Below the pieces are notes generated by a model, which worked only from the letters and a program-made list of their open reading frames with translations, was not told the origin of the DNA and ran no database searches. From Bacteriovoracaceae bacterium (GTDB lineage Bacteria > Bdellovibrionota > Bacteriovoracia > Bacteriovoracales > Bacteriovoracaceae): a DNA stretch of 64,000 nt. The stretch lies in NCBI GenBank assembly GCA_016786485.1, contig JAEUWD010000054.1:1-64000 (forward strand), in the 5' to 3' direction. The position numbers and the translations under genes are program-made. Positions 1 through 64,000 of the stretch are shown in pieces (within the stretch, counting starts at the first letter, position 1; each line of letters starts with the position of its first letter).

Positions 1-704
1 AGAAAATCAGCGACAGAATAAATCCCTACCTTTTTTGAAACCATCTGACTTAAATAAAGTTGTTTTGTACTATCCTGATATTCAATACCGTTTGCAAACG
101 AAAGACGGTCAATAACTTTTGTAAATTTAGCACCATCATAATAAAGCACGTAACCACGGCCCAGCTGCGAAAAATTTTCGATAAACATTCCCATATGTGA
201 GCGTGCACCGTGAGTAACCGTTACATAAAAACGATTTTCATCAACCCCAACAATGTCATTGGCGTTATAAAGTTCTTCAGTTTGGTAGAAAACATAATTG
301 GTTAATTTCTCATCTACCAGCTCGAAGCGTTCAATACGATCACCTAAGGTGGTGTGATTAATAACAAATAAAATTTTCTTGTTATTAGTTTTAAAGAAAT
401 AAATTCCGTGGGGATAAAACTCGAAAGAAATGCTTTTGGTTAAATTCGTCAGCTTCTTCGTAGCATGATTATACAAATAAAGTGCACCTGGATTTTTATG
501 CATATCATAGAACGGAGGAAAATATGCCGATGATAAAATGATTTCATCATCGATACTATCAATATCCTCAACGCCTTGGAGATTGAGAAGCGTCTGACAG
601 CTTTCATGATTGTTCTCAGCAAAGTCTTTAAAAACGTTCGCATCCACTAGGGTTTTAAAAACCAGCACCAGCAGGATGGCAACAAAGCCAGCTATATATT
701 TCAT
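1..704 (-). CDS. Paraoxonase/arylesterase-like lactonase, C-terminus cut by window edge
   Basis: The reading frame is open from the ATG at 702-704 to the window edge (234 codons). Residues 1-20 are hydrophobic, suggesting a signal anchor. The sequence follows the paraoxonase six-bladed propeller pattern: VED (46-48) where PON1 has its calcium-binding Glu-Asp, FEFYPHGIYFF around His99 (PON HGIS motif), NAND at 147-150 and NGI at 205-207. Family members hydrolyse lactones and aryl esters with a calcium ion. The start overlaps the stop of the upstream synthase as ATGA, so the two are probably translationally coupled. That context suggests processing, release or self-protection for the synthase product, but the substrate is unknown. 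Confidence 0.7.
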   Translation of the reverse strand, partial: MKYIAGFVAILLVLVFKTLVDANVFKDFAENNHESCQTLLNLQGVEDIDSIDDEIILSSAYFPPFYDMHKNPGALYLYNHATKKLTNLTKSISFEFYPHGIYFFKTNNKKILFVINHTTLGDRIERFELVDEKLTNYVFYQTEELYNANDIVGVDENRFYVTVTHGARSHMGMFIENFSQLGRGYVLYYDGAKFTKVIDRLSFANGIEYQDSTKQLYLSQMVSKKVGIYSVADF

Positions 705-3700
705 AAATCAATTTGGGATAATTTTTCTTTATAACTATTTAAAAATTTTGCCGCTTCAGCATCACTAAATAAAGCATACTGGAAATCCATTTCAATATGT
801 AATTCATCATTTAACTTCATCGCATTGATCATCAGTGGGAATTCACTGCTGACAATCGGGTAAGTTAATAAATCAGCTGTTAACGTATCAAATTTTGGTA
901 ATTTCGAAATCGGCTCAACATTAAAGATTATCGCCAATGGAGAGCTCTTCTGATCTGAAATAACTCTTAAATATGGGTAGTCAGCGTGTTTAAAGACTTC
1001 CAACTGATACTGACGTAGGTTCTGCACTTGCTCGATTAAGCTTGCGGCTGAACCCACTGTATAAGTTAAAGGCGCTAGGTTGACACAATTTCCGATCATC
1101 GGTTCTTTAATTGATGTATGGCCAGCGGCTGGAATTCCCACGGTAAAAGTTTTCTGTGAAAAAGTTTCTTCTAAGTTTTTATAGAAAACTGAAAGTAATG
1201 TTACGAGCAAAGAACTCTTGTTCTTATAGCCAAATAATTTAATTTTGTTATACCCATCTTTATCGAAGTGTAGCTTTAAACGCTTACCAGCTTTGTTGTC
1301 AGTCATTTGCTTCATCGGAAGACCAGTCCAATTCTGCGCTTCAGTTTTCCAGAAAACCGCAGCTTCATCCATTTTAGCAATACGAGGATTAAACTCTTCT
1401 AAGTATTGGCCAAAGCTTGAAACATTATTTAACTTCAGCTCTTTGCCCGTCGCAAACGCGGTATAAACTTTGGCCAAGTCATCAGTCATGAAAGCAATCG
1501 ACAGACCATCCATTACCAAGTGCTGAGTTACAAATGAAATCAGATAATCTTCATTACTGATTTTTAATAAATCGATTTTGAGTGGTTCTTCATTGATTTT
1601 TAATTCATTTTTTGAATTATTCTCTAACCATTGCTGAGCGCGATTAGCGGCATCTGGTAACTCAGAGAAATCAATCAAACCAACAGTTGTCGTATTCGGC
1701 TGATTGAAAAGAATTTTCTTTTCATCTGTTTTATATTTCGCATTCAATGAATCATAGCGCTTAAGTAAATATGATAAAGCCTCGATCATTTTTGGCTCAT
1801 TTAAATTACCTTTTAAAGTAAGGGCCAAATAGATTTGCGCTGACAAACGATTTTCTTTCACTTCTGATTTTACCAACGATAAAAAGCGCTCATGTGATTC
1901 AATCATATTTTTTTCTAAAACCTGCGGCTTTTGGGAAGTGATATACCCAACATCAATTAACTCATTCACCACTTTTTGCACTTTGTTCACAAAGAAATCC
2001 ACATCTGCATCAGTATGGGCGGTTGAAAGGAACATGTTACGTCCTTCCCAAATATAAACACCTTCAAGGTTTAGTGCAATAAACAACCAATCCATATTAC
2101 TTTGGAATTTGAAACGGAATAAACTTCCGAAAGAAACTAGCTCGAGACCAATGGCTTTTTCCGTAAAGAAGTCATTTAATCTTTTTACCATCGCCGTTGT
2201 ACGATTATTTAACTTTTCAATTAACTCCTTGCCTTCATTTTTTAATTTGCTGAGTGCCTCGTAACTAGCGGCCATCGCTAAAGGATGCTTACAAAAAGTA
2301 CCTGCAAAAAAAGTTAAGTTATTTTGTGGAATGGATTGATCGCCAAAACGCCATTCACCACCGTCAATAAAATCCATATATTTTTTTGAACCTGCTACGG
2401 CACCAATTGGCATCCCCCCACCCATGACTTTACCGTAAGCCGCGATATCCGCTTTAATTCCAAAATGTTCTTGTGCTCCACCAACCGCAATTCTAAAACC
2501 GGTGATAACTTCATCAAACACCATGGCAGTGCCAGTGCTTTCGGTAATACGACGAATTTCTTTTAAAAATTCTTTTGGTTGATACTCTGGATAACGACTT
2601 TGTACTGACTCAACTAAAACAGCGGCAATCTCTTGACCGTGCTGTTGAATATAATCGAGCGACTCTTGTTTAGTATAATCAAGAACAATCAAATCTTCCG
2701 TTAATGAACGTGGAACCCCTGGTGCAACTGGAACGATATCGCCTTTGGTCGTCCTACGACCTAAAATTCCATCGAAGTGACCGTGGTATGAACCTTCGAA
2801 GATAACAATTTTTTCACGCTTAGTAGCTGCGCGCGCCAAACGAACTGCAGTCATAATCGCTTCAGTTCCTGAGTTCACAAAAGCTACGCGTTCTTGTTTG
2901 GTTAGCTCGGCCATTAAAGCTGCTACTTGTCCCGCTTGATTTGATTGCGGACCAACCGCTAAGCCTGTATCTAACTGAGCTTTTAAGGCTTTATTAATAA
3001 AATCCGGTGAGTGCCCAAAAAGGTTTACTCCAAAGCCCATCGTGAAATCCACATAGTTATTTCCATCGATATCCACAAAACGTGAGCCTTGCGCTTTTTC
3101 ACAAACGATTGGGTAGATAACTTCTTTTAAGTTTGGTCTAAAACCAGCCGCTGCACGGTTATCGGCCAATTCTGTTCGATATTTTTGCGTTAGCTCTTTT
3201 GATTTTTTTGTTCTTTCGGAAAAAGTTTTAATTAACTTATTTAAGTAAGCTTGCTTCTGATCATCTTCTAGCTTTTCAGTGGTTGCGACGTGTTTGCCAG
3301 AGAAATTACCGAGAACCCCACGTCCGCTTAAATCAGAACCTGTCGTTGCGGTTGCCGATGCAGAAACTGCAGGTTTAGCTGCTACCTTATTAACAGTTGC
3401 TATTGGTGCAGCACCTTTCATATTTCTTAGAAGATCAAGTTGTTGCTGGATAATTGAAATTTGTTGTTCGAAAAAATCGCCTGATACATTAACAGAAGAA
3501 CGAGTCACATTCATCAATGGCGCTGCTGTAGCAACGGGAGCTTCTTCTTCCACTGGAGCACTATTATTAATAAAATTAGCGATGCTTTCTAAAGTTGAAA
3601 GATTTTGAAAAAGATCGTTAACATTAATTTCAACATTGTATTTTTCATTAATTGTTTCAAGACAATTGAGCATTACCAACGAATCAGCACCTAAGTTGAT

Positions 3701-6682
3701 GAGAGCTTCTTTCTCATTCACCGTTTGAGGATCAAAACCAATTTCTTGGGCAAGAATAGCTTTGAGTTCATTAAGTACATTTCTTTGAGGTTTCATTTTT
3801 TTCTTCTCTGGTTGTATTGAATTGGTACTAACGCCGAACCAATAGTTTTTCTTTTCATATTGCGTTTGAGGTAATTGATATTTATTTTTTTCGCCGTGAT
3901 ACATAATTGTCGAAAGATTCAGGTCCATATTTTGTGTATAGAGCTTCGCTAAGGTTTGCAGCGCAATTTTGCTGTCGGTTTCTTTTTGTTGCAAGAAATT
4001 TAACATTTTACATTCTTTGCTTGGGTAAAAACGCGAGAGCATCGGAATCAAAGTTGGATGAGGGCCGATTTCTAAAATATAGTGAGGCGCAAACTCGGCT
4101 AACTTCTGAGCTGCTCCCATAAAGTTGGTCGTTTTTTCGATATGTGAAACCCAATAATCGGCTGTGGTTGTTTCCGTCATCAATTCCGCATTCACACATG
4201 AGATTAATTTCAATGTCGGAGCTGAAAATTTTAAGTTCTCAATCGCTGTTCTAAAAGGTGTTAAAGCAGGCTGCATTAATTGTGAATGGAAAGCGTGCTC
4301 CACTGGTAATAACAGATTCTTAACTGCTTGCTCTGTTAATTGGGCACTAATTTTCAAAATCGTTCCTGTTTGTCCTGAAAGAACAAAAGATTGGGGACCA
4401 TTTATCGCGGCCAGCGCAATTTCATTTGGATAATCACCGAGAATTGTATTCACTGTAGCTCGTTCAGCAAAAACAATCAGCATTCGACCATCGGCCGTAT
4501 TTTGCATAGCTGAACCGCGAGCTGCCACCAGCGCAATCGCATCATCACAATTTAAAATGCCCGCGTGATAAGCCGCGGTGATTTCACCTAGGCTATGGCC
4601 TAAAACAAAATCAGCTTTAATTCCTAAAGCTGACACTAAATCTAATAGCGCACATTCTAGGCTGAAGATAAGTGCTTGACCGTAATCAGTACGCTTCGTA
4701 CCTTCATCCCAAATCGCGAACATATCTTTTTTGAAAGTTTCACCAAATTTCTTTAAACAATAATTAAATTTTTGACGGTAAATATGATTATGCTCGTAAA
4801 GTTCTAAACCCATCTTGGCGTAATTAGAACCTTGACCTGTAAAAACGAAAGCTACTTTTTGTTGCTTGGTCGTGGTCGAATAACCAGTCATAAATGTCGA
4901 ATTTTTTAAACTTTCTTTTAATTCACTAAGCGATTTTGTGACGAACGCTAAACGCGCTGATAGATTCGCTCGCTGTGAAATGACATTACTGCATAGTGTG
5001 ACCAAATCTAACGTTGGATTTTTTTCTAAATAATTTGAATATTCCTGCGCGGTTTTTGCCAATGCCTCTGGTGAAGCCGCACTTAAAGTAAATAGCTGAT
5101 GCGATGGCGCTGTTTCAGTCGCGAAATTCTTGAGTTGATTACTAGTTGCGGGAGCTTCTTGTAATACTACATGAGAGTTTGTACCACCAAAGCCAAACGA
5201 ACTCACACTAGCGTAACGAGTTTTGTTACTCATACGTTTCCAAGTCACGGGCTTGGTAAGCACTTTGAGTGGACTATTTTTTTCATCAATACTTGGATTT
5301 AAAGTTTGAAAATTTAAATGGGCCGGAATCATTTCGTTTTGAAGCGAAAGAACGGTTTTGATCACGCCGGCGATTCCCGCTGCCGCTTCACTATGTCCGA
5401 TATTGGTTTTAACTGAACCCAAGTAAACGTTTTTAGCTTGGTCTTGGAAAACTTTTTTCAAAGCCGCGTACTCAACCGGGTCCCCAAGATTCGTTCCAGT
5501 ACCATGGGCCTCAACATACTGAATATCGCTTGGCTTCACTTGAGCTTTGGACAGCGCTGATTTAATAACATCGACTTGGGCCGCACCGTTTGGAGCTGTT
5601 AACGTGTTTGTTTTTCCGTCTTGATTGACAGCACTTCCGGCCACCATCGCTAAAATTTTATCACCGCTTTTTAGAGCATCGCTGAGACGTTTTAAAACAA
5701 GGAAACCACCGCCTTCAGCGCGAACGTAACCGTTAGCGTTTTTATCAAAAGTTTTACAACTGCCATCAGGCGACAACATATTGGCACGACGGAAAGCTTC
5801 CATTAGATAATGTGAGAGAATTAAGTTTACGCCACCGGCTAGGGCCATCTGACTTTGATGAGTTCGTAAACTTTCACAAGCTTCATGAATCGCCAGTAGC
5901 GAAGATGAACAAGCGGTATCAAGTGCGAAACTTGGACCCTTGAAATTATAAAAATAAGAAATGCGATTAGCAGCAATACTATGGGCCATGCCGGTCCCAT
6001 CATAAAGATGAGCATCTTCATAAGCGCGAGCTTTTTCAAGAGAATAGTCACTCGAACTAATTCCAACGAAGACTCCGGTTTTACTACCAGACAAAGAACT
6101 TGGCGCATAACCCGCATTCTCTAAAGCTTCCCAGCTAAGTTCCATTAACAAACGTTGTTGAGGATCAAGGTGAACGGCCTCCGTTGCGCTTACACCAAAG
6201 TGTTGAGCATCAAAGGCTGCTACGTCATCAATCAGACCAGCGTAAGCATCGAACGAAAGTTGTTTGGTAAAACGCTCAGCGGGAATTTTTCGAATCGCGC
6301 TGCGACCCTCTTTGAGTAATTGCCAAAAATCGTTTGGATTTTTTCCACCAGGGAACCGACAAGATAAACCAATAATGGCGATCGGCTCGCTAGAATTGAC
6401 TTCGCTTGTGTTATACTCGATGGTTTTTTCTACCGCTGCTTCCGAACTTAGGTAAGTCGCCAATTCTTCAATGGTCGAATATTCGAAAAATAAAGTTGGT
6501 GATAATTCAGAGCCCGACCATTTTTGATAGTCTTGAATCACTTGCACCACATCCATCGAACTCATTCCTAATTGTAGGAAGGGAGTTCGAATATCGACTT
6601 TATCTATGTGGAGATTGGCCAACGATGAAACAATACGCGAGAACCATTCCATCAAATCTGATTTTGATTTTTTAGCACCCAT
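701..6682 (-). CDS. Hybrid PKS-aminotransferase-condensation synthase (ACP-KS-AT-ACP-AMT-C)
   Basis: A 1993-aa multidomain synthase. Domains in order: ACP with phosphopantetheine Ser42; KS (about 95-520) with DTACSSS Cys258, His393 (VEAHGTGT) and His430 (NIGHSEA); AT (about 640-920) with GHSLGE Ser697; second ACP, Ser1001 in LGADSLV; class-III PLP aminotransferase (about 1165-1530) with Lys1418 in YGKVMGGG; condensation domain (about 1560-1990) with QHLVMDG, keeping catalytic His1721 while the first His of HHxxxDG is Gln. There is no KR, DH, A or TE domain. KS-ACP-AMT-C order recalls iturin/mycosubtilin loading modules, which make beta-amino fatty acids. I infer that acyl-ACP is extended once with malonate, transaminated to beta-amino acyl, and passed to an unknown acceptor. 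An AGGAAAC ribosome site precedes the ATG. Confidence 0.9.
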   Translation of the reverse strand: MGAKKSKSDLMEWFSRIVSSLANLHIDKVDIRTPFLQLGMSSMDVVQVIQDYQKWSGSELSPTLFFEYSTIEELATYLSSEAAVEKTIEYNTSEVNSSEPIAIIGLSCRFPGGKNPNDFWQLLKEGRSAIRKIPAERFTKQLSFDAYAGLIDDVAAFDAQHFGVSATEAVHLDPQQRLLMELSWEALENAGYAPSSLSGSKTGVFVGISSSDYSLEKARAYEDAHLYDGTGMAHSIAANRISYFYNFKGPSFALDTACSSSLLAIHEACESLRTHQSQMALAGGVNLILSHYLMEAFRRANMLSPDGSCKTFDKNANGYVRAEGGGFLVLKRLSDALKSGDKILAMVAGSAVNQDGKTNTLTAPNGAAQVDVIKSALSKAQVKPSDIQYVEAHGTGTNLGDPVEYAALKKVFQDQAKNVYLGSVKTNIGHSEAAAGIAGVIKTVLSLQNEMIPAHLNFQTLNPSIDEKNSPLKVLTKPVTWKRMSNKTRYASVSSFGFGGTNSHVVLQEAPATSNQLKNFATETAPSHQLFTLSAASPEALAKTAQEYSNYLEKNPTLDLVTLCSNVISQRANLSARLAFVTKSLSELKESLKNSTFMTGYSTTTKQQKVAFVFTGQGSNYAKMGLELYEHNHIYRQKFNYCLKKFGETFKKDMFAIWDEGTKRTDYGQALIFSLECALLDLVSALGIKADFVLGHSLGEITAAYHAGILNCDDAIALVAARGSAMQNTADGRMLIVFAERATVNTILGDYPNEIALAAINGPQSFVLSGQTGTILKISAQLTEQAVKNLLLPVEHAFHSQLMQPALTPFRTAIENLKFSAPTLKLISCVNAELMTETTTADYWVSHIEKTTNFMGAAQKLAEFAPHYILEIGPHPTLIPMLSRFYPSKECKMLNFLQQKETDSKIALQTLAKLYTQNMDLNLSTIMYHGEKNKYQLPQTQYEKKNYWFGVSTNSIQPEKKKMKPQRNVLNELKAILAQEIGFDPQTVNEKEALINLGADSLVMLNCLETINEKYNVEINVNDLFQNLSTLESIANFINNSAPVEEEAPVATAAPLMNVTRSSVNVSGDFFEQQISIIQQQLDLLRNMKGAAPIATVNKVAAKPAVSASATATTGSDLSGRGVLGNFSGKHVATTEKLEDDQKQAYLNKLIKTFSERTKKSKELTQKYRTELADNRAAAGFRPNLKEVIYPIVCEKAQGSRFVDIDGNNYVDFTMGFGVNLFGHSPDFINKALKAQLDTGLAVGPQSNQAGQVAALMAELTKQERVAFVNSGTEAIMTAVRLARAATKREKIVIFEGSYHGHFDGILGRRTTKGDIVPVAPGVPRSLTEDLIVLDYTKQESLDYIQQHGQEIAAVLVESVQSRYPEYQPKEFLKEIRRITESTGTAMVFDEVITGFRIAVGGAQEHFGIKADIAAYGKVMGGGMPIGAVAGSKKYMDFIDGGEWRFGDQSIPQNNLTFFAGTFCKHPLAMAASYEALSKLKNEGKELIEKLNNRTTAMVKRLNDFFTEKAIGLELVSFGSLFRFKFQSNMDWLFIALNLEGVYIWEGRNMFLSTAHTDADVDFFVNKVQKVVNELIDVGYITSQKPQVLEKNMIESHERFLSLVKSEVKENRLSAQIYLALTLKGNLNEPKMIEALSYLLKRYDSLNAKYKTDEKKILFNQPNTTTVGLIDFSELPDAANRAQQWLENNSKNELKINEEPLKIDLLKISNEDYLISFVTQHLVMDGLSIAFMTDDLAKVYTAFATGKELKLNNVSSFGQYLEEFNPRIAKMDEAAVFWKTEAQNWTGLPMKQMTDNKAGKRLKLHFDKDGYNKIKLFGYKNKSSLLVTLLSVFYKNLEETFSQKTFTVGIPAAGHTSIKEPMIGNCVNLAPLTYTVGSAASLIEQVQNLRQYQLEVFKHADYPYLRVISDQKSSPLAIIFNVEPISKLPKFDTLTADLLTYPIVSSEFPLMINAMKLNDELHIEMDFQYALFSDAEAAKFLNSYKEKLSQIDL

Positions 6683-6705
6683 CGTAGTTTCCTAAAATTC
6701 TTTTA

Positions 6706-7533
6706 TTAGCTCATCGCTATATCAATAATTTTGTCCGCGAATTTTGACCAATCGTTTAAGCAATTCTTAATCAATTTTTCGATACGAGTATAATCATCAG
6801 GTGTTACGGCCTGACAGAATAATGTCCAACCATCTTCTGAGTGTTCATCATCAATTGATTCACCGTCATGATCTTCAACGTGGATAGTGTGATATCCCTT
6901 AGTCGAATCAACTTGCGAAGAACGTCCGACGTTACGTGCCCATGGACCTGCGAATTTATCGAAGATAGATTCTGAAATTGCTAGAACTGCCGTTAGGTCA
7001 GCATAGTTATTGTACTGATTCTCAAAAGTAGCACGCGCTAATTTTGATTCTTCAGCTGGTTTGAAATCTAAAATTGCACGTTCACTAGCACCTAATGAGC
7101 GGAAAATATCCACATAGAGGAAATAGTGAGCTGCATATGGGTTACCTGAATATGATTCAGTATCACCACTTGGTACATATCCTAATTCATCCATCAAATT
7201 TAGTGCCCACAAGAAACGTGCAGTCACTTTTCCTTTAGGTCCTAGGCGTGCTTCTAAATCTTGCGATAAAGACATGGCACGAATAACACCGTCAGTGAAA
7301 ATCTGCGCGAAGGCATAACCAAACTCTTGGTGAATCGCGAGAGTTTTAGCATTATTTAAAGTTTCATTATCGAAGAACTCCATCAGTGGGTGTGAAGCAA
7401 TTGGGTGTTTCGCCAGAATCGCTTTAAGGTTTTCTGAAAAGCGACGGTTCTTTTCCCATGTTGAGGCATCAACAGTGTCTTGAACGGCCTTACGACCTTT
7501 ACTTCGTGGGTCTGTGTAATCTTCTACGATCAT
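6706..7533 (-). CDS. Possible heme-oxygenase-like diiron oxidase (iron-containing redox enzyme family)
   Basis: A 275-aa soluble, mostly helical protein without a signal peptide. It carries a dense set of potential metal ligands: HQEFGY near residues 68-73, then HTIHVEDHDGESIDDEH at 215-231. Spaced Glu/His ligands on helices are the hallmark of the TENA/CADD/UndA-type HDO superfamily, which uses O2 and two irons to oxidise amines or fatty acids. The assignment rests on ligand pattern and size only. It lies 23 nt upstream of the PKS start on the same strand, so a tailoring step on a beta-amino acyl product is the natural inference. Other heme-oxygenase-fold functions cannot be excluded. Confidence 0.5.
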   Translation of the reverse strand: MIVEDYTDPRSKGRKAVQDTVDASTWEKNRRFSENLKAILAKHPIASHPLMEFFDNETLNNAKTLAIHQEFGYAFAQIFTDGVIRAMSLSQDLEARLGPKGKVTARFLWALNLMDELGYVPSGDTESYSGNPYAAHYFLYVDIFRSLGASERAILDFKPAEESKLARATFENQYNNYADLTAVLAISESIFDKFAGPWARNVGRSSQVDSTKGYHTIHVEDHDGESIDDEHSEDGWTLFCQAVTPDDYTRIEKLIKNCLNDWSKFADKIIDIAMS

Positions 7534-7554
7534 AGAAACTCTCCTGAAAGAAGG

Positions 7555-7986
7555 TTAATAGGACAAATATAAATTGAACTGGCCCCATGCCATGAGCATG
7601 AGTCCTAAAATCCCAGCTGAAACTGGAACGGCTTCACAATACTTAAAGATGTTTTTGAAAGAAGCGAGAATTAAAAAGAATGGAACGCCGATCATGCAAA
7701 TGATCATTGAAATTGAACCAATCTGTTTAAGCTGAGGAGTTAATAAAGCTGAGTCAATGAACATTCCGTAGAGGATATTAATTACTGGCAACATGAACAT
7801 GGCAATATGAGCGAGACGTACAAGACGTCGAGATAGATCAACATAGTTTGTATGATTTTTTGGAGCTGGCATTGGTCCATCGAAAGACCACATTCCAAGC
7901 ACCGAACCACTTAATATACCCAGAACAATAAAAACCCAGCCGAAAACGATATTAAGTTGTCCTATAGTGGTAGGTACTGTTTCCAT
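7555..7986 (-). CDS. Four-TM membrane protein of unknown function, first gene of synthase operon
   Basis: 143 aa with about four hydrophobic segments (near residues 12-32, 58-76, 90-110 and 120-142) and a conserved-looking SRRLVRLAHIAMF stretch entering TM2. I do not recognise the family. It heads the minus-strand operon, 21 nt before the putative diiron oxidase, so it may anchor the pathway, supply electrons or export product. No ribosome site is visible. A -10-like TAGTAT ends 7 nt before the ATG, so the mRNA may be leaderless. Confidence 0.65.
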   Translation of the reverse strand: METVPTTIGQLNIVFGWVFIVLGILSGSVLGMWSFDGPMPAPKNHTNYVDLSRRLVRLAHIAMFMLPVINILYGMFIDSALLTPQLKQIGSISMIICMIGVPFFLILASFKNIFKYCEAVPVSAGILGLMLMAWGQFNLYLSY

Positions 7987-7993
7987 GGCGGTG

Positions 7994-8023
7994 ATACTAC
8001 AAACTTTTGTGGATATAAGTCAA
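7994..8023 (-). promoter_or_regulatory. Promoter for the minus-strand synthase operon
   Basis: On the minus strand, -35 TTGACT (8018-8023) and -10 TAGTAT (7994-7999) are separated by 18 nt. Transcription would begin at or next to the ATG at 7986, giving a leaderless message. Confidence 0.5.
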
Positions 8024-8037
8024 TATTACCTTGAGCA

Positions 8038-8066
8038 TTGTAATTTTTTTATAAAGCTAATATATT
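8038..8066 (+). promoter_or_regulatory. Promoter for the thioesterase-ligase operon
   Basis: -35 TTGTAA (8038-8043) and -10 TATATT (8061-8066) are separated by 17 nt. The predicted start is about 8073, coinciding with the GTG codon. The divergent partner promoter lies about 15 nt away, so one regulator could control both arms. Confidence 0.5.
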
Positions 8067-8072
8067 GCCCGA

Positions 8073-8834
8073 GTGAAGAGTCGATATAAAATTCAGCTCA
8101 ATGAAAATCACCAGAGTATGGGACAGATTTATATTATTCCCCATGCTGGTGGTAACTATTCTCAATACCTTTCTTACAAAGACTTACTGACAAACAAAAT
8201 TGAAACCATCTTTCTTGAACTCCCAGGTCGCGGGAGTAATGTTAAAGATCAAGAACATGTGACAGGCTGGAATGATTTCATCGAAAAAAGTTTTGAGTTA
8301 GTCGCTAATCCAGACAAACCCACGATTATCATGGGTCATAGTTTTGGTTCCTTGATTGCCTTTGAGTTGGTGAAGAGACTTGAAGAGCGTGGCTTCAAAA
8401 ATCTGCTATTAATTACTTCTGCTTACCTCGCTCCAACGACTGAAAATCTCAAAAAAATCCCAAAGGTGTCACAGCTTTCTGATGATTGCTTGTGGGAAGA
8501 AGTTAAAAAATATGGGGCGATTCCGGCCAATATCGTCCAAGATCCAAAGCTTAATTCCTTTTTTATCAAGCCGTTACGTTTTGATTTTGAAATGATGGAA
8601 AGCTACCAGAACCCTGATTTGACGAAGATCCAGTCTCCGATTATAACTCTTTTGGGTGCGGATGATTCGATCTATGATTTCTCACAAATGGAAGAGTGGA
8701 AACATTTTACGAAGAATTCATACAAGCTCAAAATTTTTAATGGCGATCATTTTTACCTGCTAAAAAATGCTCCTGTTGTTGCGACCGCCATAAATCAAAT
8801 GATTGAGAATTTTCTAAGCGGGAGTCGATTATGA
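8073..8834 (+). CDS. Type II thioesterase (alpha/beta hydrolase, GrsT-like)
   Basis: Type II thioesterases remove stalled or wrongly primed acyl groups from carrier proteins of PKS/NRPS lines. The family signature is clear: IPHAGGNYSQY near residue 22, ELPGRG, nucleophile Ser90 in MGHSFGS, Asp in LLGADDS and His in NGDHFYL near the C-terminus. Length (253 aa) is normal. The GTG start gives a 15-residue extension before the ATG at 8118. Neither has a good ribosome site, and the promoter position favours the GTG as a leaderless start. The stop overlaps the next ATG as ATGA, so it is co-translated with the acyl ligase. Confidence 0.88.
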   Translation: MKSRYKIQLNENHQSMGQIYIIPHAGGNYSQYLSYKDLLTNKIETIFLELPGRGSNVKDQEHVTGWNDFIEKSFELVANPDKPTIIMGHSFGSLIAFELVKRLEERGFKNLLLITSAYLAPTTENLKKIPKVSQLSDDCLWEEVKKYGAIPANIVQDPKLNSFFIKPLRFDFEMMESYQNPDLTKIQSPIITLLGADDSIYDFSQMEEWKHFTKNSYKLKIFNGDHFYLLKNAPVVATAINQMIENFLSGSRL

Positions 8835-10510
8835 AAAACTTTGCTGCGAAACTTGAAGGCATTGAAAACTTCAACGATTACATTAACTATATGGCGGATG
8901 CTTACGGTGACAGCATTGCGCTTTCTCAATTAATTAATTCTGAATTTCAAACACTCACTTTTGCTGAACTTAAAGCTCAAGCGGAAAAGATCGCGCGCTT
9001 TTTAAATGCTCGTGGAATTAAAGCCGGCGATAATGTAACCCTCCTTTCTGAGTCACGCCTCGAGTGGCCAGTGCTGGCCTTCGGAACTTTACTTTCAGGA
9101 GCTGTTTTAACTCCACTGGATATTAAATTAACCAGCAATGAGTTATCGATCCTGATTGAACACAGCCAACCTGAATTAGTTTTTTATTCGAAAAATATGG
9201 AAAAAACTTTAACGGAAACAAAAACACTTTGTCCGTTTGAATTTTCATCACTCTTAGTTGATCTGGATAAAATTCCCGATTATCAACATCGTACCATTGC
9301 ACCAGTTGATCCAGAAAAAATGAGTATTCTCGTTTACACTTCTGGAACGGTTGGAGCACCTAAAGGTATAATGACTAAACTCTCTGCCATCCTTTATCAA
9401 GTGAAGGAAAGTGCCGTTATTTTTTATTGTCAGGATAAACAGGTTTTCTTATCCATGTTACCGGCCAATCATCTTTTTGAATTTACCGCTGGCATTTGCG
9501 CGGCGCTAGTAACAGGTGCTGAATTATGTATCGCTAACTCAATTGAAAAAGATCACTTGATGTATTGTATGCAACAAAGAAAGGTCACTCAAATTGTAAG
9601 TGTGCCGCTCTTTATTACCAACCTGAAGAAAGGGATAGAACGCAATCTGGCTTCAGCTCCTCTTCTCAAGCAGTTGGTTTTCAAAGCTATGATGTTTATT
9701 GCAAGCTTTCTGACTTCAGAAAAACTTAAAAGAAAACTTTTTAAACCGATTCACGATAAAATGGGTGGACATATTCACCGTATGGTTATCGGTAGTGCTG
9801 CGACTCCCGCAGAAGTGGTGCAGTTCTTTAATAATATTGGAATTAAAATTTTTGAAGGTTACGGACTTTCAGAAACAGGTCCTGTTATTTCAACTAATTC
9901 ACCAGGTCAGTATCGTTTAAAATCCGTCGGAAAACCTTTGGGCTCAATCGAAGTTAAAATTGATAATGGTGAAATCCTCACGCGCGGAAAACATTTGATG
10001 ATGGGATATTATAAAAACCCAGAACTCACGAGTGAATCTTTTGATGAAGAAGGCTGGTTTCGCACAGGTGATATCGGATATGTGGATAAAAAAGGTTTTG
10101 TTTTTATCACGGGCCGTAAAAAGAAAATGATTCTGCTCGAAGGTGGGAAAAAAGTTTACCCAGAAGAAGTCGAAACATTACTTCTTAACGATGAACAAAT
10201 TAAAGAAGTCGCCGTTGTTGGCAGAAAGCTCGATAAGAAATCCGTCAATGATGCTGCGATTGTTGCAACCATGGTTCCAAGTGATGAGCTGAAGAAGCAA
10301 TATGCTGACGACTGGGAAGCTTTGGAAAAACTGATGGTAGATAAGGCCAAAAATATCACCAAAGCCTTGGCACAATTTAAGAAGCCTACGGAGTACATTG
10401 TTTTAAAGCAGGATTTACCAAAAACCACGACTCAAAAAGTGAAACTGAATGAGGTCGTGAAACTCGTGCATAATCACTATGAATCCAACAATAACTCATA
10501 CTTAAACTAG
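8831..10510 (+). CDS. AMP-dependent fatty acyl ligase (acyl-CoA/ACP synthetase)
   Basis: ANL-superfamily adenylating enzyme, 559 aa. ATP-binding motif YTSGTVGAPKG is near residues 168-178, A5 motif GYGLSETGP near 343-351, TGD in WFRTGDIGY, and the C-terminal hinge/lysine region GRKKKMILLEGGKKVYPEE from about 428. The last motif is typical of long-chain fatty-acid ligases. It is inferred to activate a fatty acid and load the N-terminal ACP of the divergent synthase, supplying the acyl-ligase domain that iturin-type synthases carry in cis. Whether the acceptor is CoA or ACP cannot be read from the sequence. Confidence 0.87.
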   Translation: MKNFAAKLEGIENFNDYINYMADAYGDSIALSQLINSEFQTLTFAELKAQAEKIARFLNARGIKAGDNVTLLSESRLEWPVLAFGTLLSGAVLTPLDIKLTSNELSILIEHSQPELVFYSKNMEKTLTETKTLCPFEFSSLLVDLDKIPDYQHRTIAPVDPEKMSILVYTSGTVGAPKGIMTKLSAILYQVKESAVIFYCQDKQVFLSMLPANHLFEFTAGICAALVTGAELCIANSIEKDHLMYCMQQRKVTQIVSVPLFITNLKKGIERNLASAPLLKQLVFKAMMFIASFLTSEKLKRKLFKPIHDKMGGHIHRMVIGSAATPAEVVQFFNNIGIKIFEGYGLSETGPVISTNSPGQYRLKSVGKPLGSIEVKIDNGEILTRGKHLMMGYYKNPELTSESFDEEGWFRTGDIGYVDKKGFVFITGRKKKMILLEGGKKVYPEEVETLLLNDEQIKEVAVVGRKLDKKSVNDAAIVATMVPSDELKKQYADDWEALEKLMVDKAKNITKALAQFKKPTEYIVLKQDLPKTTTQKVKLNEVVKLVHNHYESNNNSYLN

Positions 10511-10531
10511 CTGTAGAATTTACATAAAACA

Positions 10532-10560
10532 TTGTCAGATTACGCATCGCGCACTAGTAT
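10532..10560 (+). promoter_or_regulatory. Promoter for the vWA protein gene
   Basis: -35 TTGTCA (10532-10537), 17-nt spacer, -10 TAGTAT (10555-10560). A GGGAG ribosome site follows about 10 nt before the ATG at 10593. Confidence 0.55.
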
Positions 10561-10592
10561 CCGAGAACTTAATTTATAATTCGGGAGCTCAC

Positions 10593-11630
10593 ATGCGAAT
10601 TTTGCTTATTCTTTCGACTCTTATCTCACTTAATACTTGGGCCAAACCAAAACTACATTTAATTAAGGGATTCCTTTCAAGACCAGCGAACGTTGAAATC
10701 CTTGCTCAGTTAATTGACGATGGTGAGTATGTTCCGTACACCGACAAAAAAGTGAGAGATCTTCAAGTTTATGAAAGTACGAGCACAAGTTATAAGGGCG
10801 AATTACTAAGTAAAGCTGAAGGTGAGACAACTAAAATTGCTTCTCCCAAGAAAACATCTTTTGTCGTTCTACTCGTTTTAGATATCAGTCGCAGCGTGGA
10901 CTATCCTGCACTTGCTGAACAAGTTTATAATTTTGCTAAAAAATCTTTCGAAGTAAATTCAAACATTAAATTTGCGATCAATTTTTTCGACGGTCAAAAT
11001 ACGCTTTTCTATATTTCAGAAAATGGCGGTGTCATGTCTGACTACCGTATCTACGGTTCAAAAAACCTCGCACTTTTAAAAAATGACCTCAATGAATTAA
11101 ATGATAAACGAGAAGACCCTTCGACAAACCTTTATGGTTCACTAGTACAGCTTGCGAACTCATACTTACCTCAATTGAAGGGGCAAATCGAACGCACTAC
11201 TCCTGAGAATTCTATTCGTTCTTACTCTATCGTATTTTTTACTGATGGTAAGGATCAAGCTGGATATACGACACGCAGTGAAGCTGAGCGCTCAATTTCT
11301 AAATTAAAAAATTTACGTGACGTAAATTTGTATGCCGTGGGTGTTAAATCGCAAGAGCTAGATGAAGACTTACTGAAAAAATTTGGAACTTATTATAAAG
11401 CTTCTAGTTATAAATCATTGGCCAAAAATTTTGAAGACATCCTCGGAAATGTTAATAAACTTGCCAATAGTTATTTTGTGGTACGTATTTGTACTCCAAA
11501 AAGAAAATCACCACTTCGTTACGATTTTAATTATGAATCAAGCAACTTTGTAAATGGAATGTGGTTCACAGAAACCTTATCTTATACATATGGTTGTAAC
11601 CTTCAAGATGAATCACAATGGAGATTTTAG
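10593..11630 (+). CDS. Secreted von Willebrand factor A domain protein
   Basis: 345 aa with a signal peptide ending near WAKP (about residue 18). A vWA fold begins near residue 88 with an intact metal-ion-dependent adhesion site: DISRS (Asp97, Ser99, Ser101), a Thr in DPSTNLYGSL, and FFTDGKDQAGY. Such proteins bind ligands through Mg/Mn in the periplasm or at the surface. The C-terminal 60 residues are outside the vWA core and include two Cys (CTPKRK and YGCNL). The stop overlaps the stop of the opposite-strand GNAT gene. Ligand unknown. Confidence 0.82.
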   Translation: MRILLILSTLISLNTWAKPKLHLIKGFLSRPANVEILAQLIDDGEYVPYTDKKVRDLQVYESTSTSYKGELLSKAEGETTKIASPKKTSFVVLLVLDISRSVDYPALAEQVYNFAKKSFEVNSNIKFAINFFDGQNTLFYISENGGVMSDYRIYGSKNLALLKNDLNELNDKREDPSTNLYGSLVQLANSYLPQLKGQIERTTPENSIRSYSIVFFTDGKDQAGYTTRSEAERSISKLKNLRDVNLYAVGVKSQELDEDLLKKFGTYYKASSYKSLAKNFEDILGNVNKLANSYFVVRICTPKRKSPLRYDFNYESSNFVNGMWFTETLSYTYGCNLQDESQWRF

Positions 11631-12151
11631 ATTTTTTTACTAATTTCTAATAATTGTAATTCGAAATCTGTCATTTGTTTTTGATCGGGAGCAAATTCTT
11701 TAAAAGGATATGATTTCCCGGTCAAGGTGTAGCCTTGTCGTAGATAGTACGCAATGAGTTCCTTGCGTGTGTGAATGACGGTAGCACGAATTGTTTTACA
11801 TCCCCAAACTTTGGCCTGAACTTCAATTTGTTGCATGATTTTTTTTCCAATACCAAAGGCTTGCTTCTGTGGATCAACTGTTAGCATTCCAAAGTAACAA
11901 GTTTCTGCATTGTCTTTTTCAACCTGCACACATCCAACGAAGGCCTTGTCTTGAAGTGCTAAAATCATGACTGAATCTTTTTTATTCAAAAATTCCTGAA
12001 TCGAAGAACTCGTCGCGCGTTGACCTTCTAATAAATCACTCTCGTGTGTCCAGCCAGCTTTGGCGCTATCCCCACGATAGGCTGAGTTCACCAGCTTGAC
12101 TAAATTTTCCGTATCAGTTTTCGTCGCTTTTCGAAATATTATTTCACTCAT
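11627..12151 (-). CDS. GNAT-family N-acetyltransferase
   Basis: 174 aa. The acetyl-CoA-binding region reads FGMLTVDPQKQAFGIGKKIMQ, with the Q/RxxGxG/A-type loop, and a later ELIAYYLRQGYTLTGK matches the family C-terminal strand. It is the third gene of a minus-strand operon. Its ATG overlaps the stop of the transporter gene as ATGA. Next to a biosynthetic PLP enzyme and an exporter-like protein, it could acetylate the product as self-protection or as a biosynthetic step. That role is inference. Confidence 0.85.
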   Translation of the reverse strand: MSEIIFRKATKTDTENLVKLVNSAYRGDSAKAGWTHESDLLEGQRATSSSIQEFLNKKDSVMILALQDKAFVGCVQVEKDNAETCYFGMLTVDPQKQAFGIGKKIMQQIEVQAKVWGCKTIRATVIHTRKELIAYYLRQGYTLTGKSYPFKEFAPDQKQMTDFELQLLEISKKI

Positions 12152-13422
12152 GTTTTATTTCCTAAAGAGTATTTTAAAATACTAATTTCAATCAGCATGG
12201 AAATGATCACTCCCAGTGCCGCCGCTTGTGCCCCTTTCATCCCGTAGATAATCAGAAGCCAGGTGATAATGGCCAAACAAAAAACACTAATCACTGTTGC
12301 GATGTTCACCAATTTGGTTTTGCCATCACCAATTAAATATCCCTGCAAAGCATTTTGAAGCGCAATCAACATAGGAAATAACATACACCATCTCAGAATC
12401 GGAAGCACTGCCGTTACCAATTCCAGATCGTTGCCAAGATAAAATAATAAAAAGGATTTTCCCCAAATGGATAAAAGTACTAAAGGCAGTGTGAACACCG
12501 CTCCTACACTTAAAGTGAATTTGGCCAGCAACATACCGTTCATTTGATTTTTATTACTGATGGTTATTTGTTGAATCATACGCGTTGAATTGGATAATAA
12601 TAAGACTATTCCCCAAGAAACCGGCCATACCGCCAGTGCTAATTGAGCATCACCGGCGCGAGCCACCAACGCCGTTAATAAAACTCGCCCACCCCATACG
12701 ATCATCATCGAAAGTGACAATGGCCAAAAAAAGTTCCAGGCTTGCCAAGTATCTTGCGGCAGTATTTTTTGTTTTTCTTCAGAATCCAAAACTTTATCGA
12801 AAGAATCGCGACGAAAATAATAATTGGAAATGACGATGGCACTTTCCACCACAATCCCACCCATGAGCGCCAGACCTGCGACGGCAGTAGCAGGAAATAA
12901 AAACTTCACTCCAAAATATAAAACTCCGGCCACATAAAAAACACGAATAATACTCGCCTTACCAATGACGTTTCCAAAACCATAACGAATTAACTGACCT
13001 TGATAAAAACGTCGCCAACCAATAACCAGTGGCCAGGGAATTAAGAAAAAAAGAATAGATAAAGCCAAAGCTGAAATATCATCACCTAAGCCCAGAATGT
13101 TTTTTGAAAACCACGGATAGATAAAGGGTGCAAGCAAAAGCGAAAAAATCACACTCAGAAAGAGACAGAATCTTGATGTGAATTTTTTTAGTGCCAACCT
13201 TGAAACAGGATTTCCGGCGAGTGCGTTGGCCGCATGAAGAAGCATGATAATGGGACTTTCAAAAAAAATCGCCAACGATTTCGCTACACCGTAAGCTGCC
13301 AAGTGCTCGCGCGGACGATCAAGTTGCGCCAATGCTGCGTGATGAAGAGGATCGCCCAAGGCCATGACAATGTCACTTAAACTCAACGGCAAAAATTGTT
13401 TCCACAATTTTTTTAAATTCAT
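12148..13422 (-). CDS. MATE/MOP-superfamily multi-TM transporter
   Basis: 424 aa with about 12 hydrophobic segments arranged as two similar halves, beginning LKKLWKQFLPLSLSDIVMALGDP and a second half at WNFFWPLSLSMMIVW. The internal symmetry, length and the LPLSLSD-type opening fit the multidrug/oligosaccharidyl-lipid/polysaccharide exporter superfamily. The N-terminal LAAYGVAKSLAIFFESP region is also reminiscent of progressive-ankylosis-like proteins. The start lies one base after the stop of the PLP enzyme, so the two are co-translated. Likely exporter of the product of that enzyme; substrate unknown. Confidence 0.75.
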   Translation of the reverse strand: MNLKKLWKQFLPLSLSDIVMALGDPLHHAALAQLDRPREHLAAYGVAKSLAIFFESPIIMLLHAANALAGNPVSRLALKKFTSRFCLFLSVIFSLLLAPFIYPWFSKNILGLGDDISALALSILFFLIPWPLVIGWRRFYQGQLIRYGFGNVIGKASIIRVFYVAGVLYFGVKFLFPATAVAGLALMGGIVVESAIVISNYYFRRDSFDKVLDSEEKQKILPQDTWQAWNFFWPLSLSMMIVWGGRVLLTALVARAGDAQLALAVWPVSWGIVLLLSNSTRMIQQITISNKNQMNGMLLAKFTLSVGAVFTLPLVLLSIWGKSFLLFYLGNDLELVTAVLPILRWCMLFPMLIALQNALQGYLIGDGKTKLVNIATVISVFCLAIITWLLIIYGMKGAQAAALGVIISMLIEISILKYSLGNKT

Positions 13423-13423
13423 A

Positions 13424-14545
13424 TTAATGGTTTATAATGACTGGTGTTAGCTCGGCAATGTCTTGAGCACATAAATGTTCATCCATTAACGAAATATTTT
13501 CTTTTTTAAGCCAGGCTTGATTGTAAATTGTATCGAGATAGCGACCACCAGAATCCGGGGCCACAATCACGATCTTCTTAGGTGAACCAGCTTTACTTAA
13601 ATAGGCCAGGCCCGCAGCAAGCAAGGCGCCGGTCGAAGAACCTAAAAGGAGCCCCTCTTGTCGTGCCATGATATGGCAGTAAGAGAAGGCCAATTCATCT
13701 GCCACTACGTAAGCTTCATCAACCAAACTTTCTTGAAAAGCTGGAGGAGTAAATGACAAACCAAGACCTGTCATCTTATAGGAATGTCTCGGCGTTTTAA
13801 AAATGGCCGAGCCCTTCACATCCACTCCAATTAATTTTGTCTGAGGAAAGTGTTCACGGAAATATTTTGAAATCCCAGCAATTTGTCCCCCCGTACTCAC
13901 TCCAACCACAATGGCATCCACGCCCCCAGGAAAAGCGCGATGAATTTCCGGAGCGGTTGTATAGTAATGAGCATAAGGAGTCATTGGATTTAAGTGCTGA
14001 CAAACATACCAAGCATTAGGAATTTCTTCTGCTAACTGCTGTGCCTTCTGCATGCGCGCGATTTGCATCGAACCGTTAGCATCACAATATTTTTGATCAA
14101 TTTCGATTAACTCTGCTCCGTAAGCTTGAAGCAATAATTTGATGCTTTCACTGGTTTTTGCATCGATAACAATTTTGACTTGATAACCGCGAGAGTTACC
14201 AATCATCGCCAAACCAATGCCCAAATTACCTGAACTCGATTCGATAATCGTTCCACCTGGTTTTAATAGGCCCATCTCTTCGGCCTTAGAAATCATATAA
14301 GCTGCATTTTTTTCTTTTAAGCTACCACCTGGATTGGCGCATTCCAGTTTCATAAAAATATCATGGCGCTGACAGTGGTAATGAGTGCGGTTTAATCGAA
14401 CAAAAGGCACATGTCCTAAAGCTTCTGAGACGTTTTTATAAACGGGTCCATGATTAGACTGCAAATAATTTTGCTCCCACATGGCCGGGTAATTTTGCAG
14501 AATTTTTTTCTGAAGTTCACTAATAATGTCGCTAGAGGCTTCCAT
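13424..14545 (-). CDS. PLP-dependent cysteine-synthase-family enzyme, SbnA-like
   Basis: 373 aa, fold-type II PLP enzyme. Lys77 in NPGGSLKEKNA is the Schiff-base lysine. SSSGNLGIGLAMIG is the substrate-carboxylate loop, GVSTGGQIAG binds the PLP phosphate, and SSTGALLAAG follows. The KTSESIKLLLQAYGAELIEI region resembles SbnA-type enzymes that make N-(2-amino-2-carboxyethyl)-glutamate, a precursor of 2,3-diaminopropionate, more than plain cysteine synthase. No SbnB-like dehydrogenase lies nearby. It leads the operon with the transporter and GNAT. Cystathionine beta-synthase-like activity is an alternative. Confidence 0.75.
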   Translation of the reverse strand: MEASSDIISELQKKILQNYPAMWEQNYLQSNHGPVYKNVSEALGHVPFVRLNRTHYHCQRHDIFMKLECANPGGSLKEKNAAYMISKAEEMGLLKPGGTIIESSSGNLGIGLAMIGNSRGYQVKIVIDAKTSESIKLLLQAYGAELIEIDQKYCDANGSMQIARMQKAQQLAEEIPNAWYVCQHLNPMTPYAHYYTTAPEIHRAFPGGVDAIVVGVSTGGQIAGISKYFREHFPQTKLIGVDVKGSAIFKTPRHSYKMTGLGLSFTPPAFQESLVDEAYVVADELAFSYCHIMARQEGLLLGSSTGALLAAGLAYLSKAGSPKKIVIVAPDSGGRYLDTIYNQAWLKKENISLMDEHLCAQDIAELTPVIINH

Positions 14546-14689
14546 TCTTTATCCGTGTTTGGTATATCAAACTCTTAATTAATATGAACCTCTCAAGCAA
14601 TAAAAGCAAGGATAAATCTTATCTTTTTTTCAAATGGGCCTGACGCCAACACCCGCATTATGTAGCTTCACAAAAAAAGCGGAGATCCT

Positions 14690-15766
14690 ATGACTAAATA
14701 CTTTTTAATGCTGACCATGCTACTAAGTTCGACCCAAGTTTTTGCGTGGGGTGATTTAGGACATCAAGCTGTAGCGGAAGTGGCCCAACAAAATCTAACC
14801 AAGAAAACACAAAAAGCGATCGAAGGTATTTTAGGAATTGCACCTCTGGCATCAGCTGCCATTTTTCCAGACATTGTTCGTAGTGATGCTCGCTTTAACG
14901 GTTTTTCACCTTATCATTTCGTCGAAGTTTACCCTTTCTATCGTCGAGTTCCATCTGAACTACGCTTAAAAGGTAAAAACGCGACAACCGTTTTAGAGCT
15001 TTACCCACAAATTTTCTTAGATCATCGCAACGATCGTAATGCTCGTATGATTGCTCTTAGTTATTTCATCCATGTTGTTGGTGATATTCATCAGCCACTT
15101 CATGTTGGTAACGGTATCGATTTAGGCGCGAACTTATGTTTGGTGAAATGGAATTTAACTGGTGAAACTGAAGACACCCAACTTTCAAATCTGCACACAG
15201 TGTGGGACGAAAAAATTATTGATTACCTTAAAGAATCACAACGTAAAAAGAGTACCGCAAAAAGATTCTTTGGTTATGCTGAATTAGCAAAATATGCTTC
15301 AGATAATCAGAAAGCCGCAAATTATGAAGAAGCTAAAGCAGTACACTACACCAGCTGGATGAATGATACAGTTCAAATGAGAAATCATTTGGTTTACCCA
15401 GATGCAGCTGGGCAAAATAAAGCTGATGTTGATTTCTTACGCCCTTATTGTGGAGTAGCTAAACATATTGCAAAGTATGCTCAAGCTGGAGACCGCCAGG
15501 CACTGCTTGATAATTATGGTTACGAAGGCGATATCAATTTATTAGTGAATAAATTAAAAACAGAAATTAAAGATTCTGACATTCCCGTTTTAACCAATGC
15601 CTATGCTGACCAGTCTCTGGCGATTATTAAAAACCAAATTTATATTGCGGGCTTAAGACTTGCTCATTTATTAAATACTTATTTTGATCGACCAGAGAAA
15701 TACGTTCTTAAGCAAGCTCAGTTTCGTAAAGGTTTTAAATTAGAAGATCTTCAAATTGATCTTTAG
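14690..15766 (+). CDS. Secreted S1/P1 nuclease
   Basis: 358 aa. The signal peptide ends VFA-W, leaving Trp20 as the mature N-terminus; in this family that Trp is a zinc ligand. WGDLGHQ (His25), PDIVRSD, YHFVE, HVVGDIHQPLH and HTVWDEKI supply the usual His/Asp ligands of the trinuclear zinc site. These enzymes cut single-stranded DNA and RNA to 5' mononucleotides. A CGGAG ribosome site precedes the start. Release of nucleotides outside the cytoplasm fits both predation and the adjacent purine-degrading operon. The stop overlaps the convergent fusion gene (TTAG). Confidence 0.9.
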   Translation: MTKYFLMLTMLLSSTQVFAWGDLGHQAVAEVAQQNLTKKTQKAIEGILGIAPLASAAIFPDIVRSDARFNGFSPYHFVEVYPFYRRVPSELRLKGKNATTVLELYPQIFLDHRNDRNARMIALSYFIHVVGDIHQPLHVGNGIDLGANLCLVKWNLTGETEDTQLSNLHTVWDEKIIDYLKESQRKKSTAKRFFGYAELAKYASDNQKAANYEEAKAVHYTSWMNDTVQMRNHLVYPDAAGQNKADVDFLRPYCGVAKHIAKYAQAGDRQALLDNYGYEGDINLLVNKLKTEIKDSDIPVLTNAYADQSLAIIKNQIYIAGLRLAHLLNTYFDRPEKYVLKQAQFRKGFKLEDLQIDL

Positions 15767-18700
15767 TAAGTTGTAAAAGCTTTTAAACGGTGTAAACCAC
15801 CATCTGGAATGGTTTTCACTCGAATTTGCTCAATGATCTCATTATTAGTAAGTTCGAGGCGATATTGATTTCCGGCATAGGGTTTCATAAAGATTTTATT
15901 TTGTAGTGTTATCCACATACCATGACTCAAGCCTTCGATTTCAATTTCGTAAGGATTATTATTCACAAAATAAGTGAAATCGATTTCTAGTCGATGCAAT
16001 TTACTTGGTTTCGCTAATTGCACGATAACTTCCTCGAAGTGACCCGGCTTACGACTTCGCGCCGATTCCATACCATCAAACATATTAAGTGGTGCAAAGG
16101 GAGAAATCACCAGTACCGCAGGACTATAATGCTCGTTACTCGCTTTCACAATCTTGGCGCCAAAAGACGCGCTGGCCACATTATACGTTTCGCCTTTTTT
16201 AAGTTTAGAATAATTGCGTTTAATTTCTTCAGGGTTAGCATCATATTTTAAACTTAATGGTTTTTTCGTGTGTGGAATTTTTTCTTCATAAACACGTCCA
16301 ATACCATCAAAAGTTTTCTTTTCTTTTTCTGGAAGAATATCTGAAAACAATCCAAGACGAGAGAAACCACCATCTGGATACATCTTCACTTGGATCTTCG
16401 AAAAAGCTGGCGTTGCTTTTGAGAGCGTAATACGTTTTTCGCTATGACCTTCGATATCAGTCTTTGCTAAAAATTCAACCCACTCGCCGTCAAGAAAGCC
16501 TTCGAGACTAATGACGGGCGAATGATTTCCAAAATGATATTTAGTTGAAAGTAGAACATAATGAATCGGTGCTGGCTTTTTCACTTCAAACACCATGGCA
16601 TCAAAACCATTTTGATTATGTCGAACAGTTTCCCAACTATCCATCACCTTACCTTGTTTACCAAAAAGTTCAGGATCAAACTTAGGCAGGTGATCGCTTA
16701 AGAGATTTTCTGTGCGAGCAAATAATTCGTTGGTGACCGAAAGAACTTTTCCATCCACACACAAGTTGTAAGGAGCAAGAGGGTCCGCCGGACCTCGATC
16801 AATAATCGGCTCCGGGCGATTCGGCTTAAAAGTATCAAAGACGAGATTCTTAAAACCCATATTAACAATTTGTGCTTCAGGAATATTATCTGTTTTAAAA
16901 CTGGATAAAAACTTATTCGGCTCAATCCCGCTCATCTTCCATTCTTTTAAAACAAGTTGAGTCACTTCAGAAATAAACAGAACGCCACTTAATTCACCAT
17001 TACAAAGAACGACTAAACCTTTGCCTCGTTCTGGTCCAAAAAAGCAATGAACGAAAATACATCGAAAACCATCGTTAGCGCCTTGGTGAATAGCAATTTT
17101 ATTTTCACCAGCTTCAGCAATGAAAACACCAAGTCCCATTTTTGCTCCCATGAAAGCTTGGCTACCTTTATCAAAACCATAAAGCATCATTCTGGCGGTA
17201 TCGTGGGAAATGGGACCTGAACCATCGATATCGTGATAAGCATTTTCTAAATGTTGTGTGAAGACTTGCATAGCTTGAGCAGTGCCCATACTTCCAGCAG
17301 CGAAGGCCGGAAACATTTTGCGATGGCCTTCGATGAGTTCACCTTTATCCGTGAAACCGTCCGCGTATTCCACACCAGAAATATTTTGTTGCTCAAAACT
17401 AAAATCATTCATACCTAATTTATCAAGGAACGGTCTGGTTAATTTAAAAATAGATTGCCCTGCCATGGCCTCAATCAGATGTTCTAAAATAATAAAGCCA
17501 CCACCTGAGTATTGAAATTTAGTCCCTGGTTCATTGATAACTTTCAGTGGTTCATAACCATATTCGGCATTTCCGTTTAGAAATTCGGTAATCGCAGGCA
17601 TTTTTTTATTCGCCGGCACACCATTCACATAATGCATATTAATCGCCGTATGATTCATGAGGTGTGCGAGTTGAACCTTCTCGTTATTCAGGCGATATTT
17701 TGATTTAGTTTGGGCCAATAATTTATCAACGGATTCGGTCAGTGGAATTTTTCTTTCCAAAAAGAATTCAATGGCGAAGGCACTAGCGACTGCCTTACTG
17801 AGAGAGGCCATTTCAAACCAAGTTTTAGTTTGAGCTTCACCTAATGTGAATGATTGCAGGGCCGTACCATTTGAAAGCGCCACCTGGGCACTTTTGATTT
17901 TATGTTTCTTAGATAATTCTTCAATTTTAGTTGAAAGATTTGTGAATGGTTTTGCCAGAATACGTTTCTGAGTAATTTCCCAAAGCGCGTTTCGTGCGTT
18001 TTCCATTTCTTGTTTCGCCGAATTACCTAGGCGGGTTTTTAAAACACTTAAAATTTCTGAACCTGATTTACCTTGGGCCGAAATCAAAAATTTCATGCCA
18101 AATTTCTTTAAATACAATTCACCTTGCGCTCTTAATTCTGCTTTAATTTTGTCATCATCATTGAGAACTTTAGCTTGTTCCTGACTGGCCATTTTATCTA
18201 ATGTCTTTTTGTTTTCGCCTATATCACCGTGGAAACTGGCGGCGGCCAAAATGTCATTCATTGAAAAATTCAAAACGATATCTTTGGCCTGAAGCAAATT
18301 TGGAACAACTTGCGTTGAAAGTGGAGCAGCAAAAGTATGGCTGCCGCACATTTCAAAATAGTAATTAAAACGTTCGATATTTTCGTGAATATGAAATTTC
18401 TCTGCATCTAACTCAACCACTTTACTCCAAGGCTCAGCACTCTCGCGCACTTCTTCTAAAGTAAACGGTAATAATAATTGGGTAGCAAACTCGACTGGCC
18501 TTACGTCCGTCATAAGCTTAATCATGAGTTTCATCGCGACGGGATACCACATTTCAGTTCGTTCATCCCATTTTACTTGGACTTGTTTTTTCTCATTAGA
18601 TAGGTCCTTACGAATAAAATGGTATTCTTCATGAGCAATCTGTAAGAATTCATTCAGACCAAAGCGACCATGAGCAATTTCATGCCACACTTCCCAGCGC

Positions 18701-20397
18701 GAACGTTCCGCTGTCGCTAAATCATCCATCACGCGAACAGCAACGCCATTAATCTGAGTCGGTAGCGCCACGCAACCATTACCTGAAAGCCAGTCAGCAA
18801 GATATTGCAGCGTTTGAAAAACATTGTAACGAATTTCATCGGGATGGTTATTCGCGATAAAATCTGACTCTTTTAAATCTGCAACGATGAGTGATCTCGC
18901 ATACATCGGATCATCGACATTTAAACTCTCAATATCGGCGCCTTTAATAAATTTTAAAATCTCTGCATGATATTTTGAATCAAGTAACGACTTCACTAAT
19001 GTTTCTAATTTACTCTTGTCCCCTGCTTCTGAAATTTTCCAAGCTTCCACTAAAGCTAAACCTAGACGAACAAAGTCCGGATGAGCGACCCAGAAACCAC
19101 TGAGTCCACGTTTAAGCTGCGTAATAACATCGCGAATATATCCCAGCATTGTAACTTGAAAAGTCGGACTCATCAGATCATTTTGAGTAGGGAGAATACC
19201 ATACATCCCACCGACTTTAATTCCACCACGCGAACCAACCACATCAGTCAATAAATCGTGAGAAGCTTTAATATATTTAATGACGATATTCGGATCGGCC
19301 TTAACTGGAATACGATAATTTTTATCTTCTTTAAAAAGTCTCGCGGTTGAAGCCAAGTAATCATGCCAACCTAAACTTGCGCCAGCAAAATACGGATATA
19401 GTTCATCAATTATTTCATGCACACGAAAAACCGCCCGTGGGTTCTCAAGCACAATCATCAAACGAATGCTGCCGGCTTTATATTTTGCATGACGCTTTTG
19501 AATTAACTTCTCGGCCGCTTTTAGCATGGTTGCGATGTAACGAGCTTCTTCTTCATTTTCTAATTTAGGAACATAGAAAGTGAGAGCTTCTTCATTATCC
19601 CAGTGATGGAAGAAATGAAGAGCGAAATCATATAAGTGTAACGGTAATGGTTGTTCATTATAAAAAAGAAAAAAAGATGGAAGTGCTAGCCCGGGGAATC
19701 TTTTTATCGGATGTGCTAGCTTATCTTTCTCAAGTGCATAGTCTTCAAGCTTGATCGTTTTATCAAAACACTTACTTAAATTCTCACCAGCAGAAATAAG
19801 ATCATCACGTAGTGGCGTTTTTGAATCTTCATCATCCGCTCCCCACTTAGGAACGGCCACACATGTTTTTAGCAACTCAGAAACAATCTCGGGCTCTTGT
19901 TTCAACTTGCGATGATATGAATTCATGGCGTTGATACAAAGTTTAGTACTATCTGGCGGCCCAAAAAGAGTAACGTGGTTGCCTTTTAAAAATTCTGGTA
20001 ACGGAGCAATTTTGCCACTGCTGCGAGCTTTAGCGTAGTCTGGCGTTTTCGGTCCCCATACCACTCGCCCATCGCCATCTTCAAAACCAATTGGTGTGAG
20101 ATAATCTTGCTCTAAAAAATCTCTTTTATATTCTTCATTGAACTTCACCAGAACACGAATTCGCTCATCGAGGAACTTTCTATCTTGTGTCCTGCGGTTA
20201 AGAACTGTTTTTAAATCTGATTTCACTTCATCATAAAGTTCACAAAGAAAACTTAAGGCTTCAGGCGTCTCTAAACCACCATTAGTACCTATCTGCTTAA
20301 GACCTTTAACACCATTTACGTCATTGGCTTGTTTCAAAAGATGGCGAAGCATTTTTGATGATAAGAAATCATCGTAATATGGGATTTCGTATTTCAT
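15763..20397 (-). CDS. Four-domain fusion: malate synthase - OHCU decarboxylase - beta-lactamase-fold hydrolase - allantoicase
   Basis: 1544 aa. Residues 1-650 match malate synthase A: Arg233 (KRFPGLALP), Glu318 (MIVLENPRA), Asp346 (GWHDYLAS), WLSGNGCV and Asp559 (MDDLATAERS). Residues about 665-835 match OHCU decarboxylase, with His723 in FHGDIGE (family HPxIGE) and FGMKFLISAQGKSG. Residues about 840-1170 form a serine beta-lactamase/esterase fold: SLSK (Ser865, Lys868), YSG (Tyr963) and HQG (His1104). Residues about 1175-1544 are two allantoicase repeats (NELFARTENLL and MYPDGGFSRLGLF in the first; FGAKIVKASNEHY and IPDGGLHRLKAF in the second). Together they cover OHCU to allantoin, allantoate to ureidoglycolate, and glyoxylate to malate. 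The start lies 3 nt after the HIU hydrolase stop. Confidence 0.88.
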   Translation of the reverse strand: MKYEIPYYDDFLSSKMLRHLLKQANDVNGVKGLKQIGTNGGLETPEALSFLCELYDEVKSDLKTVLNRRTQDRKFLDERIRVLVKFNEEYKRDFLEQDYLTPIGFEDGDGRVVWGPKTPDYAKARSSGKIAPLPEFLKGNHVTLFGPPDSTKLCINAMNSYHRKLKQEPEIVSELLKTCVAVPKWGADDEDSKTPLRDDLISAGENLSKCFDKTIKLEDYALEKDKLAHPIKRFPGLALPSFFLFYNEQPLPLHLYDFALHFFHHWDNEEALTFYVPKLENEEEARYIATMLKAAEKLIQKRHAKYKAGSIRLMIVLENPRAVFRVHEIIDELYPYFAGASLGWHDYLASTARLFKEDKNYRIPVKADPNIVIKYIKASHDLLTDVVGSRGGIKVGGMYGILPTQNDLMSPTFQVTMLGYIRDVITQLKRGLSGFWVAHPDFVRLGLALVEAWKISEAGDKSKLETLVKSLLDSKYHAEILKFIKGADIESLNVDDPMYARSLIVADLKESDFIANNHPDEIRYNVFQTLQYLADWLSGNGCVALPTQINGVAVRVMDDLATAERSRWEVWHEIAHGRFGLNEFLQIAHEEYHFIRKDLSNEKKQVQVKWDERTEMWYPVAMKLMIKLMTDVRPVEFATQLLLPFTLEEVRESAEPWSKVVELDAEKFHIHENIERFNYYFEMCGSHTFAAPLSTQVVPNLLQAKDIVLNFSMNDILAAASFHGDIGENKKTLDKMASQEQAKVLNDDDKIKAELRAQGELYLKKFGMKFLISAQGKSGSEILSVLKTRLGNSAKQEMENARNALWEITQKRILAKPFTNLSTKIEELSKKHKIKSAQVALSNGTALQSFTLGEAQTKTWFEMASLSKAVASAFAIEFFLERKIPLTESVDKLLAQTKSKYRLNNEKVQLAHLMNHTAINMHYVNGVPANKKMPAITEFLNGNAEYGYEPLKVINEPGTKFQYSGGGFIILEHLIEAMAGQSIFKLTRPFLDKLGMNDFSFEQQNISGVEYADGFTDKGELIEGHRKMFPAFAAGSMGTAQAMQVFTQHLENAYHDIDGSGPISHDTARMMLYGFDKGSQAFMGAKMGLGVFIAEAGENKIAIHQGANDGFRCIFVHCFFGPERGKGLVVLCNGELSGVLFISEVTQLVLKEWKMSGIEPNKFLSSFKTDNIPEAQIVNMGFKNLVFDTFKPNRPEPIIDRGPADPLAPYNLCVDGKVLSVTNELFARTENLLSDHLPKFDPELFGKQGKVMDSWETVRHNQNGFDAMVFEVKKPAPIHYVLLSTKYHFGNHSPVISLEGFLDGEWVEFLAKTDIEGHSEKRITLSKATPAFSKIQVKMYPDGGFSRLGLFSDILPEKEKKTFDGIGRVYEEKIPHTKKPLSLKYDANPEEIKRNYSKLKKGETYNVASASFGAKIVKASNEHYSPAVLVISPFAPLNMFDGMESARSRKPGHFEEVIVQLAKPSKLHRLEIDFTYFVNNNPYEIEIEGLSHGMWITLQNKIFMKPYAGNQYRLELTNNEIIEQIRVKTIPDGGLHRLKAFTTY

Positions 20398-20400
20398 GGA

Positions 20401-20715
20401 CTAACTGCCTCTGTAAGTTGAATAACCATAAGGGCTTAGTAAAAGTGGCACATGATATTTGCGTTTCGTATTTTTAATTTGAAAAACGACTGGAGTATTT
20501 AAGAAAAAATTTTCATCAAAATAATTTTCGATTTTGAAAGTTAGTCGATAAACACCTGGATCTTTAGCGGCATCAAAAACAATCCGGCCATCGCTATTGG
20601 TAGAAAGTAATGAGATCTGAACCCACTTATCTTTTTTCTGTTCCATCTCTAAAAGGACTTCGATACCTTTTGCAGGTTGACCTTGAGAAATATCTAGGAT
20701 GTGCGTACTGATCAT
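20401..20715 (-). CDS. 5-hydroxyisourate hydrolase (transthyretin-like)
   Basis: 104 aa, the usual length. It begins STHILDISQGQPAKG, carries DPGVYRL, and ends with the diagnostic YHVPLLLSPYGYSTYRGS. The enzyme opens 5-hydroxyisourate to OHCU, the step directly after urate oxidation. It sits between the PuuD gene (11 nt away) and the fusion gene (3 nt away), so all three are one transcription unit. No signal peptide; cytoplasmic. Confidence 0.95.
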   Translation of the reverse strand: MISTHILDISQGQPAKGIEVLLEMEQKKDKWVQISLLSTNSDGRIVFDAAKDPGVYRLTFKIENYFDENFFLNTPVVFQIKNTKRKYHVPLLLSPYGYSTYRGS

Positions 20716-20726
20716 AACTAAACCTC

Positions 20727-22364
20727 TTATTTAAAATCGATATCGATTTTATTCGTACTCGTTTCACTAATGGTAATTTCTTTTTCTTGTTTGCCAAAAA
20801 CTTCGTGCCATATTTCTAAAGTATAAGTTCCGGCAGTAAGACCTGAAAATTTAAATTCGCCATTACGATTCGAAACCGCAAAGAATGGATGTTCCATGAT
20901 AGCAATGTATGAGCCCATCCAAGGATGAACTGAACACTTGGCCTGTAGAAATAATTCTGGCTTAGTGAAAATTTTTGTTTCACGTTGATCTTTACGTGGC
21001 ATCGCCATATTAAATTTCTGATTCACTTTGGTTAACGAACGGACATTGTGAAAAACTGGATCAGAATTGACGAAAGTGACTTTCTGACCAACTCGCGCGC
21101 CAACCACTCTCGGCGTATAAATACAGCCTTTTTGATCAAGGACAACTTCTTGAGCTGGAACTGCCGTCGTAGGCAGATTTTCATGGCCCTTAATCACGCG
21201 CACTAAAACGTTTTCTAATTTTCCATTATGAATCAAGATTTCATTTGAATAAACATCGCCGCCACCCGTTTTGCAACCAGCAGGCAAATTTAATTTTTTA
21301 TTCTGAGGCGCGACACCGCTAAAAGTAACAACACCGCTCACCTCATAAGTTTTTGCGTTAGGATTAGCAACCACTTCTGTTTGGGCGACAACTTCTGGTA
21401 CGACTTTTGTCGTTTCGACAATCTCTATTGTCTCTGTATCAGGGGGAACAACTTCATCTTCCGTTTTAGAAAAAACCACCACACCAGTAATAAGGGCCAC
21501 ACCAACTAAACCTGCAAGCATTGAACGCTTTGGGTGACTCAAACGCACAACGAAGTATTCACGAATAGCAGCACCACCAGCGCTAATCGCCAGCAGGATG
21601 AGCCAATTGAGATCATGACCATAAGTTTGTGGAAAGTGATTACTTAGCATGATGAAAATAACAGGCAGAGTGAAATAGGTATTATGTGTGGAACGATTCT
21701 TAGCGTTTTTGCCCCAGTCTTGATTTACTGGTTCACCCTTCTTCGAAGCTTCCACCATTTTTATCTGACGTGGAATAATTCGCATGAACACGTTACAAGT
21801 CATCCAAGTACCTAACATCCCACCGATATGAATATAAGCCGCACGTCCACTTAAGGTATGACAAAGAAAATAAGAAGCACCAGCAAACCAAGCAAGCGTG
21901 AGAATATGTCCGATAATCGGTTTGTTTTTCGTGAGCTGTCGCTCCCAAACAAAATCATAAAAAAACCATGAACCAAAAATTGAAAAGAGAGAAACAAGAA
22001 TCGCTTGAGAAAAAGTGATATTAGAAACCATTGAATCAAGCAGCATCGTACCTTCACCGGTGTAATACACCAGCACAATCAGAAACATCCCGCTCATCCA
22101 GGTCCAATAAGATTCCCACTTAAACCAGTGCAATCTTTCTGGAACTTTTGTCGGACCCATTAGCAACTTTTCAACGTGATAAAATCCACCACCGTGGACC
22201 ATCCACACATCGCCGACATGACCAGGGCTTTTTGAATCCTTATTAAACTCAAAACTACGATCGAGCCACATGAAGAAAATTGAGGTTCCAATCCAGGTTA
22301 CCGCCACCGTAATATGTAACCATCGGGCAAGTAAAACTATCCAATCAAAAATATGCTGTTCCAT
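20727..22364 (-). CDS. puuD: PuuD-type membrane urate oxidase with a cupredoxin-like C-terminal domain
   Basis: 545 aa. The first about 300 residues hold eight or so membrane segments with the PuuD pattern (WLHITVAVTWIGTSIFF, HVEKLLMGP, YIHIGGMLGTWMTCNVF, NHFP). PuuD oxidises urate and normally passes electrons to its own C-terminal cytochrome c. Here no CxxCH is present. After a Pro/Val/Glu-rich linker (about 305-345) comes a beta domain with His439 (VFHNV) and Cys477-x2-His480-x2-Met483, a type-1 copper-like set spaced as in amicyanin. A final Ig-like segment (FKFSGLTAGTYTLEIWHE) follows. It leads the urate operon. Copper as electron acceptor is inference. Confidence 0.85.
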   Translation of the reverse strand: MEQHIFDWIVLLARWLHITVAVTWIGTSIFFMWLDRSFEFNKDSKSPGHVGDVWMVHGGGFYHVEKLLMGPTKVPERLHWFKWESYWTWMSGMFLIVLVYYTGEGTMLLDSMVSNITFSQAILVSLFSIFGSWFFYDFVWERQLTKNKPIIGHILTLAWFAGASYFLCHTLSGRAAYIHIGGMLGTWMTCNVFMRIIPRQIKMVEASKKGEPVNQDWGKNAKNRSTHNTYFTLPVIFIMLSNHFPQTYGHDLNWLILLAISAGGAAIREYFVVRLSHPKRSMLAGLVGVALITGVVVFSKTEDEVVPPDTETIEIVETTKVVPEVVAQTEVVANPNAKTYEVSGVVTFSGVAPQNKKLNLPAGCKTGGGDVYSNEILIHNGKLENVLVRVIKGHENLPTTAVPAQEVVLDQKGCIYTPRVVGARVGQKVTFVNSDPVFHNVRSLTKVNQKFNMAMPRKDQRETKIFTKPELFLQAKCSVHPWMGSYIAIMEHPFFAVSNRNGEFKFSGLTAGTYTLEIWHEVFGKQEKEITISETSTNKIDIDFK

Positions 22365-22461
22365 GGCCTTGATTTGACCACTTTGTCGTTAAAAAAACAA
22401 TTCATTGCTAAGCAATAGATGCCATGATACACAGCGGTATATTTTTAAAAAAGGGATGATC

Positions 22462-23022
22462 ATGTCTAAACTCATAAGTCTTTTTTATCTTTTCATTTGT
22501 TTAATTTCGAATGGTTATACCCAGCTTTATCTAGTCGAAGAAAGAATAGGACAAACCATATTCGCTTATCCTGTAACCGTTAAAGATAATATGACTGGCA
22601 AGAGTTATGAATTAGAGATGAGTGATATTCGATTTTATGAAGAGCCGTCATTTGGTTCTCCTATTGGAAGGATTAAATTTAATTTAGACGATAAAGATTT
22701 TACGACACACATTCAAATTTCGTCTTGGGACTATTGGAATGCGCAGCTGGCCTACGAAGCAATAAAAGATGCCAGTAAATACGGCCCAATTAAGCTGACC
22801 TTAGGGCAATTTCCAATGAGTGAATATAAATATACTAGCAGCGAAAACCGCTACTACTTTATGAGCGGAGTCTACGCCTCACTCAACGATGAACCATCTG
22901 TTTCACTAAATAAGGTGCTTGCAAAATGGAAGCGCAGGCAAGAGCTCGAAGCTGGTAGATACTACGGCCTGGGCGGCGGTGTTCGCTACCTCTACGACTC
23001 ATGCGTAAAGTGGCTTAAGTAG
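22462..23022 (+). CDS. Secreted protein of unknown function
   Basis: 186 aa from the ATG at 22462, chosen because AAGGG lies 6 nt upstream and a signal peptide follows at once (residues 1-20, ending SNGYTQ). The mature part is short, mixed alpha/beta by appearance, with a Tyr/Gly-rich C-terminus (RYYGLGGGVRYLYDSC). I do not recognise a family. Divergent from the urate operon, with a 97-nt intergenic region between them. Confidence 0.6.
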   Translation: MSKLISLFYLFICLISNGYTQLYLVEERIGQTIFAYPVTVKDNMTGKSYELEMSDIRFYEEPSFGSPIGRIKFNLDDKDFTTHIQISSWDYWNAQLAYEAIKDASKYGPIKLTLGQFPMSEYKYTSSENRYYFMSGVYASLNDEPSVSLNKVLAKWKRRQELEAGRYYGLGGGVRYLYDSCVKWLK

Positions 23023-23095
23023 TTAATATTACTAGTTCATATTTATATTACAATCAATATTGCGACGCGGTAGCGTCTGTGATAAGGTCACCCAT

Positions 23096-23578
23096 ATGAA
23101 AAATAGCAATTCGAAAAAAATTCATTACACCACTCTTTATGTTGGAAATCTCAATTACACACGTGATGAAAAAGGTGTGAGCAAACTTTTTTCAAAATTT
23201 GGAAAAGTTCAATCGGTAAAATTAATTCTACGTCCAAATACTGATTTACGTAGCGGTGTTGCTTTCGTTGAAATGATTAACAAAGACGAAGCAATGGAAG
23301 CGGTCAAAGCTTTAAACGGTCGTCAAATCGACGGCAGAACACTTAAAACCAGTATCGCCAAAGAACGTGATTGGTTTGAAGTCGTGTCTGAAGATGAAAA
23401 GAAAATGGCATTTGATGTCACAACAAATGATAAAAATAAAAAAATAGCTCCACGAACTCGTCGGGTAGAAAAGCCGGTTTATCAAAAAGAGCCTGTGGAA
23501 GCAGCAGAATTTAAACCAAAGAAAAAACGTCGTAAGTCAGGCCTTGAAATACTTTTTAAACATTTAGGAAAAATTTAA
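23096..23578 (+). CDS. RRM-domain RNA-binding protein
   Basis: 160 aa from the ATG at 23096. A single RNA-recognition motif spans about residues 10-90: RNP2 LYVGNL and RNP1 SGVAFVEM, with ALNGRQIDGRTLK between the last strands. The remaining 70 residues are basic and probably disordered (KKKRRKSG near the end). Bacterial RRM proteins of this kind bind mRNA and are often cold- or stress-regulated. The upstream 12 codons in frame lack a ribosome site and were not included. Confidence 0.88.
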   Translation: MKNSNSKKIHYTTLYVGNLNYTRDEKGVSKLFSKFGKVQSVKLILRPNTDLRSGVAFVEMINKDEAMEAVKALNGRQIDGRTLKTSIAKERDWFEVVSEDEKKMAFDVTTNDKNKKIAPRTRRVEKPVYQKEPVEAAEFKPKKKRRKSGLEILFKHLGKI

Positions 23579-23587
23579 AACAACCAT

Positions 23588-24139
23588 ATGAAATGGATGT
23601 TTTTTGTTTTCTATTCACTGCTAACGAATGTAGCTCTGGCCAGTGGCTGTGGCTCATTCATGTCACCTGAACAAAAACTTTTTACTTTGGCGCAATTTGA
23701 TCTCACCACACCACTCAACCAATTAGTGACAAAAGCCTATACTGGGAAAGTAAGCACGGAAGAAGTGTTTAATATTCTTCATGCAAAATATATGACGGAA
23801 GTTTCGGAAGTTCCGACTTATATCATTCGCAAACATCGTCGTGATAAAATCACAGATGCTGATTTTACTATTATCTCACATCTGGCAACCGATTATCCTG
23901 ATTTAGAATCAGTCGTGTTGCTCAATGAACAAACTTTAGAATTCTCAAACGGTTTAGTTCGGTCTTATATGGGGACGAAAACAGAACGCTTTCTTTTGCA
24001 AACTAGCACTTTTATTCAAGTCCAAATTCCCTCAAAGGATTTCCAAGAAATGTTTGCAGACTTGATGGATCTGGATGAAGCTAATTGGAGTTACGCTAGA
24101 CTCATAACACCTAATACTGCGCTAACAGGTTCTAATTAA
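23588..24139 (+). CDS. Secreted protein of unknown function
   Basis: 183 aa. The signal peptide (1-19, LTNVALA) is followed by SGCGSF, so Cys22 might be lipidated, although the lipobox is weak. The mature part has no recognised motif; it has mixed polarity and several Thr/Asp-rich turns. It starts 9 nt after the RRM gene and lacks a clear ribosome site, so it is probably co-transcribed. Its end is one base from the stop of the convergent histidine kinase. Confidence 0.6.
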   Translation: MKWMFFVFYSLLTNVALASGCGSFMSPEQKLFTLAQFDLTTPLNQLVTKAYTGKVSTEEVFNILHAKYMTEVSEVPTYIIRKHRRDKITDADFTIISHLATDYPDLESVVLLNEQTLEFSNGLVRSYMGTKTERFLLQTSTFIQVQIPSKDFQEMFADLMDLDEANWSYARLITPNTALTGSN

Positions 24140-24140
24140 G

Positions 24141-25694
24141 TTAAGAAACATTTTTAAAAATCAAGACTACCACACACCCATTAGGTTTTTTATTATAAAT
24201 TTCGACTTGACCATTATAAGCAGACATAAAACCTTTTATCTGAAAGAGTCCCAAACCTGTTCCCTTTTCATTTTCTGTGCCGGATGTGGTTGCAATATAA
24301 GATAGCTTTTTAAATGACAAAAGTTGCTCCTCACTTAAGCCACTTCCCTCGTCTTCAACTATAAGCTTAATCGCCTTCTCATCAGCTTCGACGCTCACGC
24401 TAATTTCTGAATTAGCAGGGGAAAATTTAATAGCATTAGTAAAAATATTAATAACAACATTATTGACGAGAGAAGAAGGTTCTGCCAAAACACGTAAATC
24501 TGGGGAGATTGGTTTTATATTTATTTGTATTTTTTTACTCTCTGCCTTGTATTGAACAAAATCTAAAACTTCTTGCAGACTTGAAGAAAGTTTAACTGGA
24601 ACTAATTTTAAACCTAGTATACCCAGTTCCTTGGTATGAAAATTACGGGCACTTTCAAGCATCTGATTCATACTTTTTAAAGCATGGGCCATAGCGTTTT
24701 TTTGTTTTTCAAATAATGCCAAAGCCTCCGAGCGTTGCAAAAGAGTAAAGTTCATACTTAGAATAGTCAGAGGATTACTTAAGTCATGGCAAAGAGAATT
24801 CAAAAAATTATTTTTTAAAGTTAAATTTTCATTTACCTTATCAGAACGAAGAATTGATAAATTCAACATTACAATCAGCATCAGTGATATTAACAACAAA
24901 ATGCCCCCTACGTGCATTGCCGCTTCGTAGGTTTTATTTCTTATTAAGTCTAAATCACTTGGAGCAAAACCGACTTGTATTTTTATTTTTTGATTTAATA
25001 CTTGATACTCATAATCAAAGAATTCACCTGCATCTTTCCTTCCGATATCAATCGCCCGACTATCTGGATGCATCCATTTTACCAAAACACGAATATTAGT
25101 TAGATTATGAGATTTCAAAAAATCAGCTAACCAATTTTTAAAATCAATAACGGCATTTAACCATCCAACAAAATTATCATTTTGAAAAATGGGTAGGTAG
25201 AAAGTAAAAGCAGGAAAGCCTTGATACGTCATTACCAAGTGAGACATCACCATTTCTTTCTTATTTTTAGATTCGATTAAGTAGCTTTTTATTTCAGGTC
25301 TCAGCATCAGATTTTTTTTGTAAGCAGCTTGATTTTTATCCGTAGGGTAAACGGCTTGAATCACCCCATGGCGGTCTACAAGATTAATGCCATGAAAATC
25401 TTTGTAAGTTTCAACGTAAGCCGATGCCATCTTCTCATAGACTTTGGCTTTTAGAATTTCGTCTTCCAAAGCAAAAGTTTTAAAAATACTGGCCCGATTT
25501 TGAATTTCGCTTTTTAAATTTGCGGCAATACCGTCTGCGATTTGTTTGGACTTTACTCGATAATAACTTTTTTCACTTTTTTCAAAGCGTATGGCAACAA
25601 CAATACAAGAAATTGCAACCGCAAAAAGTATCAATAGGGGTATGCCCCAGTTTTGAATAATTTTTCTTAACACAGTATGAGCAAAGCTTAACAT
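24141..25694 (-). CDS. Membrane sensor histidine kinase
   Basis: 517 aa. TM1 is near residues 14-34, then an extracytoplasmic sensor of about 215 residues with PDC/CHASE-like features (NLVDRHGVIQAVYPTDK), and TM2 near 262-285. The phosphoacceptor is His303 in SLCHDLSNPL. The ATP-binding domain has an N box NIFTNAIKFSP, G1 VEDEGSGLS and G2 GTGLGLFQI. Hybrid receiver domains are absent and no response regulator gene is adjacent, so it is an orphan kinase with unknown signal. Confidence 0.9.
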   Translation of the reverse strand: MLSFAHTVLRKIIQNWGIPLLILFAVAISCIVVAIRFEKSEKSYYRVKSKQIADGIAANLKSEIQNRASIFKTFALEDEILKAKVYEKMASAYVETYKDFHGINLVDRHGVIQAVYPTDKNQAAYKKNLMLRPEIKSYLIESKNKKEMVMSHLVMTYQGFPAFTFYLPIFQNDNFVGWLNAVIDFKNWLADFLKSHNLTNIRVLVKWMHPDSRAIDIGRKDAGEFFDYEYQVLNQKIKIQVGFAPSDLDLIRNKTYEAAMHVGGILLLISLMLIVMLNLSILRSDKVNENLTLKNNFLNSLCHDLSNPLTILSMNFTLLQRSEALALFEKQKNAMAHALKSMNQMLESARNFHTKELGILGLKLVPVKLSSSLQEVLDFVQYKAESKKIQINIKPISPDLRVLAEPSSLVNNVVINIFTNAIKFSPANSEISVSVEADEKAIKLIVEDEGSGLSEEQLLSFKKLSYIATTSGTENEKGTGLGLFQIKGFMSAYNGQVEIYNKKPNGCVVVLIFKNVS

Positions 25695-25701
25695 TGCGGT
25701 C

Positions 25702-25731
25702 TTGTCAACGTATCTTCTTCTATTTTAGTAT
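25702..25731 (+). promoter_or_regulatory. Promoter for secreted protein gene at 25753
   Basis: -35 TTGTCA (25702-25707), 18-nt spacer, -10 TAGTAT (25726-25731). GGGGAG ribosome site follows before the ATG at 25753. TAGTAT recurs as -10 in several promoters of this window. Confidence 0.5.
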
Positions 25732-25752
25732 CAATTTAAACGGGGAGATATT

Positions 25753-26376
25753 ATGAGCAAAATAACTTTAGTATTATTAACTTTTATTTCACTTAATGCA
25801 TCCGCACAGATTGTAGGTAAGAAACAACTTGTGGCAGAAGCTAGAAAATCCGGTGATAAAATCGTCGCAGAGTGCAGCAAAGGTTGGGAAGATGTTTGTT
25901 ATGAACTTAAAGTCTATGTTGTCGATAAAAATTTAAACTTCATAGAAGAGTTAAACAGATTTAATGTCGATGGCGAAGATAAGTCTAAAATACTTATTAA
26001 AGACTTGCATAAAAAATCCAAAAAACAGTCTTGGAAAAGATGGAAAACTGACTCTGTCTCGCATAATAATAAATTTACGCCAAGTGAAGCTTTCAAAATC
26101 GATTACGCCAATCCTGACATTCCTTACACTGTAAAAACTATTTTCCGCGGAGTAGAAGTTGGTGCCAATGTTATTGGTTATGCTTTAGATTTATTAATCA
26201 TGCTACCTATAAGTATTGTCGAGGGTCTCTGGGTCACTGTTAGTGTCCCTGTACAATTCACAAACCATGGGAAATTCAAGGCTGCACTTAAAAACCTCGA
26301 ACTAGAGGGCAAGCATAAGAGTCGTAAGTTTAACGCGAGAAATTTTGAATTACTTAAGAATATACTAAGAGCATAA
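25753..26376 (+). CDS. Secreted or inner-membrane protein of unknown function
   Basis: 207 aa with a signal peptide (1-18, LNASA) and a strong ribosome site. The body is basic and Lys-rich (KKSKKQSWKRWK). One long hydrophobic stretch near 138-170 (VIGYALDLLIMLPISIVEGLWVTVSVPV) could be a membrane hairpin. No family recognised. Confidence 0.6.
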   Translation: MSKITLVLLTFISLNASAQIVGKKQLVAEARKSGDKIVAECSKGWEDVCYELKVYVVDKNLNFIEELNRFNVDGEDKSKILIKDLHKKSKKQSWKRWKTDSVSHNNKFTPSEAFKIDYANPDIPYTVKTIFRGVEVGANVIGYALDLLIMLPISIVEGLWVTVSVPVQFTNHGKFKAALKNLELEGKHKSRKFNARNFELLKNILRA

Positions 26377-26468
26377 ACTAAACGGGTTCATCATAAGGCA
26401 AGTTAGTAAATATTAGATTACAAGCCAAAAGTAGTACGATTATATTTATGAAACTACGAGGAGAGCTC

Positions 26469-27500
26469 ATGAAATTTACCATCTTATTTGTACTTGCCAT
26501 TTTTTACTCTCATGCTATTGCTGAAACCAAGATTATCACCGCAGATGGTACGTCTCAGAAAATTACCTTAACGGGTTCTAATGGTAGTGATGGTTCAAAT
26601 GCACATTGCCTTAAAGATGATCGAAGAGAAAATGGCCGTGACGGCAAAAATGGTCAAGATGCTCCAGACCTTATTATTCAATATTCAAAAATCGAAGATC
26701 TAAAACAAATCGAAGTTAGTTCCTACCCCGGTCGAGGGGGAGATGGCGGAAGGGGCTGTAACGGTGGTCGTTCTGGGAGTGATGGGTTTGATGGCTCAAA
26801 AAGCCGCATTTATATAATTAGAGGCACCTACAAGGCATCAAATGCTGCAGAAATGGTACAACTAAAGCCACTCGATGAAAAAACGATTACTTTATCTTTA
26901 AACTTTTGGGAAAGACGCGAAGTCGAAGAAAAAATTCTTTCCAACAAATCAAATGTCGGAAATATATACTACGAATTTAGCCATCGCCTTGAAAAAGAAG
27001 CTGAATTTATCGTTAATGATAAAATTAACAACTTCAAGGTATCTGCAAAACTCGATGCGAAATCAAAGGATATCGTTCTCGAATCTCCCGATCTCATCGT
27101 TTTTGAAAAAGTTAGCTCAGCAGATAAGGATAGTATTCTCGTTAGAGACGTTTATACCGAAAAAGAACTCTTTGACGTCAAAGCTACCGCTCAAGGTAAG
27201 AAACAAAATTTTAAGCTAAAATTGGAAAACCCACTTATTAAACAGCTAAGTGCAAGTTATTCTATCGTGCCTTATCAGTGGAAGAAAGTCTGGATTCTAG
27301 GTAAAAAAGTCAAAGTTGTTTCAAAACTTAACGAGATCGAAATGACATCTCGAGATAGTAATGAAATTGAGCTTGGACATCTTAATTTAAGGCAATATCG
27401 TTCAATTTTCAAAAAAACATACATTGGTATCAAGCTTAAATACCAATTAAATGAACAAGAAATTGTTAAATTTATACCGCTTGAAATTCAGATAAAATAG
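26469..27500 (+). CDS. Secreted glycine-rich (collagen-like loop) protein
   Basis: 343 aa from the ATG at 26469, preceded by GAGGAGAGCTC. Signal peptide ends SHAIAE. Residues about 30-50, 58-70 and 85-110 are Gly/Asp/Asn-rich with GxxG spacing (NGSDGSN, NGRDGKNGQD, GRGGDGGRGCNGGRSGSDG), the type of loop seen in secreted bacterial surface proteins. The rest (about 115-343) looks all-beta with charged strands. Function unknown; a surface-binding or adhesin role is possible. Confidence 0.65.
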   Translation: MKFTILFVLAIFYSHAIAETKIITADGTSQKITLTGSNGSDGSNAHCLKDDRRENGRDGKNGQDAPDLIIQYSKIEDLKQIEVSSYPGRGGDGGRGCNGGRSGSDGFDGSKSRIYIIRGTYKASNAAEMVQLKPLDEKTITLSLNFWERREVEEKILSNKSNVGNIYYEFSHRLEKEAEFIVNDKINNFKVSAKLDAKSKDIVLESPDLIVFEKVSSADKDSILVRDVYTEKELFDVKATAQGKKQNFKLKLENPLIKQLSASYSIVPYQWKKVWILGKKVKVVSKLNEIEMTSRDSNEIELGHLNLRQYRSIFKKTYIGIKLKYQLNEQEIVKFIPLEIQIK

Positions 27501-27623
27501 AAAGCTCCTCATTTATACTTAATAAAACTGATCAATATCATGTATTTTCATGAGATAGAAAATATCGGCTAAATGTAAATAAAGCTAAACTCATATTATT
27601 CGAAACCTATCAAAGGAGTACAT

Positions 27624-28034
27624 ATGAGTAAGGCCATTCCAAAAATTATGAAGTACATGACAACCACCCCCTTAAGTGTTCAGAAGACAACATCACTTCT
27701 AGAGGCAGCAGAATTAATGCAAAAAAAACACATCCGTCATCTACCGGTATTATACGGTAAACAAATCGAAGGGATTTTATCTAGTACCGATATCAGTCTA
27801 ATTAGAACACTTAGCGATGTTGATATTACAAAGCTTAAAGTTTATGACTGCTTCACACCTAATCCCTACATTGTCAGTCCAGAAGCACCGCTCAATACTG
27901 TGCTTTCGGAAATGGCGGAAAAAAAATACGGCTGTACCATAGTCGCTGACAACGATAATCTAGTAGGTATATTTACTTGGATCGATGCGCTTCAAGCAAC
28001 AAGTGAGCTGCTTGAAACACGTCTCAAAAAATAA
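27624..28034 (+). CDS. Tandem CBS-domain protein
   Basis: 136 aa made up only of a CBS pair. CBS1 covers about 8-60 (MKYMTTTPLSVQ, KKHIRHLPVLYGKQIEGILSSTDI), CBS2 about 75-125 (PNPYIVSPEAPLNTVLSEM, KYGCTIVADNDNLVGIFTWID). Stand-alone CBS pairs bind adenine nucleotides and act as energy sensors for a partner protein. AAAGGAG lies upstream. The following cytochrome-like gene starts 9 nt after the stop. Confidence 0.9.
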   Translation: MSKAIPKIMKYMTTTPLSVQKTTSLLEAAELMQKKHIRHLPVLYGKQIEGILSSTDISLIRTLSDVDITKLKVYDCFTPNPYIVSPEAPLNTVLSEMAEKKYGCTIVADNDNLVGIFTWIDALQATSELLETRLKK

Positions 28035-28043
28035 AAGGATTTC

Positions 28044-29183
28044 ATGAAATCATTAATGTTAGTGCTTTTGACTCTTAACTTCTTCCCTAAGTCTTGGGCC
28101 AATCCGGCAGCGCAAATGAATAGCGCGCTTCAAGCACTAACATCACTGATGCCTTATATGTCAGATAAAGAAAAGTTTTTTGATCCAAAAAATGAAACGG
28201 AAATTGCAAACGGTATAACCACCTTGCAAACTACCTTTAAAAATTTTAAACATGAAAGTGTTTTAAAAAATGACGTTTTCGCACCCTCATACCTTTTGAT
28301 TAACGAACACTTGGCAGAAAGTAAAAACGCTTTTTTAAAAAACAAAAAGAAAGAATTTAGCTTATGGCGATTAAAAGAACTGACCACTCTCTGTCTCGAT
28401 TGTCATACGCGCTTACCGACAACTCATCCCTCGAGTTTTGCCAAAGGAGCAAAAAAATTGGATGAAACTCGCTTTACTTCAACATACAATTTGGCCCTGG
28501 CTCAATTAATTGTGAGACAGTACGAAGAATCAGAAGCAAATTTTATTAAAGTTATCAATGATAAACTGGCCAAAAATGACAAAGTTAATTTAGAAAATTC
28601 TTTCCGACAGATTCTCATGATTGAAGCCAAGATTCTGAAAAACCCTAAACGTTTAAAAGAAATCTTCCAGCCTTATGTAACCAAAGCGGAGATGCCAAAA
28701 TTGTTAAAAGACTCGCTCATTAATTGGATGAATCGCCTGAATTATGTAACAGAAATGCGACAAAAAACCGGTACGCATTTAAAGAATGATGAGGATCTAA
28801 AAAATTATGTGACGAATGTTTTAGCACCACTTAAAAATCTCTCTATCTATGATGATGCTTATGATGTCGACTTACTCATCAGTTCGGGACTCATTTCTAA
28901 TTACCTCTACAGCAATCCAAAGTCTGTGATGGTACCTGAAATGCTTTATTGGATGGGCTGGTTGGAAAAACGCTTGCACCGACAAGACTTCTTTGGTTCG
29001 GGAGATTTATTTCTAAAACAATGTATTAGAAAATATCCAAATCATCCGCGAGCTAAGGATTGTTATCAGGAATACAAAGATATTATCGAATTCGAATTCA
29101 CCGGTTCGGGTGGAACTTATGTTCCCGAGGACTTACAACTCGAACTCGATGAACTTAAAAAAATTCTACCTAAAACCCGATAG
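28044..29183 (+). CDS. Periplasmic mono-heme c-type, mostly helical repeat protein
   Basis: 379 aa. Signal peptide (1-19, KSWA). One heme-binding motif C117-LD-C120-H121 follows a helical region, an arrangement like cytochrome c' or other single-heme sensors. From about residue 145 the protein is alpha-helical with TPR-like pairs (YNLALAQLIVRQYEESEANFIKVI and a late repeat with AKDCYQEY). It may carry electrons or sense a ligand in the periplasm. Co-transcribed with the CBS protein. Ends 14 nt inside the convergent barrel gene. Confidence 0.72.
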   Translation: MKSLMLVLLTLNFFPKSWANPAAQMNSALQALTSLMPYMSDKEKFFDPKNETEIANGITTLQTTFKNFKHESVLKNDVFAPSYLLINEHLAESKNAFLKNKKKEFSLWRLKELTTLCLDCHTRLPTTHPSSFAKGAKKLDETRFTSTYNLALAQLIVRQYEESEANFIKVINDKLAKNDKVNLENSFRQILMIEAKILKNPKRLKEIFQPYVTKAEMPKLLKDSLINWMNRLNYVTEMRQKTGTHLKNDEDLKNYVTNVLAPLKNLSIYDDAYDVDLLISSGLISNYLYSNPKSVMVPEMLYWMGWLEKRLHRQDFFGSGDLFLKQCIRKYPNHPRAKDCYQEYKDIIEFEFTGSGGTYVPEDLQLELDELKKILPKTR

Positions 29184-29703
29184 CGATACCGGCATTCGCT
29201 CTAAAACTTTCTTTGCTATATTCGCTGAATGAACGGTTTGAAGCACCTGCTGAAAGATAAACTTTTCCCGCTAAGCGTACTGAAAGGTTCACTTCTGGTC
29301 CATAATAACTCTTAGTTGCATCAACTAATTCATCTTGATCATTAAGCTTACTTGATTTTTCAAAACCGGCGTTAGCACCAAGCTTAATAATATTATTCAG
29401 AAGTGATAAACCACCGTGAACACTAGCAGTTAAACCATTTGATTTTTTTACTTCATATTGATTAAGTGCTGGATTAAAAACGATACTTGTTACTTTACTG
29501 TCGTATGAAATACCTAAAGCTCCGGCCAAATAAAAAGGGACTGTTTGATCCGAAATACTCACCTTTATTCTTGTGGCACTAGAACCTTTATCCGAAAACT
29601 CTTGTTCAAGAGTAACGATACCTACATGGTCAGCATCATTCTTATCTTGTGCAAAAACGTTTACCGAAGCTAACAACGCGATTAAAAAAATGATATTTTT
29701 CAT
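29170..29703 (-). CDS. Small outer-membrane beta-barrel-like protein
   Basis: 177 aa with signal peptide (NVFAQ) and a GAGGTGG ribosome site. Alternating polar/hydrophobic strands (YYGPEVNLSVRLAGKVYLSAGAS) and a C-terminal Phe (GIAIGF) fit an eight-strand outer-membrane barrel recognised by BamA. No family name can be given. Confidence 0.65.
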   Translation of the reverse strand: MKNIIFLIALLASVNVFAQDKNDADHVGIVTLEQEFSDKGSSATRIKVSISDQTVPFYLAGALGISYDSKVTSIVFNPALNQYEVKKSNGLTASVHGGLSLLNNIIKLGANAGFEKSSKLNDQDELVDATKSYYGPEVNLSVRLAGKVYLSAGASNRSFSEYSKESFRANAGIAIGF

Positions 29704-29809
29704 AGTTCCACCTCTAATAAGTTAATTATTAGTAGTGTAAACGATACAAAAAAAATCGATACTTTGGTTGTAAAGAATTCCCGCGCTGTCTAAAAGTTAG
29801 GCAGTGTTT

Positions 29810-30748
29810 TTAGTCCAATTGCCCGATGACTGTTTGGTATTCGTCGTTAATGCGCTCAAGATCGGCTTGAAGTTCATCACGAATCTTTTTGAAATCATTA
29901 ACTGGAACTCTAGCCGCTCCAATATACGAATCCGCGGCCATCCAAACACCACTATATCCAGCTGAGCCGAAATAACCAATGAGTCCTGCGATAATGGCGG
30001 CTATTTCAAGCTTTGAACCACTTTTGGTGGTTACAGCATTAGAAGTAACTGCAACAATCGTTAAAAGTGTTACCAAAGAGACTTTTACATATTCCTGAGT
30101 CATATCCCAGTTTACTTTATCGTCCAGTTCGCTAACAACAGTTTCGATCATTTTAATTTGAGCTTCAGTTTGTTTTAATTTAAGGCTTAATTCTTTTACT
30201 AGATTCAACACGTTTTCTCTTTTCGCTTTAGTTGCTTCGCTGGTGGCTGGCGCGGACAAGGCAAAAAGTTTTTCGATTTTCTTATCCAGTTGAGAAATAT
30301 TTTGGTTGATCAGTTCTGATTTCTTTAACATCTCAGCTTGTAATGATTTGATGGTTACCATTTTGTCGTTAACATTTTTGTTAGCTAAGTAAAACGATGT
30401 TCCGTAAGCCGCTGCAATTAAAATTCCTTCCACCACAAAACTTCTTAAATCTGGATTACCACCTTGAGTAGCTTTAGCACCTCCGATGGTTCCTTTAATG
30501 AGGGTCCAAATCATCAGAAGCGTAATCGAAACTTCGAGGTGACCTTTTTTGTTATAGTTAGAACGAATATTGGCCATTTCGGTATTCATTTTTTCAGTTA
30601 ATTCCGCAATTCCTAACTGAGCATTAGCGTATTCAGCACGTTGATCAATAAGGGTTTTAAAAATATTTCCAGATGCATCTTGAGCATAAACAGGAAGTGA
30701 TACAAGGGCGATATTTGAGATCAGAATAAGAGAAATAAGTTTACGCAT
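29810..30748 (-). CDS. Secreted membrane-associated coiled-coil protein
   Basis: 312 aa. Signal peptide (1-22, VYAQ), hydrophobic segments near 73-90 and 107-123, and a long heptad-rich region (about 125-205, ending IKMIETVVSELDD). A second membrane pair lies near 218-262, then a short helical tail. GAGG ribosome site upstream. Family and function unknown; a coiled-coil envelope scaffold is a guess from shape only. Confidence 0.6.
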   Translation of the reverse strand: MRKLISLILISNIALVSLPVYAQDASGNIFKTLIDQRAEYANAQLGIAELTEKMNTEMANIRSNYNKKGHLEVSITLLMIWTLIKGTIGGAKATQGGNPDLRSFVVEGILIAAAYGTSFYLANKNVNDKMVTIKSLQAEMLKKSELINQNISQLDKKIEKLFALSAPATSEATKAKRENVLNLVKELSLKLKQTEAQIKMIETVVSELDDKVNWDMTQEYVKVSLVTLLTIVAVTSNAVTTKSGSKLEIAAIIAGLIGYFGSAGYSGVWMAADSYIGAARVPVNDFKKIRDELQADLERINDEYQTVIGQLD

Positions 30749-30857
30749 TTAAACCTCGATTTTGGTTGTTCCGAGAGGTCAAATAACACTCTTTATTACT
30801 GAAGAGGAACAGTGCGTGAAGTTTTTATATATTAATAAGTTAGATTGCCATTTTTCT

Positions 30858-30885
30858 TTGCCAAATCTGCGACCTCGGCTAGTAT
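30858..30885 (+). promoter_or_regulatory. Promoter giving a leaderless message for the gene at 30892
   Basis: -35 TTGCCA (30858-30863), 16-nt spacer, -10 TAGTAT (30880-30885). The ATG begins at 30892, 6 nt after the -10, and no ribosome site is present. Confidence 0.5.
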
Positions 30886-30891
30886 CCGCCC

Positions 30892-32007
30892 ATGCGAATT
30901 GGTTTCATTTTTGTCTTAATTTTGGCTTTGTTAACGAGCTCATTAAGCTACGCTGCTTGTGACGTAAACTTATTCCATGTTCTGTTTAAGCGTAAATATG
31001 ACGTCTATGAAAAGGCCCGTAATCGCTTTAATTCTCAATCACTTTCAAGCCTCGTAAGCATCAAGGAACCGTTTGCCGATTTCTATCAACAGACGGCCTA
31101 TATTGAAATTTTAGCGGATAAACTTTCTAGTCATGAATTTTTTAAAACGTCGTACGCTAAAATGTCATACATGCAACGAGTTCGAACCTTTCTTTTTCAT
31201 AGCGGTTTATTCTCACTAACTCGTTCAAAAATGAGTAAAGGCTTAAGTTTTAGTGAAATCAAGTCACTAGTCGATTTCCGCTTAAAAATGGATTCACAAA
31301 AAGATCAGTCATTCTTTTCGATAGTCAAGAACTGGGATAACTCAACTTTTTATCAGAAAGCGAGTGACCACGCATTTTATAAAGATGTTACCGTATACGG
31401 AATCCAAGCAGCGTTTGAAAAACATGGTTTGCTCAAAAATAAAAAGGTGAAAGATTTTTTTGTAAGACTACTTGAAAAAGATACGATGCAAATGGTTTTC
31501 ACCGCGCTTAGTTTACCAAGTGTGGTAAGTCCTTTGCCTTTTGTTTACGTTCCTCAATTAAATTTTATGGATAGATACTCAGCCGAATTTAAAACGCTAA
31601 TGAATACGAAAGATCTGTTTGATAAAAATGCACGTCAGTTATACAAAAAATATTCAAAACGTTATTATGAAAAAAACAAGAAGCGCTTAAAATATAAAGT
31701 GATTCAAAAAACACTGATGGTTTTAAGTACGCTGGTCTTTAGCTATTTTCTCTATGTGGAAGTCGATGAACAGGTTCGTTATCAATTTGGCGCGGGTCCT
31801 GCACCATTAATGGACCATCCAGAAGTGATCAAAGACGGACTTAAACGTATGGAAGAAGAGCTTAAACTTAATACACCACTCGATTCTGTTCTTCATCAAA
31901 ACTATCTCAAGCAAACACTTGGTGAGCCACCTTACGCCAATGAAGATCTGGATAGCTTGTTTCAAACTGAAGAATATGAACTCTTTCTTGAATTGCTGAA
32001 AGAGTAA
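30892..32007 (+). CDS. Secreted/periplasmic protein of unknown function with one TM segment
   Basis: 371 aa. Signal peptide (1-21, LSYAAC) and a TM helix near 278-300 (TLMVLSTLVFSYFLYVEVD). The region between is basic, helical and rich in Lys/Tyr/Phe. No recognised domain. The downstream barrel gene begins 2 nt after the stop, so both are made from one message and probably act together in the envelope. Confidence 0.6.
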   Translation: MRIGFIFVLILALLTSSLSYAACDVNLFHVLFKRKYDVYEKARNRFNSQSLSSLVSIKEPFADFYQQTAYIEILADKLSSHEFFKTSYAKMSYMQRVRTFLFHSGLFSLTRSKMSKGLSFSEIKSLVDFRLKMDSQKDQSFFSIVKNWDNSTFYQKASDHAFYKDVTVYGIQAAFEKHGLLKNKKVKDFFVRLLEKDTMQMVFTALSLPSVVSPLPFVYVPQLNFMDRYSAEFKTLMNTKDLFDKNARQLYKKYSKRYYEKNKKRLKYKVIQKTLMVLSTLVFSYFLYVEVDEQVRYQFGAGPAPLMDHPEVIKDGLKRMEEELKLNTPLDSVLHQNYLKQTLGEPPYANEDLDSLFQTEEYELFLELLKE

Positions 32008-32009
32008 GT

Positions 32010-32741
32010 TTGAAAAATCTTATATTCCTAAAAATTTATTTAATAGCTTCGCTTTTTTTATCGCTACCTCTTTGTGCTAAAGATTTCAGTACGATGATCG
32101 AGCTTGGACAAAATTGGCAACTTCGAAATGATGTCCGGATTCCTTCACAGGGTGGAACAAAATTAGCAATAGATGATTTTGATAATGGTCCTTTTAATCA
32201 CGGTCGCCTTGAATTTACCTATCGATGGTCACAAAAGCATGGCCTACGCTTGATATATGCGCCACTAACAACATATAGTGAAGGCATATCAAACCAAACT
32301 ATCAACTTTAATGGACAGTCTTTTAATACGACCGATAAACTTAGCATTAAATATCGTTTTAACTCTTATCGTTTGGGTTACGTCTATCGATTTTCAGAAA
32401 ATTTTTATTTTGGTGGCACACTTAAGGTGAGAGATGCAAGTGTGAGGTTTAAACAAAACGCAACCACTAGCGAGTATAATAATACTGGTTTAGTTCCTTT
32501 GTTTTATTTGGCCTACCTAAAGCCTATGACTGAGAGCTGGTCATTTTTTACTGATGCTGATTTCGCTGCAGCACCTCAAGGCAGAGCGATTGATTTAAGT
32601 ATTAAATTTCGAAAGAAAATTAAATCAGCAACATATTTGTCCCTCGGCTTAAGAACGCTGGAAGGTGGTGCTGACAATGAAAAAGTCTACACCTTTAGCT
32701 GGTTTACTTATTTATTAGGCGATATCTATTTTGAGTTCTAA
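32010..32741 (+). CDS. Outer-membrane beta-barrel protein
   Basis: 243 aa from a TTG start; AAAGAG overlapping the preceding stop is the likely ribosome site. Signal peptide (LPLCAK), then regularly alternating strands with aromatic girdles (FTYRWSQKHGLRLIYAPL, YRLGYVYRFSENFYFGGTLKV) and a C-terminal Phe in IYFEF. This is typical of OmpW/OmpA-size barrels (10-12 strands). Ligand unknown. Confidence 0.75.
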   Translation: MKNLIFLKIYLIASLFLSLPLCAKDFSTMIELGQNWQLRNDVRIPSQGGTKLAIDDFDNGPFNHGRLEFTYRWSQKHGLRLIYAPLTTYSEGISNQTINFNGQSFNTTDKLSIKYRFNSYRLGYVYRFSENFYFGGTLKVRDASVRFKQNATTSEYNNTGLVPLFYLAYLKPMTESWSFFTDADFAAAPQGRAIDLSIKFRKKIKSATYLSLGLRTLEGGADNEKVYTFSWFTYLLGDIYFEF

Positions 32742-32746
32742 GTCAA

Positions 32747-33685
32747 TTATATCACTTTGATGGAATCATCATTGGTATTCCAAATAATGCCTTGAATATG
32801 GCGGTTGACGAGTGGTTTTAACTTTTCAAAAAATAAGTAATAACAATCATACACGCTCGGTTCAACCAAATCATCTCTGAAGCAATAGTTTTCTTGTTTG
32901 AAAAAAAATAAACTATTTTTTAAATTTGATTTTAAATAATTCGGATTAAGAACGACGATGTCACTACTTGCAAGAAAATTATTCATATTCTTTTTAAGAA
33001 AAAAAACTCCATTTCCATTTGAAAAAATATAATCCTGTTTTATTTGAAAATCTAAATTTCGTGAAAGAATAAGTTCGCGCTCTTCATCCCACGAATTGTG
33101 TGTAGTTGTGATATTCACACGACTGATAAGTCCTATCCCTTTATCGCTCGTTATGGCCTGGACTTGATTTTTGGCATTTATTACAAAAGGATGAGATGGC
33201 ATCACATGTGATGGTTCTATTATTTGTGCTTCATCAAAATGTCTTTTCACATGCGCAAATCTTTTGCCCACATACTCGACTACCTCATTTTTCACCAGAT
33301 ACGAATTCTGATTATTTTCTGTAGGCCATTCTCTTGGTTTGATTAAAAAGAAACCAGGCATGTCCTTAGATTCGATTTTCAGATGAGAAATATCACAACT
33401 TACTTTTTTGTAAGTATGACTTTGACTGGCCATTATTCTAACGAAATAACACTTTTGATTATGCTTTAAATAAACACCGTAGCCATTATTAACACTAAAA
33501 AAAGGCGTTAGTGGTTGACCGAGTTCTTGATAGTTTTTTTCTTTTCTAGGAAATTTATCACTCACAATCGGATACTGCTTTAGCTGCTGGTTTATTTTTT
33601 GAATAAGCGCTTTATCTTCAACTAAAACTGCACTATGTGTTTCAATCGCACCGAATAGAAAAATAAACACCGTTAATAATCTCAT
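32747..33685 (-). CDS. Secreted protein of unknown function
   Basis: 312 aa with a clean signal peptide (ETHSA) and a GGAGG ribosome site 6 nt before the ATG. The mature part is rich in beta-forming and aromatic residues with four Cys (for example KCYFVRI, SCDISHL, YCFRDD, YDCYYLF) that could form disulfides. No motif recognised. Convergent with the barrel gene, 5 nt between stops. Confidence 0.6.
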   Translation of the reverse strand: MRLLTVFIFLFGAIETHSAVLVEDKALIQKINQQLKQYPIVSDKFPRKEKNYQELGQPLTPFFSVNNGYGVYLKHNQKCYFVRIMASQSHTYKKVSCDISHLKIESKDMPGFFLIKPREWPTENNQNSYLVKNEVVEYVGKRFAHVKRHFDEAQIIEPSHVMPSHPFVINAKNQVQAITSDKGIGLISRVNITTTHNSWDEERELILSRNLDFQIKQDYIFSNGNGVFFLKKNMNNFLASSDIVVLNPNYLKSNLKNSLFFFKQENYCFRDDLVEPSVYDCYYLFFEKLKPLVNRHIQGIIWNTNDDSIKVI

Positions 33686-33769
33686 CCAACCTCCGCTTTG
33701 AACTAGCGTAATAAATCGGTTCGAGATTGTAAAATTTACACGGTACTTATTTTGATAAATTTTCTTACT

Positions 33770-34045
33770 TTAGTTTTCGATGATTTGAATAAAACGTTTA
33801 ATTTTGCAAGATTTTTCGAGTTTATGTCTCAAGGTTTTATTAGCATTAATGATGTAGGAATTATTTCGGCCATTTTTTTTTATTTCAAGATATCCGTCAT
33901 GAGCAAGATCAGAAATGATTTTAAGCACGGCCCTCTCTGTGATGCCAATTTGATCGGAAATCTCTCTCACCGTTGCGTCAGGATGTTTATCTAAAAAAAT
34001 TATCACATGTCCGTAATTAGTGAGAAAGGTCCATTGTTCGCTCAT
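33770..34045 (-). CDS. Small winged helix-turn-helix transcriptional regulator
   Basis: 91 aa. One wHTH domain (about 8-75): DATVREISDQIGITERAVLKIISDLAHDGYLEIKKNGRNNSY, close to ArsR/MarR-type small regulators; the GRNNSY stretch is the wing. It lacks Cys metal-binding motifs. The dyads at 34685-34758 upstream of neighbouring genes are candidate operators. Target inferred only from proximity. Confidence 0.8.
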   Translation of the reverse strand: MSEQWTFLTNYGHVIIFLDKHPDATVREISDQIGITERAVLKIISDLAHDGYLEIKKNGRNNSYIINANKTLRHKLEKSCKIKRFIQIIEN

Positions 34046-34144
34046 AGTTTGCTCTTTACCATATGTTTAGATCTAAATTTTATTCATCTGCCATCAACTC
34101 GTCTAGGTAGTCAACAGCAGATGATAAAATATAATCTTCACTTA

Positions 34145-34663
34145 TTATGGTTTATAAGGAAGTGAAGAATGGTGGAGGACAATTTTAATTTCACCTTTAA
34201 GATTCTTCTTAAATCCCATCGAAAAATTAGCAATAACTAAACTGCCATCTTCCTTGGTCAGATGCTTATTCCCCATCACAATTGCGGTATCGCCTGAAGT
34301 ATAAATACCAGTAATATCAAACTCAGCATTCTTCCACGGGTTTAAGGCAAAACCGGCGTCTTCTGAAAAATTCGCATTCCCCCCAACGAAATAAGACAAC
34401 GCCCCTTCGAAAGTCGTTCTGAAAGTTTTTACAGAAGCCAGCGTTGGTTTAAATAAAACCTCTGCTTCGTCATAGTTATAGGCTTGTCGAATAATATCCG
34501 CCGCAATTGCCTTAGCATTTCCACCTTTCTTGTGTGTTTGTGCAATTTTTACGAGACCCTTTCCCCAAGCCTCTAAAGCTGCTCTTGCTTCATTTTCTGA
34601 AATTGTGATTGAAGCTGAACTTCCTAAGTTTCTACTGTTGATGGTCGCTGCTTGAACTGTCAT
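34145..34663 (-). CDS. NTF2-like (SnoaL/CaMKII-association-type) protein
   Basis: 172 aa, no signal peptide apparent. N-terminal helix ARAALEAWGKGLVKIAQTH, then the cone-shaped alpha+beta fold ending in KIVLHHSSLPYKP, whose HHSS turn is typical of CaMKII-association/SnoaL-like proteins. Such proteins are small enzymes or binding domains; no catalytic assignment can be made. AAGGAG precedes the ATG and a perfect TTAGAA/TTCTAA dyad sits 22-36 nt upstream. Confidence 0.75.
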   Translation of the reverse strand: MTVQAATINSRNLGSSASITISENEARAALEAWGKGLVKIAQTHKKGGNAKAIAADIIRQAYNYDEAEVLFKPTLASVKTFRTTFEGALSYFVGGNANFSEDAGFALNPWKNAEFDITGIYTSGDTAIVMGNKHLTKEDGSLVIANFSMGFKKNLKGEIKIVLHHSSLPYKP

Positions 34664-34684
34664 TGTTTACTCCTTATAAAATAT

Positions 34685-34699
34685 TTAGAATCGTTCTAA
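34685..34699. promoter_or_regulatory. Perfect dyad upstream of the NTF2-like gene
   Basis: TTAGAA-TCG-TTCTAA, six-base arms around a three-base centre. Placed where a repressor would block the NTF2-like promoter. Confidence 0.5.
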
Positions 34700-34702
34700 G
34701 TA

Positions 34703-34758
34703 TGAATAATTATACATGATAATTAATACATGTAAAGATATTCATGAATAATTATTCA
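34703..34758. repeat. Repeated AT-rich operator-like palindrome
   Basis: TGAATAATTAT occurs at 34703-34713 and again at 34745-34755, 42 bp apart (about four helical turns). The second copy is a perfect 14-bp palindrome, TGAATAATTATTCA (34745-34758). It lies between the divergent NTF2-like and caspase-like genes and is a plausible paired operator. Confidence 0.5.
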
Positions 34759-34888
34759 AAGAGCACAAAATGTCAATATTATTAAGCACTTAGACCTACT
34801 CTACTTTTTATTACTTCAGTGGCATCGACGGGTCTAAGTAAAACCCTCCGACATTAAGCTCTGTAAGTCATTTCACCGATAAATAAGC

Positions 34889-36322
34889 GTGAGAATATTA
34901 TTTTTTACTACCGTCATTTTACTTTTCTTTTCCAGCACTTCGAACGCTAAGACACATTGTTTATTTGTGGTCGGTGACGGCAGTTTCTTTAAGCCTCAAG
35001 TCCCACCTCGCTACATCAATGGCATAAAAAATATTGATCAAAGCTGGGGACAAAATTGTGCAAAAAAAACCTATCTGATTTCGATGGGCAAAAACAGCAT
35101 GATCTATAATGAAAGAAAAAATACCTATCAAAAAATTGAGGGCATTCCGATTGATGGCGCTGCCTCAACTAAAAATATCATTCATGCCCTTAAAAAATCT
35201 ATTTCAGAACTTGAGGAAGGTGATGAAATCAAAGCCTACTTTCATGATCATGGCAGTCGAACAGGATTCAAGACAGTGGATGGCGTATTACAACCTGATC
35301 TGTTGGAAAAAATTGTCATGGATATGACTCAAAAAAAAATAAAATTCAAATCAATCTTCAATCATTGCTTCTCGGGAAAGATGAATGCTGCTGTATACGA
35401 TAATGCCAGTGTCGGTGGATGCTCTATTTCATCCGCTAATAACAATCCTAGCTTTTCCGTAAATGAAATGTCGGGAAATAAAAACCAAAAAACTTTCACT
35501 CAAGTTGTCAGTAAGAATCATGAGAATATATCAAATGGCGATTATATCAATATACTCATGCGTTCCTCAGATCGATTTTTGTTAGACTACGGGACGACAC
35601 CGATATCTGCTTTCACACCATATATAGTCGGTGATGACACTTTTAAATGTAATATTAATTCAATAGCGGGTTATTTACCTTTTGAAGACGAGTATCACGC
35701 TTTGGCCAGAGTTGGACTTAATGCCTATTATCAAAACCTTTATTATAATTTAAAAAGAATGGAACTACTGTATGAAAAGCATCTCAACCAAGAAAAAAAA
35801 CAAAGAAACCTGACAAAAAATAAAAAGTTATCTCAGGGTTACGTTGTTCAGTGTGCTCAAGAACTGTATGCTTACATGAATCAACTTCTCGAGCTTAAAC
35901 AGCTTGAGCCCGAAAATGTGGCGACATTTAGTCGTCGAGACGAGCTCTACTCGAAACTGGGAAAGTGCCAGAAAATCCAAAACGACAATAAGGTCTGTGA
36001 AGGTTATGAGGAATATTTAAATATCACGAGGAAAATTGAGAATATGAGAGTTAAGCTTCACAAAGAAGTCCTACTCAAAAATACTCCGGTAGATATAAAT
36101 TGCTTTCGACCTGATCCAACGAAATTATGGAGCGTAAAAAATGCTCTTGATGAATTAAACAGCATGTCTAGCTCGATAACAAGAATAGAAAATATCATCG
36201 ATAAAAGAAATCATTACATCGAAATGAGTAACAGTCTTATGGCCATGATAAAAAATAATGACCATAAAGCATTAGATACATTAAAGGGATTACTACTTTG
36301 CGAAGAAGAAACAATTTTCTAA
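34889..36322 (+). CDS. Secreted caspase-like (clan CD) cysteine protease
   Basis: 477 aa from a GTG start; the signal peptide (1-20, SSTSNA) fixes the start region. The N-terminal 200 residues show a caspase-hemoglobinase layout: LFVVGDG strand, then catalytic His121 in YFHDHGSRTG and Cys160 in FNHCFSGK, the His-Gly/Cys dyad of clan CD. Residues about 270-470 are helical and charged with several Cys, with no recognised domain. Possible roles are processing of surface proteins or attack on prey. The next gene starts inside its 3' end, so both are likely co-expressed. Confidence 0.78.
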   Translation: MRILFFTTVILLFFSSTSNAKTHCLFVVGDGSFFKPQVPPRYINGIKNIDQSWGQNCAKKTYLISMGKNSMIYNERKNTYQKIEGIPIDGAASTKNIIHALKKSISELEEGDEIKAYFHDHGSRTGFKTVDGVLQPDLLEKIVMDMTQKKIKFKSIFNHCFSGKMNAAVYDNASVGGCSISSANNNPSFSVNEMSGNKNQKTFTQVVSKNHENISNGDYINILMRSSDRFLLDYGTTPISAFTPYIVGDDTFKCNINSIAGYLPFEDEYHALARVGLNAYYQNLYYNLKRMELLYEKHLNQEKKQRNLTKNKKLSQGYVVQCAQELYAYMNQLLELKQLEPENVATFSRRDELYSKLGKCQKIQNDNKVCEGYEEYLNITRKIENMRVKLHKEVLLKNTPVDINCFRPDPTKLWSVKNALDELNSMSSSITRIENIIDKRNHYIEMSNSLMAMIKNNDHKALDTLKGLLLCEEETIF

Positions 36323-36624
36323 ATTTATTTCTCATGATTCTTTTTACTTTTGCTTATGCTCAAGCAAACGAGCAGCGGCGTTATAACTTAGGTGAATCAA
36401 TTATAGTCGAAGGTCGCTTTGACTCAACCACAGTCCCTCATCGCCTGGTAGTTGATGAAAATACCGATAACCAAGAATATGTTTTTTTAAAAAATGTTAA
36501 GCCGCGAGATGTGACTCTTTATCATAATCTTTTAGTGATCATCAAAGGTAGAGTGGTTGAAGGTCAATATCAGTATCATATTGATGTGAATGAAATTAAG
36601 ATCAAAAAAGATCCACCCCTTTGA
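36298..36624 (+). CDS. Small secreted protein overlapping the protease gene
   Basis: 108 aa from a TTG start, overlapping the protease gene by 25 nt in another frame. Signal peptide (AYAQAN) followed by about 85 residues of predicted beta strands (ESIIVEGRFDST, NLLVIIKGRVVEGQYQYHIDVNEIKI), consistent with a small OB-like barrel. Tight overlap suggests a functional partner of the protease, such as an inhibitor or binding subunit. No family recognised. Confidence 0.6.
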   Translation: MRRRNNFLNLFLMILFTFAYAQANEQRRYNLGESIIVEGRFDSTTVPHRLVVDENTDNQEYVFLKNVKPRDVTLYHNLLVIIKGRVVEGQYQYHIDVNEIKIKKDPPL

Positions 36625-36663
36625 CATCAGTCACAGAGCTGCGCAGATAATTTTTCATCAAAT

Positions 36664-38268
36664 TTAACGATTTGGATACAAAGTATCTGCGAAAAGTTCA
36701 CCCGATTTCCCAATAACGCTAAAAGATTCTGGGATAGGATATTCGGTTGTGGCCGTGAGCTTAGGATCGTTCCAGCGATTAATCGACAAATAAATATCAT
36801 CATTTTGAGAAAGGATATTTACGCGTTTATAACCATCCATAACTGATTCCATATTTAACGTCTGACTTACGTAGTGTTGCCAAAGCTCATTGGTAATAGC
36901 AGATTTCATTTCAAAGCCAGAGCACAGAACAACAACATCATATAGCTCTGGACCATATTGGCCTGCCACATGTCCAGGCATAAGCAGCCCATCATCTCCC
37001 AGCATCACATCCCTAATTTTGGTCTTCGCAAAATATAATTGTTTTGGCGCACCCTCAACTTCTCCTCTTAAACGAGCAAAGTCGAGAATCTCATAACGTT
37101 TTTTAATCCACTCTCTAAAAGGTGGATGTTCGCTTTTTCCTGTTTGGGCCTTGATTAAATAATCATTAAAATCTTTTACCTGCCAGTTATCATAAACAAC
37201 GACTCTTAAACCTTCAGGAATTTTATCTATGCCATAATGCTCATGCACTTTAGTAGTGATGGCCTCAATCACCGTCATCCCTTCATGCCCTAGTCCTGCA
37301 ATCGCAATCGACTTATCTTTTAAAAATTCATTCAGCTCTTCCCGTGGCATCGCATAGATTTTCTTTAAAAAAGTATTTCCATCTAATAAATCACCGACCG
37401 CTAGCTTCGGCCGAGCTTGAGACTGACGTAATAATAATTTCGTTCCTTCTGGAAAATAGGGAGAATAACTTCGAACACCAGTTCCTGGAGTATAGACAAT
37501 TTTTTTGGTTAAAAAATGAAAGTTCGATTCCTCGTTTTGAATTTTTAGTTGATAAGGTGCAACCCAAGGATATTGAGGTTTCTTTAACCCCACCACTTCT
37601 GACTGGAAAAGAATCGGCACATTCAAATAACGATAGTTAAGTGCGGTTATAACACCCACGTCGTGAGAGTAAGGGTAGGCATCGTTTTTTATGGTATCAG
37701 AAATTTGAAACAATAAACTTGCGGTATAATTCACATCTCGCTTTTCGCTATCAAAGAAAACCGAGTTAAGGCGAAAGTGTCTGCCATAAAAAGGTGATGC
37801 CACAATCTCACCTTGTTCAACCACCAGCACTTCGTTTTGATAACTAACTTTTTCTTTAAAGACTTTATCGCCCCATTTGTTTTTTAAACGAGCGAGAGTT
37901 GCTAGGTTTTTATATCCAGCTCCCACAAAAGTGGTGTGGTAAGGAATATGACCCTCTCTGAGTATTTTCTCTTTCACCGCATGTGACTTAAGCAATAAAT
38001 CCGCTGTCGCCCAAGCACCAAGTTTTTCAGTGAGCTTTGAATCCTTCAATAGCGGCACGATGATTGAGCGAAGTTCTTCAGCCGAAACATTATCAAATAA
38101 ATAAGTTAATAAATCCCCCGCTATCTTCTCGCCTGCTTTTCCACCACTAAGATACGTTTTTAAAAGTGTAGTCTCAGGCTTCTCTTGGAGATACTCATCA
38201 CAAGCTGAAGCTAGAAAAGGGATAAAAGCGTATGTACTTAAGACAAAAAATAGGATGATTTTTTTCAT
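36664..38268 (-). CDS. Exported FAD/NAD(P)-binding oxidoreductase-like protein
   Basis: 534 aa. Sec-type signal peptide (1-22, LASAC). After about 90 helical residues comes a dinucleotide-binding motif FVGAGYKNLATLA (residues about 115-127). A second Rossmann-like motif IAIAGLGHEGMTVIEA is near 320, and a VVLCSGFEMKSA stretch is typical of flavoprotein monooxygenase/NAD(P)-binding halves. Two Rossmann units in this order resemble ornithine/lysine N-monooxygenase-type enzymes. Export without a twin-Arg signal is unusual for a flavoprotein. Enzyme class is tentative. Confidence 0.6.
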   Translation of the reverse strand: MKKIILFFVLSTYAFIPFLASACDEYLQEKPETTLLKTYLSGGKAGEKIAGDLLTYLFDNVSAEELRSIIVPLLKDSKLTEKLGAWATADLLLKSHAVKEKILREGHIPYHTTFVGAGYKNLATLARLKNKWGDKVFKEKVSYQNEVLVVEQGEIVASPFYGRHFRLNSVFFDSEKRDVNYTASLLFQISDTIKNDAYPYSHDVGVITALNYRYLNVPILFQSEVVGLKKPQYPWVAPYQLKIQNEESNFHFLTKKIVYTPGTGVRSYSPYFPEGTKLLLRQSQARPKLAVGDLLDGNTFLKKIYAMPREELNEFLKDKSIAIAGLGHEGMTVIEAITTKVHEHYGIDKIPEGLRVVVYDNWQVKDFNDYLIKAQTGKSEHPPFREWIKKRYEILDFARLRGEVEGAPKQLYFAKTKIRDVMLGDDGLLMPGHVAGQYGPELYDVVVLCSGFEMKSAITNELWQHYVSQTLNMESVMDGYKRVNILSQNDDIYLSINRWNDPKLTATTEYPIPESFSVIGKSGELFADTLYPNR

Positions 38269-38478
38269 GAGCAGTAGCTAACATGAGAGTTTTCAAGCGT
38301 CTAGTTGCAAACAATCGTTGCTATCAATAAATTCTCTTTCGATGGAAATCCAGCAACTTAACCATCATGATATCGAACTTAACATATAATATACCTAAGG
38401 ATTTTTCTGCTTGTTACGATGAAAAATAATAACACATAAAAGCTGCACGTTTGTTGAAGTTAAAATTTGGAGGATGAC

Positions 38479-41337
38479 GTGAAAAAATTAAACCTAGTAC
38501 ATATGGTATTGTTTCTATTTCTATTGGCCTTAAATTCTGCCTTTGCTGACGAACTTATTAGTCTCAATAAACCAGCGACATCTTCAAGTAACTATGGACC
38601 CGATTATAAGCCAATGGTTGCAACTGACGGAATTATCGAACTTAATCAGTATTATACTTGGTGGGCCTCAGCTTATGGCTCTGGCGAGTACATCGATGTT
38701 GATTTACAGGCCGTAAAAAACATTTCTCGCATTAAACTCTATTTAGGTAAACCCCTTGGTCAGGATCCAAGTGCCGCCACCGTTGCAAAAAGTTTCGTAC
38801 TCGAAGCTTTTCAAAATAATCAGTGGATGAATATTGCAACCGTAACTAATAATACTCTTCGTGATCGTGAATTTTCATTTCAAAATGTTGAAGCTTCAAA
38901 AATTCGCTTCAAGTGTACCTATGCGGATTTCTGTCGTATCAGAGAACTTGAAATTTATGCTAACACAGAAATTCCAAATGTTCTTCCAACTGCTAGCGCA
39001 GGTGTCGATAAGGAAATAACCCTTCCATCTAATTTATTAGTGCTTAATGGAAGTGGAACTGATTCTGACGGCACAATTGTGAGTTATGCTTGGAGCAAAG
39101 TGAGTGGACCAAGTGCTGCACTTGCTAATGCTAATACCGCCAATTTATCGCTTAGTAATTTAGTCGAAGGCCTATACGTCTTCAGACTTACAGTCACTGA
39201 TAATAGAGCTGGCACTGCGAGCGACGATATTACTGTCGTGGTAAAACCTGAGCCGGTAGTGGCAGTGGAACAACTGGTTTCACTTAATAAGCCTGTGACG
39301 GCTTCAAGCGTTTACGGTGCTCAATACCTACCATCAGTTGCAACTGATGGAGTGATTGAACTTAATCAATACTATACTTGGTGGGCCTCAGCTTATGGTA
39401 CTGGCGAGTACATCGATGTTGATTTACAAGCGGTGAAAAATATTTCTCGTATTAAAGTCTATTTAGGTAAACCTCTTGGTCAGGATCCAAGTGCCACCAC
39501 GGTTTCAAAAAATTTCGTGCTGGAAGCTTTCAATAATAATCAGTGGGTTAATATCGCGACAGCGACTAATAACACCATTCGTGATCGTGAGTTCTTATTT
39601 CAAAACGTTCAAGCTTCAAAAATTCGTTTCAAATGTACGACAGCTGAATTCTGCCGTATTCGCGAACTTGAAGTTTACGCCCTTGAAGGCGATGTAACTC
39701 CAGTTCCAAATGTGGCACCAATCGCGAACGCTGGGGCGGACAGAACAATTACTCTTCCAACGAACTCACTCGTTATTAACGGTAGTGCGTCCGATTCAGA
39801 TGGCACTATTGCGAGCTACGCATGGATAAAAGTGTCAGGTGGAAGTGCGACACTTGCAAACGCCAATACAGCTAATCTTTCTTTAAGCAATTTAGTGCAA
39901 GGTTCATATGTTTTCAGACTTACAGTAACTGATAATAAAGCTGCCGTTGCGAGCGACGACGTGAGCGTTGTGGTTAACGCTGCTCCAAACGTGGCTCCAG
40001 TTGCCAATGCTGGCGCTGACAGATCAATTACTCTTCCAACGAACTCAATCGTGATTAACGGAAGTGCGTCTGATGCTGATGGTTCAATTGCGAGCTATGC
40101 TTGGATTAAAGTTTCAGGTAGTACCGCTACACTTGCGAACGCAAATACTGCAAACTTATCTCTTAGCGCTTTAGTTCAGGGTTCATACGTTTTCAGATTA
40201 ACTGTGGTTGATAACAGTGGAGCTTCGTCGAGTGACGATGTATCTGTCACGGTTAATCCAGTTGTCACCAACCCAACTTTCCCTGATGGGGTCATTGCGG
40301 ATTTCCAAGCTGGTCACTTCAATAGTCCAAGTGGAAAATCTATCGACTATAGATTCTGGGTTCCAGATAATTATGACCCTGCGGTGAAATATCCCATTTT
40401 CATCTTCCTTCACGGTGCTGGTGAAAACTCTTGGTCAGTCGACGCAGCTGATCACAATATCAAAAACCTAGAAAAAGGTTTCTTCGCTCATGGACCAAAC
40501 GTTTTTGTCAGTGGTGCAAATCGTAGTAAACACCCTACTTTCGTTTTAGTACCACAATTTGGAATTTACTCAGAAGATGACAACTCGATCATCACCATGG
40601 AAGCGATTGAAGATTTCATGATTGATTACAATATCGATCCTGATCGAATCTACGTCAGCGGTCTTTCTCAAGGTGGTGGTTTAACTCACAATATGATGGT
40701 TAAACACTATAACAAACTTGCAGCGGCGGCGCCAATGTCAGGCTGGATGTCGAGCAACACGATCGGATACCAAAACATGGCCACTTGGTTATTCCACGCT
40801 GAAAACGACACGAAAGTGGGAATTAACGGTAGTATCGCCGTTTTTGATAGAATGAACTCGAATGGTGGTAAACCCATTTTCACCCGTTATGCAACTGGCG
40901 GTCACTCTTCGACGGTTTGGAAAGCCTCTTATAACAATCCCTACTTTGTTGATTGGATGATGAAGCAACGTCGAGGTCAGAGACCTATTGATGTTCCAGT
41001 GAATTGTAATATCACTGAACCACAACTGGTGGATAATAAAGCTACTGTCTACATGACTGCTGTGACAGTTGTAGGTAACGCCTCACTTAACGCTGCTTAT
41101 ACGACTAACCCAGGGCTCACAAATCCGATTTGGTTTAATGATCGAATCTATGGAACTACAGGAAGCCCTCAAAGTCCTGCAGTAGGAGCCGGGACTACAG
41201 CTTTCACTGCTCAGCCTCAAATCTTTAGTTATGCTAATAACATTACTATAATGTGCCGAGGCGCCACGCACTCTAGTATCGGTGGTACAACTTGGTACCC
41301 AACTGCTGGTGGTCGATTCTTGTTAGATAAAAGATAA
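38479..41337 (+). CDS. Secreted multidomain esterase: 2 x F5/8C (discoidin), 3 x PKD, CE1-like hydrolase
   Basis: 952 aa from a GTG start with GGAGG 5 nt upstream. Signal peptide (NSAFADE). Discoidin-type domains at about 22-160 and 262-400 are near-copies. PKD domains lie at about 165-260, 410-500 and 505-595 (ASDSDGTIASYAW type). The alpha/beta hydrolase of PHB-depolymerase/feruloyl-esterase type spans about 610-850, with FIFLHGAGENS, nucleophile Ser730 in GLSQGG, FHAENDT and GGHSS for the His. The C-terminal 100 residues contain two Cys. F5/8C and PKD modules bind glycans or surfaces, so this is probably a targeted esterase on prey or polymer surfaces. Confidence 0.87.
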   Translation: MKKLNLVHMVLFLFLLALNSAFADELISLNKPATSSSNYGPDYKPMVATDGIIELNQYYTWWASAYGSGEYIDVDLQAVKNISRIKLYLGKPLGQDPSAATVAKSFVLEAFQNNQWMNIATVTNNTLRDREFSFQNVEASKIRFKCTYADFCRIRELEIYANTEIPNVLPTASAGVDKEITLPSNLLVLNGSGTDSDGTIVSYAWSKVSGPSAALANANTANLSLSNLVEGLYVFRLTVTDNRAGTASDDITVVVKPEPVVAVEQLVSLNKPVTASSVYGAQYLPSVATDGVIELNQYYTWWASAYGTGEYIDVDLQAVKNISRIKVYLGKPLGQDPSATTVSKNFVLEAFNNNQWVNIATATNNTIRDREFLFQNVQASKIRFKCTTAEFCRIRELEVYALEGDVTPVPNVAPIANAGADRTITLPTNSLVINGSASDSDGTIASYAWIKVSGGSATLANANTANLSLSNLVQGSYVFRLTVTDNKAAVASDDVSVVVNAAPNVAPVANAGADRSITLPTNSIVINGSASDADGSIASYAWIKVSGSTATLANANTANLSLSALVQGSYVFRLTVVDNSGASSSDDVSVTVNPVVTNPTFPDGVIADFQAGHFNSPSGKSIDYRFWVPDNYDPAVKYPIFIFLHGAGENSWSVDAADHNIKNLEKGFFAHGPNVFVSGANRSKHPTFVLVPQFGIYSEDDNSIITMEAIEDFMIDYNIDPDRIYVSGLSQGGGLTHNMMVKHYNKLAAAAPMSGWMSSNTIGYQNMATWLFHAENDTKVGINGSIAVFDRMNSNGGKPIFTRYATGGHSSTVWKASYNNPYFVDWMMKQRRGQRPIDVPVNCNITEPQLVDNKATVYMTAVTVVGNASLNAAYTTNPGLTNPIWFNDRIYGTTGSPQSPAVGAGTTAFTAQPQIFSYANNITIMCRGATHSSIGGTTWYPTAGGRFLLDKR
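38589..39680 (+). repeat. Intragenic direct duplication of the discoidin-coding segment
   Basis: The segment around 38589-38960 recurs at about 39309-39680 with an offset of exactly 720 nt (240 codons), including long identical stretches around 38653-38705 and 39373-39425. A further 279-nt periodicity links the PKD copies at 39748 and 40027. Confidence 0.75.
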
Positions 41338-42150
41338 TTATTCAGTAAAAAAAGTTAGGATATCTGAGCGATTTTGGATCTTGGCCGCTTCCACGGCCTT
41401 GATTCGAAATTGCTCATTATGTTTTTTGGCATGCTTTGCAATTTCATAAGCAATCGAAAAATCTCCGCGTTTCATTGTGTTTTGTTCAAATAACAAATCT
41501 AATATGAATTGATGAATCTCAGCATTTTGAGAACCAAATGCCAGCGCTGAAAGAGCACGGCCATAATTTTTTTCGACCATGAAATAATCTTCAAGGGACT
41601 GAAGCAAAAAAGCTGGCCCGAACATCAGACGTTCAAAATCATTTAAGACAACTGACGCTGGCAAAGTTATTTCTGAACCATTCAAAGCTTCAAACTTAAC
41701 CGCGGTATAAGTAAGATCAATTCCAAGTTCAGTCAAAATTTTTAAAATGGTCAAAATACTTTTACTATTTGGTTTAAAATGGCCCGATGAATTTGAAAGA
41801 TAAAGAAGGACTCCATCAAGGACACGTATCTCACCCGCAAAAATGACCGGCGTCTCTTTTCCAAAAAAATTATCATGATGGAAATAACCGGCGCGACCTG
41901 GAAGTGAGTAGAATTTTTTATCAACATCTACTACCAAAATAAAACCAGGAATATAATTGGTCGTAAGCTCTTCCCCTTTCTGAAAAATCAGACCATCTTC
42001 AAAAGATAGCAGAGCTTCAGCGCGCTTTTGTGCTGAAATGTTCACACCATTGGGATACACACCTTCGAGTGAAAAAAAGAGATCACAGGACGCCTGAGTG
42101 TGGCTCACAAGTGCGAGCAAAATAAAGAGAAAACCTATCCAAAATTTCAT
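41338..42150 (-). CDS. Secreted protein of unknown function
   Basis: 270 aa. Signal peptide (SHTQAS). N-terminal half mostly beta (GFILVVDVDKKFYSLPGRAGYFHHDNFFG), C-terminal half helical (FGSQNAEIHQFILDLLFEQN). No recognised motif. The stop abuts the stop of the convergent esterase gene with no spacer. No ribosome site is evident upstream. Confidence 0.6.
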   Translation of the reverse strand: MKFWIGFLFILLALVSHTQASCDLFFSLEGVYPNGVNISAQKRAEALLSFEDGLIFQKGEELTTNYIPGFILVVDVDKKFYSLPGRAGYFHHDNFFGKETPVIFAGEIRVLDGVLLYLSNSSGHFKPNSKSILTILKILTELGIDLTYTAVKFEALNGSEITLPASVVLNDFERLMFGPAFLLQSLEDYFMVEKNYGRALSALAFGSQNAEIHQFILDLLFEQNTMKRGDFSIAYEIAKHAKKHNEQFRIKAVEAAKIQNRSDILTFFTE

Positions 42151-42279
42151 GTTTGTTGAAATAACACATTAAGTCATAAGTGTCTAGTTACTATCAAGAA
42201 TCATTGTAAAAACAAATATTTAGGGGCTAGAGAGATCTTCCTATACCCCTATCGAAAATTGATACTATTAAATACGCCC

Positions 42280-42311
42280 TTGACTCCGTACTATGGTACG
42301 GGGTGTATAAT
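42280..42311 (+). promoter_or_regulatory. MerR-type promoter/operator
   Basis: -35 TTGACT (42280-42285) and -10 TATAAT (42306-42311) are separated by 20 nt, longer than the normal 17. Between them lies CCGTAC-TATG-GTACGG (42286-42301), the same half-sites as the mercury-resistance mer operator. MerR proteins untwist such over-spaced promoters when metal binds. Confidence 0.85.
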
Positions 42312-42328
42312 CTATTTATGGAGGGCCT

Positions 42329-42745
42329 ATGGAAGCCATGACAATTGGTAAATTAGCAGAACTTGCAGGTGTTGGAGTCGAGACAGTTCGATTTTATCAG
42401 CGCAAGAAACTTTTAAGAGAGCCAAAGGCAACCGGTGCGTTCAGAACCTATAATGCAGATGATGCTCAAAGAATCACTTTCATAAAAAAAGCTCAAGAGC
42501 TTGGCTTCACCTTGAGTGAGGTAAAAGAACTTTTAGAACTGAATACAAAACCAAGGGCCACTTGTGGAACAGTAAAGAGCAAGACTCTGGCCAAAATTGA
42601 AGAAATTAAGACCAAAATCGCAGACCTTGAACGAATGAAATCTAGCCTTGAGAAGTTGGCCTGTGCTTGTGATGCAAGCCAGGACTCCATAAAGCAGTAT
42701 AAAGTTCAAGAGTGTTTTGATTACGGTCTTGGTTGCAAATGTTAA
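42329..42745 (+). CDS. MerR-family metal-responsive regulator (Hg-MerR-like)
   Basis: 138 aa. N-terminal wHTH TIGKLAELAGVGVETVRFYQ followed by RKKLLREP, very close to mercury MerR. A long dimer helix follows, with Cys79, Cys112, Cys114 and Cys129 near the positions of the MerR mercury ligands (82, 117, 126), plus Cys136 and Cys138 at the tail. GGAGG precedes the start. It is the first gene of an arsenic operon and has a mer-type operator. Whether it senses Hg, As or another thiophilic metal cannot be decided from sequence. Confidence 0.88.
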   Translation: MEAMTIGKLAELAGVGVETVRFYQRKKLLREPKATGAFRTYNADDAQRITFIKKAQELGFTLSEVKELLELNTKPRATCGTVKSKTLAKIEEIKTKIADLERMKSSLEKLACACDASQDSIKQYKVQECFDYGLGCKC

Positions 42746-42758
42746 TATAGGAGGAATT

Positions 42759-43157
42759 ATGAAAAGATTTCACATTCACGTCGGTGTTAAAGATTTAAAA
42801 ACTTCGGTTGAATTTTATTCAACTCTCTTTGGTGAACGGCCAACAAAAATTAAAGATGATTATGCTAAGTGGATGCTTGAAGATCCAAAAGTAAATTTTG
42901 CGATTTCAACAAGAGTAAGCACGGATGGAGTTGATCATCTAGGGATTCAGGTTGATGAAGCTCAAGAGCTGAACCAAATCTCTGAGCGTCTCAAGAAAGC
43001 TGATCTCGGAGTTTATGGCGAGGGTGAGACAACTTGTTGTTACGCTGAATCCAGCAAGGCATGGGTAAAAGACCCTTCAGGTATTGCTTGGGAAACCTAT
43101 CATACAATGGCAGATGCAGAAGTGTTTAGCGAAAAGCCAAAAAAAAGTTGTTGCTAA
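42759..43157 (+). CDS. arsI: ArsI-like glyoxalase-fold protein (C-As lyase / CadI family)
   Basis: 132 aa from the ATG at 42759, with AGGAGG 5 nt upstream. Vicinal-oxygen-chelate fold: metal ligands His6 or His8 (FHIHVGV), His60 (VDHLGI) and Glu112 (WETYH). The vicinal pair Cys93-Cys94 in GETTCCYAE is the arsenic-binding site that defines ArsI, which cleaves the carbon-arsenic bond of trivalent organoarsenicals. The tail ends KKSCC. Overlaps the start of arsC by one base. Confidence 0.85.
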   Translation: MKRFHIHVGVKDLKTSVEFYSTLFGERPTKIKDDYAKWMLEDPKVNFAISTRVSTDGVDHLGIQVDEAQELNQISERLKKADLGVYGEGETTCCYAESSKAWVKDPSGIAWETYHTMADAEVFSEKPKKSCC

Positions 43158-43582
43158 TGAAAAGGATTCTTTTTCTTTGTACAGGTAATTCATGTCGTTC
43201 TCAGATGGCAGAAGGATGGTGTCGTCATTTTTGGGGTAACAAATACGATTGCTATTCAGCAGGCACGCAAAAACATGGGATGAATGCACGAGCTGTGCAA
43301 TCAATGAAAACAGCTGGTGTGGACATCTCTGCTCACTATTCAAAAACTACTGATGAATTACCTAAAGAAAAATTTGATTTCATCGTGACAGTCTGTGATG
43401 CGGCCAAAGAGGCCTGTCCTTATTTCCCTGGAGGAAAAATTGTTCATGTAGGATTTCAAGACCCACCTCGATTAACCAAAGATATGACTGATGAAATTGA
43501 GATAATGAAAGTTTATAATCGAGTTCGAGATGAGATCAAAGATGCCATTCAAAAACTTCCAGAGACACTTGGAGATGCTTAA
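43157..43582 (+). CDS. arsC: Thioredoxin-coupled arsenate reductase
   Basis: 141 aa from the ATG at 43157, which overlaps the preceding stop (TAATG). LMW-phosphatase fold: P-loop Cys8-TGNSC-Arg14, then the redox pair VTVCDAAKEACPYFPG, matching the Cys82/Cys89 relay of S. aureus-type ArsC. Reduces arsenate to arsenite, using thioredoxin to reset. An AAAAAAG tract is the only upstream ribosome-like site. Confidence 0.92.
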   Translation: MKRILFLCTGNSCRSQMAEGWCRHFWGNKYDCYSAGTQKHGMNARAVQSMKTAGVDISAHYSKTTDELPKEKFDFIVTVCDAAKEACPYFPGGKIVHVGFQDPPRLTKDMTDEIEIMKVYNRVRDEIKDAIQKLPETLGDA

Positions 43583-44229
43583 TGAAGATTAAATTTTTAT
43601 CTGAACTTTTTGGAACCACCTTTTTGCTCATGATTGTGGTGGGTTCTGGAATTATGGGTGAGAATTTGGCCAACGGGAATGAAGCGGTTGCGCTACTGGC
43701 AAACTCTCTTGCCACTGGCTTCGGTTTGTTTGTTCTGATTCAAAGTCTTGGCTCTCTTTCGGGAGCACATTTCAATCCAGTAGTCAGTTTTGTAGAAATG
43801 CTCTGGGGAAGACTCAAGAAGAAAGAGCTGGCCATTTACTGGTCTGCTCAGTTCCTTGGGGCCATTCTAGGAGTTCTTATCGCTCATTTAATGTTTGGGC
43901 AGGAACTGTTTCAAATATCACTTAAAAACAGAAATGAATTCCATTTAGGCATTTCAGAGGTGGTAGCAACCTTCGGCCTTATTTCAACTATTGCACTTGC
44001 AGGAAGAAAGCACGTTGAGTTTGCGCCGATGGCGATTGCTTCCTACATCACATCGGCTTATTGGTTCACATCATCAACGTCGTTTGCAAACCCAGCGGTT
44101 TCAATTGCCAGAATGTTTACAAATACGTTCTGCGGTATTGCACCAAGTGGTCTGATTATGTTCATAACAGCACAGTTTGTTGGTGCAATTCTCAGCTTCT
44201 ATCTTCTGCGAAAATTACCGACTAGGTAA
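43582..44229 (+). CDS. aqpS: Aquaporin/glyceroporin (AqpS-like arsenite channel)
   Basis: 215 aa with six membrane spans. The two pore loops are GAHFNPVVSF (NPV instead of NPA) and SFANPAVSIAR. Starts at the last base of the arsC stop (TAATG). In Sinorhizobium an AqpS replaces ArsB in the ars operon and lets arsenite leak out down its gradient. The same pairing with ArsC here, and the absence of ArsB or Acr3, support this role. Confidence 0.87.
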   Translation: MKIKFLSELFGTTFLLMIVVGSGIMGENLANGNEAVALLANSLATGFGLFVLIQSLGSLSGAHFNPVVSFVEMLWGRLKKKELAIYWSAQFLGAILGVLIAHLMFGQELFQISLKNRNEFHLGISEVVATFGLISTIALAGRKHVEFAPMAIASYITSAYWFTSSTSFANPAVSIARMFTNTFCGIAPSGLIMFITAQFVGAILSFYLLRKLPTR

Positions 44230-44259
44230 TTCATGGACAGAAGAAGATCCTTAATGCTG

Positions 44260-44964
44260 CTAAAGTCTTTTTTCTTCGATTTCAATAAAGCATTTTTTAA
44301 CATCATAAGTACCACCCACTTTTTCTAGTGAATGATATAGCGAAGCCAGATAGATCCCTAAATATAAAAAATCAACACTTAAGCGAATCTTATTTTTTTG
44401 TAAAAATTGAAAAAATCTTTCAAAACTTTTCGTGAAATCAGCAACGTAAAAAGTTTGATTTTCATAATCTCCACCGAGATGAGCTAAAAGCATTTTTTTG
44501 ACTTCATCGCATTTTTCCTTAGGCATTTTGCGATCAATCAGGCCCACTTGTAATAAACCCCATTCGAGTTTCTCATCATCTTTTTTATAAAATCCTTGAT
44601 AAATACTGATGAGACCCAAACGAAAAGTCTCTTGCCACTGAATCCAAAATCCATTCGGAACATATGAAACATGATTATTTTTATCTTTAATAAAATTTTT
44701 GAGACGTAAATCTAAAAAAAGTCCATCGGGATTAAAGATTTGAAAAAAGTAGAACTCAAGCACCGCTTGGCCAAGATCATTGGAACTTGCATATTCAGAA
44801 CGCAAAGAAACATTTTCACGATCATTAATTCTTTTTAAGAGGACTGGCATTTCTTTTAATAACTGTTTCCAATCCACAACAGTGAAAGCCGCTGGTGAAA
44901 TAGCCGCTAGCAGCGGACGATAGTCTTGAGGTATAAGCTGAGATAAAAAAACAGGCACCGCCAC
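44260..44964 (-). CDS. Protein of unknown function
   Basis: 234 aa from a GTG start with a weak GAGA upstream. Hydrophilic and mainly helical, no signal peptide, with Trp/Phe-rich segments (NGFWIQWQETFRLGLISIYQGF, FERFFQFLQKNKIRL). No recognised motif. Ends 31 nt from the convergent aquaporin; the DUF2805 gene lies 14 nt upstream on the same strand. Confidence 0.55.
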   Translation of the reverse strand: MAVPVFLSQLIPQDYRPLLAAISPAAFTVVDWKQLLKEMPVLLKRINDRENVSLRSEYASSNDLGQAVLEFYFFQIFNPDGLFLDLRLKNFIKDKNNHVSYVPNGFWIQWQETFRLGLISIYQGFYKKDDEKLEWGLLQVGLIDRKMPKEKCDEVKKMLLAHLGGDYENQTFYVADFTKSFERFFQFLQKNKIRLSVDFLYLGIYLASLYHSLEKVGGTYDVKKCFIEIEEKRL

Positions 44965-44978
44965 AAAAATCTCATTTG

Positions 44979-45275
44979 TTACTTGTAGTTTTTAGTACTA
45001 CCATCCATTCTTTGTGACTTACACTTAAATCGATAATTTTTATGAGGCGAATTCTTTAATTTACCTTGCTCCAAAATTCGACGACGCCATCTCTTGAAGC
45101 TCTTTTCATCTAAAAAATAACGCATAAAATGTACTAGCTCTGACGGCGTAAGAGCAAACTGAAAAGTAATGGCCTCGTAACTCGTTCGATCTTCCCACGC
45201 CATTCGAATAATACGATCTTGTTGTTCTAAATCAAAACAATCAAATTTCGCTTTTAAAGCTCTTGATATACTCAT
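44979..45275 (-). CDS. TIGR03643/DUF2805-family small protein
   Basis: 98 aa from the ATG at 45275, chosen because the family begins near this point and the upstream codons look non-coding. The core LEQQDRIIRMAWEDRTSYEAITFQF, then LTPSELVHFMR and SFKRWRRRI, is diagnostic of this short family. The layout is helix-turn-helix-like with a basic tail (KNYRFKCKSQ), which suggests nucleic-acid binding. Function not established. Confidence 0.8.
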   Translation of the reverse strand: MSISRALKAKFDCFDLEQQDRIIRMAWEDRTSYEAITFQFALTPSELVHFMRYFLDEKSFKRWRRRILEQGKLKNSPHKNYRFKCKSQRMDGSTKNYK

Positions 45276-45375
45276 ATGCACTATCTTATCAATAAAGGCA
45301 GCTAATGAAGCATAGACAAAATTCAGACAAGTATTAACCCTAAAATACGATGATAAAATCATTTGATTACGACTT

Positions 45376-45639
45376 CTATCTCTTATTTAACCAAGCTTTG
45401 ACTTGCTCATCACTAATATCGTGCTCATAACAAAGCGGTGACGCTCCACCTGGTTTCGAATACGCACTCCTCTTCCCACATGCTCTGCCATTTCTCATGT
45501 AATTGTAAGGACACGGACAAGGCCCTGAATACCGACTATGCGATTCTTGAATCATTGCCTGCTTAGCCTCAGAAATTTGAGCTGGTGTTTGAGCGAAGCA
45601 GTTTAAAGATAAAAGAAAAATTAAGCTGATGAATTTCAT
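45376..45639 (-). CDS. Small secreted Cys-rich protein
   Basis: 87 aa. Signal peptide (NCFAQ), then GPCPCPYNYMRNGRACGKRSAYSKPGGASPLCY, a compact pattern with four Cys that recurs in small secreted proteins of many proteobacteria. Disulfide-stabilised fold likely. No function can be assigned. Ribosome site not obvious. Confidence 0.7.
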   Translation of the reverse strand: MKFISLIFLLSLNCFAQTPAQISEAKQAMIQESHSRYSGPCPCPYNYMRNGRACGKRSAYSKPGGASPLCYEHDISDEQVKAWLNKR

Positions 45640-45752
45640 AAATGTATATCGGATAAATTTTGAATTACGTAAGTTAGGAAATCTTAAGTCATTCTGAACT
45701 ACTTAAAACCGACAAGCCTATATCGAATAAACCCACCATAGGAGTTCTTCCA

Positions 45753-47048
45753 ATGAGTATACTCGCAATATTTATCTTAATTTTTTTATCAAGTGCTTTA
45801 ATAGTAATAGCTTTCAAATGGCTTCAGCTCAAGAAAAAATATTCACCTCTTATTGATATGGAATCTGAATTAAATAAGTTGAATAAATCTAAACTAAATA
45901 TCGAAGACGAAATTAAACATTCGAATATTAGATTTGAACAAATTCAAAATGATATTAAAAGCTTAGAAAAAGAACATGCTCTTTTGTTTGACGACATTGA
46001 TGTGGCCCAGGCTGGGCTCATTAAACTTAAATATGATTTTAAAACTTCTAAAGAATACGAAGTAAAATTAGATGATATTCGCGAGAAGCAAAAGCTTCTT
46101 ATAAAAGCAGGACGGGCCTTGGTTTGCTCCATTGAGTGGACTGTAGGAAATAGCAAAGCCGAAGGAAAAAAAATGATAAACCGGCTTATTAAGTTGGGTC
46201 TTAATTCATTTAACGCCCAATGTGACAACATTATATTGAATGTAAAATATACGAATTTCGATCGTTCAAAAGAAAAATTGATAAAGCTCGAAGAATCTAT
46301 TGAGAAATTACTTGAGGTAAATAGATGCAAAATCACATCAGATTTTTTTAATTTAAAAATGGAAGAATTAGAACTTGTATTCGAATACCAAGAAAAACTT
46401 TATGAAGAAAAAGAAGAACAAAAGCGAATTCGTATTCAAATGCAAGAAGAAGAAAAAGTTCGAAAAGAGATTGAGCGAGCAAAATTGGAAGCCGAGAAAG
46501 AAGAACTATACTACGAAAAAGCATTGGATAAAGCGAAAAAAGACCTTGAAAAAAAGAAAGATTCTGAAAAAGAGTCCTATATGCTAAAAATTCAAGAACT
46601 TGAGCAGCAGCTCAAAGATGCTCATGAGAAAAAAGAGAGAGCTCAGTCGATGGCTGAACAAACGAAAAGAGGCCATGTCTACATTATTTCTAATATCGGT
46701 TCATTTGGTGAAAAAGTCTTTAAAATTGGAATGACGAGAAGATTAGATCCCATGGACAGAGTAGATGAACTTGGTGATGCCTCTGTACCGTTTGACTTTG
46801 ATGTCCACGCAATGATCTTTTCCGAAGATGCACCCGATCTAGAAAAACAGCTGCATAATCTATTTACAGAAAAAAGAACAAATCAGATAAACCTGAGAAA
46901 GGAATTTTTCAACGTGACAATAGATGAAATAGAAAGCGCGTGTAAGGGTATTACTAAAAACTTAAAACTTACCAAACGAGCTGAAGCTAAAGATTATTAC
47001 CAAACATTAGAAAAAATTAAAACACTTACGAAGAAAACAGCTGCGTAA
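45753..47048 (+). CDS. Membrane-anchored DUF4041 / T5orf172 (GIY-YIG-like) protein
   Basis: 431 aa. One N-terminal TM (about 3-24), a coiled-coil (30-75), a DUF4041-like domain (about 75-200), a long charged coiled-coil (200-305), then a T5orf172/MUG113 domain (about 308-395). The last has a degenerate GIY-YIG pattern: HVYIISN, VFKIGMTRR, EKQLHNLF, RKEFFNV. The family occurs in phages and mobile or defence loci. GGAG lies 8 nt before the ATG. It leads a four-gene operon ending in a TIR-like gene. Nuclease activity is expected from the fold but the active site is not fully canonical. Confidence 0.8.
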   Translation: MSILAIFILIFLSSALIVIAFKWLQLKKKYSPLIDMESELNKLNKSKLNIEDEIKHSNIRFEQIQNDIKSLEKEHALLFDDIDVAQAGLIKLKYDFKTSKEYEVKLDDIREKQKLLIKAGRALVCSIEWTVGNSKAEGKKMINRLIKLGLNSFNAQCDNIILNVKYTNFDRSKEKLIKLEESIEKLLEVNRCKITSDFFNLKMEELELVFEYQEKLYEEKEEQKRIRIQMQEEEKVRKEIERAKLEAEKEELYYEKALDKAKKDLEKKKDSEKESYMLKIQELEQQLKDAHEKKERAQSMAEQTKRGHVYIISNIGSFGEKVFKIGMTRRLDPMDRVDELGDASVPFDFDVHAMIFSEDAPDLEKQLHNLFTEKRTNQINLRKEFFNVTIDEIESACKGITKNLKLTKRAEAKDYYQTLEKIKTLTKKTAA

Positions 47049-47064
47049 TTCAAGGAGAAACAAA

Positions 47065-47271
47065 ATGCTTGTATTTTTCGCCTGGCTTATTATTTCAATT
47101 TTTGTAGGCTTGTCGTCACAGAGTTTTGCTATTGGATTTGTCATATTTTGTATGGGCCTTAAAATTTCAGTTGTATCTTTGAAGCTAGAACAACTTCAAA
47201 CACAAATCGCTATACTCATCCTTGAATTACAAAACAATAACAAGGAAGAACAATTTCTCGATGAAATATAG
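47065..47271 (+). CDS. Small two-TM membrane protein
   Basis: 68 aa, preceded by AAGGAG. Two hydrophobic helices (about 2-20 and 22-38) and a polar coiled tail (LEQLQTQIAILILELQNN). Located between the DUF4041 and channel-like genes, 16 nt after the former. May be a subunit or modulator of the channel-like protein. Confidence 0.6.
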   Translation: MLVFFAWLIISIFVGLSSQSFAIGFVIFCMGLKISVVSLKLEQLQTQIAILILELQNNNKEEQFLDEI

Positions 47272-47305
47272 TTTTTTAAAAAATCAAAGTGAGATAAGGA
47301 AACTT

Positions 47306-47926
47306 ATGAAAAATGGATTTATATTCTTTATCGCTGAAAGATTTGTGAAAATAGCGTATTATTTCAATTTAGTTGAGCTTATAAAATTTTTGACAGCACG
47401 GATAGAAGCTAAATTTGGAAATACAAAAGGTCGAGATGCCATGATTTGGGCAAAAGGCTTAGGAATTGACATCTATATAGTTTTGAAATGGCTCGCTGTT
47501 ATGATTTTTTGGCTAGAGAGTTCAGAAAATACTCTCGCATTTATTCTCACTGCATATCTCCTATGGAGTAACGTATTCACATATTTCTTTTATCATGTCT
47601 GGGAAAATAGACATTTAAATGATGTTAATTGGCAGAGAAGAAGATTTATTTCACTTTTTCAATCGATTTCATTTAATGTCTTTGGATTCGCTTATCTTTA
47701 CCGTTTCTTTGCTAAACCAGATTTGAAATGGCTTGAAAATCTTCCGGAAAATATGGAAGGTCCACTTTCTCTAATGTTTTCATGTTTGAACTTATTTGGA
47801 GCAGGTTCCATCCTTGTTACTCCTCAAACGTTTCAAGGCGTAATTCTTTTAACGATTCAAACCATCATTACTTTTATATTTATAACATTGATCTTATCTA
47901 ATACCCAAATAAACAAGGATTCATAA
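47306..47926 (+). CDS. Ion-channel-like multi-TM protein, partner of TIR-like protein
   Basis: 206 aa from the ATG at 47306 (AAGGAAAC upstream); an in-frame ATG at 47261 inside the previous gene is the alternative. About four TM helices. The last part, from LSLMFSCLNLFGAGSILVTP through FQGVILLTIQ to the terminal hydrophobic helix, has the layout of a two-TM potassium-channel pore: pore helix, a filter-like FGAG in place of TVGYG, then the inner helix. The next gene starts on its stop codon (TAATG). Inferred to be the effector of a TIR-based defence system. Confidence 0.62.
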   Translation: MKNGFIFFIAERFVKIAYYFNLVELIKFLTARIEAKFGNTKGRDAMIWAKGLGIDIYIVLKWLAVMIFWLESSENTLAFILTAYLLWSNVFTYFFYHVWENRHLNDVNWQRRRFISLFQSISFNVFGFAYLYRFFAKPDLKWLENLPENMEGPLSLMFSCLNLFGAGSILVTPQTFQGVILLTIQTIITFIFITLILSNTQINKDS

Positions 47927-48504
47927 TGCCCAACAGAACTGAGATCTATGTCGCCTTCAATGCAGATCCAGATACTGGAGATATGGAATGTTACAACTTA
48001 ATGAAAGCTTGGAACAATAATGATAATATTAGTTTCGATTTCAAAAATGCACATGACTTAAACAACATAAGAGAAGAAAGTCATGAGACAACCATCAAAG
48101 CTAAATTACGTGAAAGAATGAATGCCACTAAGATACTAGTTCTACTTGTTGGAACAAGCACAAAGTTTCATCATAAATATGTTCGCTGGGAAGTCGAAAT
48201 TGCTCTCGAAGCTGGTATTCCCATAATTGTTTGCAATGTTAGCGGGACAAGGAAAATGGACAAGGATTTATGTCCTGCAATCCTGAAAAATAAATTGGCT
48301 ATTCATATTCCATTTCAATTGGATATTTTTCAGTATGCTCTCGATAATTGGCCTGCCCTTCATACCAAGTATAAATCCGAAGGTAAGTCTGAACCACATA
48401 ATTACACCAACGTTGTCTATGACCCATTAGACAAAGAAAGGGAACGTAAAGCGAAAGCACGAAAAGCAGCTCTAGAATCACTAATTAATAAAAAAAATTA
48501 TTAA
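47926..48504 (+). CDS. ThsB-like TIR-domain protein (DUF1863 / MTH538 type)
   Basis: 192 aa. The TIR-like Rossmann fold spans residues 5-130: IYVAFNADPD opening strand, TKILVLLVGTST third strand, then KYVRWEVEIALEAGIPIIVCN, diagnostic for this subgroup and shared with the ThsB sensor of Thoeris. ThsB proteins make a cyclic-ADP-ribose-type signal from NAD+ after phage infection. The likely catalytic Glu is in WEVEIA. A charged helical tail follows. Overlaps the channel-like gene by one base, so the two act together. Confidence 0.82.
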   Translation: MPNRTEIYVAFNADPDTGDMECYNLMKAWNNNDNISFDFKNAHDLNNIREESHETTIKAKLRERMNATKILVLLVGTSTKFHHKYVRWEVEIALEAGIPIIVCNVSGTRKMDKDLCPAILKNKLAIHIPFQLDIFQYALDNWPALHTKYKSEGKSEPHNYTNVVYDPLDKERERKAKARKAALESLINKKNY

Positions 48505-48881
48505 ATGAATCTTACTTAAAAAGAAGTTACAAAATTGCTTTTTATGCCCCCAAAATCCTCAAATCCAGGAAAATTCTAGGCAGTGGAGTGCAAAGGTATA
48601 AATGTATTGATTGTTTTAAAAGGTTGGTTGCGGTCATAGCTCAATATACCACCCGTAAATAAAATATTGATTTCATTCACGAATCATAATGAGAAGGTCA
48701 TAAATACGAACGACGAGCTTCCAATTATCTATATTTTTCAAATTTAAGCCTAAATATCTAATAAGTGGCTATTATTTGGTGAATATCTACGGCAGAATAT
48801 AAATTATAAATACTTGAATTTATTAATAATTTTAACAAATAATAACCACTAATTAAAAAAATAAGCTATAATTTGAATATT
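48505..48881. other. AT-rich intergenic region between TIR-like and AbiE genes
   Basis: 377 nt without a supported gene. The 3' part (48763-48851) holds the inverted repeat described separately. The rest shows no clear gene, terminator or repeat. Confidence 0.5.
48763..48851. promoter_or_regulatory. Inverted-repeat operator upstream of AbiEi
   Basis: AAGTGGCTATTATTTG (48763-48778) and CAAATAATAACCACTA (48836-48851) are inverted copies matching at 14 of 16 positions, 57 nt apart, ending 30 nt before the AbiEi ATG. AbiEi antitoxins repress their own promoter through paired inverted repeats. Confidence 0.65.
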
Positions 48882-49643
48882 ATGAAAAAATACTTAGAAA
48901 TAACCCTTAATACAATAAAGAACAACCTCAGTGGCCAAAATTTTACGGCCCAAAGGCTACTAGAAGCTTTAAAGCTTTCTGAACCGACTCTTCCCATATC
49001 CACCTTGCGTTGGAGACTTTATTCACTAAAAAATGCGGGCAAAATCGAATCACCTGCACGGGGCATATATACTCTTTCAAAACATGAAAAATTTGAACCG
49101 AATTTAGAATCAGGCCTCTATCAAATGACCAAAGAAATCAAAAAGCAATTTCCTTACGCTCGTTTTTGTATCTGGCCATCAAATCTTTTAAATCAATTCA
49201 CCAATCATCAACCTTCAATATATTTTAATATAATAGAAGTAGAAAAAGATGCCATTGAAGGAGTCTTTTCTCATTTAAAACAAAAATACAAAAACATGTT
49301 TCTTAATCCAAATAAAAAAGAAATTGATTATTACATATCGAGTCATTCAAAATCAATTATTGTCAAAACTTTATATCAACGTGCTCCACTTACAATTGAT
49401 CAGACAGAAAAAAATCCGTTTCCAAAACTTGAAAAAATCTTGGTTGATCTTATTGCTGAACCAGATATATTTTCTATTTACCAAGGGAGTGAGCTGAAAA
49501 ATATTTGGCGTGAAGTTTGTCAAAGATACGCTATTAACTTTAGTACACTTAACAACTATGCAAAGAGAAGAAAGGTTGAGGGGAAAGTGAATCAATTAAT
49601 AGGAGAACTTGGATTACACACTTATAGAGAACAAAACTTATGA
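48882..49643 (+). CDS. AbiEi-type antitoxin (type IV toxin-antitoxin)
   Basis: 253 aa from the ATG at 48882. The N-terminal wHTH (about 15-65: FTAQRLLEALKL, STLRWRLYSLKNAGKIESPARGIYTL) ends in the GIYTL wing that marks this class. A larger C-terminal domain follows, of the type that opposes the nucleotidyltransferase toxin. The stop overlaps the toxin ATG (ATGA). The N-terminal wHTH fits autoregulation through the repeat upstream. Confidence 0.8.
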   Translation: MKKYLEITLNTIKNNLSGQNFTAQRLLEALKLSEPTLPISTLRWRLYSLKNAGKIESPARGIYTLSKHEKFEPNLESGLYQMTKEIKKQFPYARFCIWPSNLLNQFTNHQPSIYFNIIEVEKDAIEGVFSHLKQKYKNMFLNPNKKEIDYYISSHSKSIIVKTLYQRAPLTIDQTEKNPFPKLEKILVDLIAEPDIFSIYQGSELKNIWREVCQRYAINFSTLNNYAKRRKVEGKVNQLIGELGLHTYREQNL

Positions 49644-50683
49644 TTTTAGAAAGCAATCACACGAAAGTTGCCATTACTGAAATTCGCAATAAACATTTCA
49701 AAGGCAAAGATCCCCAGCTTGTTGAAAAAATTTTAAAAGCCTTAACTCTCCTTGAGCTGCTCGTTCAAGAAAAAGTTGATTTTACATTCAAAGGAGGCAC
49801 ATGCCTCTTACTACTACTACCTACTCCAAAACGTTTTTCGATTGATCTTGATTTAATTATTGCCAAAAAAGATGACTTAATTCAGGCATTAGAAAATATT
49901 TGTAAAAACAATCCCATATTCACAAGATTAGTCGAAGATAAGCGAGTAGAGACTAAAATCCCAAAAGCACATTATAAAGTATATTACAAAACAAGTTTAT
50001 CAGGAAAAGAAGATTATGTATTAGTTGATCTTATTGAAGATGCTAATCCCTATCCTCTTATTCAAGACTCAGAGATTAGACCGACTTATTTTCAAACGAG
50101 TGGGCCATATTTAAAAGTCAAGACTCCAACAATTAATTGCATTCTTGGTGACAAAATGACGGCCTTCGCACCTAGAACCACCGGTATCAAGCTAGGTGTA
50201 GAAAAAGAAATGGAGATAGCTAAACAGCTTTTTGATGTAGCCTCGCTTTTTGATCATGCGACAGATTTTTCGGAAGTAAAAAAATCGTTTATGATTATCG
50301 CTGAAAAAGAAATTAAATACAGAGAATTAAACATCAACCATGAAGACGTTCTTCATGATGCTTTTGAAACAGCCAAGATTATTGCTCTTCAAGGTGCTGT
50401 TAAAAATGATATTTACAAAGAATTACAAGTTGGAATAAGAAATTTAAACGGTTATATTTTTGAAAACTTTGGGCCAGTCCAAGTACATATTTGTGCAGCC
50501 AAATCAGCCTATTTAACAAGACTAATTCACACAGAAGCGTCTAAAATTATACCATTTAAAGGTGAAGACCTCAGAAAAATTGAAATTACAAACACTGGTT
50601 ATAATAAATTAAACAAAGTGAAAAAGACTTCACCAGAGGCTTTCTATTATTGGAAAGCTGCTACCGATTTAGTAAAGGCTTAA
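49640..50683 (+). CDS. AbiEii-type nucleotidyltransferase toxin
   Basis: 347 aa. Motif I FKGGTCLLLLLP-x5-FSIDLDLI is the GS/GG...DxD site of the AbiEii/DUF1814 nucleotidyltransferases; a second acidic site is in DYVLVDLIED. The Lys-rich KMTAFAPRTTGIK segment matches motif III/IV. In this family the toxin transfers nucleotides to tRNA 3' ends and causes abortive infection. Forms the pair with the gene before it. Confidence 0.85.
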   Translation: MILESNHTKVAITEIRNKHFKGKDPQLVEKILKALTLLELLVQEKVDFTFKGGTCLLLLLPTPKRFSIDLDLIIAKKDDLIQALENICKNNPIFTRLVEDKRVETKIPKAHYKVYYKTSLSGKEDYVLVDLIEDANPYPLIQDSEIRPTYFQTSGPYLKVKTPTINCILGDKMTAFAPRTTGIKLGVEKEMEIAKQLFDVASLFDHATDFSEVKKSFMIIAEKEIKYRELNINHEDVLHDAFETAKIIALQGAVKNDIYKELQVGIRNLNGYIFENFGPVQVHICAAKSAYLTRLIHTEASKIIPFKGEDLRKIEITNTGYNKLNKVKKTSPEAFYYWKAATDLVKA

Positions 50684-50755
50684 ATACCTCTACCTTCATA
50701 TTCTTAAATCTTGAATATACTAAGGATAGATGACCACGCCTCATAATTTTATTGT

Positions 50756-52642
50756 CTAGAAATCTCTAAGCATTTTTGTAAGGTTTAATTTTGTTTCGTA
50801 ACTTAAAAAATTTTTATCCAGGGAACGGATGAATTTTTTTAAAATTGGCTTTATCTGTCCAAATTGATCATTTTTCGGAGCATTTAAATCGATAAGAGTC
50901 ATCGTCCATTCATAAAAACGTTCAGATTTCCAAGCCATTTGCGAAGGGTAAATCTTCTCTTCACTGGCTTTCAAAACCAAGATGCGGAAAACAGATTTAC
51001 CATCTTTTTCCAAAGGAGCTCCTGCTTTAACTAATAATTTCAATGCATCTAAACATTCAGAACTTTCGCAATCTTCAAAATTTGAGACAATATCGACAAC
51101 CAGATGTACACCTTGTTCATTATTAAGCTTAAGGCTCGGAAACAACTGTAAAGTATAAATTATGGCTTTTAAATTAAATACCTTCATGGCTTCATCAAGG
51201 AGTAATTCGATTCCTTGAACATTAGCTATATCAGAAAGCAAAAGATTATATATTTTAGCCTCGTCAAAACGATAGGTATAACCTAGGGATTGGAGCATCG
51301 AAAACTCGGCATGAATCCCTTTTTTAAGATATAATTCTGCGACATCATCCATTCCGAATTTTACGGCCAAGCCTAAATTTTCCAATGTAAAACAACTCTC
51401 TCCAATAATTTCGATCAAAAGCTTGGTGACTGCAATGTTATCCACCACACATGGTGCTTGAGAAAAATCAACTCCCTTTTCTCTAAAAAGAAGAATGACA
51501 GACGGATCGAGGATATCAATCGCTGGGGATAGTCTAAGGTAATTATTTAAGAGACTAAAACCTTTATACTCACGGTTAAAATCAACACCTGGAACTTGCA
51601 GTAAGTATTTTACCATCTCAGCGATGTAACCATTAGTAGTATAGTCATAAAGACTTTCATACCAAACTCTACTGACGGAATGTTCAACAATAGATGTCCC
51701 AGACTCATCACGTACATTAATATCAAGGCCTTGCTTAATAAAATACTCAATGATCTTTTTACCCTTTGAAATATCGTCATTATTTACAGGAAAAGAATTA
51801 TTTTCAAATTTACGCCCTAATTCTGAGTAAAGGTTTCTCTTGTTTGAGAATAATATTTTCTCTAAAGGAAGTTTTGGGGCCAGAGATCGTATTTTTTTAA
51901 ATGCAACTTTAATCTGACTTAGATTTAAATTTGCAATAGCTAGTTTAAGTTCCTCGATAGGACCGATAAGTTTTTGAGGATAGCGTGGGTAAAGACTACC
52001 ACAGCTCGCGGTCGTCGTAAGGAAAATTGTATCCTCCCAAGCATTATAATACTCGCAGTAAATAGAAGCCACTTTTTCTAAAACGGAGATTTCAAAGTCT
52101 TTACCATGGACAGAAAAAAAAGAACCGATACTAATATAGTCAAATCTATCAGGTCCACTCCCACTGATTCCTCCAGTGTGAATTCTCAGAAGTCGATTAA
52201 AATTATACCCCTTCTTTTTAAGCGAAAAGATAACTTCATTAGAAGTTTTCCCAAATGAAAACAACAGAATCAAAGTGCCCAAATCATGGGATTCAATCGG
52301 AATGTTAAATTGACGGTCATTACTACTTAGATAATAAAAAGCCTCTACACCATACACAGGGCGCTGAGCATGGATCGAAAGCTTCAATTCCTCACAATGC
52401 GTATTAGGATTTAATCCTCGTGCTAACCATTTTATAACTTCGGTTTCTTTTATTTTTTTAGCAAATCGATAATCAATATCAAATTGCGATAACGAGTCAT
52501 AATATTTACCATTATGTTCCCAGTGAAGATGGGATTTCAACCTCTCGCACACCTCACTATCCACATCGCTATTAATTGGAACTGTTTGCGCGAAACTACT
52601 AATAATGTTCCAGAAAAGTATTAAATACAAAAGAATTTTCAT
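50756..52642 (-). CDS. Secreted ankyrin-repeat-like protein
   Basis: 628 aa from the ATG at 52642, chosen because the signal peptide (MKILLYLILFW...SFAQ) begins there. The body has many degenerate two-helix repeats with ankyrin-like turns (IIEYFIKQGLDINVRDESG, MVKYLLQVPGVDFNREYKG, ALKLLVKAGAPLEKDGKS). The repeats would form a binding solenoid in the periplasm or outside the cell. Partner unknown; downstream of the AbiE pair on the opposite strand. Confidence 0.65.
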   Translation of the reverse strand: MKILLYLILFWNIISSFAQTVPINSDVDSEVCERLKSHLHWEHNGKYYDSLSQFDIDYRFAKKIKETEVIKWLARGLNPNTHCEELKLSIHAQRPVYGVEAFYYLSSNDRQFNIPIESHDLGTLILLFSFGKTSNEVIFSLKKKGYNFNRLLRIHTGGISGSGPDRFDYISIGSFFSVHGKDFEISVLEKVASIYCEYYNAWEDTIFLTTTASCGSLYPRYPQKLIGPIEELKLAIANLNLSQIKVAFKKIRSLAPKLPLEKILFSNKRNLYSELGRKFENNSFPVNNDDISKGKKIIEYFIKQGLDINVRDESGTSIVEHSVSRVWYESLYDYTTNGYIAEMVKYLLQVPGVDFNREYKGFSLLNNYLRLSPAIDILDPSVILLFREKGVDFSQAPCVVDNIAVTKLLIEIIGESCFTLENLGLAVKFGMDDVAELYLKKGIHAEFSMLQSLGYTYRFDEAKIYNLLLSDIANVQGIELLLDEAMKVFNLKAIIYTLQLFPSLKLNNEQGVHLVVDIVSNFEDCESSECLDALKLLVKAGAPLEKDGKSVFRILVLKASEEKIYPSQMAWKSERFYEWTMTLIDLNAPKNDQFGQIKPILKKFIRSLDKNFLSYETKLNLTKMLRDF

Positions 52643-52732
52643 GAGCGAGGTTTTATCACTCAAATGAAACCTATGCACCTAACATGATAGAAAATTTTGG
52701 TTAACTTAGTGAATGTGGGAATTTTATTAAAA

Positions 52733-52809
<77 letters not shown>

Positions 52810-52951
52810 TCTGAATACTATAGTAGTCGATAAAAAATGTCTATTAAAACTATGGAAAGTGAAATACTCGAGCATAAACTGCTAAAATAACTACAAATTC
52901 TGTCGATAAATCAAACAGGTTTATATTTTATTAAAAAATGAGGGCAGAAAT

Positions 52952-53266
52952 ATGAAGGGCTTTAAACTAGAAAACGGTACACTGCAAATCGAGTTTGACG
53001 CCAACAATCTAGCCCCCCAACAAATCAGAATCATCAAAACTATTAATTCCATTCTTCATTCAGTTTCAATTACTGATAGCGAAGAAGATTATTTTGAAGC
53101 ATGTGCTGAGCTCATGAAGCAAGTGGCTGCTTTCGTAAAACAAGCTAAATTCAATGCCGTTTCAACGTTCGACAATATTCCATATGCTGAACAAGCTCTC
53201 GAGTACTCAATGGATGAAGTACGTGAGAAAATCTTCAGCACTAAGCTCAATAATTTCGATAATTAA
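52952..53266 (+). CDS. Small cytoplasmic protein of unknown function
   Basis: 104 aa with GAGGGC upstream. Acidic, mostly helical (YFEACAELMKQVAAFVKQAKF, YSMDEVREKIF), no signal peptide or TM. No family recognised. The stop abuts the stop of rluB. Confidence 0.65.
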   Translation: MKGFKLENGTLQIEFDANNLAPQQIRIIKTINSILHSVSITDSEEDYFEACAELMKQVAAFVKQAKFNAVSTFDNIPYAEQALEYSMDEVREKIFSTKLNNFDN

Positions 53267-54289
53267 TTAAGCAACCGGCGTTCTAAACGTGCGCTTCGTC
53301 TGTTTACCAGTCGTCGCTGCTGTTGTTACCGCTTCCGTTTTGGCCGCGAGTTCTTTCGCTGCTAATTCCGCCCGATAAATTTTTTGCTGCTCAAGGGTGC
53401 TGTAGTATTCAGTTTTACGATACTTATGGTGCTTCGGATCATCCGCGTCCATAACATCATAGGTTTTCTTACGACGTTCAATATTTTTAATACGAGCACT
53501 TGGCTTGAGTGAAACGTAGCTTTTTACCGCGACGTCTTTAATACGTGTCCCGTCTTCATTCATACTTAAGCTCTTTAAAAGCTCTCTTTTAGTAATGAGC
53601 TGACTTTCACCTGGGTTAATGCCGTTGATTGAAAGCCCTTCAATCGCTACCTGACGAAGTTTATCGATGGTTAAACCGAAAGCTTCACAAAGACGACGAA
53701 TGTCACGGTTCTTGGCTTCAGTTAGGCGAAATTCAATCCAGGTCTTCTTGGGAAGGTATTCAAGTACACGAACTGACTTAGGCTTAGCAAACCCATCTTC
53801 CATTTGTATGCCTGCTCTTAGCTTATTTAAAATGACTTCGTTAACGATCCCAAAAACTTTAACTTCATAGGTTTTAATAACTTCATTACGTGGGTGCATG
53901 ATCAAATTGGCCATATCCCCATCGTTGGTCATCAGGAGGAGACCTTCAGAAAGATAGTCTAATCTTCCGACTGGAAACACTCGCTGCTTAATAAAGGGGA
54001 TTAAATCCATAATAGTCTTACGACCTTCTGGATCACTGAGAGTTGTCATATAGGCGCGGGGCTTATTAAGTAGAAGATAAACTTTCTCGATCGAATCTTT
54101 ATCAATTGTTTCGTTATCCACTTCGATAATATCGAAAGTTGGATCAACTTTGGTACCAAGAACATCAACGATTTCACCGTTAACCTTCACTCGACCAGCT
54201 AAAATCAATTGTTCACATTTTCTGCGGGAATCAACACCACAATCTGCCATTACTTTTTGGAGACGTAGTTGGGGACGGGCTTTTGGCAT
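53267..54289 (-). CDS. rluB: 23S rRNA pseudouridine synthase, RluB/RsuA family
   Basis: 340 aa. N-terminal S4 domain (about 8-65, LQKVMADCGVDSRRKCEQLILAG), then the RsuA-type catalytic domain with Asp111 in GRLDYLSEG and LLLMTNDG. It converts a uridine of large-subunit rRNA to pseudouridine. The last 100 residues are basic and Ala/Thr-rich, probably rRNA-binding or disordered. Gene order rluB-scpB-scpA is common. Confidence 0.92.
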   Translation of the reverse strand: MPKARPQLRLQKVMADCGVDSRRKCEQLILAGRVKVNGEIVDVLGTKVDPTFDIIEVDNETIDKDSIEKVYLLLNKPRAYMTTLSDPEGRKTIMDLIPFIKQRVFPVGRLDYLSEGLLLMTNDGDMANLIMHPRNEVIKTYEVKVFGIVNEVILNKLRAGIQMEDGFAKPKSVRVLEYLPKKTWIEFRLTEAKNRDIRRLCEAFGLTIDKLRQVAIEGLSINGINPGESQLITKRELLKSLSMNEDGTRIKDVAVKSYVSLKPSARIKNIERRKKTYDVMDADDPKHHKYRKTEYYSTLEQQKIYRAELAAKELAAKTEAVTTAATTGKQTKRTFRTPVA

Positions 54290-54355
54290 AAAAATAACCT
54301 CACTTAATCTGCCTCACGGCTGTTTAATAGAAGTAACTAGATAACATGACTTGCG

Positions 54356-55630
54356 CTATTGCGCATCGTCATTTTCTATCTCTTCACTATTTTGGGCGTT
54401 TTCTTGTAAAAAATTCAAATCAATTCCAAAGTCTGAAGCGTTTTCTACGACCTTTTTAGTGACTTCGTCCAGATTGTCTTCTTTTTGACCCATGAGACGG
54501 TCAAAAGCCGCATCTAAGGCGTCGCCTAGCTCTTGAGCCTCATCAATAACTTCTTCTTCAGGAGCGGCTTCGATGACTTCTTCTTCGATAATTGTTTCAT
54601 CGATTTCGATATCTAAATCCGATTCAGTCGCTGGAGCATTAAAGATTTTATCTTGGAGTAGCAATTCATCTAACGAAACAATTTTGACATCCACGATGCT
54701 GGTTGGAAGTTGCGATTGAGCGGCTTCACCATTTTGCTTAATTGATTCTTCTTTCAGGATGTACTCTTCAAGAATATCAAAGGCTGAACGAACGCCTTCG
54801 GCTTCGCCACCTAGTTTACGTCTTTCTTCTGCTTCTAGACTGCGAGTAAATTCTGTTTCCACGTGAATTTTCTTGATCGCTTCTGATAGAGAATCAAGTT
54901 CGCCGATTTCATCAAAATTATATTTCGATTTTTCGCCTGTGTGAGAAACAATCGTCTTAATATCAGCGATATCGCCGACTGTATTTAATTTGGCTAATTC
55001 TTGTAATTCATATTCTGGTGGAAGTTGCTCAAGGTTCGCTAGATTGAAAACATCTAAGAACTCTTCGGTTGTCGCGTAAAGTGTTGGCTTGCCTAGGTCT
55101 TCTGAACGGCCAGCGATGCGAACGAGACGCTTATCCATTAGTGTGCGCACAAGATGCGAACTATCAACGCCACGGATTTTATCAATATCAGTTTTTGAAA
55201 TGGGTTGCTTATAAGCAATCATCGCGAGTACTTCTAAGGCAGCTGGACTTAAAACGAGAGCGTTGATTTTGAATAATTCATGCACGAATTTTGAATAGGT
55301 TGGTTTAGTACGAAATTGGTAGCCTTGAGCGACTTCCATCAAGCGGATACCGTGATGTTTTTGCTCATATTCTTTTTGTAGCTTATCTAGTGATTCATAA
55401 ATAACACGTAAAGGAAGTTCGATATCAATTTGTTCACGGATTTTTTGTAAACTGATGGGTTTATCGCTCATGAAAATCATGGTTTCAATCGCACCACATA
55501 GTGAATCGTAGTTTAAACCAGTACGAGCTTGCCATAATTTGTCTTCTTGTTTTTTCTCATCAAGAAAATCCACTTCCATGGTTAACTCTGGACTGTTCTG
55601 GTCCCAAGAATAGTTAATTGTTTCTTCCAT
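54356..55630 (-). CDS. scpB: Chromosome segregation and condensation protein ScpB with long acidic tail
   Basis: 424 aa from the ATG at 55630 (GGAGAG 6 nt upstream); codons further upstream overlap scpA and were not used. Residues about 40-215 are the paired winged-helix ScpB core (LSPAALEVLAMIAYKQPISKTDIDKIRGVDSS, GRSEDLGKPTLYATTEEFL). ScpB with ScpA bridges the SMC heads. The remaining about 200 residues are very acidic (EIDETIIEEEVIEAAPEEEVIDEA), far beyond the usual length of about 190 aa. Confidence 0.92.
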   Translation of the reverse strand: MEETINYSWDQNSPELTMEVDFLDEKKQEDKLWQARTGLNYDSLCGAIETMIFMSDKPISLQKIREQIDIELPLRVIYESLDKLQKEYEQKHHGIRLMEVAQGYQFRTKPTYSKFVHELFKINALVLSPAALEVLAMIAYKQPISKTDIDKIRGVDSSHLVRTLMDKRLVRIAGRSEDLGKPTLYATTEEFLDVFNLANLEQLPPEYELQELAKLNTVGDIADIKTIVSHTGEKSKYNFDEIGELDSLSEAIKKIHVETEFTRSLEAEERRKLGGEAEGVRSAFDILEEYILKEESIKQNGEAAQSQLPTSIVDVKIVSLDELLLQDKIFNAPATESDLDIEIDETIIEEEVIEAAPEEEVIDEAQELGDALDAAFDRLMGQKEDNLDEVTKKVVENASDFGIDLNFLQENAQNSEEIENDDAQ

Positions 55631-55643
55631 ATCGACTCTCCGG

Positions 55644-56468
55644 TTATTGCACAATCGTAGGAGCAGCGCTAGCTTCTGTGCTAGGTGGCTCAGTTTCAAA
55701 TCCAGTCGCAGTATCCACATCAAAGTTGTCTAAACTACTCACAACGTCGACATAAATATTTCCGCGATCTTCATTTTGAAAAATATTAAGTTTCTTTAAA
55801 CGAGCAAGTTCTAAAAGTGAAATGAAAGTCACAACCACATCAATCGAACCGCGACTGGTATCAATCAGTTCGTGTAACGATGTTCGTGAGTTCACTTGCA
55901 GTCTATGTTTGAGTTCAACTAACTTTTCTTTAATCGATAATTTTTCACGCTTAACCACGCCGTACTTACGGTTTTCTCTTTGCATCCACTCAATCATGGT
56001 CATGGTTAATTGTTGAATATCAATCGGAGTGAGAATCGAATCAGCGATAACTTTTTTATCCACGCGTGGCTTTAAGAAAATCTCGTGACCTTTCTTTTCG
56101 ACGTTCCATAATCTCTCGCCTAATCTTTGGTAGTGCTCAAGTTCTTCTAAACGACGAATCAATTCTGCTTTAGAACTGATTTCAAAATCTTCTTCTGTTA
56201 ATAATTTTTCTTCAGAGTTTGGCTCGATAACTGCCGCTTTCGATTTAATATATAAAAGCGTGGTCGCCATATAAAGATATTCACCGGCGATATCGAAATT
56301 TAAGTCCTGCATTTTCTGAAGATAATTTAAGTACTGGCCAGTGATGTGGGTAATGTCCAACTGGCGAATATCAATTTCATCTTTTTGGATAAGATGAAGT
56401 AATAGCGCAAGCGGGCCATCAAACTGGTCAATCTTAACGGATACTTCGGCTTCAAAACTTTCTAACAT
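55644..56468 (-). CDS. scpA: Segregation and condensation protein ScpA (kleisin)
   Basis: 274 aa. Opens FDGPLALLLHLIQKDEIDIRQLDITHIT, the SMC-neck-binding helix of kleisins, and ends with a winged-helix region TFISLLELARLKKLNIFQ. It forms the SMC-ScpAB condensin. The stop lies 13 nt before the scpB start. Confidence 0.95.
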   Translation of the reverse strand: MLESFEAEVSVKIDQFDGPLALLLHLIQKDEIDIRQLDITHITGQYLNYLQKMQDLNFDIAGEYLYMATTLLYIKSKAAVIEPNSEEKLLTEEDFEISSKAELIRRLEELEHYQRLGERLWNVEKKGHEIFLKPRVDKKVIADSILTPIDIQQLTMTMIEWMQRENRKYGVVKREKLSIKEKLVELKHRLQVNSRTSLHELIDTSRGSIDVVVTFISLLELARLKKLNIFQNEDRGNIYVDVVSSLDNFDVDTATGFETEPPSTEASAAPTIVQ

Positions 56469-56510
56469 AAGTCGTAAACTCTACTTAATTTTTGGCAAAT
56501 CGCCCAATTT

Positions 56511-57182
56511 TTATGCAAGGACCGATAAAAAAAACATCAAAATTTCGTTCGCTACCACCTGGACTGGTAAAAATAAGCGTCCTAAAACGTGGATTCCCAT
56601 GGTGCTTAGCGCAAAAATACCCAAAATGATCATCGGAGTAAAACGTCCAATCTCTTCATACTTTCTCATCGCTTGTGGCGGTAAAAAAGCCGCCACCATT
56701 TTTGAACCATCCAGTGGTGGCAAGGGAAGCAGATTGAAAGTCGCTAAAATAAAATTGATAAAAATAGAATAACGAAGAATAAGCAGAAGATTGTTATAAA
56801 ACATCGACTCTTTCGGAATGTAGTGAAAAACAATCGCAAACAAGAAAGCTGAAACCACGCCTAGGATGATGTTTGACAGCGGGCCCGCAAAGCTCACCCA
56901 GAATAAGCCTTTCTTAAAATTTTTAAAATTGCGCGAATCAACTGGCACGGGTTTCGCCCAACCAATTATCGCCCAACCCATGAATGCACCTAGAAGTGGA
57001 AAGAAAACTGTTCCCCACGGATCGTAATGAACAACAGGATTTAGTGATAAACGACCTTGCAGTCTAGCGGTTGAATCACCAAATTTTTCGGCCACCCAAC
57101 CATGGGCCACTTCGTGAACCACAATGGCCATTAAAAAGCCTGGAATTGATTGCGCTAGATTGTAAATAATTTCTCGTAAATC
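56511..57182 (-). CDS. Site-2 protease family membrane metalloprotease (M50)
   Basis: 223 aa from the ATG at 57182, where family members begin. Zinc motif HEVAHGWVAEKFGD in TM1 and the second signature NLLPLPPLDGSKM carrying the metal-binding Asp. About six membrane segments. Group III S2P without PDZ; such proteins cut transmembrane substrates, but the substrate is not known here. The upstream alternative ATG at 57221 has no better ribosome site. Confidence 0.88.
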   Translation of the reverse strand, partial: DLREIIYNLAQSIPGFLMAIVVHEVAHGWVAEKFGDSTARLQGRLSLNPVVHYDPWGTVFFPLLGAFMGWAIIGWAKPVPVDSRNFKNFKKGLFWVSFAGPLSNIILGVVSAFLFAIVFHYIPKESMFYNNLLLILRYSIFINFILATFNLLPLPPLDGSKMVAAFLPPQAMRKYEEIGRFTPMIILGIFALSTMGIHVLGRLFLPVQVVANEILMFFLSVLA

Positions 57183-57250
57183 CATAGGCCACAGATTAGC
57201 AGAGGGCCACCGATGACGCAATCAACAGTTACCCGGAAGATAAGATAATT

Positions 57251-57256
57251 CATAAT
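57251..57256 (+). promoter_or_regulatory. -10 element giving a leaderless NUDIX message
   Basis: CATAAT ends 6 nt before the ATG at 57263; no Shine-Dalgarno and no strong -35 are visible. Confidence 0.35.
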
Positions 57257-57262
57257 CTAATA

Positions 57263-57673
57263 ATGAAAAAACATAAGAAAGTTCAGGTGGTTATCATAAG
57301 TGACGGCGAGGTTTTATTACTTAAAACTAATGAAAAGCGCGGACTCTTTTGGCAGAACGTCACAGGAACGGTGGAAAAAGGCGAAGATTTTCTACCAGCC
57401 GCGCTTCGAGAAGCAGAAGAAGAGACTGGTTTGAAGCTTAAAAATATCGATAAACAAATTTTACTGCCAAAAACTTACTACTTCACTGACCGCTTTGAAC
57501 GAGAAGTTGAAGAAAAATGCTTTTTATTGATTTCCAAAAAACGCTGGGATGTTAAGATCGATCCTAAGGAACATCTGGAATATCATTGGAAGAAAATGAA
57601 AGACGTGACAAGTGAGAATTATAAATTCCCATCGAACTTCGAAGCTTTCGAATTGGCGAAAAAAGCTTTATGA
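57263..57673 (+). CDS. NUDIX hydrolase
   Basis: 136 aa. NUDIX box GTVEKGEDFLPAALREAEEE followed by TGLK fits GX5EX7REUXEEXGU. The fold is complete; length is typical of NudB/MutT-like enzymes that hydrolyse nucleoside diphosphate derivatives. The stop overlaps the next start (ATGA). Confidence 0.9.
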   Translation: MKKHKKVQVVIISDGEVLLLKTNEKRGLFWQNVTGTVEKGEDFLPAALREAEEETGLKLKNIDKQILLPKTYYFTDRFEREVEEKCFLLISKKRWDVKIDPKEHLEYHWKKMKDVTSENYKFPSNFEAFELAKKAL

Positions 57674-58701
57674 AATATCTATTTCTCCTCCTCATGCTTT
57701 GTTCATTGCCGAGTTTTGCTCAAGATCCCGAAATCGATCTGGATGAAATGAGTTTTGAAGACTTAGATAAAATCGATCTGAAAATTCAAGAAGCTGATAC
57801 CGCTCGAAATCTCGACCTGAAAGAAATGTTTAATCGCGAACGCCGCTTTAAAGATTATAAGTATCAATTAGAAATGGAAGACATCGAAGCTAATGGAACT
57901 TTTATGGGTTCTATTCGCAAAGGTGTGCCTATTTATCGCGTACTCGATAATAAAAAAGTCATCATGACCAAAGATACTTACGTGCGCGCTTATAAAATCG
58001 CGGATTCAGATCATTACATTTATATTTTGAATTCCAAAAATATACCGGTGTACAAAGTTTATTACGAAAAAATTATTAATATCGAACGCATCGTTGACTT
58101 AGATGTTCCGCCGACGGAATACACCGAAGTTGAACATAAAATTGAAAAAGCCAAAATTGATGACCACGAAGAATTAAAATGGTCGATGTGGTTACGGGGA
58201 CACTTAAATTACGTCGTTTCAAACTTTACCGCCGATTTATTAAATCAGCCCAAGGCCAACAGCGGTGTTGGAACCAGACTGGATGGTGCACTCTTCTTAG
58301 ATTGGGATTTCCCCGTCAAGATCGGCGCCATGGTCGGATATGAAAATTTCAGTTTTGATTTAAACGCCACTGAGTCGGCAAAACTCAACACGATTAATAT
58401 CGGCCCCGTTTTTAAATTCGATGCCTTCACTTATAAAGAACGTGTTTTTCGCATGAGTGTCGGAATTTTAACCAGCCTTCATTCACAAATTACCACCCCT
58501 AATGATGAAATTAAGTTACGCCAAAACTCACTTAGTATTGAAGTTGGTCATTATATTCCAAACTCTTACGGCGAATTTGTTTTTGGGTTTGGCTTTAAAA
58601 GAAATTGGTTTCGAGTGCAAAGTAATCAAAGCGGTATTACACTGGTTAATAATAATCGAGTCGATGATTCACTCGGTACGTTTATTGGACAAACATTTTG
58701 A
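57670..58701 (+). CDS. Secreted protein with C-terminal outer-membrane barrel-like region
   Basis: 343 aa. Signal peptide (LPSFAQ), acidic region (EIDLDEMSFEDLDKIDLK), a small beta region (about 70-150), and from about 165 an alternating strand pattern ending in Phe (TFIGQTF), as for an outer-membrane barrel. Overlaps both neighbours by 4 nt (ATGA and TTGA), so these three genes are translated together. Function unknown. Confidence 0.65.
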   Translation: MKYLFLLLMLCSLPSFAQDPEIDLDEMSFEDLDKIDLKIQEADTARNLDLKEMFNRERRFKDYKYQLEMEDIEANGTFMGSIRKGVPIYRVLDNKKVIMTKDTYVRAYKIADSDHYIYILNSKNIPVYKVYYEKIINIERIVDLDVPPTEYTEVEHKIEKAKIDDHEELKWSMWLRGHLNYVVSNFTADLLNQPKANSGVGTRLDGALFLDWDFPVKIGAMVGYENFSFDLNATESAKLNTINIGPVFKFDAFTYKERVFRMSVGILTSLHSQITTPNDEIKLRQNSLSIEVGHYIPNSYGEFVFGFGFKRNWFRVQSNQSGITLVNNNRVDDSLGTFIGQTF

Positions 58702-59792
58702 AAATATTTTTCTGCCTGATTATTCTTAGTTTCAATGCCATCGCTCTTGAAGGTGCCATTACCGTTTTAGAAGCCCCCCTCTTTCATGAGCCGAGTGTGA
58801 ACGCGCATGTCATTCAACATCTACGCAAAGGTGATGTGATTTATCTCCATCCTTCCATTGCTAGTCAGACTGAATACGAACACCTCGCTCCGTCGGCCGA
58901 TGAAGAGATTCAATATTTTGATGCCAGCACTGACGCCTACGCAAAAAAATACAAAGACCCTTTTATTGAAAATGAATTGTATGAGTTCGCCCCAGAAAGT
59001 GAATTCTATAAAACGACAGATAAGAAAGGTCGCGACGCTTACGTCTTAAAAAAACATGTCTACGTTTATTATAATGATGAACGGGAATATGGAGAAAAGA
59101 CGATTAGCCCCGACCCGACTGATTATCGCATTGAAGAACCGATTCCTGATAATTACCCATTCAAAATTGAGAAGAAAAATTATCGCAGTTTTTTAACTTT
59201 TGGCTTCGGGAATCAAACCAAAAACAGTTATCCCTACAATGAAAATGTGACTAATGAAGGCACGAAGGTCAAAAAAGAAATTAACTTCTTATGGTCAAAA
59301 CGTGCGAGCTTCGATGTGGATAATCGAACTTATTGGGGAACTTTCGCCACGCTTACCATGTTTGAAAATCAATATACACTTCAAACCCGTTTCGCGCGTG
59401 AGCAGTGGCTTAAATTAGGAATTGGCCCAGGCATGACATACGATCTCTGGCGCTATAAGAATCGTGCGATAACGACGCTCGCCGCTTTTCAGATGAATAT
59501 TTTAAATCTTAATTCCATCTCACAGACTGATGGTTTAGGTGATAGCGAGAAGCGATTGTATCGAAAAATTTCTTTTACACCCAAAGTCGCCACCTATTAT
59601 CGAATGGATAAGGCCATTGGCGTACTTGATTTTATTGGTGGGTTATCGGTTCAACTCGAATCTCCTTATGAAATGACTTCAACTCGCCAAGCAGAGAACC
59701 CAACTTGGTGGCAATCAGGTGCGACCGATAATTATTCCGTCGGTGCAAGCATTGATTTTTCTTTGTTTTTTGGTATTCAGGCCAGCATCTAA
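58698..59792 (+). CDS. Secreted protein, SH3-like domain plus beta-barrel-like region
   Basis: 364 aa from a TTG start overlapping the previous stop (TTGA). Signal peptide (NAIALEG). Residues 20-55 look like a bacterial SH3 (VLEAPLFHEPSVNAHVIQHLRKGDVIYL). From about 150 strands alternate (SFLTFGFGNQTKNSY, KLGIGPGMTYDLWRY). Similar layout to the preceding gene, suggesting a paired outer-membrane complex. Confidence 0.65.
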   Translation: MKIFFCLIILSFNAIALEGAITVLEAPLFHEPSVNAHVIQHLRKGDVIYLHPSIASQTEYEHLAPSADEEIQYFDASTDAYAKKYKDPFIENELYEFAPESEFYKTTDKKGRDAYVLKKHVYVYYNDEREYGEKTISPDPTDYRIEEPIPDNYPFKIEKKNYRSFLTFGFGNQTKNSYPYNENVTNEGTKVKKEINFLWSKRASFDVDNRTYWGTFATLTMFENQYTLQTRFAREQWLKLGIGPGMTYDLWRYKNRAITTLAAFQMNILNLNSISQTDGLGDSEKRLYRKISFTPKVATYYRMDKAIGVLDFIGGLSVQLESPYEMTSTRQAENPTWWQSGATDNYSVGASIDFSLFFGIQASI

Positions 59793-59810
59793 GCATGACT
59801 TTGGCAAAAT

Positions 59811-59837
59811 TTGCCTCCCCTAAAATTTCTCTAAAAT
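59811..59837 (+). promoter_or_regulatory. Promoter for small-protein gene at 59910
   Basis: TTGGCA (59811-59816) and TAAAAT (59832-59837), 15-nt spacing, with a GGCAAA-A-TTTGCC dyad over the -35. Start predicted near 59844. Confidence 0.4.
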
Positions 59838-59844
59838 AAAGATG

Positions 59845-59906
59845 CCCTCCGTCGATATGTCCTATAAGCAAATGGATTTGCTTATCGAAACAAAAACTAC
59901 GGAGGG
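59845..59906 (+). promoter_or_regulatory. Shine-Dalgarno-sequestering 5' leader structure
   Basis: CCCTCCGT (59845-59852) is exactly complementary to ACGGAGGG (59899-59906), which contains the ribosome site of the next gene. Between them ATAAGCAAAT (59864-59873) and ATTTGCTTAT (59876-59885) form a perfect 10-bp hairpin. The outer stem would close off translation. Confidence 0.65.
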
Positions 59907-59909
59907 TTT

Positions 59910-60137
59910 ATGTCTAAAACAACTACTACAAAATCATCAGAAACAACTAAAGAAGTTCTTTTCCAAAAACTTGGGAATACTTGGTTTATCTTCGCTGAAG
60001 TAAACAATGAAATGATTTATTCAGTTATGCCAGAAGGTATGGATCCACGTGATACAAAACTAGAACTTTACGAAGTTATCGAAGAACATATGGCAAAAGT
60101 AGCGGAAACTCATAAAAGAGCGGCTGAAGCTGTTTAA
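59910..60137 (+). CDS. Small protein of unknown function with regulated leader
   Basis: 75 aa. Thr/Ser-rich N-terminus (TTTTKSSETT), a beta stretch (NTWFIFAEVNNEMIYSVMPEG) and a C-terminal helix (LYEVIEEHMAKVAETHKRAAEAV). No signal peptide. The excellent GGAGGG ribosome site is masked in the predicted leader structure. Family not recognised. Confidence 0.7.
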   Translation: MSKTTTTKSSETTKEVLFQKLGNTWFIFAEVNNEMIYSVMPEGMDPRDTKLELYEVIEEHMAKVAETHKRAAEAV

Positions 60138-60144
60138 TTAACTC

Positions 60145-60324
60145 ATGCCAGCACACAAGTATAAAAAGCTCTATCAGGACAAGACGCCTGATACTTCAAC
60201 GCAAGAAGATAAAAAAGCTATAGAACATTATAAAGAGAAACTCTCCAAACTTCTCCAAGATAAGAAAAATGCCAAAAAAATGGCTGAACTCATAAAGTTA
60301 ATGCTGTCTGGTAAACACAAATAA
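60145..60324 (+). CDS. 59-aa small basic helical protein
   Basis: Starts 7 nt after the previous stop. Composition is Lys-rich and strongly helical (HYKEKLSKLLQDKKNAKKMAEL), ending LMLSGKHK. No ribosome site is clear, but the frame is uninterrupted with coding-like composition, and its end overlaps a hairpin. Probably co-transcribed with the 75-aa gene. Confidence 0.5.
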   Translation: MPAHKYKKLYQDKTPDTSTQEDKKAIEHYKEKLSKLLQDKKNAKKMAELIKLMLSGKHK

Positions 60325-60335
60325 GACAGCATTAA
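60298..60335 (+). terminator. 12-bp hairpin overlapping the end of the 59-aa gene
   Basis: TTAATGCTGTCT (60298-60309) and AGACAGCATTAA (60324-60335) pair perfectly around a 14-nt loop. Only a broken T-run follows, so termination may be partial. Confidence 0.5.
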
Positions 60336-60397
60336 CTTCATTTATTTGCAAAAACCCGCAATAGTGATAAATTCTCTCAAACACATCAGGAGAATTT

Positions 60398-61510
60398 ATG
60401 CGCGTTCCATTTTACAACTTTGCAAAACTTCATCATGCAGAATTTCAAAAAGAAATTTTAGAAAGATTTAAAGAGATTGTTGCTACGAATACTTTCGTTG
60501 AAGGTAAATATAATACTCAATTTGAAGCTGAATTTGCTGAGCTACAAGGTGCTAAGCACTGTTTGCTTTTAGCTAACGGGACAGACGCTATCGAAATCGC
60601 TCTTCAGGCCCATGACATTGGTCACGGTGATAAGGTTGGGGTAGCAGCGATTAGTTTCTTTGCTTCGGCCGAAGCAGTTATCAATCGTGGCGCAGAAGTT
60701 GTTTTCATCGACGTTGATCCAAAAACAGGTTTAATCGATCCAGCTTCGCTTAAGAAAATGCTTGAAGTGCATAAGTTAAAGGCCATCATTCCAGTCCATA
60801 TTTACGGTCTGCCAGCACCCATTGAAGAGCTTGAAAAAATCTGTAAGCCACTTGATATCAAGATCATCGAAGACGGTGCTCAATCGCAAGGTGGGTACTA
60901 TACAAATAAAAAACCAATTGGTAGCTCGAATAATATCGTGACTTACTCATTCTACCCTACCAAAAACCTAGGGGCTTTTGGTGATGCTGGTGCAGTCACT
61001 GCTCCGACTCAAGAGCTAAAAGATACGATGATGTCGATTCGTAACCACGGTCGTAGTCCAAAAGGCCACGCGCTTATTGGTCGTAACTCTCGTTGTGATC
61101 ATATGCAAGCAGCGGTTCTTCAATTGAAACTGAGAGAACTGAATCAACAAAACGAAGCTCGTAAAGAAATCGCTAAGAAATATCTCGAAAGCCTCGCTCA
61201 CCTTCCAGTTCGTTTACTCGACAAGAAGTGGGCCGATCTTTCTTCATGGCACCTTTTCCCAATTGGGGTTGAAAGTGAAGCGGTTAAGCTGAAACTACGC
61301 AATCATCTAACGGAAAAAGGTATCGGCAGTGCGCTTTTCTATGAAAAGTCGCTTCCTCAAGAAAAACCGATTCAACATTGCGAAGGCGAGCGTAAAAATG
61401 CTGACCATTTTGCTCTAACAACCTTCACTATTCCGATGAATCCGTTCTTAACTGATGAAGATATTGCCCTTGTTTCAAAAGAAATAGAAAACTTCTTTAA
61501 AAACAATTAA
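60398..61510 (+). CDS. DegT/DnrJ/EryC1 PLP aminotransferase
   Basis: 370 aa. Lys189 in TYSFYPTKNLGAFGDAGA carries PLP. EDGAQSQG, NGTDAIEIAL and GRNSRCDHMQAAVL match sugar-nucleotide aminotransferases that make amino sugars for surface polysaccharides or glycosylated flagellin. Good ribosome site (AGGAG). The flagellin gene lies 1.4 kb downstream, so a flagellin glycan role is possible but not shown. Confidence 0.9.
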   Translation: MRVPFYNFAKLHHAEFQKEILERFKEIVATNTFVEGKYNTQFEAEFAELQGAKHCLLLANGTDAIEIALQAHDIGHGDKVGVAAISFFASAEAVINRGAEVVFIDVDPKTGLIDPASLKKMLEVHKLKAIIPVHIYGLPAPIEELEKICKPLDIKIIEDGAQSQGGYYTNKKPIGSSNNIVTYSFYPTKNLGAFGDAGAVTAPTQELKDTMMSIRNHGRSPKGHALIGRNSRCDHMQAAVLQLKLRELNQQNEARKEIAKKYLESLAHLPVRLLDKKWADLSSWHLFPIGVESEAVKLKLRNHLTEKGIGSALFYEKSLPQEKPIQHCEGERKNADHFALTTFTIPMNPFLTDEDIALVSKEIENFFKNN

Positions 61511-61514
61511 TTCC

Positions 61515-61520
61515 GATAAT
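61515..61520 (+). promoter_or_regulatory. -10 element giving a leaderless protease message
   Basis: GATAAT ends 6 nt before the GTG at 61527; no ribosome site in between and only a weak -35 (CTTCTT) 17 nt upstream. Confidence 0.35.
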
Positions 61521-61526
61521 ATCCAT

Positions 61527-62693
61527 GTGAGAAAGTGGTTTTTCATATGGATAGTTATCCCGGTCTTCGCACACGCCTTCATTGGAGGCGGCGGTAAAAT
61601 TTCGTTCGAACAGTACCCTTTTGTGCAAAAAATGGATTTCCCTAAAAGTGGCGATTGCAGCTTAACCATGCTCTCTCCGCTTTGGATTATTACGGCCGCA
61701 CATTGTGTGACAGCAGATATTGTCGAGCCAGAAACCAATGTTAAACGCTTTAAGGTAACGCTGGAAGCAGGCATGATGCTAACCCCACTCGGCATCGTGG
61801 AAAAAGTCGATGTTCATCCTGATTACATCACAAATAGCGAAGAAATCACTCGCCTGTACAATATCAAACTCAACCGAGAACTTAATCCCATCGAAAAACA
61901 AGCGATTGGTTTTTACCATGACAATGCGACAGGTGCTGATCTCGCTATTATCAAACTCAAAGAAAACATCATGCCTGAACTTCCAAGCGAATATCCCAAA
62001 ATCCCTAGTCCAGGTAGCGCTTTTAGTGATGAGGAGATGAACCTGGTCGGCTTTGGAGCGATGGAACGCGAATGGAGCCAGGACGAGAAGGGTGAGTATG
62101 GAATGCACACAAAAGAACTCATGATGCGTAATCAAAAAAGTGCGGGAACTAGCAATTGGGCGTGCGTGCAGAAAGCACCCAATATCACGATTAAAAATTT
62201 TGCCGATAATATGCGCCGACATCTGCCTTACTTACAAAATAGCTCGGACGTCACTCATCATATCCGTTCACCGATGGAAACGAGTACAGCGACTAGCGCT
62301 TATGCCCTACCTGGAGATTCTGGCAGTCCAGCGCTAGAAAAATTGACCAATGGGGAACTAGTGATAAGCGCAGTAGCGGCCACCATGAAAACATCTTTTG
62401 ATGATAATTTTGTTTTAGCGATCGAAAACCGAGAAACCAAAGAAATAAAAAGAATTAACATCTACCCTCCACCGAAAAATTGGGGAGATGCCAAGCTAAG
62501 AGACACTGAATTTCCTGAAATCCTCAAGCATTTTGGCGGTACGATACCTGAGAACGTTATTCTTTATCGTGAATATCAAGAGAAGATCACTAATCACTAT
62601 ACGAATCTGCTCTATCCGGCGAATTACAACTTTCTCAAACAGAAATTAAAGGCCAATCCAGAGCTTTTCACTGCCAATCCCGTACAAAAATAG
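61527..62693 (+). CDS. Secreted trypsin-like serine protease (S1 family)
   Basis: 388 aa from a GTG start. The signal peptide ends HAFIGGG, close to an IVGG-type mature start. Catalytic triad: His59 (TAAHC), Asp138 (GADLAIIKL) and Ser265 (GDSGSPA). A C-terminal extension of about 70 residues (from about 315) lies beyond the protease domain. Likely a periplasmic or secreted degradative enzyme. Confidence 0.9.
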   Translation: MRKWFFIWIVIPVFAHAFIGGGGKISFEQYPFVQKMDFPKSGDCSLTMLSPLWIITAAHCVTADIVEPETNVKRFKVTLEAGMMLTPLGIVEKVDVHPDYITNSEEITRLYNIKLNRELNPIEKQAIGFYHDNATGADLAIIKLKENIMPELPSEYPKIPSPGSAFSDEEMNLVGFGAMEREWSQDEKGEYGMHTKELMMRNQKSAGTSNWACVQKAPNITIKNFADNMRRHLPYLQNSSDVTHHIRSPMETSTATSAYALPGDSGSPALEKLTNGELVISAVAATMKTSFDDNFVLAIENRETKEIKRINIYPPPKNWGDAKLRDTEFPEILKHFGGTIPENVILYREYQEKITNHYTNLLYPANYNFLKQKLKANPELFTANPVQK

Positions 62694-62810
62694 TCAGACA
62701 ATCTTTAAAAATTAAGCATTTGAAAAAAAAATAAAATTTTAAAATGGCAAAATTTTCCTCATGTCCGACAAACATTCTCCGATGAGTTTAGTGCGAATAA
62801 TAACAACCAC

Positions 62811-62852
62811 GAGCAAGGCTGCTCAAAGTTGAAATCCTTATTGGGGTAAGGA
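62811..62852 (+). promoter_or_regulatory. Two short hairpins in the flagellin 5' leader
   Basis: GAGCA-aggc-TGCTC (62811-62824) and TCCTTA-ttgggg-TAAGGA (62835-62852). They precede an upstream GGAGGT (62865-62870) and the ribosome site proper, GGAGG (62885-62889). Confidence 0.45.
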
Positions 62853-62897
62853 CCAACTATACACGGAGGTGCTAAACATTTTTTGGAGGATACTTTT

Positions 62898-63731
62898 ATG
62901 GGTTTTCGAATTAACACAAACACTGCTTCTATCTCTGCTCAACGCTCACTTGGAAACGTAAATCGTGAACAAGCTGACGGCCTAGCCAAACTCGCTTCAG
63001 GTTCAAGAATTGTAAAAGCTTCAGATGATGCTGCTGGATTAGCGATTAGCGAAAAGTTAAAAGCTAACATCCGTTCATCAATGCAAGCTGACAGAAACGC
63101 AAACGATGGTATCTCGATGATTCAAGTTGCTGAAGGTGGATTGAACGAAGTTCAAAACATCTTAACTCGTTTCAGAGAACTAGCTATCCAATCGTCTTCT
63201 GATACAGTTGGTGAAACTGAAAGAGAATTTACAGACAAAGAATTTCAACAATTGAAACTAGAGTTACAAAGAATTTCTGAAGTAACTCAGTTCAACGGAA
63301 CTTCTTTACTAGATGGCGAAGGTGATGAGAAAGAATTCCAAATTGGTCTAAATAACGACGCTTTCCAAGACCGTATCGTTTACGATGCGAGTGCGATTAG
63401 CGCTGGTTTAGATGCTCTTGGAATCGATGATATGGAAGTAGCGTCTAAAGAAGGTGCTCAAGATTCATTAGCTGATATCGATAGCGCTATCACGACTGTT
63501 TCTGGACACAGAGCTACTTTAGGAGCTTTACAAAACCGATTGATTTCAACATCTCAAAATTTACAAATCAGTGTTGAAAACCAATCAGCTGCTAATAGCC
63601 GTATCCGCGACTTAGATTATGCTTCTGAAACTGCTAAAAACGTTCAGAAGTCGATTCTACAAAATGCAGGTACTTCAGTATTAGCTCAAGCTAACTCTAA
63701 AGACCAAGCTGCTTTAAGATTAATTGGCTAA
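62898..63731 (+). CDS. fliC: Flagellin
   Basis: 277 aa from the ATG at 62898, with GGAGG 8 nt upstream. N-terminal D0/D1 (RINTNTASISAQRSLGNVN, LASGSRIVKASDDAAGLAIS) and C-terminal D1/D0 (SRIRDLDYASETAKNVQKSILQNAGTSVLAQAN) are intact. The central domain is very short, giving a thin filament subunit. A long leader (about 200 nt) and strong terminator flank the gene. Confidence 0.97.
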   Translation: MGFRINTNTASISAQRSLGNVNREQADGLAKLASGSRIVKASDDAAGLAISEKLKANIRSSMQADRNANDGISMIQVAEGGLNEVQNILTRFRELAIQSSSDTVGETEREFTDKEFQQLKLELQRISEVTQFNGTSLLDGEGDEKEFQIGLNNDAFQDRIVYDASAISAGLDALGIDDMEVASKEGAQDSLADIDSAITTVSGHRATLGALQNRLISTSQNLQISVENQSAANSRIRDLDYASETAKNVQKSILQNAGTSVLAQANSKDQAALRLIG

Positions 63732-63759
63732 GAATATCGATGACTTAAGTGTGCTCAGG

Positions 63760-63790
63760 GGACCTCTCGTAAGAGAGGTCCTTTCTTTTT
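63760..63790 (+). terminator. Rho-independent terminator of flagellin gene
   Basis: GGACCTCTC (63760-63768), tetraloop GTAA, GAGAGGTCC (63773-63781), then TTTCTTTTTG. Perfect 9-bp stem. Confidence 0.92.
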
Positions 63791-63853
63791 GTGCAGCATG
63801 AAAAATTTCACCCCTTCATAGACTTAAAACGCTATCTTTGCTACACCCCTAAC

Positions 63854-64000
63854 ATGCTAGAATATCAGCCAACCAACATCCAAAATCACCTGTTCCAGCC
63901 TGACTTTAAATATAAGCATAAAAATCCTTATCACGATCGCTTAGAAGCCTTCCAGGACTTCGTTATGCGCGATAACGAAGCTGAAACTCATCAAGGTTTG
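63854..64000 (+). CDS. Protein of unknown function, 3' end beyond window
   Basis: 49 codons from an ATG at 63854 to the edge (MLEYQPTNIQNHLFQP...). No signal peptide. Frame is open and follows the flagellin terminator. Start lacks a clear ribosome site. Family not determinable from the visible part. Confidence 0.45.
   Translation, partial: MLEYQPTNIQNHLFQPDFKYKHKNPYHDRLEAFQDFVMRDNEAETHQGL

Follow-up and report, generated by a model that had tools for sequence, protein, structure and literature searches.

A conserved four-domain fusion protein of Bdellovibrionota, predicted to act in urate catabolism, and its candidate serine-type allantoinase

The route from OHCU to malate requires OHCU decarboxylase, allantoinase, allantoicase, the breakdown of ureidoglycolate, and malate synthase. 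Allantoinase is represented by AllB, an amidohydrolase (TIGR03178), and by PuuE, which has a polysaccharide-deacetylase fold (TIGR03212). Some enzymes of ureide metabolism are known as fusions, namely the plant OHCU decarboxylase-HIUase (5-hydroxyisourate hydrolase) protein and Dal2-Dal3-Dal3 of Cryptococcus (PMC3646786). A profile match added an allantoicase-OHCU decarboxylase fusion type, PRK13797. The membrane urate oxidase PuuD is known as a fusion with cytochrome c (PMC4562309). In this study, we analyzed a 64,000-nucleotide stretch of DNA from a Bacteriovoracaceae bacterium (the window), in which enzymes of this pathway occur on one polypeptide. MS denotes malate synthase, BL a serine beta-lactamase/PBP-fold domain, and ALC the allantoicase repeats. 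The features of the locus are as follows.

15763..20397, minus strand: four-domain fusion, MS - OHCU decarboxylase - BL - allantoicase, 1544 aa (single ORF; Pfam; full-length homologues in many genomes)
18388..20397, minus strand: malate synthase region, aa 1-670 (PF01274, PF20659; 3cuz alignment; residue invariance)
17959..18297, minus strand: OHCU decarboxylase domain, aa 701-813 (PF09349, 73.1 bits, cut-off 24; 5uou alignment; invariance)
16990..17931, minus strand: BL, S12-like serine beta-lactamase/PBP fold, aa 823-1136 (PF00144, 83.1 bits; AlphaFold; motifs)
16342..16752, minus strand: allantoicase repeat 1, aa 1216-1352 (PF03561, 90.9 bits)
15769..16161, minus strand: allantoicase repeat 2 (PF03561, 70.7 bits)
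20401..20715, minus strand: HIUase, 104 aa (TIGR02962, above cut-off)
20727..22364, minus strand: PuuD-type membrane urate oxidase, 545 aa (PF06181, Urate_ox_N, 346 bits)
14690-15766, opposite strand to the fusion gene: S1/P1 nuclease, whose gene end overlaps the fusion gene end by 4 bases

The ORF listing of the window gave a single, ATG-started and uninterrupted frame of 1544 aa on the minus strand, and the plus strand across 15763-20397 is full of stops. All Pfam matches of the fusion exceeded their gathering cut-offs. A preliminary description of this DNA had placed four modules in this one frame, which the ORF, the Pfam matches, and PDB sequence searches confirmed. It had also called for a Pfam domain search and a survey of homologues. 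The former supported both the OHCU decarboxylase and the allantoicase, and the latter recovered the matching domain order in full-length frames from dozens of independent assemblies. The fusion might still result from misassembly or from a frameshift that merged neighbouring genes, as the frame is broken inside the OHCU domain in a few assemblies (G007, G310). However, the full-length frames of approximately 1510-1610 aa were found repeatedly, at 44-68% identity and with the conserved residues kept, and the single-contig 4.15-Mb genome G104 also carries one. Full-length homologues in many genomes refute the merging of separate genes, and we regard an artefact as extremely improbable. The four-domain fusion is real and conserved.

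The survey covered the phylum Bdellovibrionota (369 genomes). The fusion or its BL-ALC part was found in 71 of these, in several families. In the order to which the window belongs, 50 of the 129 genomes matched the fusion, mostly through frames that are full-length and 44-67% identical, and they represent 14 genera. A scan of contigs for relatives reached close relatives only, and those with titles were from Bacteriovoracaceae, Bacteriovorax, Halobacteriovorax, and Oligoflexia MAGs. The carriers are mostly uncultured, predator-related bacteria. The author of the preliminary description knew of no such fusion, and we likewise found neither a malate synthase-allantoicase fusion nor a serine allantoinase in the open-access (PMC) literature. 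The four-domain fusion is apparently undescribed.

We then compared the domains with characterized enzymes. PDB sequence searches matched the fusion to malate synthase A (3cuz), OHCU decarboxylase (5uou/3o7h), and allantoicase (1sg3/1o59). In the malate synthase region, the TIM barrel (MS_TIM-barrel, 80.5 bits) covers aa 236-447 (19057-19692), and MS_C covers aa 520-639 (18481-18840). R233, E318, D346, and D559 were invariant in every sequence covering them in an alignment of 57 sequences, and the last three align with their counterparts in E. coli malate synthase A. The region thus carries the malate synthase signature of a TIM barrel, a catalytic Arg, metal-binding Glu/Asp, and a C-terminal catalytic Asp. 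It shares with 3cuz the TIM barrel, the C-terminal helical domain, and the metal-site and catalytic Asp residues. However, it is only 24-26% identical to the ordinary malate synthases encoded in this phylum, and its N-terminal region is longer. Where isocitrate lyase occurs, the genome in most cases also encodes an ordinary malate synthase in addition to the fused one, usually adjoining the isocitrate lyase gene. Neither a second malate synthase nor isocitrate lyase was found in the window's genome, which indicates that the fused malate synthase does not serve a glyoxylate shunt in this bacterium.

In the OHCU decarboxylase domain, H723, E740, and R812, the catalytic His, Glu, and Arg of PF09349, were invariant wherever covered. 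The HPxIG motif of OHCU decarboxylases reads HGDIG in the fusion when aligned to 5uou. The two PF03561 repeats extend from aa 1216 to the C-terminus in tandem and together scored 150.6 bits. The allantoicase equivalog model TIGR02961 scored 172 bits (cut-off 277.9, not reached). Those allantoicase residues that were checked in the 57-sequence alignment were invariant wherever covered. Among the catalytic residues that had been named earlier, E318, D346, and D559 proved right from the E. coli alignment, as did H723, S865, and K868 from the family alignment, and all six are invariant. These results suggest that the malate synthase, OHCU decarboxylase, and allantoicase domains very likely have their predicted activities.

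The genes for HIUase and PuuD lie upstream of the fusion in the same orientation, with intergenic spacers of only 3 and 11 bases. The operon with PuuD and HIU hydrolase that had been proposed is therefore borne out, and it is tight. A promoter and terminator scan of the operon yielded nothing informative above chance. The window PuuD differs from the PuuD described previously (PMC4562309): no cytochrome c family matched its C-terminal part in profile searches, whereas a PDB sequence match to a blue type 1 copper protein and amicyanins marked a cupredoxin-like segment at approximately 20904-21122.

The BL domain contains the motifs S865-x-x-K868, Y963-S-G, and H1104-x-G1106. S865, K868, and H1104 were invariant wherever covered, and Y963 and G1106 were invariant outside genus g45 (57-sequence alignment). 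Outside this genus, BL therefore has the SxxK nucleophile, the Tyr, and the HxG/KTG loop of S12-like serine hydrolases. By PDB sequence search, the solved relatives found for it belong to the Flp/D-peptidase family. The AlphaFold model of BL had a mean pLDDT of 96.5, and Foldseek matched it to PBP-type esterases, R61 DD-peptidase, LACTB, SurE, and D-amino acid amidase (TM of approximately 0.7, 15-20% identity). Amidases, esterases, and peptidases are thus all among its fold neighbours. BL scored 22.9 bits against the class C beta-lactamase equivalog NF033085, for which the cut-off is 415. Since this is far below the cut-off and BL is embedded between cytosolic metabolic domains, we rejected an antibiotic resistance or cell-wall enzyme as the main reading. 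A search of plasmids for BL kin returned only generic serine hydrolases of approximately 22-29% identity, and no urate genes were seen in the three neighbourhoods opened, although one of these carried no annotation. H922 was considered as a BL-specific marker and was not pursued, as a generic serine hydrolase also has His at this position.

The fusion covers the route from OHCU to malate except for allantoinase and the breakdown of ureidoglycolate, unless BL performs one of these. We therefore compared the urate operons of the phylum, which occur in two forms. The conventional form, where whole, consists of PuuD, AllB, allantoicase, OHCU decarboxylase, HIUase, and DUF6986, and the genes frequently follow this order. 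The fusion form consists of PuuD, HIUase, and MS-OHCU-BL-ALC. In several genomes, the xanthine dehydrogenase genes XdhB/XdhC adjoin either form. When one form is subtracted from the other, BL pairs with AllB and MS pairs with DUF6986. DUF6986 matched malate synthase weakly, and none of the fusion genomes of the window's order was found to encode it. Its position in the place of the malate synthase domain points to a glyoxylate-consuming, malate-synthase-like enzyme.

The distribution of allantoinases agreed with this pairing. AllB above the equivalog cut-off was present in 23 of the 369 genomes. A sample of 126 genomes from the order contained PuuE once, a second set of 27 (additional or repeated genomes) did not contain it, and its sole carrier, G111, has no fusion. 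Neither protein was found above cut-off in the genomes with an intact fusion. Allantoicase occurs in 96 genomes, 71 with BL-ALC and 25 with unfused allantoicase only. Either PuuE or an AllB, whole or truncated by the end of a contig, accompanied 24 of the latter 25 (22 with whole AllB, G285 with AllB cut at a contig end, and G111 with PuuE) compared with only 2 of the 71. The genome left over, G357, has no assignable allantoinase; it is 72% complete, and the locus is at a contig end. The exclusion gave a Fisher p of approximately 3e-19, for counts that are phylogenetically correlated and a value uncorrected for kinship. Three times, both arrangements were found within one genus, in sister species: g41 (G110 with the fusion, G111 conventional), g146 (G324/G325), and g158 (G340/G339). 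G111 has the conventional operon set except that AllB is replaced by PuuE, which is encoded at another site in the genome.

The two BL-ALC genomes with AllB, G120 and G121, both belong to genus g45. Here, AllB is fused to OHCU decarboxylase (cut at a contig end in G121), and MS and BL-ALC are separate genes; BL remains fused to ALC even where MS is not. The BL of this genus carries H922N, Y963F, Q1105H, and G1106A where covered, while the allantoicase residues are kept. All three genomes show Q1105H and G1106A; Y963F was seen in G121 and G122, the copy in G120 being truncated. An unfused allantoicase is additionally present in G121 and G122. No AllB was found in G122 (68% complete), though its BL is degenerate as in G120 and G121. 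The loss of BL motifs alongside AllB suggests, in this one lineage, that BL decays where another allantoinase is present. The allantoicase tree had no resolution at the g45 split. In the malate synthase tree, the separate MS genes grouped with the fused ones of G026 and G070 (99% SH-aLRT, long branches), so the comparison leans towards an origin of the split genes by fission of an ancestral fusion.

BL sits at the allantoinase step, and no genome with an intact BL was found to have a normal allantoinase. BL is therefore probably a third, serine-type allantoinase, unrelated to AllB or PuuE. We weighed this reading against two others. BL might be a ureidoglycolase that converts ureidoglycolate to glyoxylate and urea, with allantoin opened by another enzyme. 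BL is covalently placed beside allantoicase, whose product is ureidoglycolate. Ureidoglycolate lyase (PF04115) was not found in the fusion-bearing genomes of the order except in G122, a g45 genome with the split genes. There, BL is degenerate and the lyase gene adjoins BL-ALC. However, most conventional AllB operons were also seen without the lyase (an exception is G344), so the ureidoglycolate step need not be encoded. Moreover, BL swaps with AllB or PuuE and not with the lyase, and if BL were a ureidoglycolase, dozens of genomes would have nothing assigned to the allantoinase step. We consider this role quite improbable.

PF00144 proteins are functionally very diverse, and BL could also be a serine hydrolase with another substrate, or a structural or allosteric module, while a dihydropyrimidinase-like amidohydrolase acts as allantoinase. 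The window's genome encodes dihydroorotase and also a dihydropyrimidinase, which might accept allantoin. E. coli AllB is known to be regulated by a partner enzyme (PMC10163214), which can be counted for an allosteric module. However, in many fusion genomes, among them single-contig G104, the only match was at the level of dihydroorotase; dihydropyrimidinase is absent from them and was rejected as a general allantoinase. A dead structural module is also unlikely, given the invariant catalytic motifs. Every intact fusion retains these motifs, and the sole lineage that has lost them is the one with AllB. This pattern speaks for a catalytic function of BL that is linked to the step of AllB. Another substrate or a non-catalytic role is thus unlikely, and we favour the allantoinase.

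Under this preferred reading, PuuD and HIUase would turn urate into OHCU, and the OHCU decarboxylase domain would convert it to (S)-allantoin. Ser865 of BL, with Lys868, Tyr963, and the HQG loop, would open the hydantoin ring via an acyl-enzyme to give allantoate. In the PBP/beta-lactamase fold, it is usual for a serine to attack an amide carbonyl; to our knowledge, no beta-lactamase-fold allantoinase has been characterized. The allantoicase domain would release urea and ureidoglycolate, and the latter would yield glyoxylate and urea spontaneously or by a further enzyme. The malate synthase domain would then condense glyoxylate with acetyl-CoA to malate, clearing the toxic aldehyde. The preliminary description had read the locus as a urate-to-malate route. 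Three modules and the operon fit this reading, but it left BL aside, although an allantoinase is needed and none is recognizable in genomes with an intact fusion. To reach its end products, malate plus urea, ureidoglycolate must be broken down as well, and a search for the known enzymes of this step found none.

From its predicted activities, the fusion protein is likely to be a multifunctional urate-catabolic enzyme. It is more likely than not that it holds a third non-homologous class of allantoinase, with a serine nucleophile in a PBP fold, in one polypeptide leading from OHCU to malate, on which nearly all unstable or toxic intermediates from urate oxidation to central metabolism would be both made and consumed. 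Channelling of OHCU and glyoxylate on one chain is hypothetical but plausible. If true, these findings would add a new enzyme class for the classical allantoinase reaction, account for a step missing from the pathway in dozens of genomes, and provide a natural four-module catabolic chain for testing the channelling of OHCU, ureidoglycolate, and glyoxylate. As these are predatory groups with a nucleic acid-rich diet, they would also suggest that purines taken from prey could be catabolized as far as malate and urea.

BL shares its fold and the SxxK, Tyr, and HxG motifs with S12/PF00144 serine hydrolases such as Flp, D-amino acid amidase, IS11 esterase, and SurE. It differs from the solved members in its identity of only 15-20%, its fusion to ureide enzymes, and its putative substrate, a small cyclic ureide. 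With AllB and PuuE, it would share the reaction from allantoin to allantoate and the same genomic slot, whereas its fold and chemistry are unrelated to theirs. The plant OHCU decarboxylase-HIUase, Cryptococcus Dal2-Dal3-Dal3, and PRK13797 proteins are also fused enzymes of the urate pathway for which channelling has been proposed, but they contain neither malate synthase nor a beta-lactamase-fold domain, and none covers the whole stretch from OHCU to malate. The conventional bacterial urate/allantoin operon encodes an identical set of reactions, and within this phylum its gene content differs only in AllB and DUF6986. In comparison, the fusion carries three enzymes and BL on one chain, with BL replacing AllB and the malate synthase domain replacing DUF6986.

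The fusion frame was interrupted within the OHCU decarboxylase domain in two genomes of the phylum, G007 and G310 (L053, L122), and the break reflects either a sequencing error or a real fission. In G320, the malate synthase part of the fusion was about 100 aa shorter. This protein carried the substitution C542N at one position that is otherwise invariant, and the checked catalytic residues were retained.

L113:7909-12126, fusion with a shorter malate synthase part, G320

In genus g45, we found other gene arrangements. A single 617-aa protein, distinct from the four-domain fusion, combines AllB allantoinase with OHCU decarboxylase and is followed by HIUase. The separate malate synthase gene of this genus adjoins a gene for a single-repeat allantoicase-like protein, with a class V aminotransferase alongside.

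L083:8877-10730 and L085:2-1273, AllB-OHCU decarboxylase fusion
L049:8387-8926 (179 aa) and L050:3071-3571 (166 aa), single-repeat allantoicase-like protein

In G346, a single frame of 875 aa appears to be a PuuD-AllB fusion.

L127:1338-3965, apparent PuuD-AllB fusion, G346
20727-22364, minus strand, PuuD of the window, with a C-terminal blue-copper (cupredoxin-like) segment at about 20904-21122

The cupredoxin-like segment contains a C-x-x-H-P-W-M motif, and such a blue-copper C-terminal tail is common to many PuuD relatives across the phylum. No match to cytochrome c was found in the window PuuD. Copper may serve as an electron acceptor of urate oxidation by this protein.

DUF6986 (PF22484) is the final gene of conventional urate operons, and within the order it was not seen in the same genome as the fusion. 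A possible role for its product is that of a malate-synthase-like enzyme that consumes glyoxylate.

L075:12216-13559, L130:10657-12039 and L151:4914-6242, DUF6986 of these conventional operons
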